From assembly GCF_000341285.1 (NCBI RefSeq), contig NW_005178436.1, forward strand, positions 62,001 to 126,000: a stretch of 64,000 nt of DNA, written 5' to 3'. The notes under the pieces are model-generated. The model had not been told where the DNA came from. It ran no database searches and worked only from the letters and a program-made list of their open reading frames with translations. Positions within the stretch are counted from its first letter, which is position 1. The number at the start of each line of letters is the position of its first letter. A program made the translations under genes and the position numbers. The stretch is from Galdieria sulphuraria (lineage: Eukaryota > Rhodophyta > Bangiophyceae > Galdieriales > Galdieriaceae). Positions 1-64,000 of the stretch are shown here, in pieces.

Positions 1-1
1 A

Positions 2-673
2 GGCAGCATTGGGTTGATTCGTGGAGTAGAAAAATATGATGCTCATAGAGGATTTCGATTTTCTACTTACGCTTCGTGGTGGATAAGACAAGGAATTCAT
101 AAAGCACTTTTAGAATGTTCGAGAATGTTTCGGTTACCAGTGCATGTGAATGAAATGATTAAAGATATTCGTAAATGTTCATTAGAATTGATGACTAGTC
201 TTGGAAGAGAACCCACCAAGTTGGAGATTGCTATGAAAGTGGGTATGCCAGAAGAGAAAGTGATATTTTTATTACAACGGACACAATCAGCTTTGAGTTT
301 AGAAATGCCAATAGGTCATGATATGGAATGTCGTACTACTTTGGCAGATGTTGTTCATTCCACAGGAGAAACTCCAGAAGAGAATGCTGTTTGTAGTTCG
401 TTAAGATATGATTTGGAAAGAGCTTTGACTGTTTTGAATCTTCGTGAAAGAGAAATCATCCGTATGCGTTTTGGTTTAGATGATGGAAGAACAAAAAGCT
501 TAGGTGAAGTTGGTCATTTATTTTGTGTTACTCGTGAAAGAGTTCGACAGATTGAAACTCAGGCTTTAAGGAAACTAAGAGACCCAAGTTGTAATATTTT
601 CTTAAAAGAGTATATAGAATTGATCAGCGATGAACGTCCAGGGATAAGGAAGCCTATGGCTGTGGTAGAATAG
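2..673 (+). CDS. Plastid RNA polymerase sigma-70 factor (3' part)
   Basis: This is the C-terminal portion of a sigma-70 family factor; the reading frame is open to the left window edge, so the N-terminus lies outside. The sequence shows the region 2.3/2.4 signature FRFSTYASWWIRQGI, region 3, and a complete region 4 ending in a helix-turn-helix, VTRERVRQIE, followed by ALRKLRDPS. In algae and plants such nuclear-encoded factors direct the cyanobacterial-type RNA polymerase of the plastid to its promoters. Because it is on a nuclear contig among intron-containing genes, plastid import is inferred; the transit peptide is not visible. The stop codon is only 16 bp from the stop of convergent COP1. 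Family assignment is secure, the specific sigma subtype is not. Confidence 0.93.
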   Translation, partial: GSIGLIRGVEKYDAHRGFRFSTYASWWIRQGIHKALLECSRMFRLPVHVNEMIKDIRKCSLELMTSLGREPTKLEIAMKVGMPEEKVIFLLQRTQSALSLEMPIGHDMECRTTLADVVHSTGETPEENAVCSSLRYDLERALTVLNLREREIIRMRFGLDDGRTKSLGEVGHLFCVTRERVRQIETQALRKLRDPSCNIFLKEYIELISDERPGIRKPMAVVE

Positions 674-689
674 GATCTCACAAGAACAG

Positions 690-2785
690 TTAGGAACCAG
701 GAATCATTTCTAATACTTTAATGGTTCCTTGACTGTTGGCAACCACAATCAGTTGAGGTCTTTTAGGACACCAACAAACAGAACTGACAAAATGTGTAGT
801 ATCTCCTCTAGTCTCTTCACCAGTTAGTGGATTCTCACTATTCATTCTAATAAAGTTGTTATGCCAATCATATTCATATATCATGATGATAATAAGAATA
901 CTTACCGATACAATAACATGGGAATACTTATTTCCTTATAATACACATAAACAGCATTATTTTCACTTCCACATGCAATATATTCTTCATTCGTCGATAA
1001 TCCAACAAAGTTTTTTTCATTTCGATGTCCTTGAAAACTTCTTTGTACGACACTAGACTGGGATACATTCCATAACTTTAATGTATTATCTGTTGAGGCA
1101 CTGACCTATGAAGATACAATCTTATGCACTATTACTCTTTACAAAAACATAAAACTTACCAAATGAAAACCATTCAAGAATTGGATATAAGAGACTGCCT
1201 TTCGATGACCTCTTAATACTTGCAATGCTTGTTTGGTTTGACGCAAGTCATACATATAAACTTGATGATCAGCTGAACCAAAAGATATCAAATGTTCCAT
1301 TGTAGGATGAAATTGAACACAACAGACATTTGCTCTAAACAAATCAATTCCATCTTCACTTGTTCTTCTTTTTTATCACTTACCTATTCTCTATTGTTGC
1401 TACAGAATTCAACTGTAAACTACTCCAAATCTTCACCTTTCCATCATCTGAAGCAGAAGCAAACCTCGTAGGCTCCACTTTAGAAAAGTCAACACACCAA
1501 ATACGCTTTTCATGTTCTTCAAACTCATTCAAAGTTTGGCCTGTTATCGCATCCCATAATGTTACAACACCTTCATAGTCACTACTAAGAAGATGATTAT
1601 GAATATAAGAATTCCAACTAAGACAACTCAATTTGGTTGAAGAAACCATTTCTTTCACAGGATAATGCGTATCCAAGACTGACTCTAATATACTTCCAAA
1701 CTCAAATATTCTAATTCTCTTAGTAACACCTGCAGTTGCAATATATTCCGAGTCCCTATCAAACTCAATACTCGAAATGATATTCGAAATGTTCGGTATC
1801 TCTGCATGTTTCAAAATAGCTTTACAATGTAAACCCGAATATTTGGAAAATTTATACAAATCTTCTCGAAAAGTATCGAGCACTGCTCCAATGCAACTCG
1901 TTTCAGAATCAGATGACTTTCTTTCTTGTGAATGCAAAGAATAAAATCGATCTTCTAAATAGTCAAAATGTTCCATAATACGTTGTCGCCTATTCATATG
2001 CAGAGAAGAAGAGTTGTGCATATGTTCTTCTAACCAATTGTCTTTCCATTCTTGTAATAATGGAGATTCGGATTCCAAATAATTTCGACTTTGTAATAAT
2101 ACTTGCAACTCTTCTTCTAAACGTTTAACAGTGGATTCTTTCTTAGATATTGCTTGTTGTAAGAATTCAAATAGCAAGAATTGATCTTCTCGCTTTTCTG
2201 TTTTCTCTCGTTGCTCCTTTTTACTTTTCAAGTCTTCAATGAGTGCAGTCAATTCTTCTGCTGATAAACTATCCACTTGACACATCAATTGCTGTAAATC
2301 TGCAGCTAAAGGATAGGAATTGCTTCGACTACGTTTCTTTCGCTTTCTTTCTTCGTATAGCTTGACTGCTTCATCGACTTGTATAGAGCGTCCAGTCAAC
2401 TGTCCCAAAAAAAGTATTGTCTTTACATACCTTCATAGTTGGGTTTCAAGAGACTCATCACTAAATATCGTCCACAAGAGGGACAACTGCTTTTGGTTTC
2501 CAAATGTTTGGATATACATTCATAACTATATGTGGTGTGTCAGTGACAAGTTCAACTCAAATAAAACTTACCAAAACGTGTGTTGACAAGGAGTTACAAA
2601 GGAATCTTTTAAAGTAGTAAAACAAATAGGACTAGTGTATATACAAAGTTTCATCAAAAGGCCCAATAATACAAAGTGAAGTCGTACCATTCCACCAACT
2701 TTTCTTCAGTAGATGAGGCTGGACAGCTGGAATGGGGTGTTTCAGAAGATTGGCTTGAAGTTTGGTTGCTACTTTTACTAGACAT
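690..2785 (-). CDS. COP1: E3 ubiquitin ligase COP1 (RING, coiled coil, WD40)
   Basis: COP1 is the RING ligase that marks light-signalling transcription factors for degradation. I read the start at 2785 (MSSKSSNQ), then a RING finger, a coiled coil (roughly codons 105-200 of the spliced protein) and seven WD40 repeats. Diagnostic stretches are [24 protein letters not shown] and [12 protein letters not shown] at the C-terminus. The gene is broken by several introns of about 50-75 nt. The RING is visible only after splicing: an intron (about 2635-2692) splits the first zinc cysteine codon, giving E-CPIC, and a second intron near 2530-2575 splits another cysteine, giving CQHTFCYECI and later CPSC. 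All RING ligands are then present. The N-terminus before the RING is short. It shares its 3' end closely with the sigma gene. Exon edges are by eye. Confidence 0.92.
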
Positions 2786-2916
2786 TGGAACTTGTGGCTA
2801 TACAATATCTTCTTGTTGTTGGTATATACAACAAGAGAGTCTCATAGGACCACCAGAGATTTCTCAATTCGTCAACAGCAATGGATTGCATCATCTCTCT
2901 CTCGCAATGATTTGCT

Positions 2917-3735
2917 TTATCGATGTTTCTTAGAATAATCAATGGCTTCATGTAAAAGCTTCCACAAGTTTGCATCTCTATCAAAAACTGATTTATATAT
3001 TGCTATCAAAGATTCTAGTGAAGAAAACAAGTTGCGCTCCAAACACTCCAATAATAGATATATAAAGCCAATCAATGGAGATGAGTTCAAATTGTCGTGT
3101 TTCTGTAAACAAAGTTTGAACACTTCCTTTGCCATCGTTCTCTTTCCTTGAGCAAGTAAGCATAATATTTGTCTCGTTACAAAGAGGTCTTCTTCACTAT
3201 ATAGTCCTTCAGACATCCACTGCTCTAAAATGGAAGTATATAGTTGAGTATCATTGAGAAAACTGTAATATGAAAGTGCACGGCGATAGTCTTCCATTCC
3301 AATGCAAGTTTCAGCTTGGAACTTGTGCAGTTTGTGTACAATATCTTCAGAGCAGTGTTTCTCGGAAGCAAGTTTTTCCAGTTTGTTGAGCAACGTAACT
3401 TTGGGTTTCAGGTGGTTAGGAAAGGTGGTGCCAAGAAGATTTAAAACTTGTGAAAAACTCTCCTCTGAAAAGTATTGCTTCTTCATATATTCCTGTGCTT
3501 TGTCAAGTAATACAAAAGCACACTGGAATTGTTCCCCTTTTGCTAATTGTCGAGCACCATATAAAAGCAAGTCAAAGGCCTCTTGCTTCTTTCCAGAACG
3601 TTGCAATCGATGGTACAAAGCAGTACACATTTGTTCAGCTTCATAAAAGGAACCTTGTTCTATGAGAGAATCAAAGCGCTGTCGTTGAGCATCGGTCATG
3701 AAAGAAAAACAACGAATGGATTCCCTCCAAAGCAC
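2917..3735 (-). CDS. GET4: GET4-like tail-anchored protein targeting factor
   Basis: The 272-residue, intronless product is an all-helical repeat protein resembling Get4 (C7orf20/TRC35), which with Get5 hands tail-anchored proteins from Sgt2 to the Get3 ATPase in the cytosol. Evidence is the N-terminal helix pattern FYEAEQMCTALYHRLQRSGK, followed by LLLYGARQLAKG, the central stretch LYSEEDLFVTRQILCLLAQG corresponding to the conserved LDLFVARxVLxYL region, and an end at FDRDANLWKLLHEAID that matches where the helical core ends in the family. It is slightly shorter than animal Get4 because it lacks the acidic tail. A second Met 13 codons in (3696) is a possible alternative start. Family call is by pattern only, moderate certainty. 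Confidence 0.7.
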   Translation of the reverse strand: MLWRESIRCFSFMTDAQRQRFDSLIEQGSFYEAEQMCTALYHRLQRSGKKQEAFDLLLYGARQLAKGEQFQCAFVLLDKAQEYMKKQYFSEESFSQVLNLLGTTFPNHLKPKVTLLNKLEKLASEKHCSEDIVHKLHKFQAETCIGMEDYRRALSYYSFLNDTQLYTSILEQWMSEGLYSEEDLFVTRQILCLLAQGKRTMAKEVFKLCLQKHDNLNSSPLIGFIYLLLECLERNLFSSLESLIAIYKSVFDRDANLWKLLHEAIDYSKKHR

Positions 3736-3995
3736 ATAAAATGAGAAGAGATTTATTTATGCTGTTTCCTATTCACTTGAGATGGAAACAGAGAAACTCT
3801 TTACAAACTTGAGTTGGATTCAAACTACCATTTTAAAAGAACCATCACATGATAAGTGAAGAGAATTCATCAAACTAGTAAAAGCTGCTGATTCATGTTA
3901 GCTTAGACAACACAAACAGTTTTCTATGAACAACAATATGTTAACGTCTCCATCTACAATAACGTGTGGAAAACAATAAATATTCTTATTCAGGC

Positions 3996-5255
3996 TTATA
4001 TATGCAAACCAAAGTCGACAAAACTCTCCTCCTGACCAAAATCTGACGAGATTGGCTTCATAAACATTCCACACACACTAACTCTTTGATCCATTTCAAA
4101 GGATGGAAATACACCTTGTTGATAAGTCAAAATACCGATCACCTTTGCAGGAACACCACTAACTACCATAAATGGCTCAACAGACTTTAACACCTGCAGA
4201 ATTTCAATCTTGATTTTCCAAAGTACAAAGAGTACTTACAACTGAACACGCGGAAACATAGGCACCACGACCAACCACTATATTACCTAAAACAGTAGCA
4301 CCTGCGCCTAATAAGACTCCATCTCGTATTTTGGGATGACGATCACCAGTTTCCTTTCCTATTCATAGTTTGGTACAGTAAATCTCGTATTTTGATACAA
4401 GTATAAAGTGTTACGGACCAGTTCCACCTAAAGTAACATTGTGTAGCATGGATACATGATTTCCTACTGTCGCCGTTTCACCTATAACTACTCCCGTTGC
4501 ATGGTCAATAAACACACCGGAGCCAATTTTAGCAGCTGGGTGTATATCCACAGCAAAACTTTTCGACACCAAACTTTGTAAATAAAGGGCCAAAGGTCTC
4601 CTTCCTCTTTCCCATAACCAGTTGGCTAAGCGATAACATTCCAAAGCATGAAAACCTTTGCTAAACAGAAGAGCCTGAATCGCATGTTGTGTTGCCGGGT
4701 CTCTGGTCGTCACAGCCATCAAGTCCTTTCGAATAGCATTGCGATACCTAGACAAAAGAACACGACCTCAGGGGTCCAACCACGGAGAAAAAGAGACCTT
4801 CATACAATTCTGAATCATTCATAGCTTCTCTCAATAACTCCATCCATTGCGTTGCCTGAAAATATCCAGATTCCAACTTGCTTGCTAAATGAAATGACAG
4901 CGCATCCTCTAGAGTGCGATGGTTCAAAACAATAGCAAAAAGAGTACTGGCCAAGTGAGGCTCGTTCCTAGCTCCTATCTCTGCCTCTCGTCTTATAAGT
5001 TCCCATAAGGGGTCCTAACGTATCCAACTCTCAATCTTTCTACTTTACATAAATGACGGACGCTATACTTGCATCTGCTTCTCTCAAGCTCCGTGCGAGT
5101 TCTTCTGGAGTAATTGGTGAACCAAAACCTGGACCAGTTACTTGCAATTCTTTTCCAAATAATGGAGGTGGAAACGCAATACGAGTATTGCTCCTTGAAG
5201 AGTGTTTGTCAAGACTCGAGCCAGAAAGGTTTCGCTGAGCAAAATGATTCATCAC
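3996..5255 (-). CDS. Serine O-acetyltransferase
   Basis: Serine acetyltransferase makes O-acetylserine from serine and acetyl-CoA, the committed step of cysteine synthesis. The spliced protein has the N-terminal helical SATase domain (DPLWELIRREAEIGARNEP) and a C-terminal left-handed beta-helix of hexapeptide repeats, with DHATGVVIGETATVG, HNVTLGGTGKETGDRHPKI and VVSGVPAKVIG, all hallmarks of CysE/plant SAT. The active-site region around GDRHPK is intact. I infer four exons; the first intron (about 5007-5040) is only 34 nt, the second has donor GTATGA near 4800, and the third splits the GGTG/KETGDRHP stretch. The N-terminal 60 residues before the domain could include a targeting peptide but are not clearly one. 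Clear family; subcellular site unknown. Confidence 0.93.
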
Positions 5256-5522
5256 AGATCAAGTGATAAATCATCCAAATCTATAATTGTGAATCAGTTA
5301 CTATATCTCTTCACAGACATAAGCCAGAAATGACAACACTTGTGCCATGAACATGAATCATCAAGAAAAATGTAACATTCGTTTTGTCTGTTTATTATTG
5401 TTCCTATCAAAATACGTTACATAATACGACATGTACTAAGCATTTCCGTATCGAGATGGAATACTTTTAACGTTTCATGCCATTCCCACAAACAAACTCA
5501 CATTTCTTTCTTCAAATATGAA

Positions 5523-8500
5523 TCATGTTCTTATCAAGGATTTTTTTCGACTTTGGCGCCATGCATTTTTCTTTTCTTTGGATTTCCCGCCCATTTTGCC
5601 ATGAGAATAACCCAAATGCAGTGGTATATATGCAAAGGGTTGGGGCATTCCAGGTCTTTGTATATCTCCTTGTGCTTTCGAGGATCGAAATCTGGCACCA
5701 GTCTCTATCTCTTTGGACTTTTTATGCCGTTTTTGTTTGTCTACCATTGCTTGTCCTATTCGCTTCTGTCCAATGGAACGAGATAACGAAGATTTCAACT
5801 TTGAGTTTTCGACATGATGTGCTCTTTCCACATTGACCAAATTTCTATCCTTCTTTTCCTCTTCTTCTTCCTCTTTGATAATAATTCGTCCAGTCTCCGT
5901 GTACCGCACTGCATCTTTGTCTCTTTTTGAGTCTCTCATTTCCATCTTCTTCCTTTTCATCAAGCTCCTTCCATGGCCTTGAGTCATGGCGCTCAAGATA
6001 TCCAACGGTTCCTAACAAAAATGATCAGTTTACACTAGTGAATAAATGGTGCCAATACTTGCCTCTTCTTCATTTATGCGACGATCTGCTTTTGCATCTT
6101 CTGCTGAATGAGTATCATCGTCTTGAAGAGCTTCATCCCAAGTACTCGGCTCTTTGTTTTCTCTGTTCTGACGCTTCTTCCGTTTGTTTCGTTCCCAGGT
6201 CTTTCTAACATGATGAAATAATGGCTGGTGCTCTTTAGGAACAATACTTTCTATTTTTGTCACCTCACATCTACGTAACAGTCTCTCCAAGATTACTTTC
6301 ACTCTTCTTCGCAAGTCTTCCTTAGAATCAAAGGATACATCCATTAGCCTACTCATAATGGCATCGGCAACCACAAGTAGATCATTTTCATCACGTAAGA
6401 TGGTAACTAACACCTTGACAAGATTTAAAGCTGAACGAACAACCTCATTGCTAGGATGTTGCAATAAGAGAGTTACAGGGCCAGGATAATTTGCTTCTTC
6501 ATTTGAAGAAGCAGAAGCTGGACCTGTGGAAATGATAAATAACTGCAGTATCATTTGTTTCAAATGGGTATTGTACTGAAGCTCTCCACGATATTCAAAA
6601 AGAATTCTTCCAATAGTATCCATTGTAGCTGCTAGCATGGTTGTTGATTTACCTGCCAGTCCTGCAATAACCTTACTAAAAATCTCTTGCAAACCCAATT
6701 GTTCTTGTTCTGCTAAATTGTTCAGATTTCCAACGGAATAAGTATTTCTATAACGTGAAATTGCATCCAAAATAGCTTGAAAAGCTGCATTTCTTGCTTT
6801 TGCAGACTGGTCTCTGGTGGATAAAATCCATTCTGTAAGAACTTGCGGTAGTGCTTCTTTGAATTGTTCTACAATTAGCTTCTTCAGACAAACAGACATG
6901 GACGCAATTCTTAGCGCTCTAGCACCTGCAGTTACAGAATTTTGTACAGTTACGAGTTTCTGAAATAGATACCATATATTGGGACTACCTGTGACTTGTT
7001 CTAGAATTGGTGCTGTAACTTCACCATTTTCCAATTTCAACATATCCAATAAGGCACGATAAGATTTCTTTTGTAAGAATCCATCATGACTTTCAGCCAA
7101 GTTGGATAACAATGTCTTTTGCAATAATTGCATTTCTGGAGTATCCAATGGAAGTACATGCGATTCCATCAAAGCAGTAGCCAACTGTAACCAAATACTT
7201 TGATGATTAGCACCTTTGTTATCTTCATTCGAATCAGTGTTTGTAGCAACTGAATCGATTAGCCGTTTCATAATCTTTCGTAAGTAATCAGCAATGATGC
7301 TTTGAGAAGAACAAACTTTTGCACCCAATGTTACGGTTTCTAACACGAGGTTTCGTTTCTCTACAGGGCATTCGAATGAAATACGGAACAATACAGGAAG
7401 TATCTCTTTCATTGCATTGGATAATATTGGAGAATAAGTTTGAGCATCTGCAACACTTTGACACAAGTTACGAAATCCACGAACGATTTCCATCTGTGCA
7501 TCGCTATCCTTTCCTTTGAAAACCTCCATAAGAGGCTCACGAAGTTGTATCAATCCATCGTTTATGTCATCTGGTTCTCTACAAAAGGAAGCAAAGGCAT
7601 TCCAAACTGATAATTGATACATTCTCCAATTCTTTGCTTCCACTTCTAGTCCCTTTTGTGTAGCTTGATAGACTTTCTCAGCAAATAGTTTATACAAGGG
7701 TAGAATATGAACATAAAATAGTTGCAATGAAGATTGACGAGTATATTTACACACCATATCGAATAACCACATGTGATGGATATCATCAACATTTTGACAA
7801 AGAGGTATCATCCGCAACAGATATTTTGCACCTCCACACTTTAAACAGCATTGCAATATATGATGCACTTGTTGCAAACTTGTATTGTCCTTTTGTTGAT
7901 ATTCCAAATGGTTTCGGATGGTTACCAAATGATTCAATATCTGAATGATGCTGTCTGCTTCCTTACTCTCCGATGAAGAATGAGAGTTCTTACTGTGCAT
8001 TAGCAATGTTGTCAACAATTCATTGAGAATCTCGCAAGCATACATAAATATGGAAGAAAATCGCACATTCGTTAACTGACAAAAGATTGAGCAAATGGAA
8101 GAGGATGCTAAAACAAAAGGAAACTTTTCTCCCAATATAACAATGAAACGAACAATAACTTGAGAAATGCGATATGGTGCAGCTGTCTCCAACCAAACAG
8201 AAACTTCTAAACTATCCAAGAGTTTTTGAATCACAGAACAAACCAAAGATATATTGGGAACTATTTCCAAACAACCCATTCCAAAACAAAGAGACCAAAC
8301 ATAGCCTAATATTACTGAGAGACCCATCTTTTGAGAAGGACAACCTTTTTGCAAAAGATAGTTATATAGTTCATGAATATCACTATCTACAAGACGTCTC
8401 TTTCCCATCAACAAGTTCATTTGTGCTTCATTCTCAGCTGTTTTGGAACGTTCATAATCTATACGAAGTACGGAGGAAACAACTGCATAGTTGAGTTGCC

Positions 8501-9299
8501 ACAAAATGGCATCTTCATTTTCAAACAAAAACAACTTCTCTAGCAACTGCAAAATATCTTTTCGAGAAAAGAATGGAAGAATAACTTGCATTAATTGTAA
8601 TGAGCGATAAACATAAGAATGGTTGGAAGACTTTAGAGTTTGATTGAGAAAAGCAACTGTTGAAGAAGTATGAACTGCAATTGCACCCTTTTCTCCTCCA
8701 TACAAACTTCTCAATAAAGTGATCATTTTCTTTCTTACCTTTGCTCCACTAACAACACTACAAGTTACCATTCCCTGTATACAACGTTGCACTAGAGGTT
8801 GAGACCAATCTGAAACACGAATTCTAAACAGAATATCGGTCAACAATTCACCAGTCTCTATGCCCAATGAATCAAAAGATTGAGACTCCAATAAAGTTTC
8901 TATTATTTGCAAATATTCGAGGCCTTTTTTAGCAACAAGTCCTGTGCTGCACTCTTGTAGGGCCAGACGCATCAATACTAACAAGTTTCGAATGCTTTCC
9001 GTACTATTGTCTACTACTCCATCTTTTGTTATTGCCTTTTTCAAAGCCATTTCGCAAACTGACAAATATGCAACTGCATGATGAGGTGAGTCTTGTGGAA
9101 TACTCTCTGAAACTATTTCCAAACTCCTTTTCAAGGAAGCATCGTCTGGTAACCCTAATAAATGCTCAAAGCAGGCAGGAATTCTCCTTGAGTGATTATC
9201 AAATAGATGAGAAGAAGTATGTTCCTTTGAGCTTTCTTCAGTTAAAGCTTCGTAGATACTATGAAAATGGGTCAAAGGCGCTCCAGTCATAACATCCAT
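5523..9299 (-). CDS. RRP12: RRP12-like ribosome biogenesis/export protein
   Basis: RRP12 is a HEAT-repeat protein needed for maturation and export of both ribosomal subunits. A 1,080-residue helical-repeat exon (start 9299) is joined to a basic C-terminal exon of about 160 residues. The joint reproduces the family motif: after the acidic stretch EDAKADRRINEEE comes EPLDILSAM, matching the EEPLDLLD motif of animal RRP12, and the tail contains QPFAYIPL, the conserved xPYAYIPL motif, ahead of a Lys/Arg-rich end. The splice needs a GC donor (intron 6012-6062, AG|GCAAGT ... TTAG, 51 nt, phase 0). Total length of about 1,240 residues fits the family (human about 1,300). Divergent TFIP11 starts 262 bp upstream. 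Confidence 0.9.
6012..6062 (-). other. GC-AG intron in RRP12
   Basis: The 5' splice site is AG|GCAAGT and the 3' site ends in TTGTTAG. No GT donor gives the required phase 0: the nearest GT, four bases inside, would shift the frame. Removing these 51 nt restores the conserved EEE-EPLDIL protein sequence. See the bZIP and NAE1 genes for two more introns of this type. Confidence 0.8.
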
Positions 9300-9561
9300 C
9301 CAAAACCACTTTTGTTACCGACGAGGAATCATTCGGACCATTGCAGCATTATGATTTCAATAAATAGCTTGATCCATAGACGAGTATAATCTTTGAGATT
9401 TATCAACTTGTAAGATAATAATCTCAAGTCATTGAGATAGCTTTTAGAGTAATCCTATTGATGAGGATATTAATTGTTCAAGTCATATAAAATGTGAGAG
9501 ACTTTCACACATTGGAGTAGGGAATAATCTTCAAAGAGATTGTGGTGGTTTTCCACTGTTG

Positions 9562-11985
9562 ATGCACAATAGTAATAGCAGTGATAGTACTTCAGAAGAA
9601 GAAGAATTTGTTCCAAAGAAAAGGAAACATGTAAGTTTTTGGGAAGAATATACAGAGGAAGTTGTGGACAACAAGTTTGGAAACTCTTCGACAAGGAATG
9701 AAGACAGGTTTGTTGACCTTCCTCGTCCTGTGAACTTTGTCAAGTCATCAACGGAAGAAAAGATAGACGATAAAGCAGTGTCTGACGAAATACCACAAAG
9801 CACTTCAGCTGTAGAGAAGAACAATGAACAAACAGTAACGGAAGTGAGCGTGAGTGAAGACTCTGAAGCTGGTGAAGAAGAAGAAGAGACATTTTGGACT
9901 GAACCAGGTTTTTTGAAAAGGCAACAAAGGAATTCTTTCAGCTCTTTACCTAAAAACTTTGGAGTGGTTCGCAAAGTGAAGAGTGAATATTTATTCGCGT
10001 CAAACAACAGAAACCGAAACCTCTCTGCCCATGAAAGCTCGGATACTTCACAAGGAACTCATAACCAACTTGGGAGTTGGGAAAAGTATACCAAAGGTTT
10101 TGGCTCGAAGATGTTACAAAAAATGGGTTTTACGGGTCGATTGGGTGCATATGAACAAGGACTTTCCAAGCCTTTAGAACCAAAAGTTCGTCCAAAGAAC
10201 CTTGGTTTGGCAGCCGACGGATTTCAAGAAAAGACTAGTAGTGTAAGCAACAACTCACTTTCTTCAGCTGTCAAGACAAAGCAATCAAAAGTTGTAAGCA
10301 ATGAAAAAACGGAAAAACTACTCATGTCAGATAAGAAACGGTGGAAGAAGAGAGTTTGTGTTGAGAATCGTGTATTGGAGACAAATAGAGAATCAACTCA
10401 TACTTTGGATGATGTTATTATAGACATGCGAGGTTCTGAAAAGCGTTCTCTTAATCACATTACTGAAGCATTACCTGCGGTAGAACAATTACATGAGACC
10501 AATTCTGAAACATTTCTTCCAGAATTACATTACAATATTCGAATTTTGAAAGACTTGACAAAAAGTGATCTCGAACAGTCTTCCGAACAACTAAAAGTGG
10601 AACAGAGACGATTGATATCATTACGCAGTGATTTGAATACTTTGGAGGGACGCTACGAAGATTTGAAAGAGAAGAGAACTATTCTTGAATCTTTTTTAGG
10701 ATTGATCAAGGAAATGGACTCAAGTATTTCTTTACATGATTTGATTTCCATAGTTCGACAAGCTTTGGAACAATACCGTGAAGAGTGCTTTAAGACTAGT
10801 GACATTTTGGATGCCCTAACAGCCTGTGCTCAACGCCACTTGAATGAATATTTAGGTAAGGAACATTATTGGAGACCAACGATACCCGATAGACAATGGA
10901 TACAAGATGTCTCTGATCTTGGAAATATGCTTGGTGGAAGAGATGAGTCTAAGATGTATTCGCAATTATTATGGAATACTGTAGTCCTAAGAATCAAAAG
11001 ACATGTAGCTTCTACCAACTTTAATGCTCAACAACCACATGATTTGGTATCTTTTATAGAAAAATGTTGTAGAGTATTTCCAGAAGCTTTGATTGAAAAT
11101 GTAGCTGCAGATATAGTCTATCCACGACTTCGACAAGAAGTTGAAGGAGATTGGGAACTTTCAGAGAATATTATGCCACATCATTGGATATTCCCTTGGC
11201 TCCCTTTGATAGGAAAACGTAGAGTTTCTCATCTTTTTGATTATATGTGGAGAAGAATTGGAAAATGTATTAGGAATTGGCATCCTTCAAAGAGTTTTGC
11301 TAGAGAGGTTGTTGAACCTTGGTTACAAATAGCTAAGAAGAATTCATTATCTAAATTATTTCATCATTACGTGATACCTCGTTTAGAAGCAACTCTCAAA
11401 GACGAGTTGACAATAGACATACCAGATAAAGAAAGCCTTGAAAGCACTTCGGAAGCATTTTCGGTATTCTATTGGATTATTAGTTGGTACGGAATACTTG
11501 AGAATGAAGCTTTGGCTGGAATTCTTCTAAAAAGTTTCTTTCCTGTTTGGTTGGAAACACTTGTGCGATGGCTAAGTTTACAAGATGTAGATTGGGAACG
11601 AGTAACTATTTGGTATGACCTTTGGAAACAAAAGTTTCCAGTTGAGATTCAAAGAATGAATAACGTTCGAAGAGCTTTTGATATTGCTTTAGATATAATG
11701 AATCGTGCCATGACAGGCGAAGATACTGAAAACATGGATATTCATCGACTGTTATTAGCAACACAAGTTTTTAAGGAAGAAGAAAGTTTAGTATCTTCGA
11801 CATCGAGAAGAAGAAAAGTTTACGATATGCCAATCTCAAGTTTTAAGGACTTGGTTGGTTTCTTTGCAGAAAGAAATGGAATAACTCTATTGCCTTGTAA
11901 CAATTCTAATCGTTTAGAGGAGCCAATGTATTTATTTGGGGATATTCCTATTCGATTGGATCATCAACAGCAAGTGGCCCACTAG
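9562..11985 (+). CDS. TFIP11: TFIP11/Ntr1-like spliceosome disassembly factor (G-patch)
   Basis: The homologue of tuftelin-interacting protein 11 (yeast Spp382/Ntr1), which recruits and activates the DEAH helicase DHX15/Prp43 for disassembly of the spliceosome in the nucleus. The intronless 807-residue product starts with an acidic, Ser-rich region, carries a G-patch at about residues 172-218 (KGFGSKMLQKMGFTGRLG ... KPLEPK) and a long GCFC-type helical domain (about 400-700) with the characteristic PDRQWIQDVSDLGN, LVSFIEKCCRVFPEAL and HPSKSFAREVVEPWL stretches. A TTG in frame precedes the chosen ATG. It sits head-to-head with RRP12 over about 260 bp, so the two may share a promoter region. 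Confidence 0.9.
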   Translation: MHNSNSSDSTSEEEEFVPKKRKHVSFWEEYTEEVVDNKFGNSSTRNEDRFVDLPRPVNFVKSSTEEKIDDKAVSDEIPQSTSAVEKNNEQTVTEVSVSEDSEAGEEEEETFWTEPGFLKRQQRNSFSSLPKNFGVVRKVKSEYLFASNNRNRNLSAHESSDTSQGTHNQLGSWEKYTKGFGSKMLQKMGFTGRLGAYEQGLSKPLEPKVRPKNLGLAADGFQEKTSSVSNNSLSSAVKTKQSKVVSNEKTEKLLMSDKKRWKKRVCVENRVLETNRESTHTLDDVIIDMRGSEKRSLNHITEALPAVEQLHETNSETFLPELHYNIRILKDLTKSDLEQSSEQLKVEQRRLISLRSDLNTLEGRYEDLKEKRTILESFLGLIKEMDSSISLHDLISIVRQALEQYREECFKTSDILDALTACAQRHLNEYLGKEHYWRPTIPDRQWIQDVSDLGNMLGGRDESKMYSQLLWNTVVLRIKRHVASTNFNAQQPHDLVSFIEKCCRVFPEALIENVAADIVYPRLRQEVEGDWELSENIMPHHWIFPWLPLIGKRRVSHLFDYMWRRIGKCIRNWHPSKSFAREVVEPWLQIAKKNSLSKLFHHYVIPRLEATLKDELTIDIPDKESLESTSEAFSVFYWIISWYGILENEALAGILLKSFFPVWLETLVRWLSLQDVDWERVTIWYDLWKQKFPVEIQRMNNVRRAFDIALDIMNRAMTGEDTENMDIHRLLLATQVFKEEESLVSSTSRRRKVYDMPISSFKDLVGFFAERNGITLLPCNNSNRLEEPMYLFGDIPIRLDHQQQVAH

Positions 11986-12048
11986 AAAGAAAACAAAAAG
12001 AAGCAATAGAAACCTGATTGCCCTGGAAGACTTGTTACAAATGACAAA

Positions 12049-13245
12049 TCAAAGTGGTTGAACAGAAGATCTTGGCATCTTATCGAGTTGTTGAACAAGT
12101 TCCACAAGTATTTTTGGTTGAGTACCGGAATCAATTCTTTGCATTGCAGCTGCCAAACCAACGTCTGCTAATAATTCCAAGCTGAGACTTGACGATTGAA
12201 TCTGTTTTTGATATATAAGCATAGCCAATAAACCAGCTGTAAAAGTATCTCCTGCTCCAACTCCATTAATAGTTTTCATAGTTTGAAAGTTGGGTCTAAA
12301 TACTTGTGTTCCTTTTGGCAAATAAGGAAAACAAGGAATATTCTTTTTCAATATTTGAGTATTTGAATGTGTAGAAAGAAAAGCTCCACGAGGCCCTAAA
12401 GTAATGGCTATCAAAGCAACTCCCAAGTCATGAAAATAATCAGCTATATCTTTCACTTGTTGAAAGTTGACTCGGTCTTCTAAAGGTTGGTTATTAGAAT
12501 TTCTTTCCAAGTGTTGTGGATGCTTTCCTGATAGTGCAATGGCTTCTTCTATATTGACATGAAATATTCCTACCGACTCAAGTGCAGAATGTACGATTCT
12601 CTCATCGTTGGTATTGGCTCCATTCATATCCAAAGCAATCGTAATTCCCAACGAACGAATAGATTGAAAATGTTGTGCCAATACTTTGCCTTGTACTTGA
12701 GTTACCATATGAGGATATCCATAATGATAAACCCAATAAGGAGGAAAATCAATCTCGTTATTCTGTAGAGCTTGTCTTAGTTTATCATCCAACAAATCAT
12801 CCACTTGAATTGTTGTATTTGTACCCAAGTGACTAAATGCGCCTCTTCCTCCGTTGTGATAAACTGGTAAGACTGATAGACAAGTGCTTTTCGAGTCATC
12901 CATCCTTATGTCACAAGTATCGATTCCTAAAGTTTCTAGTTCCTTTATAAACCAACGACCGTTCTCATCATTACCAACCTAGAAGAGTTTCCACTGTATA
13001 ATAAATAATTGATCTTATAAAATCAATAAACAGCTTACTTTGGTAAGAACTTTTACCGGAATGCCTAATAACACGAAACCCTTAGCGGTATTGTAAACTG
13101 AACCTCCAGGAACATGAGTGTACTTTTCAAAGAATACGACTGATTCGGGAGTTTTTGGAATATCCGAGTTGATCAATAAAAGGTCTACAGAGTGCATACC
13201 TGCACATAAGACTGGTGGAAATGTTTGCCATTGCGTCTTTTCCAT
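12049..13245 (-). CDS. PfkB-family carbohydrate kinase
   Basis: A ribokinase/fructokinase-type sugar kinase of the PfkB family. The N-terminal substrate motif GGSVYNTAKGFVLLG and the C-terminal ATP/catalytic motif NGVGAGDTFTAGLL with its catalytic Asp are both present. Two exons are joined by an intron from about 12978 to 13040; the join gives KVLTKVGNDENGRW, a classic ribokinase-family sequence. The substrate cannot be named. I chose the ATG at 13245 (MEKTQWQTFPP); a longer open frame to 13398 would run into the start of the divergent TRAPPC9 gene. The intergenic spacer to that gene is then 79 bp. Confidence 0.88.
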
Positions 13246-13324
13246 GTTAGTCCAGTTGACAAAATGTATAGAGAAATAACTTTTCTGGTTGGGATGTAAA
13301 GTTTGATTCTTGGTGAGATAGCAT

Positions 13325-16300
13325 ATGGAAGTAGCTAGTTCTATTCGTGACTTGGCAAATACTCGAGTTTTGGTAGTTCCTATAGGAAACGTTTCCAAAG
13401 CGTTGATAGAACAAAGTATTCGAGAACTTAAAAACTATGCAGTCGTGCGATTGAGTTTTTCACAACGATGGAGGAGTCACTCAGAAGCTTTACCTCCCAC
13501 AAGAAACAACTCTCAAGAGAAAGCAAGTGGAGAAGAGACAGCAGTTTACCGACTTGAGTTTCAACTTTGTTCACAAGAAAACGATGGTATAATACAATTG
13601 CCTAGTTCGGAGTGGGAAACCTTTCAACTTTCTAGACGTAGTTGGGGTGTCATAGGAATAGCACAAGTTTCGGAATGGAACTCGAATAATCAGGCACAAA
13701 GCGCCAAAATTCAACAAGAACTTGCAGAAGTTTGCAAGCAACTGAGAAAACAGCAACCAGTAGTCATGAGATGCCTGGTTATCCAAGATGAGAGGACGAC
13801 TAACCGAACTGAGCGCGACCTCAAATATTCGGAAAGAGTTTGGAATCAAGTGGAAGAAGAGTTCACTTCACTGGATATTGCTTCAGTAGAAGCCGAAAGT
13901 GTAAAGGATGACTTGGAAAGTTCGACTTCCTATCCAAAGGAAATGTCGAGAAATGATACGTCGATATATTCTGCAACTGGAAATGGAGGCGATAGTTCAA
14001 GTGAAGAAGATAACTCAAGCAACAAAGCGAGCTTTAAAACTTCACATAATCGCAGTTCTTCCGTTTCAGAGCACACTTTGGCAAATGTATCAACATCATC
14101 CGTTTCGACTATGACAAGTGGTGGTGGTGGAGAGAGTTCTTCGACAATACCTTTAAAGTATCTCAATAGAAGGGAACTGGTTGACTCCAATTTAAAGAAT
14201 TGGTTATCTCCATGGTTGATATCTTTTGCAACAGATATTCACCAAGCTATGGACTTTTGGCTTCGTAGAATGATGACTAGTGCGGACTTGATTGTATCAC
14301 CAATGGATGCAGATAAGGCAGCAGAGAAATTCTCCAAATTGGTGCGTCGAAGAGCATCTCGTTTGGATAAGTATTTTGGTGATTTCCATCTGATGAATGG
14401 CAATTATCATAAATCCTTTATGAAGTATTCAGCTTGTGCAGCAGCTGCTAGAGCCAATAGTGACTGGTTATGGTTAGCTGGAGCTATTGAAGGAACATGT
14501 GCTTGTGCTATTCTCTTAGGACGTGATTTTACTACACTTTCAGGAATAGCAAACGTTGTGGAAGTTCAACCGGAGAATAGGGATCTGATATCACAAGTCA
14601 TTCAGCGTTATGATGAAGTTTGTAAATTATACCGAAAGAAGAGAGCCTTTTTCATGGAAATGTTTGCATGTTTGAGATTGGCAAACTTTTTATCAGAAAC
14701 TGGTAGACATTCAGAACATTTATTATGGTTACAGAATTCAAGTGAAGTGTTAGAGAAGATGCCTAATCGATATCCGAACGGTGTTGTAGAAGATAAGAGA
14801 ATTAGGTTGCTTGGATTAATAGGCTATGCTTATCTACAGGCAGGTTGTTGGAGGAAGGCAAGCTTTTATTTTTGGAGAGAAGCAGTTGGATTGAGGCGTC
14901 AAGGAGATAGTCTTGCAGCTATAGCAATTATTCAACATGTAATTCGATTGTTTGGTATGAAGGGATCCCCTATGTTGGATGACCAAGAGATAGCTGGTTG
15001 GAATAGTTATTCTCTAGCTACTAAGGAAAGCACACTATCCAGTGATGATGATGATCATCAAACTATCCAAAAGGATGGCATTTGTAAGGACTTGATGATA
15101 TGGCCATGTCTTATACGTTTGGCTTTGTTAGAAACTGCTTCTTCATCGAGGGCCTCTGGTCATTCTTCAGTTTGTTTATGGTCATGTTTGAAGGCGTTGG
15201 AAATTTCAAAGTACATTTCGCCTTGGGATGAAATGTCCAAAGTTTCCACAGAAGATGCCAAAATTATTGCCTGGATGCTAAGGTACTCCATTATCAGTTC
15301 GTTATTAAGAAACCTTGTCGACATTTCACTCATTTTTCGAGTATACCAAAGACAAGGGCTGACAAAGAACACCAGATGCCAAACCATTTTACAAAGGTAT
15401 GAATCACAAAATCCTTCAACAAATCTCCGTGCATCACCTTCTCCATCACCTCGAAAGATGTTATCTTCCAACCCTTTTATTTATTCACCTTTTATGAACA
15501 ATCCAGAAAACAATTCTTATTCAGAAGCAGATGTATCCGATACTTCTCCTTATGTAATATATATTGAAAAGGGAGAAGAATACAAGGTAAGATGCACTCA
15601 TTGAAATTCATATATAACCAAATGACCGTAATTAGTTTGTCCTAGAGTTGTATAATGAGCTGAAGAGTGTTATTCCACTGGAAATTTTGGATATATTGAC
15701 TTGTATTGTGGACGAGGAAAGTCGTGCGTTAAGTGATGAAAGAAATTCGGATACTTTTTCGATACATAGTTTGCCCTTTCTATTATCTCAAGGAGAACAA
15801 CGTATTCCTATTAGTTTGAAAGCAGAAAAAGCAGGCCATTTTTGTATTGTAGGTTTCTTAGGAAGACTATGGAATAGAATTTGTATTGACTTGTTGTTGG
15901 ATGAAAGTCAATTTGTGTTTATGGAGATATTTTCACCCTTTCCAACCATTGAAACGAATATGTTCTTATCCAGTGTCCATTTTGATAAATGGAATCAAGA
16001 TACTACTAGTAGTTGGAGACCTTTGCAAAATAATGGCGTCTTTTGGGATGGTGAAAGGGTGAACTTAGATATTGGACTGAAAATAAGTCAGTTACATACT
16101 GTTCAGTCAGTAGAATGGAAGTTGGAATTGCAACAAATAGGAACAAATGGGTCGTTAGAATACGAAGAAAAGGAAATGAATCATTGTTTACTACAAATAG
16201 CCTCCGAGTTGACCAATTTTGAGAATGATTCATTTGAGCGAACAGTCCGTCAAAGTTGTCGTTGTTTGCTCTCTTCAGTTTCTATATCTCCTCAGAATTT

Positions 16301-17201
16301 CATAGATAATCAGTCATTCCCTTGCACGTTAGAATTACATTGTCAATCTATCCATCAAAGAGAAACTCAGAAGATGCAGTGTTTTACTTACTCTTGGATG
16401 ATGAAACCTTCATTAGTGCTATCTTTTATTGGCTTAACAAAAGTAGAGGATGCTACGTTGTTAGAAACTGAACATTTATGTTATCAAGTGGTGTTGGAAC
16501 TTGAAAATTGGATAGGAGCTCCGATCAACTTGGATATTGCGAGTCCAACCGAACGTCATGTGACAGGCGTGCATTTGGAACCAGATGAATGTCAAAGAAT
16601 ATGTTTTGTTCTTTCCGCAAAGCTATTATCGATGTTGAAACAAGTTGCGAAAGAAAGCAATGGAAACGATTCTTTTTCCAACAAAGCAATTGGAATATTC
16701 ACTTCGCAATTGGAATGTCATTGGGAATGTCCTTTGACCCAAAAGTCTGGAAAGACACCGCTAAGGATCTCTTCTCGTTTATCCGCTTGTCTAGATGCTG
16801 ACTTGATTTTATCTCGAGCTAAGATTGAGTTTTTTTCTACCCAGGTTGAACAGAATAGTAATTTCTTTAAAGTACCTTGTTATGTACCTGTTGAAATAGA
16901 AATTCATGTGACCAATTGTTGGTGGCAACCTTTTCCTGAAGATTTGTGTCTTTCATTGAAAATGGAACAAGCTGTTTGTGATACGTGGACGAATGTAATG
17001 TTTCATGGAGTATATGGAGCTGGACAATGGGAAGATGTGGAATGTGGAAATATTTCACCTGGAGAAAAAGTGGTACATTCCCTACAAGTCGAGTTTGTAT
17101 CTTGTGGAAGTTATTATTTGGTTGCTTATCTTGCATCATCCTCAAATCCATGGAAAACTTTAAGAACAAAAACATTGTTTCTAGTGCAACATGTAGAGTA
17201 G
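13325..17201 (+). CDS. TRAPPC9: TRAPPC9/Trs120 subunit of the TRAPPII complex
   Basis: TRAPPC9/Trs120 is a large scaffold subunit of TRAPPII, the exchange factor for Rab11/Ypt31-type GTPases at the trans-Golgi. Exon 1 (13325-15586) and exon 2 (15636-17201) are joined by a 49-nt intron with GTAAGA donor and ATTAG acceptor, giving EEYKFVLELYNELK. The N-terminal part matches the family (RVLVVPIGNVSKALIEQSI), there is a low-complexity Ser-rich loop (about residues 225-275), then a TPR-like helical region with KLVRRRASRLDKYFGDFHLMNG and DWLWLAGAIEGTCAC, and C-terminal beta-sandwich (Ig-like) domains. Total about 1,275 residues, usual for the family. Confidence 0.88.
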
Positions 17202-17249
17202 AAATGAAATTATTTATTGCCAATAACAGATTATGGCGATGGTTGAAAT

Positions 17250-19484
17250 TTATGAAGTTTTTCTGTTTAACATTTCTTGTAAAAGATCCATAACATATCT
17301 TAATCGTTTTAGTAGCTCAGGAAGACTGGGAAGATGACCTTGTTGATAACTATTCCTTCGTCCATCTTTTCCTCGATAAGTAACGACATGGACTTCTGGA
17401 GATAAGATGACCTCAGTTCCATCATTAAAATCCACCTGAATATTTCGATTGCTTAGACGAAATATAATAGCATATGGAGAACGAAACCAAGTCTTAATAT
17501 AGACAGGACGTGTTGCATCTTTGGCTCCACAAGTTTCGTTCGAAGTATCTATGTTTTGAAACGAACTCTCAGGAGATATTAAAGGATCCTCTTGACCTTT
17601 GGGAGTATGGTCGAGCATATAGTTTCGAAAGTGAATGAGAAGTTTCACTTTTTTCTGGAGTTCTGAAGGATAGTCTTCCATTGTCATTTTTATCCACTTA
17701 TTTTCATTTCTTTCTTCGTGAGATTCGGTACGTTTCATATAATAAATCCAATTTTGTTGGCCTTTCTCCAAAATAATTTGAGTTCCATCGTTAAAGCATA
17801 CACCAGTCGAACCTAAACAAGTTTGATAGCCCAATCCATATTTCTTTGAATAATCAAGCCATTTACATATCCAAGCTCCTCCAGTAAGTGCATTTACAGG
17901 TGATTGAAAGGATGGCGATCCACTTGTTGTTCCATCGTTGGTGTTTAGACTCGAAGTAAATGCATATGGACTTTGTTCTGCGTTTTTCAATAATGCAAAA
18001 CTCGATGTCAGCTGATCACGCACTTTGTTTAAAACCATTCGTTCTTCGTCTTCTGACTGGGTATCTAAACCTTTGTCAAATATTCCTTTCGTAGATTTGC
18101 TATGAGCCTCTTGGGACTCTAAAAGCTTTTCTTCTTTCTTGCTTTGATTATCGTTGAGCTGAAGATGCTTCTCCAAAGCTTGATGCAACTTTTCGGCATG
18201 GTCGTTGTTCTTTGCTGCATTGGACTTTATATGCTGTTGTAGCTTCTGTAAAGGAGTTCTTTGATCTTGAGAGATCGATTGAATGACGTCATTCCATAAA
18301 CCTGAAGATCCTACAACAGTTTGTTGTCGATTCTCTCGTCCTTTCTTATAACTTGAAGATTCTTTGTTTCGTTCGATGAGTTCTGACTCTTCAAAGACAG
18401 GCGTCGATTTGAGTGCATGAATGCTCAAAGCACGAGGAATCTTAGCATCAAAGAAAGGATGAGAACGAATTTCGTCAAGACTCAATCTCTTTGCAGGATC
18501 AGAATTTAGGATAGAGCCGATTAATTCGATCGCACTAGTAGATAAATCCAAGCTTTCAGGAATGCTATAGATATTTTCTTTGATTCTTTTGTATGTACTT
18601 TTTACATCAGATGTTTCAAATGGAGGTTTTCCAACCAACATTGTATAAAAGACAACTCCTGTGCTCCAGATATCTACTTCAAAGGAGTGTCCTTGCTTAC
18701 CAGATAATATTTCAGGTGCTATATAGTTTGGTGTTCCACAAATGGTTCGTTTACGTTCCTTGTCACTGCTTAGTTGAGCAGCAAGACCAAAGTCTCCTAT
18801 CTTTACTTCCATATTTTCATCTAAGAAAAAATTTCCCAATTTCAAATCCCGATGAATCACTAAACACTCCCGATGCATATAACGAATAGCATCCAAAATT
18901 TGAATCATAAAGTATCTCGTTTCATATTCTGTTAAGCGTCCTCTTTGTCTGACCATATCCATAATGGAACCATTAGGACAAAGTTCTAATACGATATATA
19001 CATTTTCTTGATCTTCAAAGCAACTTTCAAACTTTACAATGTGCCGATGTCTCAATTCTCGATGAATTCGAATTTCTGAAATCAACTTTTGCTTGGCACT
19101 TTCTTTTCGAATGGCATTTTTCGGAATTATCTTGCCTGCATATTTTTGATGGGTATGAATATCCGTTAATTGATAGACTTTGGCAAAGCCTCCCTTTCCG
19201 AGCAGCCTTCCCTTTTCAAATTTTCTCAACACTTCACCTATTGTCCCATTACTGGTTTTTCTTTCTTCTATATATTGCTTGGAAGTCGTATTACTTTGCG
19301 CGGAAGAAACCTGTTCTCTATGAAAGAGTTGGGCATACTTATAGTTGACAGCATTCAAAACACTTTTTGTCGAAATATTTTCTAGAGCTACTTGTACTCC
19401 TGGTACGACTAGTTTTTCATTTTCTTTGGTTCCAGATGGAGTAGTTGCAATTTCTTGCTTTTGCTGCTCTTGGGGGGATATCAT
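17250..19484 (-). CDS. PLK: Polo-like kinase
   Basis: An intronless 744-residue mitotic Ser/Thr kinase. The kinase domain (about residues 88-350) has the P-loop LGKGGFAKVY, catalytic VIHRDLKLGNFFLD, DFG, and T-loop RTICGTPNYIAPE with the activating Thr. A linker rich in Gln/Glu/Lys follows. Two polo boxes occupy about residues 530-615 and 640-735: the first begins WICKWLDYSKKYGLGYQ with the conserved Trp, the second contains FRLSNRNIQVDFNDGTEVIL. The His/Lys pair that in animal PLK1 grips phosphopeptides in the second box aligns with Gly and Glu here. The gene is convergent with TRAPPC9 (48 bp apart), and a perfect E2F-like site lies about 165 bp upstream of its ATG. Confidence 0.93.
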   Translation of the reverse strand: MISPQEQQKQEIATTPSGTKENEKLVVPGVQVALENISTKSVLNAVNYKYAQLFHREQVSSAQSNTTSKQYIEERKTSNGTIGEVLRKFEKGRLLGKGGFAKVYQLTDIHTHQKYAGKIIPKNAIRKESAKQKLISEIRIHRELRHRHIVKFESCFEDQENVYIVLELCPNGSIMDMVRQRGRLTEYETRYFMIQILDAIRYMHRECLVIHRDLKLGNFFLDENMEVKIGDFGLAAQLSSDKERKRTICGTPNYIAPEILSGKQGHSFEVDIWSTGVVFYTMLVGKPPFETSDVKSTYKRIKENIYSIPESLDLSTSAIELIGSILNSDPAKRLSLDEIRSHPFFDAKIPRALSIHALKSTPVFEESELIERNKESSSYKKGRENRQQTVVGSSGLWNDVIQSISQDQRTPLQKLQQHIKSNAAKNNDHAEKLHQALEKHLQLNDNQSKKEEKLLESQEAHSKSTKGIFDKGLDTQSEDEERMVLNKVRDQLTSSFALLKNAEQSPYAFTSSLNTNDGTTSGSPSFQSPVNALTGGAWICKWLDYSKKYGLGYQTCLGSTGVCFNDGTQIILEKGQQNWIYYMKRTESHEERNENKWIKMTMEDYPSELQKKVKLLIHFRNYMLDHTPKGQEDPLISPESSFQNIDTSNETCGAKDATRPVYIKTWFRSPYAIIFRLSNRNIQVDFNDGTEVILSPEVHVVTYRGKDGRRNSYQQGHLPSLPELLKRLRYVMDLLQEMLNRKTS

Positions 19485-20337
19485 GGAAACAAGACAAATA
19501 AAGTTTGCTTATGGTTATCTAAAAAGGTCATCCGCAAAATAGTTGCTACACACTTTTCCGTATAATGAGGAGAGAGAGGGTATACAAGAATAGCTTAGAA
19601 AAAAATGAAACGTTATGACTCCCCCACACCAAAGAAAAATTTAAAGTTTTGGCGCCCATCGCGTCCCGTTCTCAAATGAAAGGGAAGAACCCCTTCTCTC
19701 TTCTCATTTCCTATTTGATTTTGGTGAATGGAGAGCAAGTGTTGGAGCTGTGAAGACGGACCTTTATTTGTTACCTACATATCCATATTTAAACAGGATG
19801 TGAAATAATGTGCACTTCTTCTTTCAGAAGCGAAACAACTTTGTCCATTAAGAATGGGCAGAGTGCTCAATAGATATCGCTTTCAAATGAGAGACTTGAA
19901 GTGCATTTTGTCCCCCAATCGAAAAAATCCCAATTTGCTATCGAAATGGGGCCCAATTTCTGACCTCTTCATGAGAAGCGCCGCATAAAACTATTCTACG
20001 CACTTTCCCGTGGTTGAGGGGGCTGCGTAAACGGATGCTGGCTGACCTGTGTGCACACCTAACCAGGACACGCGTTGCAATAAGAGAGCTATTTCAAAGC
20101 TTATAATAAGGGAACTCTTGTCGATTGAACCATACTTTTATTTAAGACAGTGTCAACCAGTTTGCAACTACTCCTTGTACAGTCTGTACATAGCAGGTGG
20201 GTTACGAAGTGCAAGGTTTCAGCAAAAGAGTTGGAGAAAAAGCTTGTAACTCTTAGTGATCTCTTTTCTGTACATTGCATATTTTACTCCTGAATATATT
20301 TTGGGTACCAGCCCAAAGGCTACTTTGACGGGAAACG
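19485..20337. other. Intergenic region between PLK and Pumilio (promoters)
   Basis: This 850-bp divergent spacer holds no convincing gene. It should contain the promoters of PLK (leftward) and the Pumilio gene (rightward). It has several short C/G-rich patches (19651-19670, 20015-20035) unusual for the A+T-rich surroundings, including an E2F-like octamer. Short open frames within it lack recognisable protein features. Confidence 0.6.
19648..19655 (+). promoter_or_regulatory. E2F/DP-like site upstream of PLK
   Basis: The octamer TTTGGCGC exactly fits the E2F/DP consensus TTTSGCGC and continues as TTTTGGCGCCC, almost symmetrical. It is about 165 bp upstream of the PLK start codon. E2F sites control S/G2-M genes in plants and algae, so cell-cycle control of PLK is plausible; a single octamer can occur by chance. 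Confidence 0.4.
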
Positions 20338-23328
20338 ATGAGTGTGGACTCTGGAAAGGATGACCCTGAGAAGACATTGCTAGGTATTAAACTCTTACAT
20401 TTGGATAATGATATTGGAGATTTGGATCAAGAACTGAAAGGTAGTCTGGTACAGGACTCCACCTGTCAATTACCAGCTACCAATTCCCCTTTTATAGCGG
20501 ATGAGGAAAGAAGAAGGTTGGAAACCTTGAGATCGTCTTCTGCGCCACCATCCCTATTCTTTTCAACTTTTGACTTGTTTGGGAACAATAATAAGGTGGG
20601 AGGAGAAGATGACGTTTCTTTGGAAACAGTCTATGAAGGCGTTCGTCCCGATGACCCAAGACTTGATCCAGCATATTTCGAATATTACTACACGCAGAAG
20701 AGAAACGACCCAAGGTTCCCTAAACCCCTTTTATCCTATACTGACTTTCGTATCGCTTCGGAAAGGAAAGGAAAAAACTATAGCAAGGAGTTTTTGAACG
20801 ATTTGAAGGAGGCCAGTTCGAGTGAAAAGAGTAGCCTTGTAGAAAATGTAACCGAAGACAATCCGAGTATGAACAACAGTGGTCATGCTATTAAGCAACC
20901 TCAGCCTGTGATTGCTAGGCGAGTTCCTGTTGCAGGAGCAGTTCGTCCATCAACTCCTGGCACTATAGGAGACCGAGTGTCTTCCAAACTTAATTTCAAC
21001 GTAGAATTGTCCAACTTGCCTTTGAACACTTCTGCTTCTTCAGATGTTTCTTTGGTTAGTCCATCAGCAAGTAGTTCCTGGCCAAAGAGTGTTATGGATA
21101 GGATTCAAGAGGATTTTCCACGTACTCCATCTCCAGCATTATCCAATAATGCACTGCGCAAACAAACTGTTTCTTCTCCAAGAAAACCAGTCGAAAGAGT
21201 GCGGTCTTTTGGGGATATTGCTTGTAGTGACTCGTTAGCTCCCGGGAGTCCTTCACCACCCCCAACGGAACAACGAACAAAACAACTTGACAGGAGTTCA
21301 TCATTGGATATTCAGTTTCATGATACCGATACTCTCAAGGTTGCTGCATCTACTATCGAGTCAACTCTGCAGACGGTTGGAGATCAAAAGTTGATGCAAG
21401 GATCCACAAGTGAGGGAATAACCAATGGGAGTCGAGTTTCACGCAGAGTTGCCAGAGATAGCTTGCAAAATGAGCACCCTTGGCAAGTCTCTGCTGCAGC
21501 AAAAGACGCATTGATGGATTCTCAAACTAGAAATGTTCCTTGGAAGATGCACTCCAAAGGAATGGAATATTCTTCTGGAGAAACGAGTGGATTTTCGCAT
21601 GGTGGACCTTTTCCAAAATCCAATATAGATAGCTCGCAAGTACACTCAAGAATGGAGACTCTTGATCAAACGGGCTTTTCTCCTTTTATCGGAGCACAGG
21701 ATAATCATTTTGTTAATGACATGAATAATGCAGTTCCTACGTCATCCTATTTAGGTCAACCTTCACAACAATTGTATGCAGCACAATTTGCACAATTTGC
21801 AGCATATAATGCCGCTGCTGCCGTTGCTGCGAATACCGGAAATCCTCCTTCGCGAAATGCTTTTTATGCCTCTCCTACAATGACTGGTGTTTCATTTCCA
21901 GGAGCGACGCCTTTGTATCTCAATCCTGGAATAGGCATTCCATCCAATAATAGACCAACCAGGGAAGCTTGGGAGAGTCATCCAATGAACAATGTCTCAT
22001 TTCCCAAGTTTTTCGGTAGTTCTTATAGTCCTCAAGGCCACAGTATGGAGAAAGGAGCAGATATAAAAGCACATTACAATAGAGTGGCAGCAGATAACTC
22101 CATAGGAGCATCCTCATTTTATTCTTCACCTTCAAAACGAGGAGGAAAGACTCGGAAAGGAATGAAATCCAAAATAGAACAAGAATATTTACCGAAGGAA
22201 AGGTCGAATAGTGTCGAAACGAAAAGATCTCCACTTTTAGAAGAGTTTCGTCAGACTTGTTTGGTTGGACGTCCTAGTTCGAATGCTCAGTCAGTTTCAC
22301 AGTTGTATCCTTCAGCTTTCATTTCTTCTGCACCTGTCCGTAATTGGGAGTTGTTAGATATTCGAGGGCACATTGCAGAATTTGCTTCAGATCAACACGG
22401 TTCAAGGTTTATTCAACAAAAACTGGAAGGGGCGAACTTGGAGGAAATTAGGTCGTTGGTTGCAGAACTTGGTCCTGATATAGATCGATTAGTGATAGAT
22501 GTTTTTGGAAACTACGTAGTTCAGAAGTTGTTGGAACATGGTGATGAGAATATTCGTCAATTGTTAACCAAGAAATTGGAAGGTCACATGCTATCCCTAA
22601 GTTTACATATGTATGGTTGTCGTGTAGTTCAAAAGGCCTTGGAAGTTTTGAAAGGAAATGAACGAACACAGTTGGTCCAAGAATTGGATGGTCACGTCCT
22701 TCAGTGTATTCGTGATCAGAATGGTAACCATGTTATTCAGAAATGTATCGAATTGGTTGAACCAGAGAACATTGTTTTCATCGTCGATTCGGTGAAAGGT
22801 CAAGCAGTTGCCTTGGCGGAACATGCTTATGGATGTCGAGTTGTACAAAGGGTTTTGGAACACTGCCCGAAGGAACACAAAGCAGAAATCTTGGCAGAAA
22901 TAATGGGTTGTGCTAGGGATTTGATCCGTGACCAGTATGGTAACTATGTCATTCAACATATTGTAGAGAAAGGTGATGCAGATAACAAGGCTGTCATTAT
23001 GAAAGTTGTGTTGAATGAAGTAGTTGCTTTTGCACAACATAAATTTGCTAGTAATGTTGTGGAACGTTGTCTTCAGTATGGAAGTCCAGTACAGCGAATG
23101 GACTTTATTGAAGTATTGGTAAGAGGCAAGGATTCTGCGGAGGACTGTCCATTATCGAATTTGGTAAAGGACCAATTTGGGAACTATGTAGTTCAACGAA
23201 TATTAGACGTAGCCAATGAGGATCATTTAAAGCGAGTAGTTAGTATATTGAAAGAACAAATCCCTTATTTGAAGAAATATTCTTATGGCAAACATATCAT
23301 AGCCAAATTGGAAAATTTGCGATCTTAG
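20338..23328 (+). CDS. PUM: Pumilio (PUF) RNA-binding protein
   Basis: An intronless 996-residue post-transcriptional regulator. The first about 670 residues are low-complexity (Ser/Pro/Gln/Asn/Ala rich, including AQFAQFAAYNAAAAVAA), typical of Pumilio N-terminal regions. The C-terminal Pumilio homology domain (about 675-990) has eight PUF repeats. Their base-reading triplets can be read in order: SRFIQ, NYVVQ, CRVVQ, NHVIQ, CRVVQ, NYVIQ, SNVVE, NYVVQ. This is the same code as animal PUM1/PUM2, so the predicted mRNA target is UGUANAUA in 3' UTRs. It is convergent with the membrane protein gene that ends at 23392. Confidence 0.95.
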   Translation: MSVDSGKDDPEKTLLGIKLLHLDNDIGDLDQELKGSLVQDSTCQLPATNSPFIADEERRRLETLRSSSAPPSLFFSTFDLFGNNNKVGGEDDVSLETVYEGVRPDDPRLDPAYFEYYYTQKRNDPRFPKPLLSYTDFRIASERKGKNYSKEFLNDLKEASSSEKSSLVENVTEDNPSMNNSGHAIKQPQPVIARRVPVAGAVRPSTPGTIGDRVSSKLNFNVELSNLPLNTSASSDVSLVSPSASSSWPKSVMDRIQEDFPRTPSPALSNNALRKQTVSSPRKPVERVRSFGDIACSDSLAPGSPSPPPTEQRTKQLDRSSSLDIQFHDTDTLKVAASTIESTLQTVGDQKLMQGSTSEGITNGSRVSRRVARDSLQNEHPWQVSAAAKDALMDSQTRNVPWKMHSKGMEYSSGETSGFSHGGPFPKSNIDSSQVHSRMETLDQTGFSPFIGAQDNHFVNDMNNAVPTSSYLGQPSQQLYAAQFAQFAAYNAAAAVAANTGNPPSRNAFYASPTMTGVSFPGATPLYLNPGIGIPSNNRPTREAWESHPMNNVSFPKFFGSSYSPQGHSMEKGADIKAHYNRVAADNSIGASSFYSSPSKRGGKTRKGMKSKIEQEYLPKERSNSVETKRSPLLEEFRQTCLVGRPSSNAQSVSQLYPSAFISSAPVRNWELLDIRGHIAEFASDQHGSRFIQQKLEGANLEEIRSLVAELGPDIDRLVIDVFGNYVVQKLLEHGDENIRQLLTKKLEGHMLSLSLHMYGCRVVQKALEVLKGNERTQLVQELDGHVLQCIRDQNGNHVIQKCIELVEPENIVFIVDSVKGQAVALAEHAYGCRVVQRVLEHCPKEHKAEILAEIMGCARDLIRDQYGNYVIQHIVEKGDADNKAVIMKVVLNEVVAFAQHKFASNVVERCLQYGSPVQRMDFIEVLVRGKDSAEDCPLSNLVKDQFGNYVVQRILDVANEDHLKRVVSILKEQIPYLKKYSYGKHIIAKLENLRS

Positions 23329-23391
23329 AAATACCTAACACTTTATCTTGTGATGTTGGTTTGTTTGTGATTAAAACTATGCAACTTGTTT

Positions 23392-24594
23392 TTAAGCATA
23401 TTTCACTGTGAATGGTTGTTTTGTCAGATCGGGTTCCATGAACAGTCGATTTTTTCCTCTTCTCCATACAAAAGCCAGTCCACGTATTCGAAGAGTAGAT
23501 AGACTGGGCACCAAACCAAACTTTGCTGCTTTGTACCACATCAATAATTGAAATGTCAAATAATAGAATAAATAACTCTTCCAAGTTGCTGTAAATGGAC
23601 TATCAGTCATGGAAGGTTGCCATAAATGAATATAATAATGTTGACACAATATCAACAATATTAAAAGTTCCAAAAGTATTTGCCATGATAAGGACATTGC
23701 AAATAGAAAGACACGCAGAGCTATAATTCCTGAGTAAAAAGTGAACAAGGACAATTGCAATAAGAGAAACAAGACTTCATTATTTTCAGCCAATGCTTGA
23801 AAGCCATCGGTCCAAAAGATGGTCGAAGCAAACAGAATAATCAACCAGAAAACAGTGAAGGTCACATCTGATAGAAAGAGTAACTTTGAAACGCTCAAAC
23901 GTTTTCCAACTCTTCTTATAATTAATATCAATAGAAGAATAATTATAGTGACACAACCGTAAATAAAACACGACGACAAAAGAGGAGCCCATCTATATGT
24001 CTCTGTCAACTCTCGTGACCATTTTTGTCGATATAGTTTGGCTCTTTCGTTATAGTTGAGAACAACAGGAAGCAACTTTGTTTTCGCTTTCACATACATA
24101 TTACGTGACAAAGGATCCCACTTGGTGCTCAATTCATCCAAAACTTCTGAAAGTGATGGTGAATAGTAGCGATGTTCTAAATACTCCTTGTCGTCTGTCA
24201 ACTCTTGAAGTTGCTTTTCCAGTTTTTCAATCTCTTTCTTATTTTCTTCAATTCTCTCCACTAGAGTGTCTACAACTTGCTGCTTCTGATTTGTAGATTG
24301 TTGTAATTGCTCTACTTGTTTCTCTTTTTCCTGCATCTTTTTCAGCTCCCAATCCCTAGCTTGCTTCAACTTTTTGTATTCAGCTTCCATCCTCTTCTCT
24401 TCCTCTTTCAACAGTTGAATTTCTCTTCTGTATTCTATTGCTTCTCTATCTACATCTTTCAACTGTTGTAAAAGTGACTGCTCTCTTAACTGAAGAGTTT
24501 CTGGGTCGTCTTCAGCCCAACTGAAGTATAAAAAACCAAAAAACAGAAACACAACTAGAAAACTATTATTGCCCCAAAAAAGGCGCACATTCAT
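23392..24594 (-). CDS. Coiled-coil multi-pass membrane protein, function unknown
   Basis: A 400-residue intronless protein I do not recognise. The sequence shows an N-terminal signal peptide or anchor (FLVVFLFFGFLYFSWA), a long heptad-patterned charged coiled coil (about residues 30-150), then about five hydrophobic membrane spans (about 208-228, 240-262, 275-292, 296-325, 337-355) and a basic C-terminal tail. The topology suggests an ER/Golgi or plasma-membrane protein with a lumenal or extracellular coiled coil. Its start is 58 bp from the start of the divergent RING-H2 gene. Possible unrecognised conserved plant/algal family. Confidence 0.75.
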   Translation of the reverse strand: MNVRLFWGNNSFLVVFLFFGFLYFSWAEDDPETLQLREQSLLQQLKDVDREAIEYRREIQLLKEEEKRMEAEYKKLKQARDWELKKMQEKEKQVEQLQQSTNQKQQVVDTLVERIEENKKEIEKLEKQLQELTDDKEYLEHRYYSPSLSEVLDELSTKWDPLSRNMYVKAKTKLLPVVLNYNERAKLYRQKWSRELTETYRWAPLLSSCFIYGCVTIIILLLILIIRRVGKRLSVSKLLFLSDVTFTVFWLIILFASTIFWTDGFQALAENNEVLFLLLQLSLFTFYSGIIALRVFLFAMSLSWQILLELLILLILCQHYYIHLWQPSMTDSPFTATWKSYLFYYLTFQLLMWYKAAKFGLVPSLSTLRIRGLAFVWRRGKNRLFMEPDLTKQPFTVKYA

Positions 24595-24652
24595 TTTTTC
24601 TTTTTAAAAATAAATTGGGTCAATTGACGTGTCTAGTTGACTTGATGTCTTC

Positions 24653-25305
24653 ATGGTGAACTCATTTCTATCTGTAAGTATCAAGCCAAAATGATATAGA
24701 CAATAACCAAAAGAAATACATTGGTCATATAGAACGAAGGTGGTTGGATTATTGCTGGAGTTGCATGCCTTTTTGTATTTTTTATTGTGTTGTTTTCGAA
24801 AAGATGTCGAGAAGGTCCACCCAGAGATGTGCATATCTCAAATTCCAACAACATATCGATACCTAAACGTAGCTATCAAAAGTTTCTAGTTGATTTGGAT
24901 AAGATGGCACCTGAAGTTATTTACAAACAAGAAGAGAAGTGTATTCATATGGAGAGAATAGCTGGAAGCGAAACTATGTCCAAAGAGAGGCAAGAGTCGA
25001 TTGACTTGACTTTCAATACTTTCCATTCCTCTCATTCATATCATATTGTTACATTTGATTCAAAAATAGATACTCTTCCATATCATTCCTATCCATCCAA
25101 TGATACGGCGCTAATGAATATTATCAATAAGCAACCTGATTGTTCCATTTGTTTGGAAACATTTTGTATTGGTGAAAGACTAAGAGTTCTTCCTTGTATG
25201 CATTGTTTTCATAGTTGTTGTAGTATTCTATGGTTGATGAGATGCAGTCTGTGTCCTCTTTGCAAGTCGGATGTATGGAAATCTGTCAATACCACAAGTT
25301 TGTGA
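24653..25305 (+). CDS. Membrane-anchored RING-H2 ubiquitin ligase (ATL-like)
   Basis: The gene has a tiny first exon, 24653-24673, coding MVNSFLS, then a 59-nt intron (GTAAGT...CATATAG) and exon 2 from 24733. The intron removes an in-frame stop and exposes a transmembrane helix, WIIAGVACLFVFFIVLF, followed by a basic stop-transfer KRCR. The C-terminal RING-H2 finger reads CSICLETF ... LPCMHCFHSCC ... CPLC, with the C3H2C3 ligand order C-x2-C, C-x-H-x2-H-x2-C, C-x2-C. The single-TM plus RING-H2 layout resembles plant ATL E3 ligases, which act at membranes. Total 197 residues. Substrate unknown. Confidence 0.85.
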
Positions 25306-25458
25306 CAAGTACATTTATATTTTAAATAAATACGGTTTTCTCAATCTACTTATTAAACAGAGTTGCAAGTTATGGCTTTCGCTGTCATATTCATCGAGAA
25401 AATCAAATGCTTCTCCATTTTACATCATTTCTCTGTGAACTAGTGAGTGAGTCCGATC

Positions 25459-27667
25459 ATGTCAGTGCATAGTCCTGTAACTGATATTGGAAAAGTTGAT
25501 GAGGACTTACTACAATCCAGCTCACCAAACGACCAATATAGCACAGAATCTACCAGAATATTATTTTTTGTCAAGTCTGTTCAGTTCAACTTGGGTAAAG
25601 TCACTTTGGAACATTGTAAAATACCTGGCAATAGTGAAGCAAGTAGTTCTCAATGGTGGACAGGATTTTTGTGTTGTATTCGTGCTATTGATTGTTCTTT
25701 TCTACTATTTAGTCCCGATGTTTACTTATCTAACCAAGTTGCTCATTACAAGTTGGAAGACTGGTTAGACTTGGAACACACTTTAGTGGTTCGTATACAA
25801 AGTTTATTGGCTTGCATAGTCGAAGGAAATAGTTTGGAGTTTATTCTACAAGATGGCACTCGCGGTCCCATTTTTCGTTTTCGTCAAGTGAAATCGCAGA
25901 ATTCTCTTTTGTGTGTATTGCAAGATGAGTTTCTGTTCTATCCTTGTGACTTTTCTGAGAGTTCTCCAGTTGGTTTGTTCATTCGTAAAGAACAGGAATG
26001 GTTGGAATGTCTACCTAACGAAGCTTCGATTGTTTCTAGTATAGCAGAGCAACAAGGTTATAATACTACGAATATTTCTAATGACAGAGAAAATGCGGAG
26101 TTTTCTGAGAGTCGAGCAAAGACTCGTTTTCTATTTCCTATGGAAATTGCAGAACGTTTAGCTAATATAGCACGAATCACTAGAGAAGCAAGGAATGAAT
26201 TGTTTGAGAAGCTTGGTCGCTCACCCAAGTCTAGAAATGATGAGTTGTCAGAGTTGAGCTTGGAAAAGTTACAAAAGTGTGCTTGGCCTTTGGATATAAT
26301 GAACGAGTCTTTATTGGAAGAAGAAGAGGTAAGGAAATTTGTAAAGTGATTAACGATTTCTGAAGATATTGATATAGCAAGTATCTTATGCTGTTCGAAC
26401 GTTGGATAAAGAAGAAGACTTGCCTGAATTTTTCAAAGATGAAATGAAAAGCTTTATTCCACTTCGTTTGGATACTCTATATTCTTATCAAGATGAAGAA
26501 GGAAGAATATTTTATTCAACTCTATTGGAATATATTGTCTTTCGATCTACTTGTCATGATTGCCATGTAAGAAGACAAATTTGGGTAAGTTTTATATACA
26601 CAGCATAAGATATCATTTGGTATATTGAACTATTGATCATTTCTCTATATAGCCCTATTTATTGCAAATATTTCCATGGCATAGCAATAGTCAACAACGA
26701 CAAGCCATACTTTTAGAAAAGACGAGACAATATCGATTGTTAAAGAGTCAATGGCAAAATATCATTCCAGAACAGGTATATAATACTCTGCCTACAGTTT
26801 ATAATTATTTATTTATTTATTCGAATTATCATGTTGGATAGGAATTGCAATTCCGAGCATTCCGTGAAAGGAGAGATTTGATTGAAAAGGATGTGATTCG
26901 TACGGATCGAAATATTTCCATTTATGAAGATAATAATAGTATTGCTACTCATAAGATGAAGGAAATATTATTGACTTATTCATTTTATAACTTTGATATT
27001 GGATATTGTCAGGTATTGATTGATTTTGAAGTAATCACAAAGTTCATATGGATGGGTTTTAGGGAATGAGCGATATATTATCTCCTATTCTATTTGTTTT
27101 TTATTCTTCTGAGGAAGAAAAAGATAAGCAAATGGAAGAAGAACAAGAAGTATATATATTCTGGTGCTTTAGTGGTCTTATGCAACGAATCCAATCCCAT
27201 TTCTGTATTGACCAAAGTGGGATGTCCAATCAATTAGCAAGGCTAAAACATATTGTGCAAGTTTTTGATTCGAATTTAGCCAAATGGTTAGAGTCTAAAA
27301 GTCCAGAATATATCTTTTGCTTTCGCTGGTTACTGGTGTTGTTTAAAAGAGAATTCGTATTGGAAGATGTGTTGAAATTGTGGGATGTAAGGAATCGTTC
27401 CAATGAAAGTTCTTTTCTAAAGTTTGAAAATAGGTTTTCTTTTGTGAAACATTCGCAAAGAGAGACCTAAACTTGTTTGTAGCAGCAGGTTTACTTGTCT
27501 TACATCGAGAAAGAATCATAAGAGAACAAATGGATTTTGATGACTTGATTCGATATATTCATGATATGTCGTTGAGAATTGATGTTCACTTAGCAATACG
27601 AAAAGGTATCGAATTACAACAAAGATATTATACTCACCAAAAGGAAACTCTACAAGTTGATAACTAA
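25459..27667 (+). CDS. TBC-domain Rab GTPase-activating protein (GYP7-like)
   Basis: Six exons can be joined: 25459-26328, 26378-26584, 26653-26775, 26842-27012, 27063-27386, 27434-27667, all separated by 47-68-nt GT-AG introns. The result is a RabGAP with the TBC catalytic fingers intact: IEKDVIRTDR carries the arginine finger and YCQGMSD the glutamine finger, the latter assembled across an intron. The N-terminal half (about 290 residues) resembles the non-catalytic region of GYP7/TBC1D15. The C-terminal end matches the family (FAKRDLNLFVAAGLL). It accelerates GTP hydrolysis on a Rab in vesicle traffic; which Rab is unknown. The stop is about 100 bp from the frataxin stop, the gap being a CT/TA microsatellite. 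Confidence 0.9.
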
Positions 27668-27705
27668 CAACAGTTGTATGGCAAGAATACGATTCCTTTT
27701 AGTGA

Positions 27706-27755
27706 CAGCTCTTTCTCTCTCTCTCTGTATATATATATATATATATATTATATAT
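27706..27755. repeat. (CT)n-(TA)n microsatellite
   Basis: A CT run passes directly into a TA run of about 14 units in the spacer between the convergent TBC and frataxin genes. Confidence 0.9.
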
Positions 27756-27770
27756 GAACTGCAAGGTCTT

Positions 27771-28256
27771 TTATGATACTTCAAGAGTAGGAATATCAAT
27801 TCCTACCAATCCTTTCAATTCTTCACTCAATAACGTTCGAAGCTGTATTCCTGTTCTCGTTGCCTTCCATTCTCGTTGAGCAAAGTTCCAAGAAAACCTC
27901 CAGGGACCACTAAACGGCGACGAGAGCCATAACTGACGATTCGGCCTTTGCGTGTTTAATACATAAGTACGGTTCTCGTCCAACTTGAAAGTTAATACGC
28001 CTTGTGATAGTTCAACATCAAACTGGGCCACTTTCTCATACCCTTGTTCTGCTAAACAATCATACAGGTCTTCTAAAGTCTTTTCTGCTTGAACAATATA
28101 GTCTTGTTCGGACCAGTTCTCCGCTGTGGCATATTGTGAAGATGACAAGGTTTCTGTCGTATACTTTTGTTTTTTGAGTTGAACTATACTTGAAAGAAGA
28201 AAACTATTCAGATATTGTTCGGTAACTGAATAATAAAAGAATCGTTTAGTAAGCAT
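27771..28256 (-). CDS. FXN: Frataxin (mitochondrial)
   Basis: Frataxin promotes iron-sulfur cluster assembly on the NFS1-ISCU complex in the mitochondrial matrix. The 161-residue intronless protein has a basic, hydroxylated N-terminal extension (about 45 residues) suitable as a mitochondrial presequence. The frataxin fold follows: an acidic first helix (QAEKTLEDLYDCLAEQ), then GVLTFKLDENRTYVLNTQRPNRQLWLSSPFSGPWRF, containing the diagnostic N-x2-P-N-x2-L/IW-LSSP-x-SGP motif. Length and order are normal for the family. Confidence 0.95.
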   Translation of the reverse strand: MLTKRFFYYSVTEQYLNSFLLSSIVQLKKQKYTTETLSSSQYATAENWSEQDYIVQAEKTLEDLYDCLAEQGYEKVAQFDVELSQGVLTFKLDENRTYVLNTQRPNRQLWLSSPFSGPWRFSWNFAQREWKATRTGIQLRTLLSEELKGLVGIDIPTLEVS

Positions 28257-28283
28257 TGCTGTTGGAGTTTTCCTAAAATGAGA

Positions 28284-29011
28284 TCAACGACTTGAATAAG
28301 CTATCAATCTCAAATGTTTTTGTACTTTTGACAAGTCCTTATCCAATAGTTTCTCATATTCAACAGCTAACAAGTCTACACAGTTTCTTGCAGTATGAAA
28401 AGCCCAAGGAATATCATGTTGTACGAGTGAAACTTGTTGCTTTTGAGATAATAGAAAAGGCCCACTACATCCTGCCAAAAAACAAAAAGGAAGTCCAGTA
28501 TGGAAACCTTCAAACCACTTGAGTATCACTTCTCCTTGGACAGTTGGAGGAATTTCTAACAAGACATGCCAAAAGTCGTGCACTTCACGATAACGCTAAG
28601 TACAAAACGTCCATCAACACTGCAAATAGATACGATTAGGATACTTACTTGCATAATGTATGCCAATTCTTCATCCTCAATAAAGCGCACTAGTGGACGT
28701 TCTAAAGGAGAAAACTGATGGTGTGAAAGAAACTCTTCATAGCGATAGCCAAAAGTATGTGGTTCCAATAGCTTTAGTTTATCTCTACAAATACTATTTG
28801 TCGTTTCATCTATTCTTGGGCGTTGTTTTAATATTTCTTTGCCTTTAGGAGAACTTAAGAGTCGATCTCGAAGTCTTCTCAAAGCTTCTACTCCCGTCAA
28901 CTCTCCTACTGTGGCTACCAAGTCTGCTCTGGTAGGGTTTCTCAGTGCCATAATGGAAGCTCCAACTGTAAGAATGGAACGCCCTAAGAAACCAAGTCTT
29001 TGGAACGTCAT
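28284..29011 (-). CDS. COQ4: Ubiquinone biosynthesis protein COQ4
   Basis: COQ4 is a mitochondrial inner-membrane-associated protein of the coenzyme Q synthesis complex, recently assigned oxidative C1 decarboxylation of the ring. The two exons join at an intron (about 28596-28651) to give [31 protein letters not shown], which contains the metal-binding HDxxH motif and downstream Glu conserved in all COQ4. Upstream FGYRYEEFL and downstream GLPFCFLAG stretches also match. Coding length is about 225 residues. Neighbour frataxin is also mitochondrial, but the two have separate spacers and co-regulation is not shown. Confidence 0.93.
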
Positions 29012-29032
29012 AAGTTGACTGTACTTTATTGT

Positions 29033-29732
29033 TTATCGATAAACCATATCATCTCGTCCACCTTCACCTCCAGGTCCATAAGGATATAAAGATGATAAGA
29101 TCTTTCCATTTCTTTCTTTACTCAAGTGAACTCCCAAAGGTTCCTTCATCAAAGGTTGAAGTTGTCGAAGAAAACTTTGATAAAGATTCTCCTTTTGATA
29201 TTCTACCATTGCTAGTTGTGTTTGGAATACTTCTATCAACATAAATACTCCCGGAACATCCTATGTGCATGATCATTCAGTCTATAAAGCAACTCCATGA
29301 AGAAATATGTTACTTACTGGATCTTCATGACAAGAAATGGATAACAACCGCTTAGGACAATCATTAGAACGACTCTCTTGTACAAACTTTTGAATAATTT
29401 GTCTCTATTTCTACTTTGAAACACGAGATATGCAAGTTAAGGAAGCCACTCACAGCTGAACGCAGAGATTCCGAGTTACAAACTATCCGAGAGCATAATA
29501 TCCATCTATCTTCTTCTTGTTCTTCAAAGTCTAAAGAGGTTAAGTATCCCTCATGCAAAGGCTAGACAACGCATTGAATAACATCAACATGTGCCAAGAG
29601 ACCTACCTCCACTTCTTTTCCTCTAGTTGATTTCCTTTTACCCAACAGTTCGTCTCCCAACTTGGAAAATTGCGAGAATAGATTACCTAAAAAGTTTTGA
29701 GTCTTTTCCAAGTTGTCGTGACTTGTTGCCAT
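29033..29732 (-). CDS. ABM-like (dimeric alpha-beta barrel) domain protein
   Basis: Four exons are inferred from start 29732 (MATSHDNLEKTQ); introns lie at about 29563-29606, 29409-29451 and 29263-29320, and each removal keeps the frame. The assembled protein of about 175 residues has, after a charged N-terminus, the pattern of the antibiotic-biosynthesis-monooxygenase fold: CSRIVCNSESLRSARQII, LLSISCHEDPDVPGVFMLIE and SFLRQLQPLM, i.e. strand-helix, the xSxHxDP turn, FxLIE strand and the closing helix. Such proteins range from heme degradation to quinone oxidation and unknown roles. The end is Gly-rich (YGPGGEGGRDD). No function is assignable. Confidence 0.6.
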
Positions 29733-29988
29733 TCTCCAGTTGAGTTTCCTTTGGTAAGTGTTTGACTTTTGTGGTATACAGCGATAATAGTTTCTGTTAT
29801 AGTTGAAATGATACGCAGCACAACATTTTGGTTGACATATCAAGCTACTGAATAAATGATTATGATATAGAAACATAGCTATATGGAATAAGGATCTCCA
29901 CAATCAACAATGAGAGAAAGAACAAACGTTATTCCTTTTCGGATTGATTGGCTTTTATGATTCCTTTTTTGGACTTGATCTATTTATT

Positions 29989-31501
29989 TCATTCAACGTA
30001 TTCTTCAAGTCGTTGTAAATAAGCATCCCAACAGGCTTTTCGATAAGTTGATGCTGCTTCACGTCGATTAGAAGACTGAATAATTCCCCTCCCTACAATA
30101 GCTACATCGCTTCCTTGAATAGCAATAACTGTCTTAGGATCCGTATATTGTTGACCTAAAGAGTCACCTCCTCCTTCTAACTTCACTCCAGGAGTAAAAT
30201 AAAGAAAGTTTGGATCTCCAATACAACCCAATGATATAAAACCAAAAACAGCATCTTCATATTGTTGAGCAAATTCTAATGCCTTTTGCGTATATTCTTG
30301 TACTGCCAAGTTCCCTTTGCTACTCATTTGTGCTAATAACAAAATACCGCAATGTTCAGCAGATCGACTTAGCGCTTGAATAGTTCCAGGACCAGCAATG
30401 ATATGAGCATTCACTATGTCTGCCCACTGTGCAATATGAAATATACCTCCAGTCAACTGTAATTCCACAGTATTGCCAATATCTGCAAACTTTCTGTCTT
30501 CAAATATCAAAAAGTGATGCAACTTAGCTAAATGAACGAGTTTTTCAGATACGCTTTCCGTCCAATCTTGAATAATATCCATATGTGTCTTTAAAATGCA
30601 TATTTGTGGACCCACTTCATTGGCAATGGATAATAATTCTTCACTGGTTGTTACATCCTCATAAAGAATGAGATTGATAGAATTGAAAATGACAAAACTT
30701 ACCGCTGCCACTGCAAGGTTCGACTGCTTCTTTAACATAATTTCCAATAGCCGACGGCCAACTTTGTTTCGAATCAATGAAAGACGTTGTTCAAAGGAAA
30801 GAGGATGCACTTTATATCCACTTTGAATAGAGTTACTCAGAGGACTCGATGATACTTTGGTTGAGTGGAAATAATCAAACAACTCGGTTACTTGTTCAAC
30901 TGATAACCGACCTGAGTGTCTCAAAGTTTCCAAAATATCTGTCATTTTCAATACAGAATGAAGTCGAACGTTGTGTTTTGCCAAATTATCTTTTCCGCCT
31001 TGTTCTCTATCCAATAGAACCACCACGTCCTTTACCCGTAAACTTTCTTTGAGTAGCGGCTCCAAAGTTTCTAAAACACTAGAACCAGAAGTAACCAGAT
31101 CTTCTATAATCAGACAAGTTTGATTAGGTTGAAAGACGCCTTCGATAGCTTTCTTGGTACCATAGTCTTTTATTTCCTTTCTTCTCATCACCTAACTGCA
31201 AGTAAACCAAAGAAGGAACGAATAAATATTGAAATCAAACCATGGGAACTCCACTTTCAACACTTAATAGAGTAGCAAAAGGTAGAGCAGTGTAAGGAAC
31301 ACCGCATAGAATATCGTACGAAAGTGACCGACAAACGTCTTGCAAGCAGGAAACTACTTGACGTAATAAAGAGGGATAAGAGATAGTAAGACGTAAGTCT
31401 ATATAGATGGGAGAAGTGATCCCAGACTTGAGTTGAAAAGAACCCACTTGGATCACCTGTTTATCATAAAGTTCGATAATCAATGCGTCCAGTGAAGACA
31501 T
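29989..31501 (-). CDS. UMPS: Bifunctional UMP synthase (OPRTase-OMP decarboxylase)
   Basis: Carries out the last two steps of de novo UMP synthesis. The N-terminal orotate phosphoribosyltransferase has IIEDLVTSGSSVLET, the PRPP-binding motif, and MRRKEIKDYGTKKAIEG. The C-terminal orotidine-5'-phosphate decarboxylase has FEDRKFADIGNTVELQ with the catalytic Asp-Lys-x4-Asp arrangement, and a phosphate loop near the end (AIVGRGIIQS). Domain order is as in animals and plants. One clear intron (about 31192-31235) splits GVPM and VMRRKE. The start is uncertain: ATG at 31501 (MSSLDAL) is used, but an ATG at 31591 followed by a GTGAGT donor could form a 4-codon first exon (MLGF). Confidence 0.94.
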
Positions 31502-31696
31502 ATTATTCTTCAGATGAACAATCCAAAAGTACGACAAATTTAACAAGCTAACTTTATCGAAAAAAGAGAAACAACTCACAAAACCCAACATGATCAAAAA
31601 ATGTAAAGAAACTCAACCACTTTTGATTTCTTCTTCTACAGTTGCAAATGACATTTACAAGTGAATGGGAATCATTTTAGACTTACCGTTATTCAT

Positions 31697-32047
31697 TCAT
31701 GAGAAGAGAGGATAGATTTGGACTGGTCCCGAATAATTGGGGAAGTAGAATCCACTGTTTTGAGTATAAGTAGAATAACTGGAGGAATAATAAGGCGTAT
31801 AAGTTGGATAAGGTTGAACTGTCGGATAAGGCTGTACTGTTGGATACACATATGGCTGCACAGTTGGATACACCGGATAAGAATAGGAAGGATATACTGG
31901 ATAGGAATAGGAAGGATAACTGGAATATGTAGAATAAGAAGGATACCATCTTTGTTTTCCCATGATGGGAGATCCCATAGCAAGTATAACTATACATGAT
32001 AGTGTCAATACTACAATCGAATAAAGTCTATGCATCATCATCATCAT
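31697..32047 (-). CDS. Secreted Tyr/Pro-rich repeat protein
   Basis: A 116-residue protein with several adjacent ATG codons at the start, a hydrophobic signal peptide (YSIVVLTLSCIVILAMGS) and a mature part made almost entirely of Tyr, Pro, Ser, Thr and Val. Short tandem units are visible: PSYSYPVY twice, then PTVQPY three times. There is no cysteine and no recognised domain. The composition resembles structural extracellular matrix proteins (extensin-like, Tyr crosslinking), so a cell-wall role is a reasonable guess but only inference. The opposite strand is also open as an artefact of the repeats. Confidence 0.75.
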   Translation of the reverse strand: MMMMMHRLYSIVVLTLSCIVILAMGSPIMGKQRWYPSYSTYSSYPSYSYPVYPSYSYPVYPTVQPYVYPTVQPYPTVQPYPTYTPYYSSSYSTYTQNSGFYFPNYSGPVQIYPLFS

Positions 32048-32385
32048 AATAGTTGTTGTTGAGAAACAATTTTTCCAAAATAATTAAAGCACAAGTGAAA
32101 TCCATTGATCAACAAAGAGAAAGTTTTTGTCCGTTTCTTGAAAAAATGCAATGGAGCATTTTTTCTTCCAATCCATTGCTTCCACGTTGTGCTTCAACTG
32201 AATTTCGAAAACTCTTTGGCAATAGAAAATGAAAACATTTGAATTGTTCTGTCAATTGCCCTCCCAATTTCAGGGGACTTGGCTTCCGTAAGTATCTCTC
32301 TATAAGCTTTTATTCGTCAGTAATACCTGCAAAAGACAAACAACATAAGTCATATCACTCTTTTAGAATCATAACAAACAAAACA
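32048..32385. other. Intergenic spacer, no gene seen
   Basis: A+T-rich sequence between the start of the Tyr/Pro-rich gene and the end of the sugar transporter. No conserved coding sequence seen; it presumably holds the former's promoter and the latter's 3' UTR. Confidence 0.6.
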
Positions 32386-34059
32386 CTATTTAGAAACTTC
32401 ACCAGCATGCATCATCTCCTCTTCTCTTTTGGCACGATCAATAGCAAATGCCTTGTCATAAGGAGAAACAAGAGGTGTATCTGGAACTGAAAGTCCCAAT
32501 AACTTGCGCAAAGATCTCCATCCAGCACGACAATGATAAGCTGCAATGGTAAATAAACCTTCCTCAAATACTACTCTCATCTGTTCCAAAGTGAAGCCTT
32601 TGGTTTCTGGTAAAAATAAGAATTGCATCACAATACCAAGAAAGTTGAATCCAGCATAGAACCCAAAGCCTCCTTGTGGTCCCCATGCTGCCTTCATAGA
32701 TGGCCAAGAGAAGGAAAGTGCAAAGTTGAAAGCATTCACAAAGAATGTAGTAATCGTGGTACCTGCTGCACGAACATAAGTAGGAAATACTTCGGCACAA
32801 AAAGTCCAAGGAACTGGTCCTGCTCCAGGACTGTAAGCAACAATGAAGAAAACAACGCCAATAATGAAGAATGCCAAATTCACTTTCTTATCTCCATAGA
32901 AAGAAAACAGGACCATCAATAACATGAGAAACATAACAGGGAATGTAACCAACTGCAAAGTCCTTCTTCCATATCGATCAATAGTAAAGTATACAATCAC
33001 AGTAGCTACCATATTGACAAAACCTGGAAACAGACTTACTGCAACTGAGGTTCTCGCTCCCATATTGATATTCTCCTCAAAGACTTCATCAATGTAGTTC
33101 ATAAATACATTCATACCACTCATTTGTTGGAAAAGCATTTCCATGATTCCAATCAAGAGAGCTCTTCTGATATAAGGAACACGAATTACTTCAACCAGTA
33201 GATTCTTTCCCTTTTGTAAAATTTCATCTTCCTCTACACCTTTCTTGATTCGTACAAAGTCCCTTTCTGCAGTTTCTGCTGTACGACGTAACTTGAAAAG
33301 ATTCCTCTTGGCATCCTCATATCTTCTCCTCTTAATGAGCCACCTAGGCGATTCTGGCACCGTCCAAATAAGAAACATTTCAATAACAGAAGGCACCATA
33401 GGAAAACCAATCATAATTCGCCAACCAACATTTTGATAATTGACCCAGACAAAGATAAGGTTGCAGAGATATGCAAGGAAGATACCAATGGTCACAACTT
33501 GTTGATAAAGAGAAACAATAGCTCCACGAATACTTGCAGGTGACATTTCTGCCAAGTAAACAGGTGCCGTCTCACCAATCATGCCATAAGAAAACCCGAG
33601 AATAATACGTCCAGGAATAAAAACTTGCCATGATGGAGAAACTGCCTCCCAAATGCAGGCACCAGTGGAAATAAAAGAAGCTAGAGATATAGTAAATCTT
33701 CTTCCAAAGTATGTATTTGTAAATAGTGCAATAAAAACACCCACAAAACAACCAAAGTAAATACAGGATACCATTACTCCCTGATGATACGTTCGATTTT
33801 CCAAACCAAAGTGAGGAATATAACCAACTTGAGCACCACTTATGGCAGTTATGTCAATACCATAGAAAAGAACTGCTACTGAGGCAACTATCACGGACCA
33901 ATAAAAGGTGCGAGTTTGACGCCAAGGGTGCAGTCTTTCCTCTTCGGTAAGGTATTCATCATCCAAGTCGGTTACACCAGCTTCTTTCTGAAGTTCTGTC
34001 GAGTCGTAGTCTTCATTTTTGGGTTCCGCAGCTTGCTGGAATTCGGTTATAGCCTCCAT
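32386..34059 (-). CDS. MFS sugar/H+ symporter (sugar porter family)
   Basis: An intronless protein of about 557 residues with twelve membrane spans and the signature motifs of the SP family: YFGRRFT after TM2, PESPRWLIKRRR at the end of the N-half, DRYGRRTLQ in the C-half and PETKGFTLEQM after TM12. The QQMSGMNVFMNY segment in TM7 corresponds to the QQxxGxNxxxYY sugar-binding motif, with Met-Asn replacing the usual Tyr pair. The substrate (hexose, pentose or polyol) cannot be told. The ATG at 34059 (MEAITEFQQ) is preferred over upstream non-ATG codons. Numerous sugar transporters are known in heterotrophically growing Galdieria. Confidence 0.93.
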   Translation of the reverse strand: MEAITEFQQAAEPKNEDYDSTELQKEAGVTDLDDEYLTEEERLHPWRQTRTFYWSVIVASVAVLFYGIDITAISGAQVGYIPHFGLENRTYHQGVMVSCIYFGCFVGVFIALFTNTYFGRRFTISLASFISTGACIWEAVSPSWQVFIPGRIILGFSYGMIGETAPVYLAEMSPASIRGAIVSLYQQVVTIGIFLAYLCNLIFVWVNYQNVGWRIMIGFPMVPSVIEMFLIWTVPESPRWLIKRRRYEDAKRNLFKLRRTAETAERDFVRIKKGVEEDEILQKGKNLLVEVIRVPYIRRALLIGIMEMLFQQMSGMNVFMNYIDEVFEENINMGARTSVAVSLFPGFVNMVATVIVYFTIDRYGRRTLQLVTFPVMFLMLLMVLFSFYGDKKVNLAFFIIGVVFFIVAYSPGAGPVPWTFCAEVFPTYVRAAGTTITTFFVNAFNFALSFSWPSMKAAWGPQGGFGFYAGFNFLGIVMQFLFLPETKGFTLEQMRVVFEEGLFTIAAYHCRAGWRSLRKLLGLSVPDTPLVSPYDKAFAIDRAKREEEMMHAGEVSK

Positions 34060-34586
34060 CCTCGAAGACAACAAAAAATGGGAAATGTTACGCCTTTAAT
34101 AGACTTCAGTTCCCTCCTTTCATATTGTCCAGTTGACGATGCCGGCACGACGAGTTGTCAACTAACCAATCATTGACTGCATTGGCGTCCTTTCATGTGG
34201 ACATTTTCTATAAGCCCTTCTCTCATTAATCCTACTTCTTTTAATCCACCTGTTGGCCGAATATCTAATGGACATGCGGCCAAATTAAGCAAAACGGGCG
34301 AGCGATCGTAAGGATATTTTCAATCCATCTCTCGGGTTGTTATCTGTTCGCTTCCTACAGTCGTTTTCACTAGGAAGTTCTTTTTAGGATCTCATGCATC
34401 GCTTCAACATTTTCGGCATCCTAAAAAACTGCACAAACTTGAATTACAAGGAGGCTTTCATCGAGCGGAGAAAGCCTATTCTAAAGAAGTAGCTCTTTTT
34501 GGCAATAATGAGAACCATTCGACTGACTATCAGGTGGTAGTTCTCCTCAAGTTGGGAATGAGTCTTTTTCAAAGACAGGACTTTCC

Positions 34587-34632
<46 letters not shown>

Positions 34633-35362
34633 TTTGTTGAATAAAATACAACGTTATATCCTTGCTCTCTCCCCAAAACTTACTTGTATTGAAGTTTCTT
34701 CTACAGGTTTATAAGAGTCTCAAAACAGACTTTTCAAATTCGATAGCAAAGGGAAACTGTGAAAGATAGTCAGTAGTTTGGGAAAACCAGATATCGGCCA
34801 GTTTTATCCAACCAAGCTATAGAAAGCCTCCAACTCTTGGAGACAAAGCTGGCTTACTATCTATTCCTCTTGGGAAGCCTACCCTGGTGATTTGTTCTCT
34901 TTATAGTTTCTTTACAAAGCACCATAATGCAGTTGATATCTAAAAGTCACATCTGTATTGTCAAGTTTCAAACTGACACGGGCTATCTGAAGTTGCAGAC
35001 AGCTCAACACTTCTCAACCAAGAATCTCTAAACTTCATAGTTATAGGCACAAGTTATTGTGAAAAAGAAACATACTGACTTGGTTGAAGGCTATTCCTTT
35101 CATGATAAATAAGTTTTTGTATCGTCAAACGAACGTTTATCTCTCGACCTCAGTATTCCGTGAAACTTTAGACATTGAGCCAATGACAATTTTCTCAACT
35201 CGAAAAGAAATTTATAACATTAGACTTGGTCACTGTGATAAGTATCAAGTTAGAAAGAAAACATTTCTGAAAAAATATTACTGAATAGATAATCTAGTCT
35301 TTTGCATCCGTTCCTGGAAATATGCAATGTGATGTGCTGCTGTCTTGGAGAAAGTTCAGAGC
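34060..35362. other. 1.3-kb intergenic region (divergent promoters, (AG)20)
   Basis: The longest gene-free stretch here, between the divergent sugar transporter and bZIP genes. It contains an AG microsatellite. I found no conserved protein, tRNA fold or repeat of another part of the window. A 66-codon open frame at 35084-35284 has no supporting features. Its length suggests extended regulatory sequence or an unannotated non-coding transcript. Confidence 0.6.
34588..34628. repeat. (AG)20 microsatellite
   Basis: An uninterrupted dinucleotide run of 41 nt in the large spacer, about 530 bp upstream of the sugar transporter start and 735 bp upstream of the bZIP start. GA/CT tracts often lie near promoters in plants and algae; function here is unknown. 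Confidence 0.95.
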
Positions 35363-36026
35363 ATGAACGAAGCCTCCAGTTATTCCCATAATAGCGTGGA
35401 TAGTACCTTGAAAAGTGAAGATATCAATACTTTGGACACTAGTTCTGTCACAGAAGATGTTAGTGGCAGGGAAGGACCATCTGCTGAGGAGCTACGGAGA
35501 CAGAAACGTTTGGTCAGGAACAGAATTTCAGCAGAACGTTCCAGAAGAAGAAGACTTTCCAGGATTGAAGATTTGATGGCACATAATAAGCGACTACAAG
35601 AGGAATTGGAGTCTTTGCAAGCTATGGAAGTGGAGAATGGCTATTTGAAGAGGCAAGTTGAGTTGAGAGAGAATTTACTTCAGTTGAAGTGTGCACTGCA
35701 GCCCGAGTGTCCGATGTCTTCCAATTGTTTCAATTCGAGTCTTATTCAAGTTGCCACTATGTCTCAGCAACAGTTTGCACAAGGCAAGTTTTATGGTGCT
35801 TTTTGTAGTGCTCGGTTATGGCTTATTTTTGTATATAGACCAAAGCTCGAAAGACGTTATATATGATGTTGAGAAGCTTTGTAGTACAGAGTCACAAAGG
35901 GAACTTTCGTCGAGTTCTTCTATTTGGAGTCTTGGATATGAAGCTCCTTGGTTGAAACAAGCTTCGGCAGCTCGTGCAGCTCTTGCTCGACAGCTATCTA
36001 ACAAGTCGACTCATGAGATATCATGA
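35363..36026 (+). CDS. bZIP transcription factor
   Basis: Exon 1 (35363-35783) codes an acidic/Ser N-terminus and a bZIP domain: basic region KRLVRNRISAERSRRRRLSRIEDL with the Asn-x7-Arg DNA-contact signature (N...R spaced as N-RISAERS-R), then a leucine zipper with Leu/hydrophobic at seven-residue steps (LMAHNKRLQEELESLQAM...). The intron 35784-35838 (55 nt) has a GC donor, AG|GCAAGT, and ATATAG acceptor, phase 1; it is needed to join to exon 2 (35839-36026), which is open and ends KSTHEIS. Without splicing the frame ends at 35866 after basic, non-conserved sequence. The C-terminal region is Ala/Ser-rich. Regulatory targets unknown. Confidence 0.88.
35784..35838 (+). other. GC-AG intron in the bZIP gene
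   Basis: Donor AG|GCAAGT, acceptor TATATAG, 55 nt, phase 1. The GT at 35788-35789 would give the wrong phase and a quick stop. Alternative reading through the intron yields a shorter protein with a different C-terminus, so alternative splicing is possible. Confidence 0.7.
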
Positions 36027-36066
36027 AACTACTTTTTAATATTCTTTGCATGACTCTCGAAAGTAT

Positions 36067-37510
36067 TTAATCTCTTAGAGTTCTCCCTTTTCCACTAAAA
36101 GGAACAAAACTAGCAGCAGAAGGATTCGTCTTATCGTTGGTAGAATTTTCTTTGGATTGCGTTTCTTTTTCTACCTAATTGCGATTTGATTATATAAACA
36201 TGGAAGATAAAAGAGACTCATTTGAGACACCCGAACCTTGGAAGAAACAGTTCCACGTAAACTTCGGCCTTCACCCCCAAATGGAACGAATGCTTTCTTA
36301 GTTGTCGGAGAATCCTCTTCTTCCGAAGATTCAGAGTCCGAATCATGTAAAGCACGATGTCCTTGTCTTGCATTACGAAATGATTGAATAGCTGCATTTC
36401 TTCTTTCTTCGAGTTTTGCTTTGGAGTCTATTCACCGACTTGAGACAGTTGTCCTTTCAACAGGAGAATTGACTTTCTAACCTGAAATAAAATTGGTTTG
36501 TGTATCATCTTTCTTCATATTTGTACCGAAGGACTTGAACCATTGTAAACTACCTAAGCGTTATCTATATGTTCTCAACTTACGTTTGTAGAAGGCAAAC
36601 TGCTATTTGAAGAGTTGTTATTTTCATTGTATTGCTTTGTTTCCATATCTGCAGGTGGAGCAAATTCTACATTGACGTCAGCATCAATAATACTTATGGC
36701 ATCTCCTGGTTGTACTTGTAGAATATCGATCCAATAAATTCTATTTAGATAGTGAATGGCTATAGTATCTCCTATACAACATATCCTAATGACAAACAAC
36801 TTCCTTTCATCTTTTAGAAATTATCTACCTTGAGTTAAGCATGAAAAGTTTCGAAGTCTGGCTTCTAAAACTGCCTTAGGATCCGATATTGCCAAAAACT
36901 CTGAACTCTGAGGTCGAAGTTTGACAAAAGTTCCTTTAGGTAAATTAGCATTGCGTATCTATATATGCATATATAAGACTTGGCAAGTCAATTGGTTCGT
37001 CATGGCAATCACCTTTATCAGTTCACCTTCTCCAACAGCCATATTTTGCATCATCCAATAAGGCAAATAAGCAAAACCTTCCTATTCTCTCCTTTTTACT
37101 CTTTTTTTACAAAATAACAAACTTTTTTTCCTATACCTCTGCAATAAATTCCATAACTCCACAGTGGGTAACTCTTCCAGCTGAACTTTCCAACTGAAAC
37201 AACATAGGATAGGAAACCTGCATTTGCGTCAAAGCATCCAAAGCACTAGGAGGAAGTACTATTTTATCTCCATTTTCTAGTTGAGGCTAAAAAGAAAAAG
37301 TTTATATTCCTCACCCATTGTGATATCCACGTTCTACTTACTTTATCAATAAAAGAGACAGGATATGCTCTCAAGTTTCGTTGAAACGACCCAGAAGGTA
37401 TTGGAAAGGGACCTTTTTCAAACCATATCAAACAAAGTGAACAAAACTCAAAAAGGCATACTTTGAAAAGGAAAGCCTGGTAAAACACCACCACCTCCTA
37501 AAGGAAACAT
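36067..37510 (-). CDS. UFD1: UFD1, ubiquitin adaptor of CDC48/p97
   Basis: UFD1 pairs with NPL4 and CDC48 to extract ubiquitinated proteins, e.g. in ER-associated degradation. The gene is cut into about nine short exons by 40-60-nt introns. Assembled segments follow the family order: [104 protein letters not shown], and DAISIIDADVNVEFAPP. The C-terminus has two SHP boxes, FVPFGGEGRSLRG and FVPFSGKGRTLRD, that bind the CDC48 N-domain. Start 37510 (MFPLGGGG) lies 186 bp from the divergent POLR1C start. Exon limits are by eye. Confidence 0.92.
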
Positions 37511-37696
37511 GGGAAAGACTTTGAGAATATTATCATACAAATTTTTATATGAAAAATGAATACTTGTGAAGCTAAAATGAAATAATTGCTATTTCTGGTT
37601 TCATAATTATTCCTCTTAAGGAATTCTGTTATAGCTTTGATACTTGATCATTTCACTTTTGGATATCGGGGTCAGAAGAACTGTGTTGTACATAGT

Positions 37697-38792
37697 ATGT
37701 CAAGCAGTCTTCACAGATATGTCCATATAGGTAGTCGGACACCAACAAATACTGAAGGAATGTATGCAAGTTCTGTTTATCGTGCTATTGGTATAGATCA
37801 TAGGTAAGTATCGAATAGTTTGTTGAAAGTTGTGTTAACTCTGCTTTAGTTTGGACTTGGAAACTTTTCTTAATCAGTTGCAGTTGCGGTTGGTCAAGAA
37901 CTCCGAAGAAGAGATAATATTGGAACTAGTTGGTGTAGCTGCTCCTTTGATAAATGCGTTGAGAAGAATTCTCTTTGCGGAAGTACCTACCATGGCCATA
38001 GAATATGTTCTTATCAGTGACAATACGAGTGTGATTCACGACGAAATATTGGCTCATCGTTTAGGCTTAATTCCTATTCAAGCAGACCCAGACGGCTTTC
38101 AAGACTATCGTAAAGGAGAAGAACCTCGTGAAAACAACACCATTGTATTGAAACTCCAAGTAGAGTGCAAACAGAATCCTCAAGCAAGACCTGGAGCAGA
38201 ACCAGAAGAGTTGTATATCAACAGCAATGTCTATTCCAGAGACTTGGTTTGGGAACCTTTGGGTAATCAGTTGGAAAAGTTTGGAAAGAATGGAATACGT
38301 CCTGTCTCGGAGGATATATTGATTGCAAAGTTGAGACCCAAACAACGAATAGAATTGGAAGCTCGATGTATAAAAGGAATCGGCAAAGAACACGCAAAAT
38401 GGTCACCAGTTGCTACAGCCTATTATGCCATGTTGCCACAAGTAGAGTTGTTACAAGATATATTGGATGAAGATGCTCGTCGATTGATACAAAAATGTCC
38501 AATGAAAGTATTTGACTTGGAAGATATGGCTGATAAGAAACATTCTTATGTAGAACAACAACAGCCAATCTCTCATGTTATTGCTAAAGTAGTTGAACCT
38601 CGTCGATGTACATTGTGCCGTGAGTGTATCCGAGAAGAAGGTTGGGATAAGATGATCAAACTTTCCAAAGTTCGCGACCACTTTTTCTTAAGTATAGAAG
38701 GAACTGGTGCCATTCCAACGGAGCAGTTATTTCTAAGAGCTTTAAAAGTACTTCGAAACAAATGCGATATGTTATTGAGTTTTCTTGACTAG
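37697..38792 (+). CDS. POLR1C: RNA polymerase I and III subunit RPAC1 (AC40)
   Basis: Homologue of bacterial alpha/archaeal RpoD shared by nuclear RNA polymerases I and III. Exon 1 (37697-37803) and exon 2 (37850-38792) are joined by a 46-nt intron, giving [15 protein letters not shown]. The alpha-motif region [23 protein letters not shown] and [13 protein letters not shown] is highly conserved, as are the WSPVATAYY segment and [16 protein letters not shown], a ferredoxin-like Cys cluster region. The C-terminal dimerisation helix reads [15 protein letters not shown]. Total about 348 residues, normal. Its TAG stop overlaps the stop of the convergent NDP kinase gene. Confidence 0.95.
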
Positions 38793-39515
38793 TTGAATAC
38801 TTTTTCATATACCCATTCATGTAAACTAGGATTCCAATCTACCAGTTCTTCCGAATGAAACCACAATTGTATTTCTCTTTCGGCACTGGAGATACTATCA
38901 CTTCCATGAATAATATTTCGACCTATAGTAATATTTGTCAATAAGAGTCTTTTGTAAAAAAATTAAATACCTATATCAATACCAAAGTCTCCACGAATCG
39001 TTCCAGGTGCACAAGTCAAAGGATCGGTATTTCCAATCAACTTTCGAACTTGACCAATAACATCCTAAGTAACCAACTTTCACTTTAAACAATTACAAAC
39101 TATTGTTATTATATACCTTTCCTTCCCAAACCATAGCACAAACAGGACCACTGGTTATAAAACTTACCAAGTCACCAAAAAAAGGCTTCGACCGAAGGGA
39201 TTCATAATGACTCTCTGCCAACGTTCTAGAAGGTTTAAGCAACTTCAAGGCAACAAGTGAATATCCTTTATCTTCCAATCTAGCAATAGTTCGTCCAATC
39301 AGACCACGGTGGACACCATCTGGTTTGATAGCCACAAAAGTTCTTTCCGTGCAGTGCATAACCCAACTTGGAAAATAGGAGGATCGTGACCTTGTATTAT
39401 AGCAACGAGGCAAACAACATAATTTGTGATTTCTCTTTTCTATCCGACTAAGTTGTTGTCGACTGACAGTATTATTGGACTTGAGAACACAAGGCTGCAA
39501 GAATGTGATCATCAT
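38789..39515 (-). CDS. NDK: Nucleoside diphosphate kinase with N-terminal targeting extension
   Basis: NDP kinase transfers the gamma phosphate from ATP to other NDPs via a phospho-His. Three exons: the first codes a 55-residue Arg/Ser/Cys-rich extension lacking acidic residues (organelle presequence) followed by [29 protein letters not shown]; the second gives [28 protein letters not shown]; the third [18 protein letters not shown] with the catalytic His in NIIHGSDS. All active-site residues (Lys of IKPDGV, Arg, His) are present. The stop codon (38789-38791) is embedded in CTAG shared with the POLR1C stop, so the coding regions overlap by 4 bp tail-to-tail. Confidence 0.94.
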
Positions 39516-39634
39516 CCTTCTTCTTCTTCTTCAATTAGGATATAAGATTCAAGAGACGATTATTGAAAAGACACAAAGACTTTAGAATTGTGAAACAAAA
39601 CATAAACTTCTGCTACGATATTGCCATTCAAAAC

Positions 39635-41399
39635 TTATTTTTGAATAACAAAAGAGTCCCAAACTTCACCACTAGTATGATAAAATGTATAATTGAGAGT
39701 ATTTAGGTTCACATTGACAATAGCATAACCTCCATAAGGATAATATGATGAGTTGTATCGAACTGCAGACCAATCAGGTTTAGGACCCGTATAGATATTA
39801 TGACCTTCAATCACAGTACCTCCATAGCCATTCATAACTTGAACTGGATAAGGAGGTTGATGATAAACATTGTTGACTGCTTTGCATTGAGAACATACTT
39901 GACCAGTTTCCGGAATAGTTGGATCCATTCTTTCATAAGTATGCACATGTCCACAAGTATAGAGATCAGCTTTGTATTTCACAAGATAAGGCATTAAACT
40001 GGCACTCAATTGAGGAGCCAATTCGGAACAATCCGAGACATTCAAAGAACACCGAATAGGTCGATGTGCCATAACAATCAACCACAAATTGGGATTTTGG
40101 TCTCGACGTTTAGCAAAAGCTTCCAAATCCTTTTCCAGCCATTGAACTTGATCTTGGAAAATGTAAAGTGGTTCTGCATAAGTCTCTTCATACAACTCTC
40201 CTTTTTCATAGTCTAAATAATTTTCAAAGCTGAGAACTACAAAATGAACTGGTCCTTGATCAAATGAATACCATAATGCATCTGGACCTGCTCCACTCTC
40301 TTCTAAAGGCATACGAAAACGATTGCGAATTCCAGTAAAGTTCCAAGGACCTTCATGATTACCTGCAGCTATCATATAAGGTACATGGGCTATTATATCT
40401 TCCATATCTCTCATATATTTATCAAAAACGGCTTCACATCCATCACTATAAGATTGATCACCAATTACCATAAGAAATTCCATTTCATCTTTATGCTTCT
40501 TCAATGCTTCTCTTGTGAGTTTACCTCCTTGAGTGCCAATATCTGCTATGGCACCAAATGTTACATGAGAAGAATTTGTTCCATATGGAGCAATAAATGA
40601 ATATCTATTCGAATAAGCATTAGCAGAATAATAATATTTCTTTCCTGGAATCAATCCCGTTACTTTCACATGATGGAAATAACCAGTATAGTTTCTACAA
40701 ATAAGTGGAGGTTGACCTGAACCAATAGTAAATGTTCTTGTATCATTTGTACAAAACACTTTTCCAGTAAAAGTATTTCCAAGGCCATCGATATCATCTT
40801 CTATAGTAACACATTGTCCATAAGGTTCCGGATTGCTGAGAGTAGAATACGAAATGATTACTTCTCCTGGATTGCTTGTCAAGGCTAAATGAAACTGTTC
40901 AGGTTTGGTTGGATGTTCTGAGTCACAACATTTACAAAAGCCATCTGATTGAACATCTGTAAAACCAGCTTCTAATAGAGCCTCTCTTACATTGAAGTGA
41001 TTAGGGAAATAGATGAGCCAAGCATATAACTTTCTCAAATATTTCAAAAAGTTGTATTCATTTTGGGTAATGGTCACCATAGTATTCAGGTCCTTGTTCA
41101 TATTCAATCCTGTTTGATTACTTCTTCTATTGTGTACACAAGAAGCTGAAGAAGAGACTTCTGTTATCCCATTCATATCTGGCAAGTCATAGACTAAAAC
41201 ATTTTTGAATAAACAGATGTCATCAACACAAATGAAATTTTGTCTTACTTCTTTCTAATCCAGCAAAGCTTTCTATGTCATTCTTTACTTCTGCAGATTC
41301 TTTACTTAGTAAAAACTCTCTCCATTGCTTTGCATCTATCATACAAACACAATGAATGAGAAAAGCTATAGCCATAGTCATCCATATTTTACTTTTCAT
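39635..41399 (-). CDS. Secreted purple acid phosphatase
   Basis: A binuclear-metal phosphatase for extracellular or vacuolar phosphate scavenging. A short first exon from 41399 codes a signal peptide (KIWMTMAIAFLIHCVCMIDA); an intron (about 41193-41248) joins it to the main exon. The N-terminal fibronectin-like domain (FHLALTSNPGEVIISYST) is followed by the catalytic core with all ligand blocks: ADIG, GDQSYSDG, GNHE, MAHRP and GHVHTYER. Several N-glycosylation sequons (NYT, NSS, NFT) fit secretion. Length about 565 residues, typical of the large plant/fungal type. Divergent from the LEUD-like gene over about 320 bp. Confidence 0.94.
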
Positions 41400-41723
41400 C
41401 TTTAATGAACAGTTGACAACCTGGAATCGTCAATGGTGAATGAGCTGGATATTTCAAGCAAAGAAACCGAATCGATTGTGATGCAGATTCTTCTAATGAT
41501 TCTTATTCCGTATTCCTATAAAATCTGTTGATGAATTCGTAATATTCTCCTCTACATGAGTGCTTACTTGGAAATGTCTTTTGAGCTGATAGAAAATCTG
41601 TTTTTCATCTCTTATGAAAAGTTACCAATTAAGAAATGATTGAGATGCTTAATAAACAATTATTCGTCCCTTCACTGTCTCACACATTGGCCATTTCTCC
41701 CTGTTGAAACCACAACACGAAAA
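41400..41723. promoter_or_regulatory. Bidirectional spacer, PAP and isopropylmalate isomerase
   Basis: Divergent 324-bp spacer that must contain both promoters. No recognisable motif or gene seen. Upstream in-frame codons of the rightward gene lack ATG, supporting the start at 41724. Confidence 0.5.
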
Positions 41724-42605
41724 ATGAAACCAAAACTTGGTTTCTCTGTGGCACTTGCTATTCCATTTCGAATATGTAATAAGCAATTCATTTCGCATAT
41801 ATGTAAACCACTTTCAATCTCTCCATCTCAGAATATCCCTGTGTTGAAGAAAAAAACCTTTCACTCTACTAGTATCAGTTGTTCTGCCAAACAAATGGAA
41901 CAAGTTTCCAAGGTGGGTAAGAAACGAAGCGGAAACCTTTTACGTGGAAAGGTATTTGTTGTTAGAGATAATATCGATACCGATCAGGTACTGTGACTCT
42001 ACCAAAGTTGTGTAAAGTTAAAAGAAGATTCCTAGATTATTCCTGCAGAGTTTCTTACTTTGGTTCCTTCCGTTCCTGAGGAATATGAGAAACTAGGAAG
42101 TTATGCCTTGGTTGGATTACCAGAAAAGGAGTATCCTATACGCTTTATTGAAAAGAATCAACTACATACTACATATACTATCATCATTGCTGGGAACAAC
42201 TTTGGTTGCGGTTCTTCAAGAGAGCACGCACCTATAGCTTTAGGAGCTGCTGGAGCAGTTGCGGTAGTTGCCAAGTCTTATGCCAGAATATTCTTTCGCA
42301 ATTGCTCTGCAACTGGTGAACTTTATCCTTGGGAGTCTAAGGAATATTTGGTGAATCATTTTCATACGGTAAGTATTCTGTTTTGGAAAGTATAGCATCC
42401 GATATATATATATAGAGATGGTCTATCCTATTGTATTATGTAGGGAGAAGAAGCAGAAATTGACTTTGGTCGAAATATGATTCGAAACTTGTCTTCAAAG
42501 GAAGAATTTGAGTTGGAACCTTTAGGTGATGTTCTTCCTGTTATAGATGCTGGTGGTTTATTTGAATATGCTCGTCAAAGTGGAATGATTCCCAAACAGT
42601 CTTAA
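41724..42605 (+). CDS. LEUD: 3-isopropylmalate dehydratase small subunit, plastid-targeted
   Basis: Small subunit of isopropylmalate isomerase, which in leucine synthesis converts 2- to 3-isopropylmalate. Exons 41724-41987, 42036-42368 and 42444-42605 join cleanly. An N-terminal extension of about 70 residues, rich in Ser/Lys and poor in acidic residues, suggests a plastid transit peptide. The core has [21 protein letters not shown] and the substrate-loop signature [12 protein letters not shown], then [15 protein letters not shown] and ending [13 protein letters not shown], as in bacterial LeuD and plant IPMI SSU. Large subunit is not in this window. Confidence 0.94.
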
Positions 42606-42644
42606 ATAGAGCGTTGGCTAATTCACATTCCCAACATTCAATAA

Positions 42645-43686
42645 ATGAATCCTTCACGTTGGACTTTTGTTGGCTGCTCATTGGTAGTGTCCAAGGGTTT
42701 GTCTTTTGGCAAGAGTCGTTGTTGTTGTTGGAAACACAGCAACTATTATTATCCAGGTAGATCCTATTATCGTACATTATCTCATTCAGTGTTTGTCAAG
42801 CAACAAACGATAACGAGAATGGGTTTATTTGACCAAGTATTCGAAAAGATAGGAAAGCGAACAGGATATGAGCCTCCTGATAGAGAAGAAGCTATTATAC
42901 CTGTAAGTTGTTTGCAGTTGTTTTAAAAGCGTTGTTCTTATTTTTGTATAGTCTGAAAAACATTATGTTTTGGGAACTCCACTTTCTGCCAATTTTGAAG
43001 AGATGGGGTTTCAGTATGCTTTATTTGGACTTGGTTGCTTTTGGGGTGCTGAACGTAAATTTTGGCAAACCAAAGGTGTCTATTCTACAGCAGTTGGATA
43101 TGCGTAAGTAATAGTCTTATCAGTTCCAATAGGAATCCCTCATACTCTTCTGTAGAGGAGGAAGGACCAAGAACCCTACATATGAAGATGTTTGTACAGA
43201 TCGTACTGGACATGCTGAAGTTGTTCGTGTGGTATATGATCCCAAAAAGACTTCATATGAGCAGTTATTGGATGTCTTTTGGGCCAATCACGATCCTACT
43301 CAGTTAAATAGACAAGGCAATGATAGAGGAACCCAATATCGTTCCGTTATATTTTATTATGATGATGTTCAGAAGAATTGTGCTGAAGAAACCAAAAGAC
43401 ACTTTCAAGTAAGTCTTTTTTAAAGATGGTGAATAGTATCAGATAAAAACTGTCGATAGGAAGTACTTGCAAAGAAAGGTTATGGAAATATTGTCACGGA
43501 AATAGTGCCTGCCTCAGTTTTTTACTTTGCAGAAGATTATGTAAGTTTATAAATAGCCAACTGTTTCTTATATTACTCATACTTTCTCAGCATCAACAAT
43601 ATTTAGCCAAGAACCCTAATGGCTATTGTGGCTTAGGAGGAACAGGTTGTTATGAACCTCGACAAGATATTAAGTTGCCTTCATAA
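42645..43686 (+). CDS. MSRA: Peptide methionine-(S)-S-oxide reductase MsrA
   Basis: Repairs oxidised methionine. Five exons: 42645-42902, 42952-43103, 43156-43408, 43460-43540, 43591-43686, with 48-52-nt introns. The catalytic motif [13 protein letters not shown] holds the nucleophilic Cys; downstream [34 protein letters not shown] and the C-terminal [13 protein letters not shown] with resolving-type cysteines all match. About 60 N-terminal residues (Ser/Cys/Arg rich) precede the second Met before [11 protein letters not shown] and may be a plastid or mitochondrial presequence. Only 39 bp separate it from the upstream LEUD-like stop, but each gene appears independent. Confidence 0.95.
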
Positions 43687-43797
43687 GATTGTTTCTGAGT
43701 TTTTACTTTTCTGATAAGAAAAATAAAGAAAATTGCATTGGATGAGATATGACATTTGTGCATTGGATTTGTAATTTCATTTGAGATTCATTGAAAC

Positions 43798-44959
43798 ATG
43801 TCAAAGTCGTTATTTCGAGTGGTTGTATTCAGGTATGCATATTGAAACTGAATGAAAATGGTTAATATTTGATAGTACCAAAAACTATGATCAAATTGGT
43901 CTGACTGAAGCTCTTGGACGTTCTTCAGATGCTGCTCCCATCTCTTTTCGCTTTCTATCTTCAAGACTGTCTGCAAGTACTGCTGAACTGGCCAAAGACG
44001 CAGAAGCTGTTTGTGTTTTTGTGAATGATACAGTAAGTGATTATATACTTTGAGGAACTGTTGTTATGAATCTTTCCTAATTAGGTGAATAGTGAAGTTC
44101 TGAAGATTCTACATGACAAAGGAATCCAACTAATAGCTTTGCGTTGTGCAGGCTTTAATAATGTAGATCTAAAAGCAGCTTCAGAATTGGGCATTTCTGT
44201 AGTTCGAGTTCCTGCTTATTCTCCCAATGCAGTTGGAGAGTTTGTTGCTGCTCAGTTACTTACTTTGGCTAGAAAGATTCACAAGGCATATAATAGAGTA
44301 CGAGAGAACAATTTTGATTTGCAAGGATTGGTTGGAATTGAAATTCGAGGAAAGAAAGCTGGCATAGTGGGTACTGGCAAGATTGGCGTTGCAACAGCCA
44401 AGGTTTTGAAAGGACTGGGTTTGGAGTTGTTTGGTTTCGATGTATTTCATAATCAAGAGTTTATTGATTTGGGTGGTCAGTATCTTTCGTTGGATGAATT
44501 ATTATCACAGTCAGATATTGTCAGTTTACATTGTCCATTGAATGAGAGTACAAAGTATCTTATCCGTTCTGAAACGATTGCTAAAATGAAATCTGGAGCT
44601 TATCTTATCAACACAAGTAGAGGAGCCTTGTTGGATACTCAAGCAGTATTGGATGCTTTATATTCAGGACATATTGGTGCTTTGGCAATCGATGTTTATG
44701 AAGGAGAAGGAGATTTATTCTTTGAAGTAAGTGTTAGGAATCTTTTCAAATAGATATTGAGTTGGAATAGGATCGTTCGGGTGCCATTGTTCATGATCCA
44801 ATATTAGCCAAACTCCAAGCCTTGCCCAATGTATTAGTAACTGGTCATCAAGCATTTCTTACGGATGTGGCTTTGAGAAATATTTGCAATATTACTATCG
44901 ACAATTTATCCAATTTTTATTATCAAAGGCCTCTTAAGAATAAAGTCGATCCTAAATAA
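43798..44959 (+). CDS. D-lactate-type 2-hydroxyacid dehydrogenase
   Basis: NAD-dependent D-isomer 2-hydroxyacid dehydrogenase closest in pattern to fermentative D-lactate dehydrogenase (LdhA). Four exons: 43798-43832, 43876-44032, 44085-44726, 44771-44959. Visible sites: LRCAGFNNVDL (substrate loop), Rossmann AGIVGTGKIGVATAK, SLHCPLNESTKYLI, NTSRGALLDTQAVL with the active-site Arg, AIDVYEGEGDLFFEDRSG with a Glu, and TGHQAFLT with the catalytic His. Length 340 residues fits LdhA. Role in fermentation or lactate use is inferred from the family. Confidence 0.92.
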
Positions 44960-45051
44960 AGATGGGCTTCCAAATAATAAATATGAAAACTTATTCCATT
45001 TTCTCCAATTGAGGTAAATAGGGTTCTCCTTTTATAGGAATCATTGCAATC

Positions 45052-47147
45052 TTACAAGATTCCATAAAACAGCAAGTATCCTATTCCACTTCTTATGATG
45101 CCATTTCTTAATAATACAAACCAACCAACCTTTCTATTCCATTCCTTATAAAGTAATTTGGCTTTACTCAAATGAACCAAATGATGAATACTCCAACGCA
45201 ATAATTCCTAATAGTATTTGTGATAAAGAAGAACAAGAAGAGGAGAAATATTTGGAGATATATGCTTACTTTGGTCGAAATCATAAAATAAAATGTATCA
45301 TTCTTCAGCATATATTCTAAAGTCTTCTTGATAGACTCAAATGAACTTTGTAGTGGCTCTAACCAGTAGTTGAGAGTATTCTGGATAGTAGAATTGGAAA
45401 AACAAAGTGAAATAGGCTCAACAATCTCCCTATAATATAACGAGTATTGTATCTTCTGCATAAAGCTACAAGTTGTCAATGCTGAGAATCGTATTTCATA
45501 AGTTAAAGGATGAATAAATAAAGGATTCCTTTCCAAGTTTTCTTGTCGTGTTTGGCTCAACTTGTTCCATAACCATTGCTTTCTTTCTTGTTCCCATTCC
45601 AATAATAGACAACTGCTCCTATACAATTTGCTACACAACCTTATCCAACTCTCCCATAATAGTCTTAGTTGTTGACTTTTCCAACATAATGAAGAAGAAG
45701 AATGCATTATAATACCTGACCAACATTCATAAAGATAACCAAGTACAAAATAAACAGCTGAATATTCACTCGAATCATACAAATCACAGTCAAACCCTAA
45801 TAAAAGATGTTGAATGGAAATCATATAACCCAATTCTTTTATAAACAAAGATAAGGGATTGTCTTCTTTTCCTGATACAGATTGGGTTGTTTCCCTTTTA
45901 CCAATAGACTGCGTATACAATTGTTCCACATGACTCAACAGATTGAGCAACTTCCTACGTTGTTTTCCTCGATTGAGACATAATACATGAAATAGGTCTT
46001 GAATAAGATAATCTAATAGATGAATGGAATGATTCACTTTGGATATAGAATCCAAATTCCAATCTTTGCTACGAGACTGCCAAACTTTCCATCCCATATT
46101 CTTCAACCAAATGGTACGACTCCAAGTTGTGGTCGAAATGACACAACGACTATAAAGTAAAGAACGTGTAACAATATGACGTTTGGAGCGATTGAAAGAG
46201 AAAATGTTACATAATAATGGAAAGATATGATTGGAGTTTTCTATTTCCAAAGTATATTTTCTAATCCAATCGATCAATTCTTCCCACTCTGTCAATAAAT
46301 GTTCAAGTTTCTGTAGCGCCATTGTAATTGTATAAGGAGTAGTACTACGAGGAATTTCATAGTTAGAGACTTGTAAACAAACATCAAAACCAAATAAAGT
46401 CTCCTCCATCAAGTCAACATTCGATGCATCCACTGAAATATCTGCAAGTGTTTTCTTTGCAGCAATGATGTCTTGTTTCGACTTTTCAAAGGACTGATTC
46501 AAATTGGAATCCAAAATATTACAAATATAGTAAAAGAGTTGTAAAGGCTTATTCCATCTATTTGGTTCCTTCCAAGATGACTCTAATATGGACTGTTGTG
46601 CTATTAGATAATCTGCTTCCATATCACTCCAGACTATGGACTCCAAAAGTGGTTGGCCCAACACAAAGTCTTCTTCTTCGACCACTTGTGCTTCTATAAT
46701 ACATTTATCAATCAACTGACAGGCTTTCACTGACATAAAAAGAAAGTTTCTCAGTTTCATATTATTCAAGGACTTTAACTGTCGGAGATATATGCAAGAG
46801 TATACAGTTTGAAAAAAACTCTGTCCATCCAACCAACTCGTAAAATAAGCAATGAACTTATACATCAAAGAAATCAACTGATTATCATCGAGTTTCTCAC
46901 AAGGTATCCAATTTTGGTTTTCTTCACAAGTCTTTTTCACATTTGAAGCGAGTGTCTTGTCAAAGAAAGGATCACCCACCAGAACTGCAGTGAGGGTTTT
47001 CTGTAAAGAAAAGTCTCTGGAATGTATCATTTCACCTATTTCAAGTTGATTGGCAGCTTGTATAAATTTTTCAGTAACATCTGTTAGACTACTTGGTTCA
47101 TTGGAAAGAGAGTCGATACGAGTCATTGTATCATCATCAGTTTTCAT
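45052..47147 (-). CDS. NAA35: NAA35/Mak10, auxiliary subunit of NatC acetyltransferase
   Basis: NatC adds acetyl groups co-translationally to proteins starting Met-hydrophobic; NAA35 anchors the catalytic NAA30 to the ribosome. The large exon begins at 47147 and contains the Mak10 N-terminal signature LEIGEMIHSRDFSLQKTLTAVLVGDPFFD and later IIEAQVVEEEDF. The rest is divergent, helical and Trp-rich. Near the 3' end the sequence YFMISTK is followed by a GTAAGC donor; removing about 60 nt (to ATTAG) opens a last exon ending at 45052 (LLFYGIL). That C-terminus is less certain; unspliced, the frame ends at 45168. Start is 54 bp from the NDUFA1 start. Confidence 0.78.
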
Positions 47148-47201
47148 TGGGTGAATGAGAATTGAAAGAGACTTTACTTTTTGTTTGGGCGAAGAAGAAG
47201 A

Positions 47202-47444
47202 ATGGCTTGGGTAGAAAGTCTTGTTCCTATGGGTATTATTTGTCTTTCTATTGCTTCCATCGGGTTTTTAGAAGGAGTCGTACACCGTGCCTTTCACTAT
47301 GGAAGAGTAAGTTGGAAAGACTTTCTCGGAGTATGGATAAGTAATATTACTTAGAATAAACGGGTTGGAACAGACGAATGGGATCGAACTATGGATAGTA
47401 GAGACGAACGTTTGATAGAATATTCGAGAAGAGTACAAAAGTAA
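47202..47444 (+). CDS. NDUFA1: Mitochondrial complex I subunit NDUFA1 (MWFE)
   Basis: A 64-residue protein in two exons (47202-47306 and 47355-47444; 48-nt intron with GTAAGT donor and ACTTAG acceptor). The product MAWVESLVPMGIICLSIASI... has one transmembrane helix, then HRAFHYGRNKRVGTDEWD followed by a charged tail, matching plant NDUFA1 (MxLVWLEAxLPLGIIxG..., HKAYHGRPKHIGHDEWD) position for position. It is an accessory membrane subunit of NADH:ubiquinone oxidoreductase. No single open frame shows the whole gene, so it is easily missed. It shares a 54-bp divergent spacer with NAA35. Confidence 0.88.
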
Positions 47445-47674
47445 AGTACATATGCGATACTTTTCGGATGAGATACTTTATCCGTGTATGCGCTTCAACT
47501 CACCACTTGTGTTCCTATTGGTCACTCATAACGACTTGAGTCCATTTCTGACTGGCAAAAGTTGTTATAGTCTTCTTCTTTATATGAAACTTGACAAAAG
47601 TGATATTAGCAGTCTTTTCTATATTTTCACAAGGGTCTATGTGCTCTCGTCTTTGTCATAGAAAATAACGTCTT

Positions 47675-48590
47675 CTATTGGAAAATATCCGCAAGTTGTT
47701 CCAATAAGACGATGGGTTTGTTCATTCTAGAACAGAAACCACCCGAACCAATATATACAAGACGTTGAATAAAACGCTCCAAGTCAACAATAACAGAAGG
47801 ATTGCTATCGATATGCATTTGAGGTTCCAATTGCCTATCCAAGTGAGTCTCGAAATACAATAGCAAGCAATTGCATACCTCACAATGGCTGTAGTTCCTT
47901 GTAAAGTTTCACAAAATAATACCTTTGCTGGATGCAAACCAGATTGAAAGGTTCCAGTCACTTCAAGTGCGTTTCTACAACTTACTTCTTCCTCATCACT
48001 ACTTACTCTTATAATCAAAAAAACTTCAAAGAGAGATATGAGTTGTAAAAACCCTGATAACTTATCAGGATCCACTTGCAGTTGTTCTTTGACTGAACTA
48101 GAAACTCGTCGAAACAAACAACTCTTCTCTAGGTCCGTTCCTAAAGTTATTCTTGATACACCACGAAAGACATTTTTCAGTTTCCAAGAACCTAAAGAGT
48201 TCAACTATTAAACAATGGCGACAGTTACTTTTCACAATATGTCCTCCTTACTTGTGCCTCTAGCCATAGTTGCAAAAGGACCAGTTGGAACACTATCACT
48301 GGAAGATTTATTTCCTCCATATTCAATACAAGAAGATTCCGTTACATGAACTGGTCTACTTGAAGAAGAAGTTGTCGTTGGATTATTTCGACGTTTTCTA
48401 TTACGAAGAGAAACAAGCAAAGCCACAGCAGCAACTGCAGCAAATATTACAGAAACTCTGTATGATTGTAATGGACTAAACTTTGGCTGTTACTACAATT
48501 CACTTACCCATTTTTATCCAATAACGAAGACATAAGACTAGAGAGCCAAGATATCAGTTTCCACAAAGAGGACCACCACGACTTTGCCAT
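47675..48590 (-). CDS. PEX22: PEX22-like peroxisome biogenesis protein
   Basis: PEX22 anchors the ubiquitin-conjugating enzyme PEX4 to the peroxisomal membrane for receptor recycling. Four exons are inferred: start 48590 (MAKSWWSSLWKLI), an intron ending before SPLQSYRVSV..., a transmembrane segment VIFAAVAAVALLVSL followed by a basic RNRKRR, then a Ser/Thr-rich linker, and the conserved C-terminal domain. The latter reads KVLFCETLQGTTAIVR joined to QLEPQMHIDSNPSVIVDLERFIQRL, closely matching the plant PEX22 sequence KVLFCSTxxGxxSFVRQLEPxxHIDxNPE. An intron near 47841-47881 separates those two blocks. PEX22 is usually poorly conserved, so this clear C-terminal match is useful. Confidence 0.85.
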
Positions 48591-48639
48591 TCATCAATGC
48601 AGATTGTTGGAAAAGGAATGAACGAGTATGAATATATAT

Positions 48640-48700
48640 ATACATACATATATATATATAGATAGATATATATATAGATAGAATAGATAGAATAGATATG
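48640..48700. repeat. TA/GATA-type simple repeat
   Basis: Imperfect TA and (AGAT/AATAG)n repeats in the spacer between the PEX22 start and the end of the sphingomyelinase-like gene. Confidence 0.9.
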
Positions 48701-48769
48701 TAATATAAAACACTTTTTGGAGGAAACCAATGACACTAGTCTTATATATATCAACTTCATTGTCTTTCT

Positions 48770-50191
48770 CTATTTTGCAGCGTAATCATTCACAAATGTT
48801 GCTACGACTCCATAATGATCAGATAATGTATTTGGCAACTGCAAAGAATACATTTTCTTCTCTTCTTGTGTGACTCGAAATGGTTCAATGAAAGTTTTCA
48901 AGGTTCCTTCTGTAGCTCCATGAAGATTTCCCTTTCTAGGATCGAACAACACATAATCAATACATTTCGTGCCATCCGTAATAGGATGTCTTCCATGATG
49001 AGAAAGACTCAACAAATCTTTCAAACAAAGGTTACGTATCGTATTATCTTGAAAATATTGTGCTCGTTTCTGTTGTAATAAATATAATGAAGAAGGAGAG
49101 TCTTGCAATCTTTCCAACAAGTCTTGATACCAAAAACTATCCGAATCATTTTCCATCGAAGTTCTTGCATTGATATTCCAATCTCCCGTAATAACTACTG
49201 GTCCATCATCATCCACAATATTCCAATGAATAAAGTCTCTCATCTCTTCCAACTGACCAATTCGTATTCTCGCATGATAAGACTCGTGTGGATATCCAAT
49301 ACGATCTCCCGCTTGCATATGTGAAGAGAAGACATGTAAATATTGAGCTCTCTCTATTCTCATCTCTTTTTTAGAATTCTTATTATAATCTTCACTACTC
49401 TTTTGGGTATAACATGTTGGAGTCAACGAGATTCGAGCATAGAGACAACCCTTTCCTACAAAACTATCCACTGTTGAATAAACACAATGTCGATAATGAA
49501 TATAGTTTGTATACAAAATGGGAAATTTGCTTAAAATGGTTACTCCTCCATCGATAATACGAGGCGGTATTCTAAAACAATTGCGAGGTAAAAAACATTC
49601 ATATTGGAAACCCAAAAGTTTGGATGCTTCAATAAAGGCTTCCCTTCTGTTACAAAAGGCATCAAACAACTCTTGAAAACAAACAATATCCAAATATCCA
49701 ATCCTTTTAAGTAATAATGAGAGCCTCTCATCCTTGAAATCTTCACCATTGTCTCCTGCAATACCTGGCGGTCTACAAAAGGCATTATAACTCATCAACC
49801 GAATAATATGAGGTCCACTGGAGACACTTGGTAATGAATTGGTTGCTTCTTCTGCCAATTTCAGATACTTTATATGGCGACTTGTTGGAAATAAAACTCG
49901 CAACCATATAAACATACAGAAGGATAAAAACAATAGAATACAACAAAGTAAATAGAAAGTACTAAAAGAATAACAAGAGAAATAACGACTAGAAGAAGTT
50001 TTCACATATCCCAACCAACGACATATCTTTGGATTATATTCCAAACTAAATACCAAAGAAGAAGGAAACAACGCAATCCATACAATAAACTTTCTAGTGC
50101 CAACACCTAGTACAGCACCTTCTTTCGTTTGAGGCATCAGAAATAACCAAAACATACTTAATAAATATAAAAATATCAACCACTCTAACAT
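48770..50191 (-). CDS. Neutral sphingomyelinase-like phosphodiesterase, membrane-anchored
   Basis: A 473-residue intronless protein of the endonuclease/exonuclease/phosphatase fold. Three N-terminal hydrophobic segments (about residues 3-20, 30-50 and 75-105) precede the catalytic domain. Catalytic blocks: RLMSYNAFCRPPG (metal-binding Asn), VCFQELFD (Glu), DGGVTILSKFPI, SSHMQAGDR, GDWNIN (Asp/Asn) and TLSDHYGVVATF (Asp-His). The DGGV(T/L)ILSKFPI and SDHYGV combination is typical of Mg-dependent neutral sphingomyelinases and related phospholipases C. The substrate (sphingomyelin, inositol phosphorylceramide or other) is not proven; algae generally lack sphingomyelin, so an IPC-type substrate is likely. 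Confidence 0.8.
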   Translation of the reverse strand: MLEWLIFLYLLSMFWLFLMPQTKEGAVLGVGTRKFIVWIALFPSSLVFSLEYNPKICRWLGYVKTSSSRYFSCYSFSTFYLLCCILLFLSFCMFIWLRVLFPTSRHIKYLKLAEEATNSLPSVSSGPHIIRLMSYNAFCRPPGIAGDNGEDFKDERLSLLLKRIGYLDIVCFQELFDAFCNRREAFIEASKLLGFQYECFLPRNCFRIPPRIIDGGVTILSKFPILYTNYIHYRHCVYSTVDSFVGKGCLYARISLTPTCYTQKSSEDYNKNSKKEMRIERAQYLHVFSSHMQAGDRIGYPHESYHARIRIGQLEEMRDFIHWNIVDDDGPVVITGDWNINARTSMENDSDSFWYQDLLERLQDSPSSLYLLQQKRAQYFQDNTIRNLCLKDLLSLSHHGRHPITDGTKCIDYVLFDPRKGNLHGATEGTLKTFIEPFRVTQEEKKMYSLQLPNTLSDHYGVVATFVNDYAAK

Positions 50192-50230
50192 TCTTAGGAT
50201 TTACTTTCATAAAACATTTTTATACAACTT

Positions 50231-51640
50231 TTAACCAAAAGTTTTAGAAATGCCAAACTGAATTCCAGAATGAATGCGATCGCCTTGTGTTCTCCGTAAG
50301 ACATGACAATAGTTGACTTCCAAACGTCCCAACTGAGTATCAGCAACTACACCTAATCCTACTGATATTCTTGTTGTTTCAAACAAGTTCTTCCAGGGAA
50401 GTTGTCTAGTAAAAACTTGACCAAGTAGAGATTGGGAGTCCTTCACAGAAGAGATGTCTCCAATAGTGGCAAAAATATGAGCTTTGGGTCTAAATAAGTT
50501 TCCTAAAACTCCTTTTACCGGGAGTGGAATACTTAAAGAGCTGAATATGGTATAGAAAAGTTCTCCTCCCAAAGGATCATCCTTTTCATAGGGTCCTACT
50601 CCTCGAGTTTGAAAGCCTCGAAAACTGTTAGGTCCTCCCAAGTAAAATCGATCCAAAACTGTTGATAAATAACTCTTTGGAGTATATAAGTAACCCAATC
50701 TACAGGCAATTCCATAAGAAGCTTCAGTATCTCCAATTGGAATATGTAGTTGAGACTCCAGTTGTTGCCGAATATATCGAACACTGCCACCTAATCCAGC
50801 CAATTCTGTATGAACGTTGAAACACTTTCCTTCAATAGGTGCTTGAGGATTATCTCTTGAGTCTATCTCATAAGTATGTTTGATGGAAGACTTGAATGAG
50901 AATCCAGCTTCTTCTCGAATGGTTGAAGAAGCTGAGGGTTCGGTAACGCTGATTTCTCTCCACGCACCCTCATATGAGAATATTCCTAATGATTGTGGAA
51001 ATCCAAATGAAGTCACAAAACCGCGACTCACTTCATTATGAGATCGCTGTTTTTCATTGAAATATTGTCGATTGAGATAAGCAGAAAAGAAAGTATCGCA
51101 TCCAAAAGCATGCGGTTTATAAAATTCAGCCACTCCATATCCTCGAGCTAGATCTGTTCCTTCTGTTCCAGCCTCGAATCGTAGTCTCTCCGCTTTGCCA
51201 AAAATATTTCTCAAAGTTGCGCAAGTTTCTAAACCCGTTTCGAATCCTTCTCTTTCTACAGTAGTTCCCAATCGAAGTTGTAAACGTCCCTTTTCTGAAA
51301 CAGTCACCAAAACATCCGTCTGATCAGGTACCGAAGACTCGTCCAAAAATACGTCCACTCCTTTGAATATATCCAACTCACGAAGACGTTCTATGGCAAT
51401 CGACAGATTCTCAATGACCTAAAACAGTTTATTTCGAATGAATTTTAAAGTCTCTGGTTTAACAACCTCTCGAAAGTTCTCACCACCTAAGGAAGGTGCA
51501 ACTAAGGAGTGTAAAAATGAAGGATTGGTTCTTCGATATCCTCTTATTTTCAATGATCCAATCTTTAGTTTAGATTGAAATAACTCTTCTAGTTTACTTT
51601 CTTCTGTACTAGTAGGAGAGTCTTCAAAAGAAGACGACAT
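50231..51640 (-). CDS. SAM50: SAM50/Tob55 Omp85-family outer membrane insertase
   Basis: Mitochondrial outer-membrane beta-barrel assembly factor. A short first exon from 51640 carries an acidic N-terminus and the start of a POTRA domain (LKIGSLKIRGYRRTNPSFL). The second exon continues the POTRA (IAIERLRELDIFKGVDVFLD) and gives a 16-strand Omp85 barrel, with DRFYLGGPNSFRGFQTRGVG, the lid-lock (L/R)GF motif, and a C-terminus LEVNYCHVLRRTQGDRIHSGIQFGI like SAM50. The intron is most likely 51422-51469 (48 nt, GTTGTT donor, TTTTAG acceptor), joining GGENFRE to VIENLSIAIERL; the donor is weak. SAM50 rather than plastid OEP80 is favoured by the single POTRA and the C-terminal motif. Confidence 0.85.
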
Positions 51641-51706
51641 ATTTATTTAGGTAAGCCAACTCCAACGTCCAAAATTGGACATGGATTGGAATTGTTGTGT
51701 TGGATT

Positions 51707-53521
51707 ATGATGGCTGAAAGATATGATCGTCAAATAAGGCAAGTTGTTTTGGTACAAGTTGTTTTGATAGCTTAACTTATTTTTACAGGTTTTGGGGTGA
51801 ACACGGCCAAGCAGCTCTAAAAGACTGCTCTATTTAGTTATTGGAGGCTTCAGCAACAGGAACAGAAACTTTGAAGAACTTGATCCTTCCTGGAGTAGGA
51901 AGCTTTTTAGTAGTCGATGACAAGGAAACGAGTTGGAGAGACCTGGGAAGAAACTTTTTTGTCGATGAAGATGCAGTATTCAATCATAGGTTTCGTGCAG
52001 ATACAACTCAACGTTTGTTACAAGAGCTGAACGATGAAGTGGTGGGATACAGTCAAACAGTTTCCATAGATCGTTTCTTAAAAGAATATTCATCAGAAGA
52101 TAGATTGCTTCCAATATTTGTTTGTTGCAGTCTTGACGAACAAATTTTATTGAAAACTTCCGAGTTTTGTTGGCGTCACCAAATTCCTTTTGTATATGCA
52201 GTTTCTTATGGACTATTGGGTTTAGTAAGAATAGCTATTCCAGAACATTGTGTATGGGACGCAAGAGAAGAGATGGTTGCCCAAGAGTTGCGATTATCGG
52301 AACCTTTTGAAGAACTCGAGCAATATTGTAATAATTTTCCTTTGGAGAGTTTGGATGATGCCAACCATTCCCTCGTTCCTTATGCAGTTATTCTTGTTAA
52401 AGCCTTCAAAGCCTTTATGGATTCACATCAAGGTCGTCGACCGGAAACTCGAGAAGATCAGGAAGCTATTCGTTTGTTGTTAAGGAGTTGGATGAGAACC
52501 CCAACTGAAGAAAACTTTATGGAAGCTTTGAAGCATTGCCATTTCATTTGGATGAAGTCTTTGGCAGAACCCAATGAGTCTCTTCAGAGTATTTTGAAGG
52601 ACTATAAAACTGAAATGGAAGGCATTCAGCTACAAGTGGATAGAAAGGATCGTAACTTGAAATTTTGGATTCTTGTTGCTGCTGTCAAACATTTTGTTAT
52701 AGAAGACGGACAAGGAAAGTTACCTTTGAAAGGGTAAGTTTAGACATATTTTTGTCTTTTCCTTGGAGGAATAGGTATTGAGTGAGTTATCTAGTTCAGT
52801 ACCTGATATGATATCTGATACAGAATCCTTTATTGGACTACAAAGAGTATATAAGAAACGAGCAGAAAAGGAACATCGTATCATTTATCAACGTGCTCAA
52901 TATATATGCAAACAAGTTGGTTTAGAGGAAAACTTTCTCTCTCCTTTGGAAGTTTTCGAGTTTTGTCGAAATATTAGGTCTATTGCGGTATGTATTTTGT
53001 TATTACTGTAAAATATAGTGATAAGGAATATCTGCTCTTAGGTGATGAGATATTGTTCTCTACAAGATGAATTTCAAAATAATACAGTTTTGAAAGATGC
53101 CTTGAAGAGTTGTTTGGATAGAAATGAAGAAGACGCTTACTTTTATATTGCCTTTCGTGCTTGTCTACAATTTCATCATCAACAGGGACATTTTCCAGGG
53201 CAAGTAATGAATGGTAGTTTGAGTTCTAAGGAACCATCTCTATTGGATTATGAGCAAGATTATATTCAACTTGCTCATTTAGCTGAAAAGTGGTGTAAAA
53301 GTTGCGATATTGTAAAGAATGAAAAACTGGATGCAACCCTAAGAGAAATGTGTCGCTATGGAGGTTCAGAGTTGCATAGTATTGCAGCTTTGACTGGTGG
53401 AGTTGCTGCACAAGAAATTGTCAAACTGGTGACCAAACAATTTAGGCCACTTAGTGGTTGGTTTATATTCAATGGTGCCCAATCAACTTCAGCTACTGTT
53501 TCTTTGTGTACACATATATAG
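51707..53521 (+). CDS. NAE1: NEDD8-activating E1 regulatory subunit (NAE1/AXR1), in-frame TAG
   Basis: AXR1/APP-BP1 pairs with UBA3 to activate NEDD8 for cullin neddylation. Exons: 51707-51738 (MMAERYDRQIR), 51789-52733, 52795-52987, 53042-53521. The first intron has a GC donor. The third exon start (acceptor ATCTAG) gives LPLKGSVPDMISD, matching human LPVRGTIPDMIAD. Family hallmarks include [46 protein letters not shown] and the C-terminal GGVAAQEIVKLVTKQF. One codon is anomalous: TAG at 51834-51836 falls inside the conserved strand, exactly where human and plant proteins have Cys (human HVCLIN, here SI-stop-LLE). No intron model removes it without losing the conserved GEHGQAAL block. See findings. 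Confidence 0.87.
51739..51788 (+). other. GC-AG intron in NAE1
   Basis: Donor AG|GCAAGT, acceptor TTTTACAG, 50 nt, phase 2. It joins YDRQIR to FWGEHGQ, the invariant N-terminal E1 motif. The GT four bases inside the intron gives phase 0 and an immediate stop after the acceptor. Confidence 0.8.
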
Positions 53522-54037
53522 AAAGAGGACTCCATAAGGAAAGTCCCTTGATTATCCAATGGTTTTAGTAAAATGACAAAATATATTTCTTTATTGTACC
53601 AAATATAGGATGAAGTTGATGCCACATATTTACAATGAAATGGACATTTCTTCATAGAGTTTAGTTATTAGCTCTAGGAAAACTGGGCTGAAAAGGAAGG
53701 ACATGTCATCCTGAAAGATTTCATTTTGCTTTCTGATTCTTAAAAAGAATTCGCTAAACAAAGTAAGGATAGCGATAGGATATCTCTTTCACTTGTAGTA
53801 CATCGAACATGTAGTCAAGCGCATGAACCACAAAGATAAACTTAGGTTCCTATCTCTGGGGATTGTAACTGACATATTTCTTTATGGTCATTTGACGATA
53901 TATAAGAAATGTAGAGTTCTTATATATATATATATATATATATATAGACAAATGACCAATAAGAAGAATTTCAAACACTTTTAAAACCATATTCTCTATA
54001 ATATATCATTTGTCTTTAACGGAATAAAAGACTCCTG
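53522..54037. other. Convergent spacer with TA repeat, no gene seen
   Basis: About 515 bp between the stops of NAE1 and CcmA. It holds a (TA)n run and short A+T-rich sequence but nothing that reads as protein or structured RNA. A 99-codon open frame on the minus strand at 53356-53655 overlaps NAE1 coding sequence and is an artefact. Confidence 0.6.
53920..53946. repeat. (TA)n microsatellite
   Basis: About 13 TA units, uninterrupted. Confidence 0.9.
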
Positions 54038-54655
54038 TTATAAAGTATCCAAGTCTCCTAAGCGTATCCGAGTAGAATCAGGTATATCAATATGTGTATG
54101 AGTAGCTGCAACGACACATCCTCCTTGCATACGATGGAAATGAATTATCTGTTCCAAAATAGTCAAAGAATTGGTATCCAAAGCTAACGTTGGCTCATCC
54201 AATAGCCATAAAGCACGAGGAACTACAAGCAACTTAGCCAAAGAAGCTCGTTTCCTTTGACCTTGTGAAAGAAGAGAATACTTTTGATCGTGGACGTGAC
54301 TAAGATTGACTGCTCGTAAAGCCCAAGATACTTCTTGATAGGGCATACCAGCTTTGCGACAAAATAACTTCAAACAACCATAGAGAGTTAGATCTTGTCG
54401 AAAACTGTCCTTATCATTTTCTCCTAAATAATGAATAGTACTGTTCCTCTGTAGCCAACCACTGACGTGGTCACCCAGATTTAAGAGATCACGTAGAAAG
54501 GTCGACTTACCAGAGGCATTGGCACCTTGAATAATACAAGCACTACCGGGTGAAAGCGATATATGAAGTCTGTCAATGAGAAGATCTCGTTGAGCAGGAG
54601 AATAACAAAGCGCCCTGCCGTGGACAACTAGAGGTGTATAGAAAGAACCTCTCAT
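54038..54655 (-). CDS. CCMA: CcmA-like ABC ATPase (cytochrome c maturation)
   Basis: A single ABC nucleotide-binding domain of 205 residues without introns. Walker A is GANASGKSTFLRDLL, the signature is LLSQGQRKRASLAKL, and Walker B LWLLDEPTLALD; the switch His is in ATHTHIDI. The sequence around the signature (SxGQRKRxxLARL) and the small stand-alone size fit CcmA, the ATPase of the system I heme release machinery for c-type cytochromes (plant ABCI1). In several red algae ccm genes are mitochondrial, so a nuclear copy would reflect gene transfer; I see no obvious long presequence. Other small ABC families are less likely. Confidence 0.78.
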   Translation of the reverse strand: MRGSFYTPLVVHGRALCYSPAQRDLLIDRLHISLSPGSACIIQGANASGKSTFLRDLLNLGDHVSGWLQRNSTIHYLGENDKDSFRQDLTLYGCLKLFCRKAGMPYQEVSWALRAVNLSHVHDQKYSLLSQGQRKRASLAKLLVVPRALWLLDEPTLALDTNSLTILEQIIHFHRMQGGCVVAATHTHIDIPDSTRIRLGDLDTL

Positions 54656-54782
54656 AACTCTTTGACTCTTATTGTATTACTAGTATGACTATGTGTGCAG
54701 TTTGTATAAACACAACTCGATATTCATCCGTCTCTCATACCCAAAAAGTCTCAAATCACTTTGGGCGGGTTAATTTGGTTTG

Positions 54783-56058
54783 ATGACTTTAGAAAGCGTT
54801 GACGTTTTTGCCAACCATAAAGGTGGCTGTGGAAAGGTAACTTGAAGCCTATTTGCAATTGATTGGATAATCAGTTGACTTGTTATTATAAAGACTGTTC
54901 TCCTGTTCCATACTGCTTGTCAATATGCAAAGCAGCATCCTCAGCAAAAGGTGTGTGTAATGGATATGACCGTCATTGGCGACATATCTCGACTTTTATT
55001 GGGCGGTGATGTTTACGAAAGCAAAAACTTGAACGGCTTGGATGAAGTTGCGGAAAAATATTCGACAACTTTTCTTTTAGAAGCAGCAGCACAAGGTGTG
55101 GGCAAACCTTTGTCGACAACCAATTCCAAGAAACGCGAGTCTAGCTTTTATTTACACTCTCCTCCACCTAAAGGAAATAATTCAAGTAGTGGAAACATTG
55201 AAGTGGGAAACTATATGTTGCAAGTATCCGAAATCAACAGCCACATTCCTTCCAATCTTTTCTTAACTGTGGGTGGAGGATCTAAAGAGCAAATTGTGTT
55301 TGACGAAGATAAAAAAGAAAGGATAATAGGGACTTTAAAAGAGTCGCTTCATAAAGACTCTGATTCTTGGAAGGTAACTTTTGAAAGTTTTCATGGAAGT
55401 TTCTTTAACTGTTCTTTCTTAAAAGGTATTCTTAGATACAGACGGAGACCTGACCTTCAGTTGTTATACCCAAATTGCCCTTTGTTTTGCTGATAAAGTA
55501 GTTATTCCATTGATGCCTTCGTATATAGACTTTCGCAGAGTATCAAGCTTTTTAGAAGAGTTTTATGCCTTGCAAGAATCAAAAAATGGGAATGCAAAGA
55601 TATTAGGTATTGTCTGGAATAATGTTGATTCTCAAAAGAATGAGCCTTGGAAACCCTTTTCAAATGTCTTTACTCCTACGAATGCAGTGAAGAGTGTGAT
55701 TAAAGACTTGAACACTCATCTTGCCAGGGTATGTTATACAAGTATTCCGTTGATATAGATAGATATCTCTTATTTTTGATATTTCTAGGTTGCACAGCAT
55801 TTCAGTCAAATATTCTATCATCCACTACCTGACGATACACAGGACGAAGACAAATTATGTGAAATGTTTTCACAATCGTCGTCTTTATTGATGCGCAACT
55901 TTGGTGTCACTGGCATGGCTTCTACTGACTGTGGCATTCCATTTTGTTCGATGACGAAAGGTGAACTGCTGGGAAGTAGAATGAAATATCAAATGAATGA
56001 TGAATCCATTAAGAACATGTGTTTAAACATTCAAGAGTTGCTTGATAAATTGTCCTAA
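54783..56058 (+). CDS. ParA/MinD-type (SIMIBI) ATPase of unknown role
   Basis: Exons 54783-54836, 54894-55373, 55426-55728 and 55789-56058 join with 52-60-nt introns. The N-terminus reads SVDVFANHKGGCGKTVLLFHTACQYA: a deviant Walker A motif (KGGxGKT) of the ParA/MinD/Soj type, right after a beta strand. The first intron lies exactly between GK and T. A Walker-A' like CVMDMTVIGDISRLLLGG follows and VFLDTDGD is a Walker-B-like strand. The remainder (about 365 residues) has no further recognisable domain. Bacterial ParA proteins segregate DNA or position complexes; here the function is unknown. Bacterial ancestry is plausible in this lineage but the introns show it is resident. Confidence 0.75.
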
Positions 56059-56258
56059 TGACTATTGAATTCTTGTAGTGATTGTTTTCGGAATGATATA
56101 TAGAACCATGTTGAGAGTGAATGTGGAAACCTACGAAATTGCCACTCTAATAAAGTCATTGGAATGAATTGTTACGAAGTCAAGTTGCACGAACAAATTT
56201 TATTCACTCAAACGAACACACATCCATTGATATATGTTCTTTGCAAGTAGAGAGTTAT

Positions 56259-56784
56259 TTAGGAACTCCATGCAGCGTAACATTGTTTGCCTGAAAAAAG
56301 GAAGATGTCAAACTTTGTAACCATTGCCTAAAGTCTTTACTCACAGTCTGTACAGCATTCAATAGGCACCAGAATGCATTGACTTGTTGGGGCATAACCT
56401 CCTCTGTTGACAAGTTGATTTTCTTCTGCATTCAAAAGGCGATAGCTGGATGAGCCATAAGAAGAAGATGATTGTCCGTAGGATGGAGGTTGAGAATAGG
56501 ATGGAGGTTGAGCATAAGTTGGGGCTTGGCTATAAGTTGGTTGAGAAATAGGGCAAAGTTCAGCATATTGACCTAGTTTACATAACCTTGTAAGCTAAAT
56601 TGGATGATACTCTCTTTTTTTTATACATACAAGTAGTCATACAGCATTCCTTGGAGGAAGAAGAAGAAGAAGAAGAAGAGTAACCTCCTCTCAAGAATTC
56701 ATTGGATGCCATTTCTGATACAACTGCTGCATATGATGCAACTACAAAGCTTAAGAAGATTACAGCAATTCCAAAAGACTTCAT
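56259..56784 (-). CDS. Secreted RGGY-CC protein A (novel family)
   Basis: Three exons: 56784-56631, 56572-56345 and 56290-56259, with introns of 58 and 54 nt. Both introns are phase 1 and fall after the T of a Cys codon. The 136-residue product has a signal peptide (IAVIFLSFVVASYAA), then module 1 (FLRGGY, a Ser run, KECCMTTCQYAELC), a Gln/Pro/Tyr/Ser-rich spacer (PTYAQPPSYSQPPSYGQ), module 2 (NRGGYAPTSQCILVPIECCTDCKQCY) and a short tail. The design is the same as RGGY-CC protein B about 5.5 kb to the right. I recognise no described family. A secreted, disulfide-linked cell-wall or extracellular protein is inferred. Confidence 0.8.
56656..56685. repeat. (GAA/TTC)-type trinucleotide run in RGGY-CC A
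   Basis: Encodes the Ser tract of module 1 in protein A; likely length-variable between strains. Confidence 0.8.
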
Positions 56785-56851
56785 ATTTAGCTTCACTAGA
56801 TACTTGGTTAAGTTTCAAAATATTCTATGAATAAACGAATTATAATGAAAT

Positions 56852-57161
56852 TCATGAAATGTTTTGCTCTTTTAAAGCTCTTTCTATGGAAACTGGCACG
56901 TCATTTTGCAAGAAATGTTTGGTTGAGAGCGATCCAAAGAAATGTCCAATCCAATCTCGTTTGAATGTGTTGGCAAACAGTAAATGAATGGTAGGTTGCT
57001 TCGTTATTTGAAAATTTACCGTCCTTTCACTCTCAGTAGAGTCGTTTTCGTTCCAATACAATTTGAGGGAGACTTTCTGGAGATATTTTGACCATACGAA
57101 GTTTACCTCTTGTGTTATAACTCATATATCTTGTAACTATGGTGATCAGTCCTTTGAACAT
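56852..57161 (-). CDS. Small unassigned ORF, possibly with a 34-nt intron
   Basis: An ATG at 57161 opens MFKGLITIVTRYMSYNTR, which reads on only briefly in its own frame. A GTAAAC donor directly after and an AAAG acceptor 34 nt on would join it to an 70-codon frame with YWNENDSTESERTVNFQITKQPTIHLLFANTFKRDWIGHFFG and end at 56852. The basic, hydrophobic start suggests a mitochondrial presequence; the rest has strand-helix texture like small mitochondrial ribosomal or respiratory proteins, but I cannot identify it. It may instead be two chance frames. Confidence 0.35.
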
Positions 57162-57963
57162 TTTGATAAAAGATAATCTTTTAGCCAAGAAAGTAATAGA
57201 AATATAAAAATATTTTTTATGCTTTTCTTTTACAAATTTCAGTATAAGCCTATCCGTCTTACTTGTACTTTGTCAGAATTGGCTTTTGTTTGACTCGCAC
57301 TAAAAGTAACTAACCTAATATTCTTCGAACAAGTGTGGCTACTTTATGCATAGCTTTGTGACTCCTTGAATTAATTTTCAAGGCCAAGCTAGAAAGTTAT
57401 TTTGAATATTTGAAATGTCTATACGAAGTACTCTTAGACGGGAAATAACTAATTTCCCATTCTAGTGTTGCACGAATTGATAAACCAAACAGAATGATCT
57501 AGAATCATTTTTGTTTGCTTATGGAATGAAAACCTAAAAGCGCTATTCTTCTGCAGTCTTTTCTTATTCTAATCCATGCAGACAAATAGTAGAGTTTGAT
57601 GTTCTCAGCGAATACTTTGCTAACTCAACGAACATTCTCAACTACGTGATTTAAATAATTTCTACCAAATCCATGAATACTTTTTTTACTTGTTATCTTG
57701 CATCTGCATACTTCCAAGTTTCATTACTTTCTATATGATGATTTGTGACAGTAGCATTTTTGAAATCTGGAGGCAAATTTCGGATATTGCACTCATTGAA
57801 TTGCTCGACGCTTTGCGGGGTATTGTTATTATTATTATCACCGCGACAACCAAAAAGAGAAGGTTATCCGATATTTTTTCAAATTTATTGCCTTTTTGAT
57901 TAGTGAAATAGAACACACCTCTAGTCTACTTTATTTTTCAAACCAATCACAAGTAGAAGAGAC
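57162..57963. other. Intergenic region upstream of importin-beta, no gene seen
   Basis: About 800 bp of A+T-rich sequence. Short open frames on both strands (57690-57916) look random. The importin-beta promoter must be in the right part. Confidence 0.6.
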
Positions 57964-60900
57964 ATGGACGTGACTCAACTTTTGCTCCATGCTCAGTCAG
58001 CGGACTTTAAATTGAGATATGAAGCAGAGCAAAGCTTGAAGCAACTTGAAGAAACCAACTTCCCCACTTTTGCAGCTAGTTTAGCAACAGAATTAGCGGA
58101 CCAGAGTAAACCTCCCTCTGTAAGACAGTTAGCTGGTCTTGTCTTGAAAAACAAATTTGATGCACGTTCCAGCGTAAGAAGAGAAGAACTTGCCAAGAGA
58201 TGGGCTGCAGTAGAAGATACTGAATCCAGACATAAAGTAAAGGCTTTGTTGTTGCAAACTCTTTCCTCTGAGGTGCAAGAGGCAAGACATACAGCCGCAC
58301 AAGTGGTTGCTGCTTTGGCAGTCATTGAGCTGCCATTGGGTTTGTGGAATGAGCTTATTGAAATATTATTGGGCTATGTAGTCAATCAGAATTCGAGCGA
58401 CGAACTTAGAGAATCGAGCATCATGACGCTGGGTTATATGTGTGAAACTGCTTCACAAAATGGAGAAGTTGATATTTTAAGTCAAAGAAGTAGTCAAATT
58501 TTAACTGCAGTAGTAAGAGGAATAGAAGAACCAGAAGAAAAGTTCAATATACGCTTTGCCGCGATATCTGCTTTATTGAATGCTATCGACTTTGCAAAGG
58601 CTAACTTTGAAAGTGAAACGGAAAGGACATATATCATGAATACAGTTTGTAAAGTTGCATCGGGTTCAGATGAGCGCATAAGGATAGTTGCATTTGAATG
58701 TTTTGTAAAAGTAAGTGCTCCAACTCAACTTGTGTTCATAAACTTAACTTGTAAAAGATTGCAGAGTACTATTATTCACATTTGGATGCTTACATGAACA
58801 TGTTGTTCCAATTAACTGTGAATGCTATTACTAATGATGTTGAAAGTGTAGCTCTACAAGCCATTGAATTTTGGACGACCATTTCAGAGGAAGAAATTTA
58901 TCGAAATCAGGAAGCCGAAGAATTGAATAAAAAGAGTTCCTCAATGGTACGTTGCTTTATTTCATTCTTTAGTATTTCATGAACTGTACTATCTTCACTT
59001 TAGAACTATATCGTTCAGGCATTGCCATATTTGTGTCCAGTCTTATTGCGTTGTCTTTTATTGCAAGAAGAAGATCAAGACGAAGATAGTTGGAATAGAG
59101 CTACTGCTTCAGGCACATGTCTTACGCTCGTTGCTCAAGCGAGTAAAGATGCTGTCGTTCCCTTTGTGATTCAGTTTGTACAAGAACATATTGGAAATGA
59201 TACTGATTGGCGTTCGAGAGAAGCTGCAACATTGGTAGGTATTTATTTTTCAAAGAAAGAGAATGTTTGGCACTTATGAGGAAAAGGCGTTTGGTTGTAT
59301 TTTGGAGCCAGATGGACCTTCTGCACAAGGATTGGAACCTCTTGTTACGGAAGCCGTTCCGATTTTGCTCAATCTATTGACAAGAGACTCAAATGTGGTG
59401 GTTCGTGACACTTCTGCTTGGACTCTTGGAAGAGTTTGTTCTTTAAGTAAAGAAGCAACGAAACGATATCTTCAACCATTAACGGAAGCGGCATTCAACG
59501 TAAGAGATGAACATTTGGTTCATTTTCAGACTTTTTGAGGGAATGATGATATTTAGGCTTTGGAACGAGATGAACCACGAGTAGCATCCAATGCAGCTTG
59601 GATCTTTTTGAATATTGCAGAGTCTTTTGAAGAGGACCATGACAAATTAAATAATGAGTTGGATATATATGTTGAGAAAATAATGTCTAGTCTCTTCTAT
59701 GCTGCTGCAAGAGAAGATGCAGCGGAACATCATCTTCAAGTTTCGAGTTATGAAGCATTTGCGCCACTGGTACATTGCGTTTCTGTTAGTTGTCAGAATT
59801 TTATATTTCAGGCATGTGTCGGTCTCATTAAGAATTTTTGGTCAATGACAAGTTGTGAATTGTTTAGAGTATACCTCTACTCTTAAGTAGATTGGAGGCA
59901 ACCTTTCAAATGGAAGTGAATGGAACCGAAGCAAGAAACGAACAAGCAGAAACTCAAGGCCTTATATGTGCTTCACTACAAGCAATCATACAACGCCTTC
60001 GACATGACGTTGTAGAATATAGTGATCGAATGATGCAGGCATTTTTATTTGTTTTATCTTCTGGATCTTCTTCTTCTGAACATGAAGATGCTTTGTTAGC
60101 TATAGGAAGCTTAGCAGATGCTATAGGAGAAGATTTCAACAAGTATATGTCTCACTTTGCTCCGTTTTTGAGTGTTTCTCTTCGAAATTGGGATCAGGTA
60201 AATAGATTTTGTTATGTATAATGATACAAACGATTTTCTAACAATTTACAAGGTGGACCTTTGTAAAGTGGCTGTAGGTGTAGTCAGTGATATCTGTCGC
60301 TCATTGGAACTTGGAATTCTTCCGTATGCTGATGATATTGTTATGTATTTATTAAGTGCCTTGAGTAGTCCAGAATTGGACCGAACAGTAAAACCTCCCA
60401 TTATCACATGTTTTGGTGATATTGCATTAGCGATAAGTGGAAAGTTTGAGCGTTATTTCTCTCATGTTATGCCAATATTACAACAAGTATGTATTATTCA
60501 ATATTTTTTGCCAGCAACTTAATTTGCATTGACTAGGCAGCTCAAGCTTCATTGGCTGTGCATGTATCTGAGGATGACTTTGATACTCAAGATTGGGTTA
60601 TTGAACTTCGAGAAAGCATTTTACAAACATGTACTTCCATTATTCAGGGCTTGAAAACGGATAATAGGTTTGCAATGATCCAAATTTTATTTTTGATAGA
60701 TTACAAAACTCAATTTGCTGGTCTTAGGCAAGAGTTGATTATTTCTGGAAGACATTCAGAATGGATACTTCAGTTCTGTGAACGTGTTATTCAAGAAAAA
60801 TTGTGTTGCACCGAAAAGTTGATTGCTGCTGTTGTTGGTGTGGTTGGAGATATTGCGTCTGCTCTGGAAAGTTTGCGTCCCACTTTGAAACAGATGCCGT

Positions 60901-60989
60901 GGATTCAGCAGATGATCGATCAGTGTTCAAAGAGTCCTGATAAAGATATCCAAAATGTGGCAATGTGGGCAAAAGGAATCGTATATTAA
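57964..60989 (+). CDS. KPNB1: Importin-beta (karyopherin beta-1)
   Basis: Nuclear import receptor that carries importin-alpha/NLS cargo through nuclear pores. About ten exons with 44-75-nt introns encode 19 HEAT repeats, starting MDVTQLLLHAQSADFKLRYEAEQSLKQLE and including the acidic loop RCLLLQEEDQDEDSWN (DEDDDWNP-like) that contacts Ran and importin-alpha, AFGCILEPDGP, VVRDTSAWTLGRVC and DDIVMYLLSAL. Around 60668-60727 the coding sequence contains a GT...TTAG segment of 60 nt without a stop; comparison with animal importin-beta (GLKGDQENVHPDV...) argues that it is an intron. Length after splicing, about 860 residues, is normal. Confidence 0.92.
60668..60727 (+). other. Stop-free 60-nt intron in importin-beta
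   Basis: Donor AG|GTTTGC, acceptor GTCTTAG, length divisible by three and no stop in the reading frame. Removal gives GLKTDNRQELIISGRH, which matches family spacing; retention inserts 20 hydrophobic residues. Confidence 0.65.
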
Positions 60990-61111
60990 AAGAGTTGAAG
61001 ATTGAACTTGATATCGTTTGCCTTGCGAGCAATAAAAAACAATACAATCGTTCACATTTATTTTTTTCTAAGAACACACTTTGGTATTCATGTAAGAGTA
61101 ACCGCTTTCAT

Positions 61112-61761
61112 TTATGGTATTATCGCTGACGTCGGAGCGGCAGTAGCAACAGAAGTCGGAACAGCAGAAGCAGCAGCCGTCGGAACAGCAGTTGTTGTTG
61201 GTGGTGCTGGAGGAACTAATAGAAACTCCAGAAACTGAACTACAGAGTTCCCAGCAGCAACGTCAGGAGAAATAACTGGGTCACCTTCGACAGAGTCTCC
61301 TACGATAACACTGTTAGTGATACTTTTTATTCATATAAGCTTCTCATACCAGTCGAATTTTTCGTAAAGTTAAGAGGCAGTCCTATCAAGGAAACAACGC
61401 CTGTTGTACCACTAGAAAGGGAACTAAACTCCACTGTTGTATTCACTGTACTAGCTACCAGTAAACGACCTAAAAAGTCTATTGCTCCAGTTACGTTTTG
61501 CTTGGCTGCACTTAGTGCACCAGTGGCGTTGGCTGATGAATTCTCCCAGGCAGTGTCATTTGAAGCAAGGAAAGTATAGTTCAGAAAGGTGTTGTTGTAT
61601 ATGCTTGTCAGATTGGTCAGTTCCATACTTTGTACGGTAAACGTATAGTCTTTTTGACTCTGTAGCAACGAATATATTGTTGTAGCATTAGAAGCCGCCA
61701 AAGTAACTCCTAACAAAACTGAAAGCCATATGAAACTAAGGTATATTTTCGTGAATGTCAT
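61112..61761 (-). CDS. Secreted fasciclin (FAS1)-domain protein
   Basis: Two exons joined by a 50-nt intron near 61300-61350 (GTATGA donor, CGTAG acceptor) giving KNSTGDSVEGDPVISPDV. The protein of about 200 residues has a signal peptide (LSFIWLSVLLGVTLA), one FAS1 domain with the first conserved block YTFLASNDTAWEN (cf. xTxFAPTNxAF) and second block NSVVQFLEFLLVPP, then a Pro/Ala/Thr/Ser-rich tail (APTSAIIP end). At least eight N-x-S/T sequons suggest heavy N-glycosylation. FAS1 proteins mediate adhesion in walls and matrices. No clear GPI signal is visible. Convergent with importin-beta. Confidence 0.82.
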
Positions 61762-62299
61762 TGTCTACACTGTAGTAGCAAGAACTTCAAAGGCACAATC
61801 ACCTTATAAGGAATGAAATCATTTATTACCACGTCAGAGTAAACAAATGACTTTCTTCATGTGTCGATTCAGAATCGAAAAGTCATCATATAAAAGAAGA
61901 TTAGGGGGCCACTTTGAGTTTTTCCAATGAATGATAAATCCTTCCGTTTCAAGTTATCAAGAGAGTGTAGGCTTGTATAAGTTTTATATAAATGAAATAA
62001 ACTATAAATACACTCCAAAGTCTGGTCCTTCGTTCTTCTTCCACTCATTTGTCTCAAAGAAAATGAATGAAGCGACACTAATTTTTGACCGATTGGTACA
62101 GGAAAAGACAAATTTGGCCGAGTCTGCAAAGGACAAGGATTTCGACTCCACTTGTTCAATCCACAGGCAGACACCACTGCAGAATGGAGGACGAGCTTCC
62201 ACGTTTCACCGGATCTTCCACAGACTATAGCTTTTTAAAGAAGCCAATTTTTCTTGATGCCCTACATAGAATTTGGTAATTTGTGAAATAAGTATCAAT
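61762..62299. other. Divergent spacer FAS1 / RGGY-CC B with unresolved small ORFs
   Basis: Promoter space for the two secreted-protein genes. All three plus-strand frames are partly open at 62064-62279. An ATG at 62064 reads MNEATLIFDRLVQEKTNLAE for 55 codons, and an overlapping frame ends at 62279, only 20 bp before the next gene. I cannot support a gene here, but a short spliced one or a uORF-bearing leader is possible. Confidence 0.4.
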
Positions 62300-62883
62300 A
62301 TGAAATCTGCAATCTTCGCTTTCCTTGTTGTAGCACTTTGCACTGTCGCTATCCAAGCTTCTCCTCTTGAAGACACTTTAGATGCTTTTATGCGAGGTGG
62401 TTACCAAGCACCTAGCCACGCACCAAGTCCCGGCTGTTGCAAATTGAGCTGTAAGTATGCAGAAGTCGTCAAGGGGCACTGCTGAACATCGACTAGGTCA
62501 ATACACTCAGATTTGTGAACAAGTGGTCCAGACTCAGCAAGTTATTCAGACTCAACAAGTTATTCAGACCCAACAAGTTATTCAGACTCAACAGGTTGTC
62601 CAAAGTCAACAAGTTTCATCAGCATACGGACGAAATGAGGTTTCAAGAGGTGGATATTCTTCCCAATCGGTAGCTCCTGCTCCAGCACCTTCTTGTGTTT
62701 CTGTCCCAGTAAAATGCTGTATCGAATGTAAGTGTATACGTCTAACAATCTTGTTGCCTTGTAACTTTGTAAATAGGCTCCTCTTGCTACCAGCAAGTAT
62801 CTCCAATTTCTACTCCCGTACAAGTTTCTCCTTCACAGCAAGTCTATCAAACACAACAAGTTTCATCGCAATCAGCATATTAA
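62300..62883 (+). CDS. Secreted RGGY-CC protein B (novel family)
   Basis: Exons 62300-62450, 62497-62727 and 62777-62883; introns of 46 and 49 nt, both phase 1 inside Cys codons. The product of about 162 residues has a signal peptide (FAFLVVALCTVAIQA), module 1 (FMRGGYQAPSHAPSPGCCKLSC), then QYTQIC, four tandem QTQQVI units, module 2 (SRGGYSSQSVAPAPAPSC ... VKCCIECSSCY) and a Gln/Val/Ser-rich tail. It is a paralogue of the gene at 56.3-56.8 kb: same order of motifs, same intron phases and positions, diverged spacer repeats. Secretion and disulfide bonding are inferred; function unknown. Confidence 0.82.
62527..62601 (+). repeat. 18-bp coding tandem repeat (QTQQVI)
   Basis: About four copies of an 18-nt unit, each CAGACTCAACAAGTTATT with small changes, encode the Gln-rich spacer of RGGY-CC protein B. 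Recent slippage is likely, since copies are nearly identical at the DNA level. Confidence 0.9.
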
Positions 62884-63080
62884 GCGAGATGTAAAGGGAT
62901 ATGGGCCAATGTGCCCAATACTTACAAAGAAATAAATGTGTCTTTTGTAGCAATCACTCATGGAACTTTTGTTCTTAAATGATGCCTAGTTACATTCATA
63001 AAACGAAAGTTTCACTACATCTTCATTCATCCATGCTGAAAAAAGTAAGTACCATATGGATATGAATAGCATACACTATA

Positions 63081-64000
63081 TCACATGTTATCAAAAAGTT
63101 CCTCCAACACTTTTCTAGAAGTATCTACAGAGGGCTTCACAGAGTAAAGACTTCCAGGCGCATTCCTTAAATGTGCTGCTAGATATTTCCAGTTATGTGG
63201 TTTGTATATCGACTTGGACTGCGAAGAGGGAAGAAATGAATATGGTAAACTGAGAAGTTGCTCTTGTTTCTGGAGCGAATGCTGTTCTGCAAGTGTCTGA
63301 TACAAGTCTTCCTTATAAGCATGAGCATTGCTTGTATTACTTGCTTCTACTACCAACGAGCTATGGCGGTTCAGTCTTTGCAGTAATGGGAGAGATGGAT
63401 CCTTTCATATTTGTTGAATGGTCATTTGACACCTAATAAAGGCTTTGCGTCTTACCTCTTGAATCTGCTTAGTAATGGAATGTTCATTGATTCCATAACC
63501 ACTTTGATAAGCTTTGTCATCAAGAAACAGGTTGATTTCATTTTCTACATCTTTCAAGATTTCCTTTTTGTCCTTTACAACCTTTCCTTTCTGTACTTGG
63601 GCCTCAAAAGGAGTAAAAATATCATCTTTCTCTGATCCAGTTATCAATATACAAATGAGACTGAAATAACAGCAGCAAACGAGACACTTACCTGATTTCT
63701 TTCCTTGACATATATAACGACTTTGAAAGTATTGCGTCCAGAATGCTTGTTCCGACATTTTAGCAGGTACATAACTCTGAAAGGCAAGATGGACGGCTGG
63801 ATCTTCTAGAAATATCTTATGAATGATATCCTGAGTTAAACGGTATTTCACAGTTTTCCCTTTCTCTTCCACTGGATTGATTTCCGAAAGTATCTCCGAA
63901 GATATTCCTCGAGTCTGCTTTACGGAGGCTTGTTCTTCCTCTTACGAAAAATGAGTAACACAACATGATATCAACACTACAATATTACGCACCTTTATTC
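63081..64000 (-). CDS. GTF2H1: TFIIH core subunit p62/TFB1 (C-terminal part)
   Basis: The 3' part of the gene for the TFIIH p62 subunit, which works in transcription initiation and nucleotide-excision repair; the 5' part lies beyond the right edge. It includes a BSD domain, VKYRLTQDIIHKIFLEDPAVHLAFQSYVPAKMSEQAFWTQYFQSRY, with the invariant Phe-Trp pair, then DDIFTPFEAQ, and a C-terminal segment DPSLPLLQRLNRHSSLVVEA typical of p62. Introns lie near 63950, 63635-63690 and 63360-63420. The last exon ends at 63081 (LEELFDNM). Good family assignment. Confidence 0.85.

What the first reader, a model, noticed from the sequence alone, without database searches (positions are those of the whole stretch)
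56259..62883. A pair of paralogous secreted cysteine proteins defines an apparently undescribed RGGY-CC family
Genes at 56259-56784 (-) and 62300-62883 (+) encode signal peptide, hydrophobic-x-R-G-G-Y, CCxxxC-Q-Y-x-x-(L/I)-C, a low-complexity Gln-rich spacer, a second R-G-G-Y, (L/S)VP(I/V)xCCxxCxxCY and a short tail. Order, cysteine spacing and both intron positions and phases are the same although the spacers share no sequence. I know no named family with this design. The two lie 5.5 kb apart in inverted orientation with a secreted FAS1 gene nearby, suggesting a wall or extracellular-protein neighbourhood.
Basis: partly seen in the sequence, partly recalled or inferred. Interest (0 to 1): 0.85.

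Follow-up and report, generated by a model that had tools for sequence, protein, structure and literature searches.

The report
Cysteine-rich secreted proteins of Galdieria algae
Two neighbouring genes of an acid-loving red alga encode small, probably secreted proteins with a fixed cysteine pattern and no relatives found outside that alga's genus; they are good candidates for cross-linked building blocks of its poorly understood cell wall.

Summary
Genes A (56784-56259, minus, 137 aa) and B (62300-62883, plus, 162 aa) splice as described: signal-peptide-like start, RGGY at residue 32, CCx3CQYx2(L/I)C, variable spacer, second RGGY, Cx6CCx2Cx2CY, and two phase-1 introns, each splitting a cysteine codon. 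A is identical to annotated Gasu2_16590; Gasu2_16560 is B minus three spacer repeats. G. partita and G. phlegrea each have one A and one B. No relative outside Galdieria was found.

The pair is not the whole story. The other 59 RGGY-encoding sites in the genome led to two more secreted-looking genes and, through them, four paralogues: two ~600-aa proteins of 14-residue Cys-Tyr repeats and four Gln-Cys-rich proteins. Homology of A/B to the long proteins rests on one short junction motif; to the Gln-rich set it was not shown. RGGY position after a signal peptide is not enriched over a control motif. The gene between A and B is a FAS1 protein, conserved beside A in three species. A 10-bp upstream motif, found post hoc, is shared by several of these genes.

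Best reading: structural wall proteins cross-linked by disulfides, perhaps dityrosine. Wall location and cross-linking are inferred, not shown.

The parts
56259..56784 (-). Gene A, 137 aa: exons 56784-56631, 56572-56345, 56290-56259
   Evidence: spliced; identical to Gasu2_16590
56573..56630 (-). Gene A intron 1, 58 bp, phase 1, splits the Cys codon after CCxxx
56291..56344 (-). Gene A intron 2, 54 bp, phase 1, splits the Cys codon after CCxx
62300..62883 (+). Gene B, 162 aa: exons 62300-62450, 62497-62727, 62777-62883
   Evidence: spliced; Gasu2_16560 is the same protein minus three spacer units
62451..62496 (+). Gene B intron 1, 46 bp, phase 1
62728..62776 (+). Gene B intron 2, 49 bp, phase 1
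62518..62615 (+). 18-bp tandem repeat (5.4 copies) coding the QTQQVI spacer of B
61112..61761 (-). Secreted-looking FAS1 protein, 199 aa, one phase-1 intron (61349-61300)
   Evidence: spliced; PF02469; orthologues Gasu2_16570, GpartN1_g1268, Galph1/5326
61862..61871 (-). TGAATCGACA, candidate shared upstream element between FAS1 and B
62068..62077 (+). TGAAGCGACA, second copy of the candidate element
57964..60989 (+). Importin-beta-like gene between A and FAS1 (neighbour, not part of the family); only its first ORF was tested
   Evidence: PF03810 in 57964-58797

Best explanation
A and B are anciently separated paralogues of a Galdieria-restricted secreted protein: two cysteine modules, each headed by RGGY, joined by a fast-changing spacer. 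Most likely they are structural proteins of the extracellular layer or wall. After secretion the cysteine modules form disulfides; nine cysteines in the mature chain, an odd number, leave at least one that could bond to another chain. The Tyr-rich (A) or Gln-rich (B) spacers give further contacts, possibly dityrosine. RG(G)Y is either a processing site freeing a GGY N-terminus or a turn in a small fold; the data do not decide. Shown: gene structure, cysteine frame, orthology in three species, no relatives elsewhere in the collections searched, linkage to FAS1. Inferred: secretion, wall location, disulfide polymers, dityrosine, processing.
For: Signal-like start and conserved cysteine frame in all rows with variable low-complexity spacers. 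No N-glycosylation sequon in any of the eight rows. FAS1 next to B, head to head, and linkage kept; FAS1 genes of G. partita diploid-only, class III peroxidases diploid-predominant (PMC13353863 section 16). Same genome holds six further Cys/Tyr/Gln-rich secreted-looking proteins with RG(G)Y-like starts, two of them with 14-residue Cys repeats; one shared junction motif with the long ones, 0 of 42 shuffles reaching it. Pooled Asp 0.6 and Asn 1.1 per cent against 4.7 and 4.7 in 13 window ORFs. Two sites of a motif shared upstream of FAS1/B, C26, C63, C60 and C7.
Against: No localisation, expression or proteomic data for A or B. The 50-55 per cent protein figure for the wall is for Cyanidium caldarium of uncertain strain, and 13 glycosyltransferases are diploid-predominant in G. 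partita, so its wall may be largely polysaccharide. RGGY after a signal-like start: 2 of 59 sites against 1 of 55 control sites. Profiles of A/B against the Gln-rich set are no better than shuffles (6 of 78). The motif is absent upstream of A, C41 and C33, and with one mismatch it is not enriched in the window (7 found, 9.2 expected). Gene order is kept in congeners anyway, and B is unlinked in G. partita.
Confidence: 0.5

Rival explanations
1. Soluble secreted metal-handling proteins: clustered cysteines (CCxxC, CCxxCxxC) bind metal ions in acidic, metal-rich springs.
For: CC and CxxC clusters conserved in all rows except the last Cys of one early-ending model.
Against: Only 6-7 per cent Cys, two RGGY and long spacers unneeded for metal binding; thiol-metal binding is weak at pH 1-3 (recalled); signal-like start unlike metallothioneins.
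Confidence: 0.15
2. Precursors cut at RGGY into two cysteine peptides that act as secreted signals or antimicrobial peptides.
For: RGGY at a fixed place (residue 32) about 12 residues after the likely signal peptide in all eight rows, and again before the second module; RG(A)Y-like variants at the same place in other proteins.
Against: AlphaFold model of A places the second RGGY in its better part (pLDDT 70-78), after a short helix, which would fit a turn (low overall confidence). Near-neutral to acidic mature proteins (pI 4.3-7.4), unlike cationic antimicrobials. Long spacers.
Confidence: 0.15
3. Cell-cell recognition or adhesion proteins with a length-variable spacer, for example in mating.
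For: The B spacer differs by three 18-bp units between two G. sulphuraria assemblies; FAS1 domains are adhesive in other lineages (recalled).
Against: Outside the spacer those two B proteins are identical; tandem repeats change length without selection, and an assembly error cannot be excluded; one copy of each per species in what was found.
Confidence: 0.1

Closest known systems
Coccidian oocyst wall proteins: Cys-rich OWP/COWP and Tyr-rich wall proproteins (PMC7389338, passages seen)
   Same: Works-like comparison: secreted Cys-rich proteins that polymerise by disulfides beside Tyr-rich proproteins that are cut and cross-linked by peroxidases in a tough wall
   Different: No sequence match in Pfam for A, B, C26 or C63; cysteine spacing here is CCx3Cx5C and Cx6CCx2Cx2C, or 14-residue repeats; cross-linking not shown
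FAS1 (fasciclin) wall proteins
   Same: Neighbouring gene, secreted-looking, reported diploid-specific in G. partita
   Different: A and B have no FAS1 domain
Cyanidium lysyl oxidase-like wall system (PMC6508830, passages seen)
   Same: Oxidative cross-linking of a protein wall in a sister lineage, as proposed there
   Different: Lysine-based; the gene is absent from Galdieria according to PMC13353863; A and B have only 3 Lys each
Metallothioneins and hydrophobins (recalled)
   Same: Small, cysteine-rich
   Different: Cys order here is CC-C-C-C-CC-C-C (nine); Cys content far below metallothioneins; start is signal-peptide-like

Membership tests
Galdieria A/B family (this report) | RGGY at residue 32, CCx3CQYx2(L/I)C, second RGGY, Cx6CCx2C | tested here: met
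   8 of 8 rows of alignment A3
Galdieria A/B family (this report) | Two phase-1 introns splitting Cys codons | tested here: met
   both window genes; DNA of the other species was not available
Galdieria A/B family (this report), membership of C26/C41 | CC-CQY and VPxCC frame | tested here: not met
   14-residue Cys repeats instead; only the junction motif aligns
Galdieria A/B family (this report), membership of C63/C60/C7/C33 | profile similarity to A/B above shuffles | tested here: not met
   6 of 78 shuffles reach the score
Coccidian oocyst wall proteins | sequence similarity to described families | tested here: not met
   no Pfam match for A, B, C26, C63
Coccidian oocyst wall proteins | disulfide or dityrosine polymer in a wall | not testable with these tools
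   needs biochemistry
Metallothionein | very high Cys content, no signal peptide (recalled) | tested here: not met
   6.6 and 6.2 per cent Cys; signal-like start
Hydrophobin | eight Cys in the order C-CC-C-C-CC-C (recalled) | tested here: not met
   nine Cys, different order; no Pfam match
FAS1 (neighbour gene 61761-61112) | PF02469 above its cut-off | tested here: met
   23.7 bits against 22

The most novel reading that the evidence does not exclude
Galdieria, reported to lack lysyl oxidase, builds its acid-proof wall from its own class of Cys-, Tyr- and Gln-rich secreted proteins (A, B, two 14-residue-repeat proteins, four Gln-rich ones), set by disulfides and class III peroxidases and switched on with FAS1 in the diploid phase through a shared TGAAKCGACA element: a peroxidase/disulfide route in place of the lysyl-oxidase route of Cyanidium and Cyanidioschyzon, parallel to coccidian oocyst walls.
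Probability: 0.2. Interest if true: 0.8.

Novelty: new variant of a known kind. Interest (0 to 1): 0.5.

Why it matters
Cyanidiophyceae have lost cellulose synthases and are thought to have an unusual, partly protein wall (PMC13353863), but which proteins build it in Galdieria is open. This names candidate genes with orthologues in G. partita (GpartN1_g1270, g3735), where diploid/haploid RNA-seq exists, so the question becomes directly testable.

Tried and rejected
More A/B-like genes in this genome: three motif patterns and two protein searches gave none. VPxxCC: 3 hits, A, B and C7:115671, which is not a coding match. CCxxC-plus-donor: 18 hits, two of them A and B; the other 16 were fetched and read, none a member. 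CQYxxLC: 3 hits, A, B and C3:229069, rejected. Protein searches with A and B found only each other's exons. In one search my expression for the VPxxCC locus had one base too few; one search corrected it.

'RGGY after a signal peptide is itself significant': rejected as a stand-alone claim. 2 of 59 RGGY sites outside A/B lie 20-55 codons after a signal-like start, against 1 of 55 control sites (YGGR with AGR codons only).

No relatives: viral contigs with the A/B profile (10 stretches matched a pattern, none confirmed), prokaryote contigs with C26 (8 matched, none confirmed), PDB sequences, folds. The PNAS 2022 Hirooka paper is not held. A first shuffle run timed out and was repeated smaller.

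Promoter motif: found after looking. Of 8 upstream regions of 400 bp, 4 shared the 10-mer TGAATCGACA, while 60 simulated sets reached at most 3; for 7-, 8- and 9-mers the observed maximum was within the simulated range. It was then widened to TGAAKCGACA and 500 bp. Three carriers (C63, C60, C7) are paralogues. With one mismatch the window has 7 sites against 9.2 expected. The probability printed rests on a zero background rate and is to be ignored. An out-of-sample test on peroxidase promoters could not be run.

Full report
What is there. The window lies on contig C40 (150 kb) of a 12.0-Mb genome in 102 contigs. Protein A is letter-identical to Galdieria sulphuraria Gasu2_16590, so the window is from that species or a near strain. 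Gene A runs 56784-56259 (minus) and gene B 62300-62883 (plus). Each has three exons; introns are 58 and 54 bp in A, 46 and 49 bp in B. All four are phase 1 and each splits the codon of the cysteine after a CC pair: after CCxxx at intron 1, after CCxx at intron 2. That suggests the two-module protein arose by internal duplication (inference; no score was computed).

Reality of the family. The A/B profile found 9 proteins and the wider profile 11 (which scored only the 7987 candidates sharing most words). The named ones are Galdieria proteins (sulphuraria, partita, phlegrea); the rest are unnamed JGI or lgn proteins. Two orthologue groups, A and B, each occur in the three species, so the duplication predates their split. 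In all eight rows of A3, RGGY at residue 32, CCx3CQYx2(L/I)C, the second RGGY and Cx6CCx2C are kept; the last cysteine is missing only in the phlegrea A model, which ends early. Group profiles align with probability 98.8, E 1.1e-16. P0008 and P0009, from contigs of 1093 and 1358 bp, have exons 1 and 2 joined; P0010 and P0011 lose the match at or near the intron. Whether the former are transcripts is not known. Library matches were weak only (best E 0.077) and there was none in PDB sequences.

Wider set. I listed all 63 RGGY-encoding sites (36, 27). Four are A/B; the other 59 were fetched and read. Three of them lie in two genes with a signal-like start. The first, C26:81801-79894 (599 aa), has RGGY after the start and again at its second half. 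It has 37 cysteines, and 26 Cys-Cys intervals are exactly 14 residues; unit consensus YPCPTYYTVQxxxx in the first half and xxCxKYVxxQxIxx in the second. Its paralogue C41:93727-91855 (589 aa) has RGAY and ERGY instead. The second, C63:94878-95680 (211 aa), is Gln-rich; its paralogues on C60, C7 and C33 have RWH, RGY and RGY at that place. C26 and C63 have no Pfam match. Exon models of these six are mine, by hand. Similar proteins without RGGY and unlike C26 or C63 would not have been seen.

How far these belong together. Against a single family: 2 of 59 RGGY sites follow a signal-like start against 1 of 55 control sites; A/B against the Gln-rich set is no better than shuffles (6 of 78); long against Gln-rich is weak (1 of 93). 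In favour: A/B against C26/C41 aligns over 17 columns at the internal junction S-(S/A)-Y...V-x-RGGY, probability 18-19, 0 of 42 shuffles reaching the score. I claim homology for A and B, possible homology for C26/C41, and likeness in composition for the rest. Pooled, the eight have 0.6 per cent Asp and 1.1 per cent Asn against 4.7 and 4.7 in 13 window ORFs, and 7.3 per cent Cys, 13.4 Tyr, 16.7 Gln; A alone has 2.9 per cent Asn. Low Asp and Asn would suit life at pH 1-3, as Asp bonds are acid-labile (recalled).

Neighbourhood. Between A and B lie an importin-beta-like gene (PF03810) and a FAS1 protein (PF02469, just over cut-off). FAS1 orthologues: Gasu2_16570, GpartN1_g1268, Galph1/5326. A orthologues: Gasu2_16590, g1270, 5328. 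B orthologues: Gasu2_16560, g3735, 5325. Judged by gene numbers and contig lengths, A-FAS1 linkage holds in three of three species and B-FAS1 in two of three; in G. partita B is on another contig. PMC13353863 section 16 (part 1 of 2 read) says that FAS1 genes of G. partita are expressed only in diploids, that its four class III peroxidases are diploid-predominant, and that LOX is absent from Galdieria. It does not name A, B or g1268 in what I read. This genome has nine PF00141-matching stretches, not sorted by class.

Candidate regulatory element. TGAAKCGACA occurs twice in the 538-bp FAS1-B intergenic region and nowhere else in the window (shuffles expect 0.27, and 3 of 100 had two or more). 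It occurs in none of 129 other fetched loci (112,674 bp; the three loci of C26 and C63 left out). It lies within 500 bp upstream of C26, C63, C60 and C7, and is absent upstream of A, C41 and C33: 5 of 8 regions with FAS1-B counted once. The motif was chosen after seeing the data, three carriers are paralogues, and allowing one mismatch removes the enrichment in the window. It is a lead.

Interpretation. The most likely role is structural: cysteine modules that lock into a disulfide network, with spacers free to vary. The Tyr-rich spacer of A and the Tyr-rich long proteins would suit peroxidase cross-linking, as described for coccidian oocyst walls (PMC7389338, passages). Location, cross-linking and processing are not shown. 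Literature: 'Galdieria' with 'RGGY' gave 0 papers. Nine other searches listed none whose title or abstract start describes these proteins. They cover only open-licence PMC papers, listings were capped, and supplements could not be read.

Noticed in passing
31697-32047 (minus): Another ORF with a signal-like start, 116 aa, built of Tyr-Pro repeats (PSYSYPVYP, YPTVQPY) without cysteines; no Pfam match. A possible further wall protein.
   Followed up: partly
L101, L126, L127, L128 (C63, C60, C7, C33): All four Gln-Cys-rich genes lie within 10 kb of a contig end (3.2, 5.5, 8.9, 9.7 kb), while at most 17 per cent of the assembly does; they may be subtelomeric.
   Followed up: partly
L128 (C33:149827-150568): The C33 copy ends earlier (173 aa) than its closest paralogue C7 (206 aa), with further stop codons where C7 has its Gln-rich tail.
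   Followed up: no
62518-62615: The 18-bp repeat of B has three units more here than in Gasu2_16560: strain polymorphism or assembly difference.
   Followed up: partly
L047/L071, L082/L088, L084/L099: Among the RGGY sites, three pairs of loci on different contigs share the same or nearly the same sequence around the site, as dispersed repeats would; L088 has a masked stretch.
   Followed up: no
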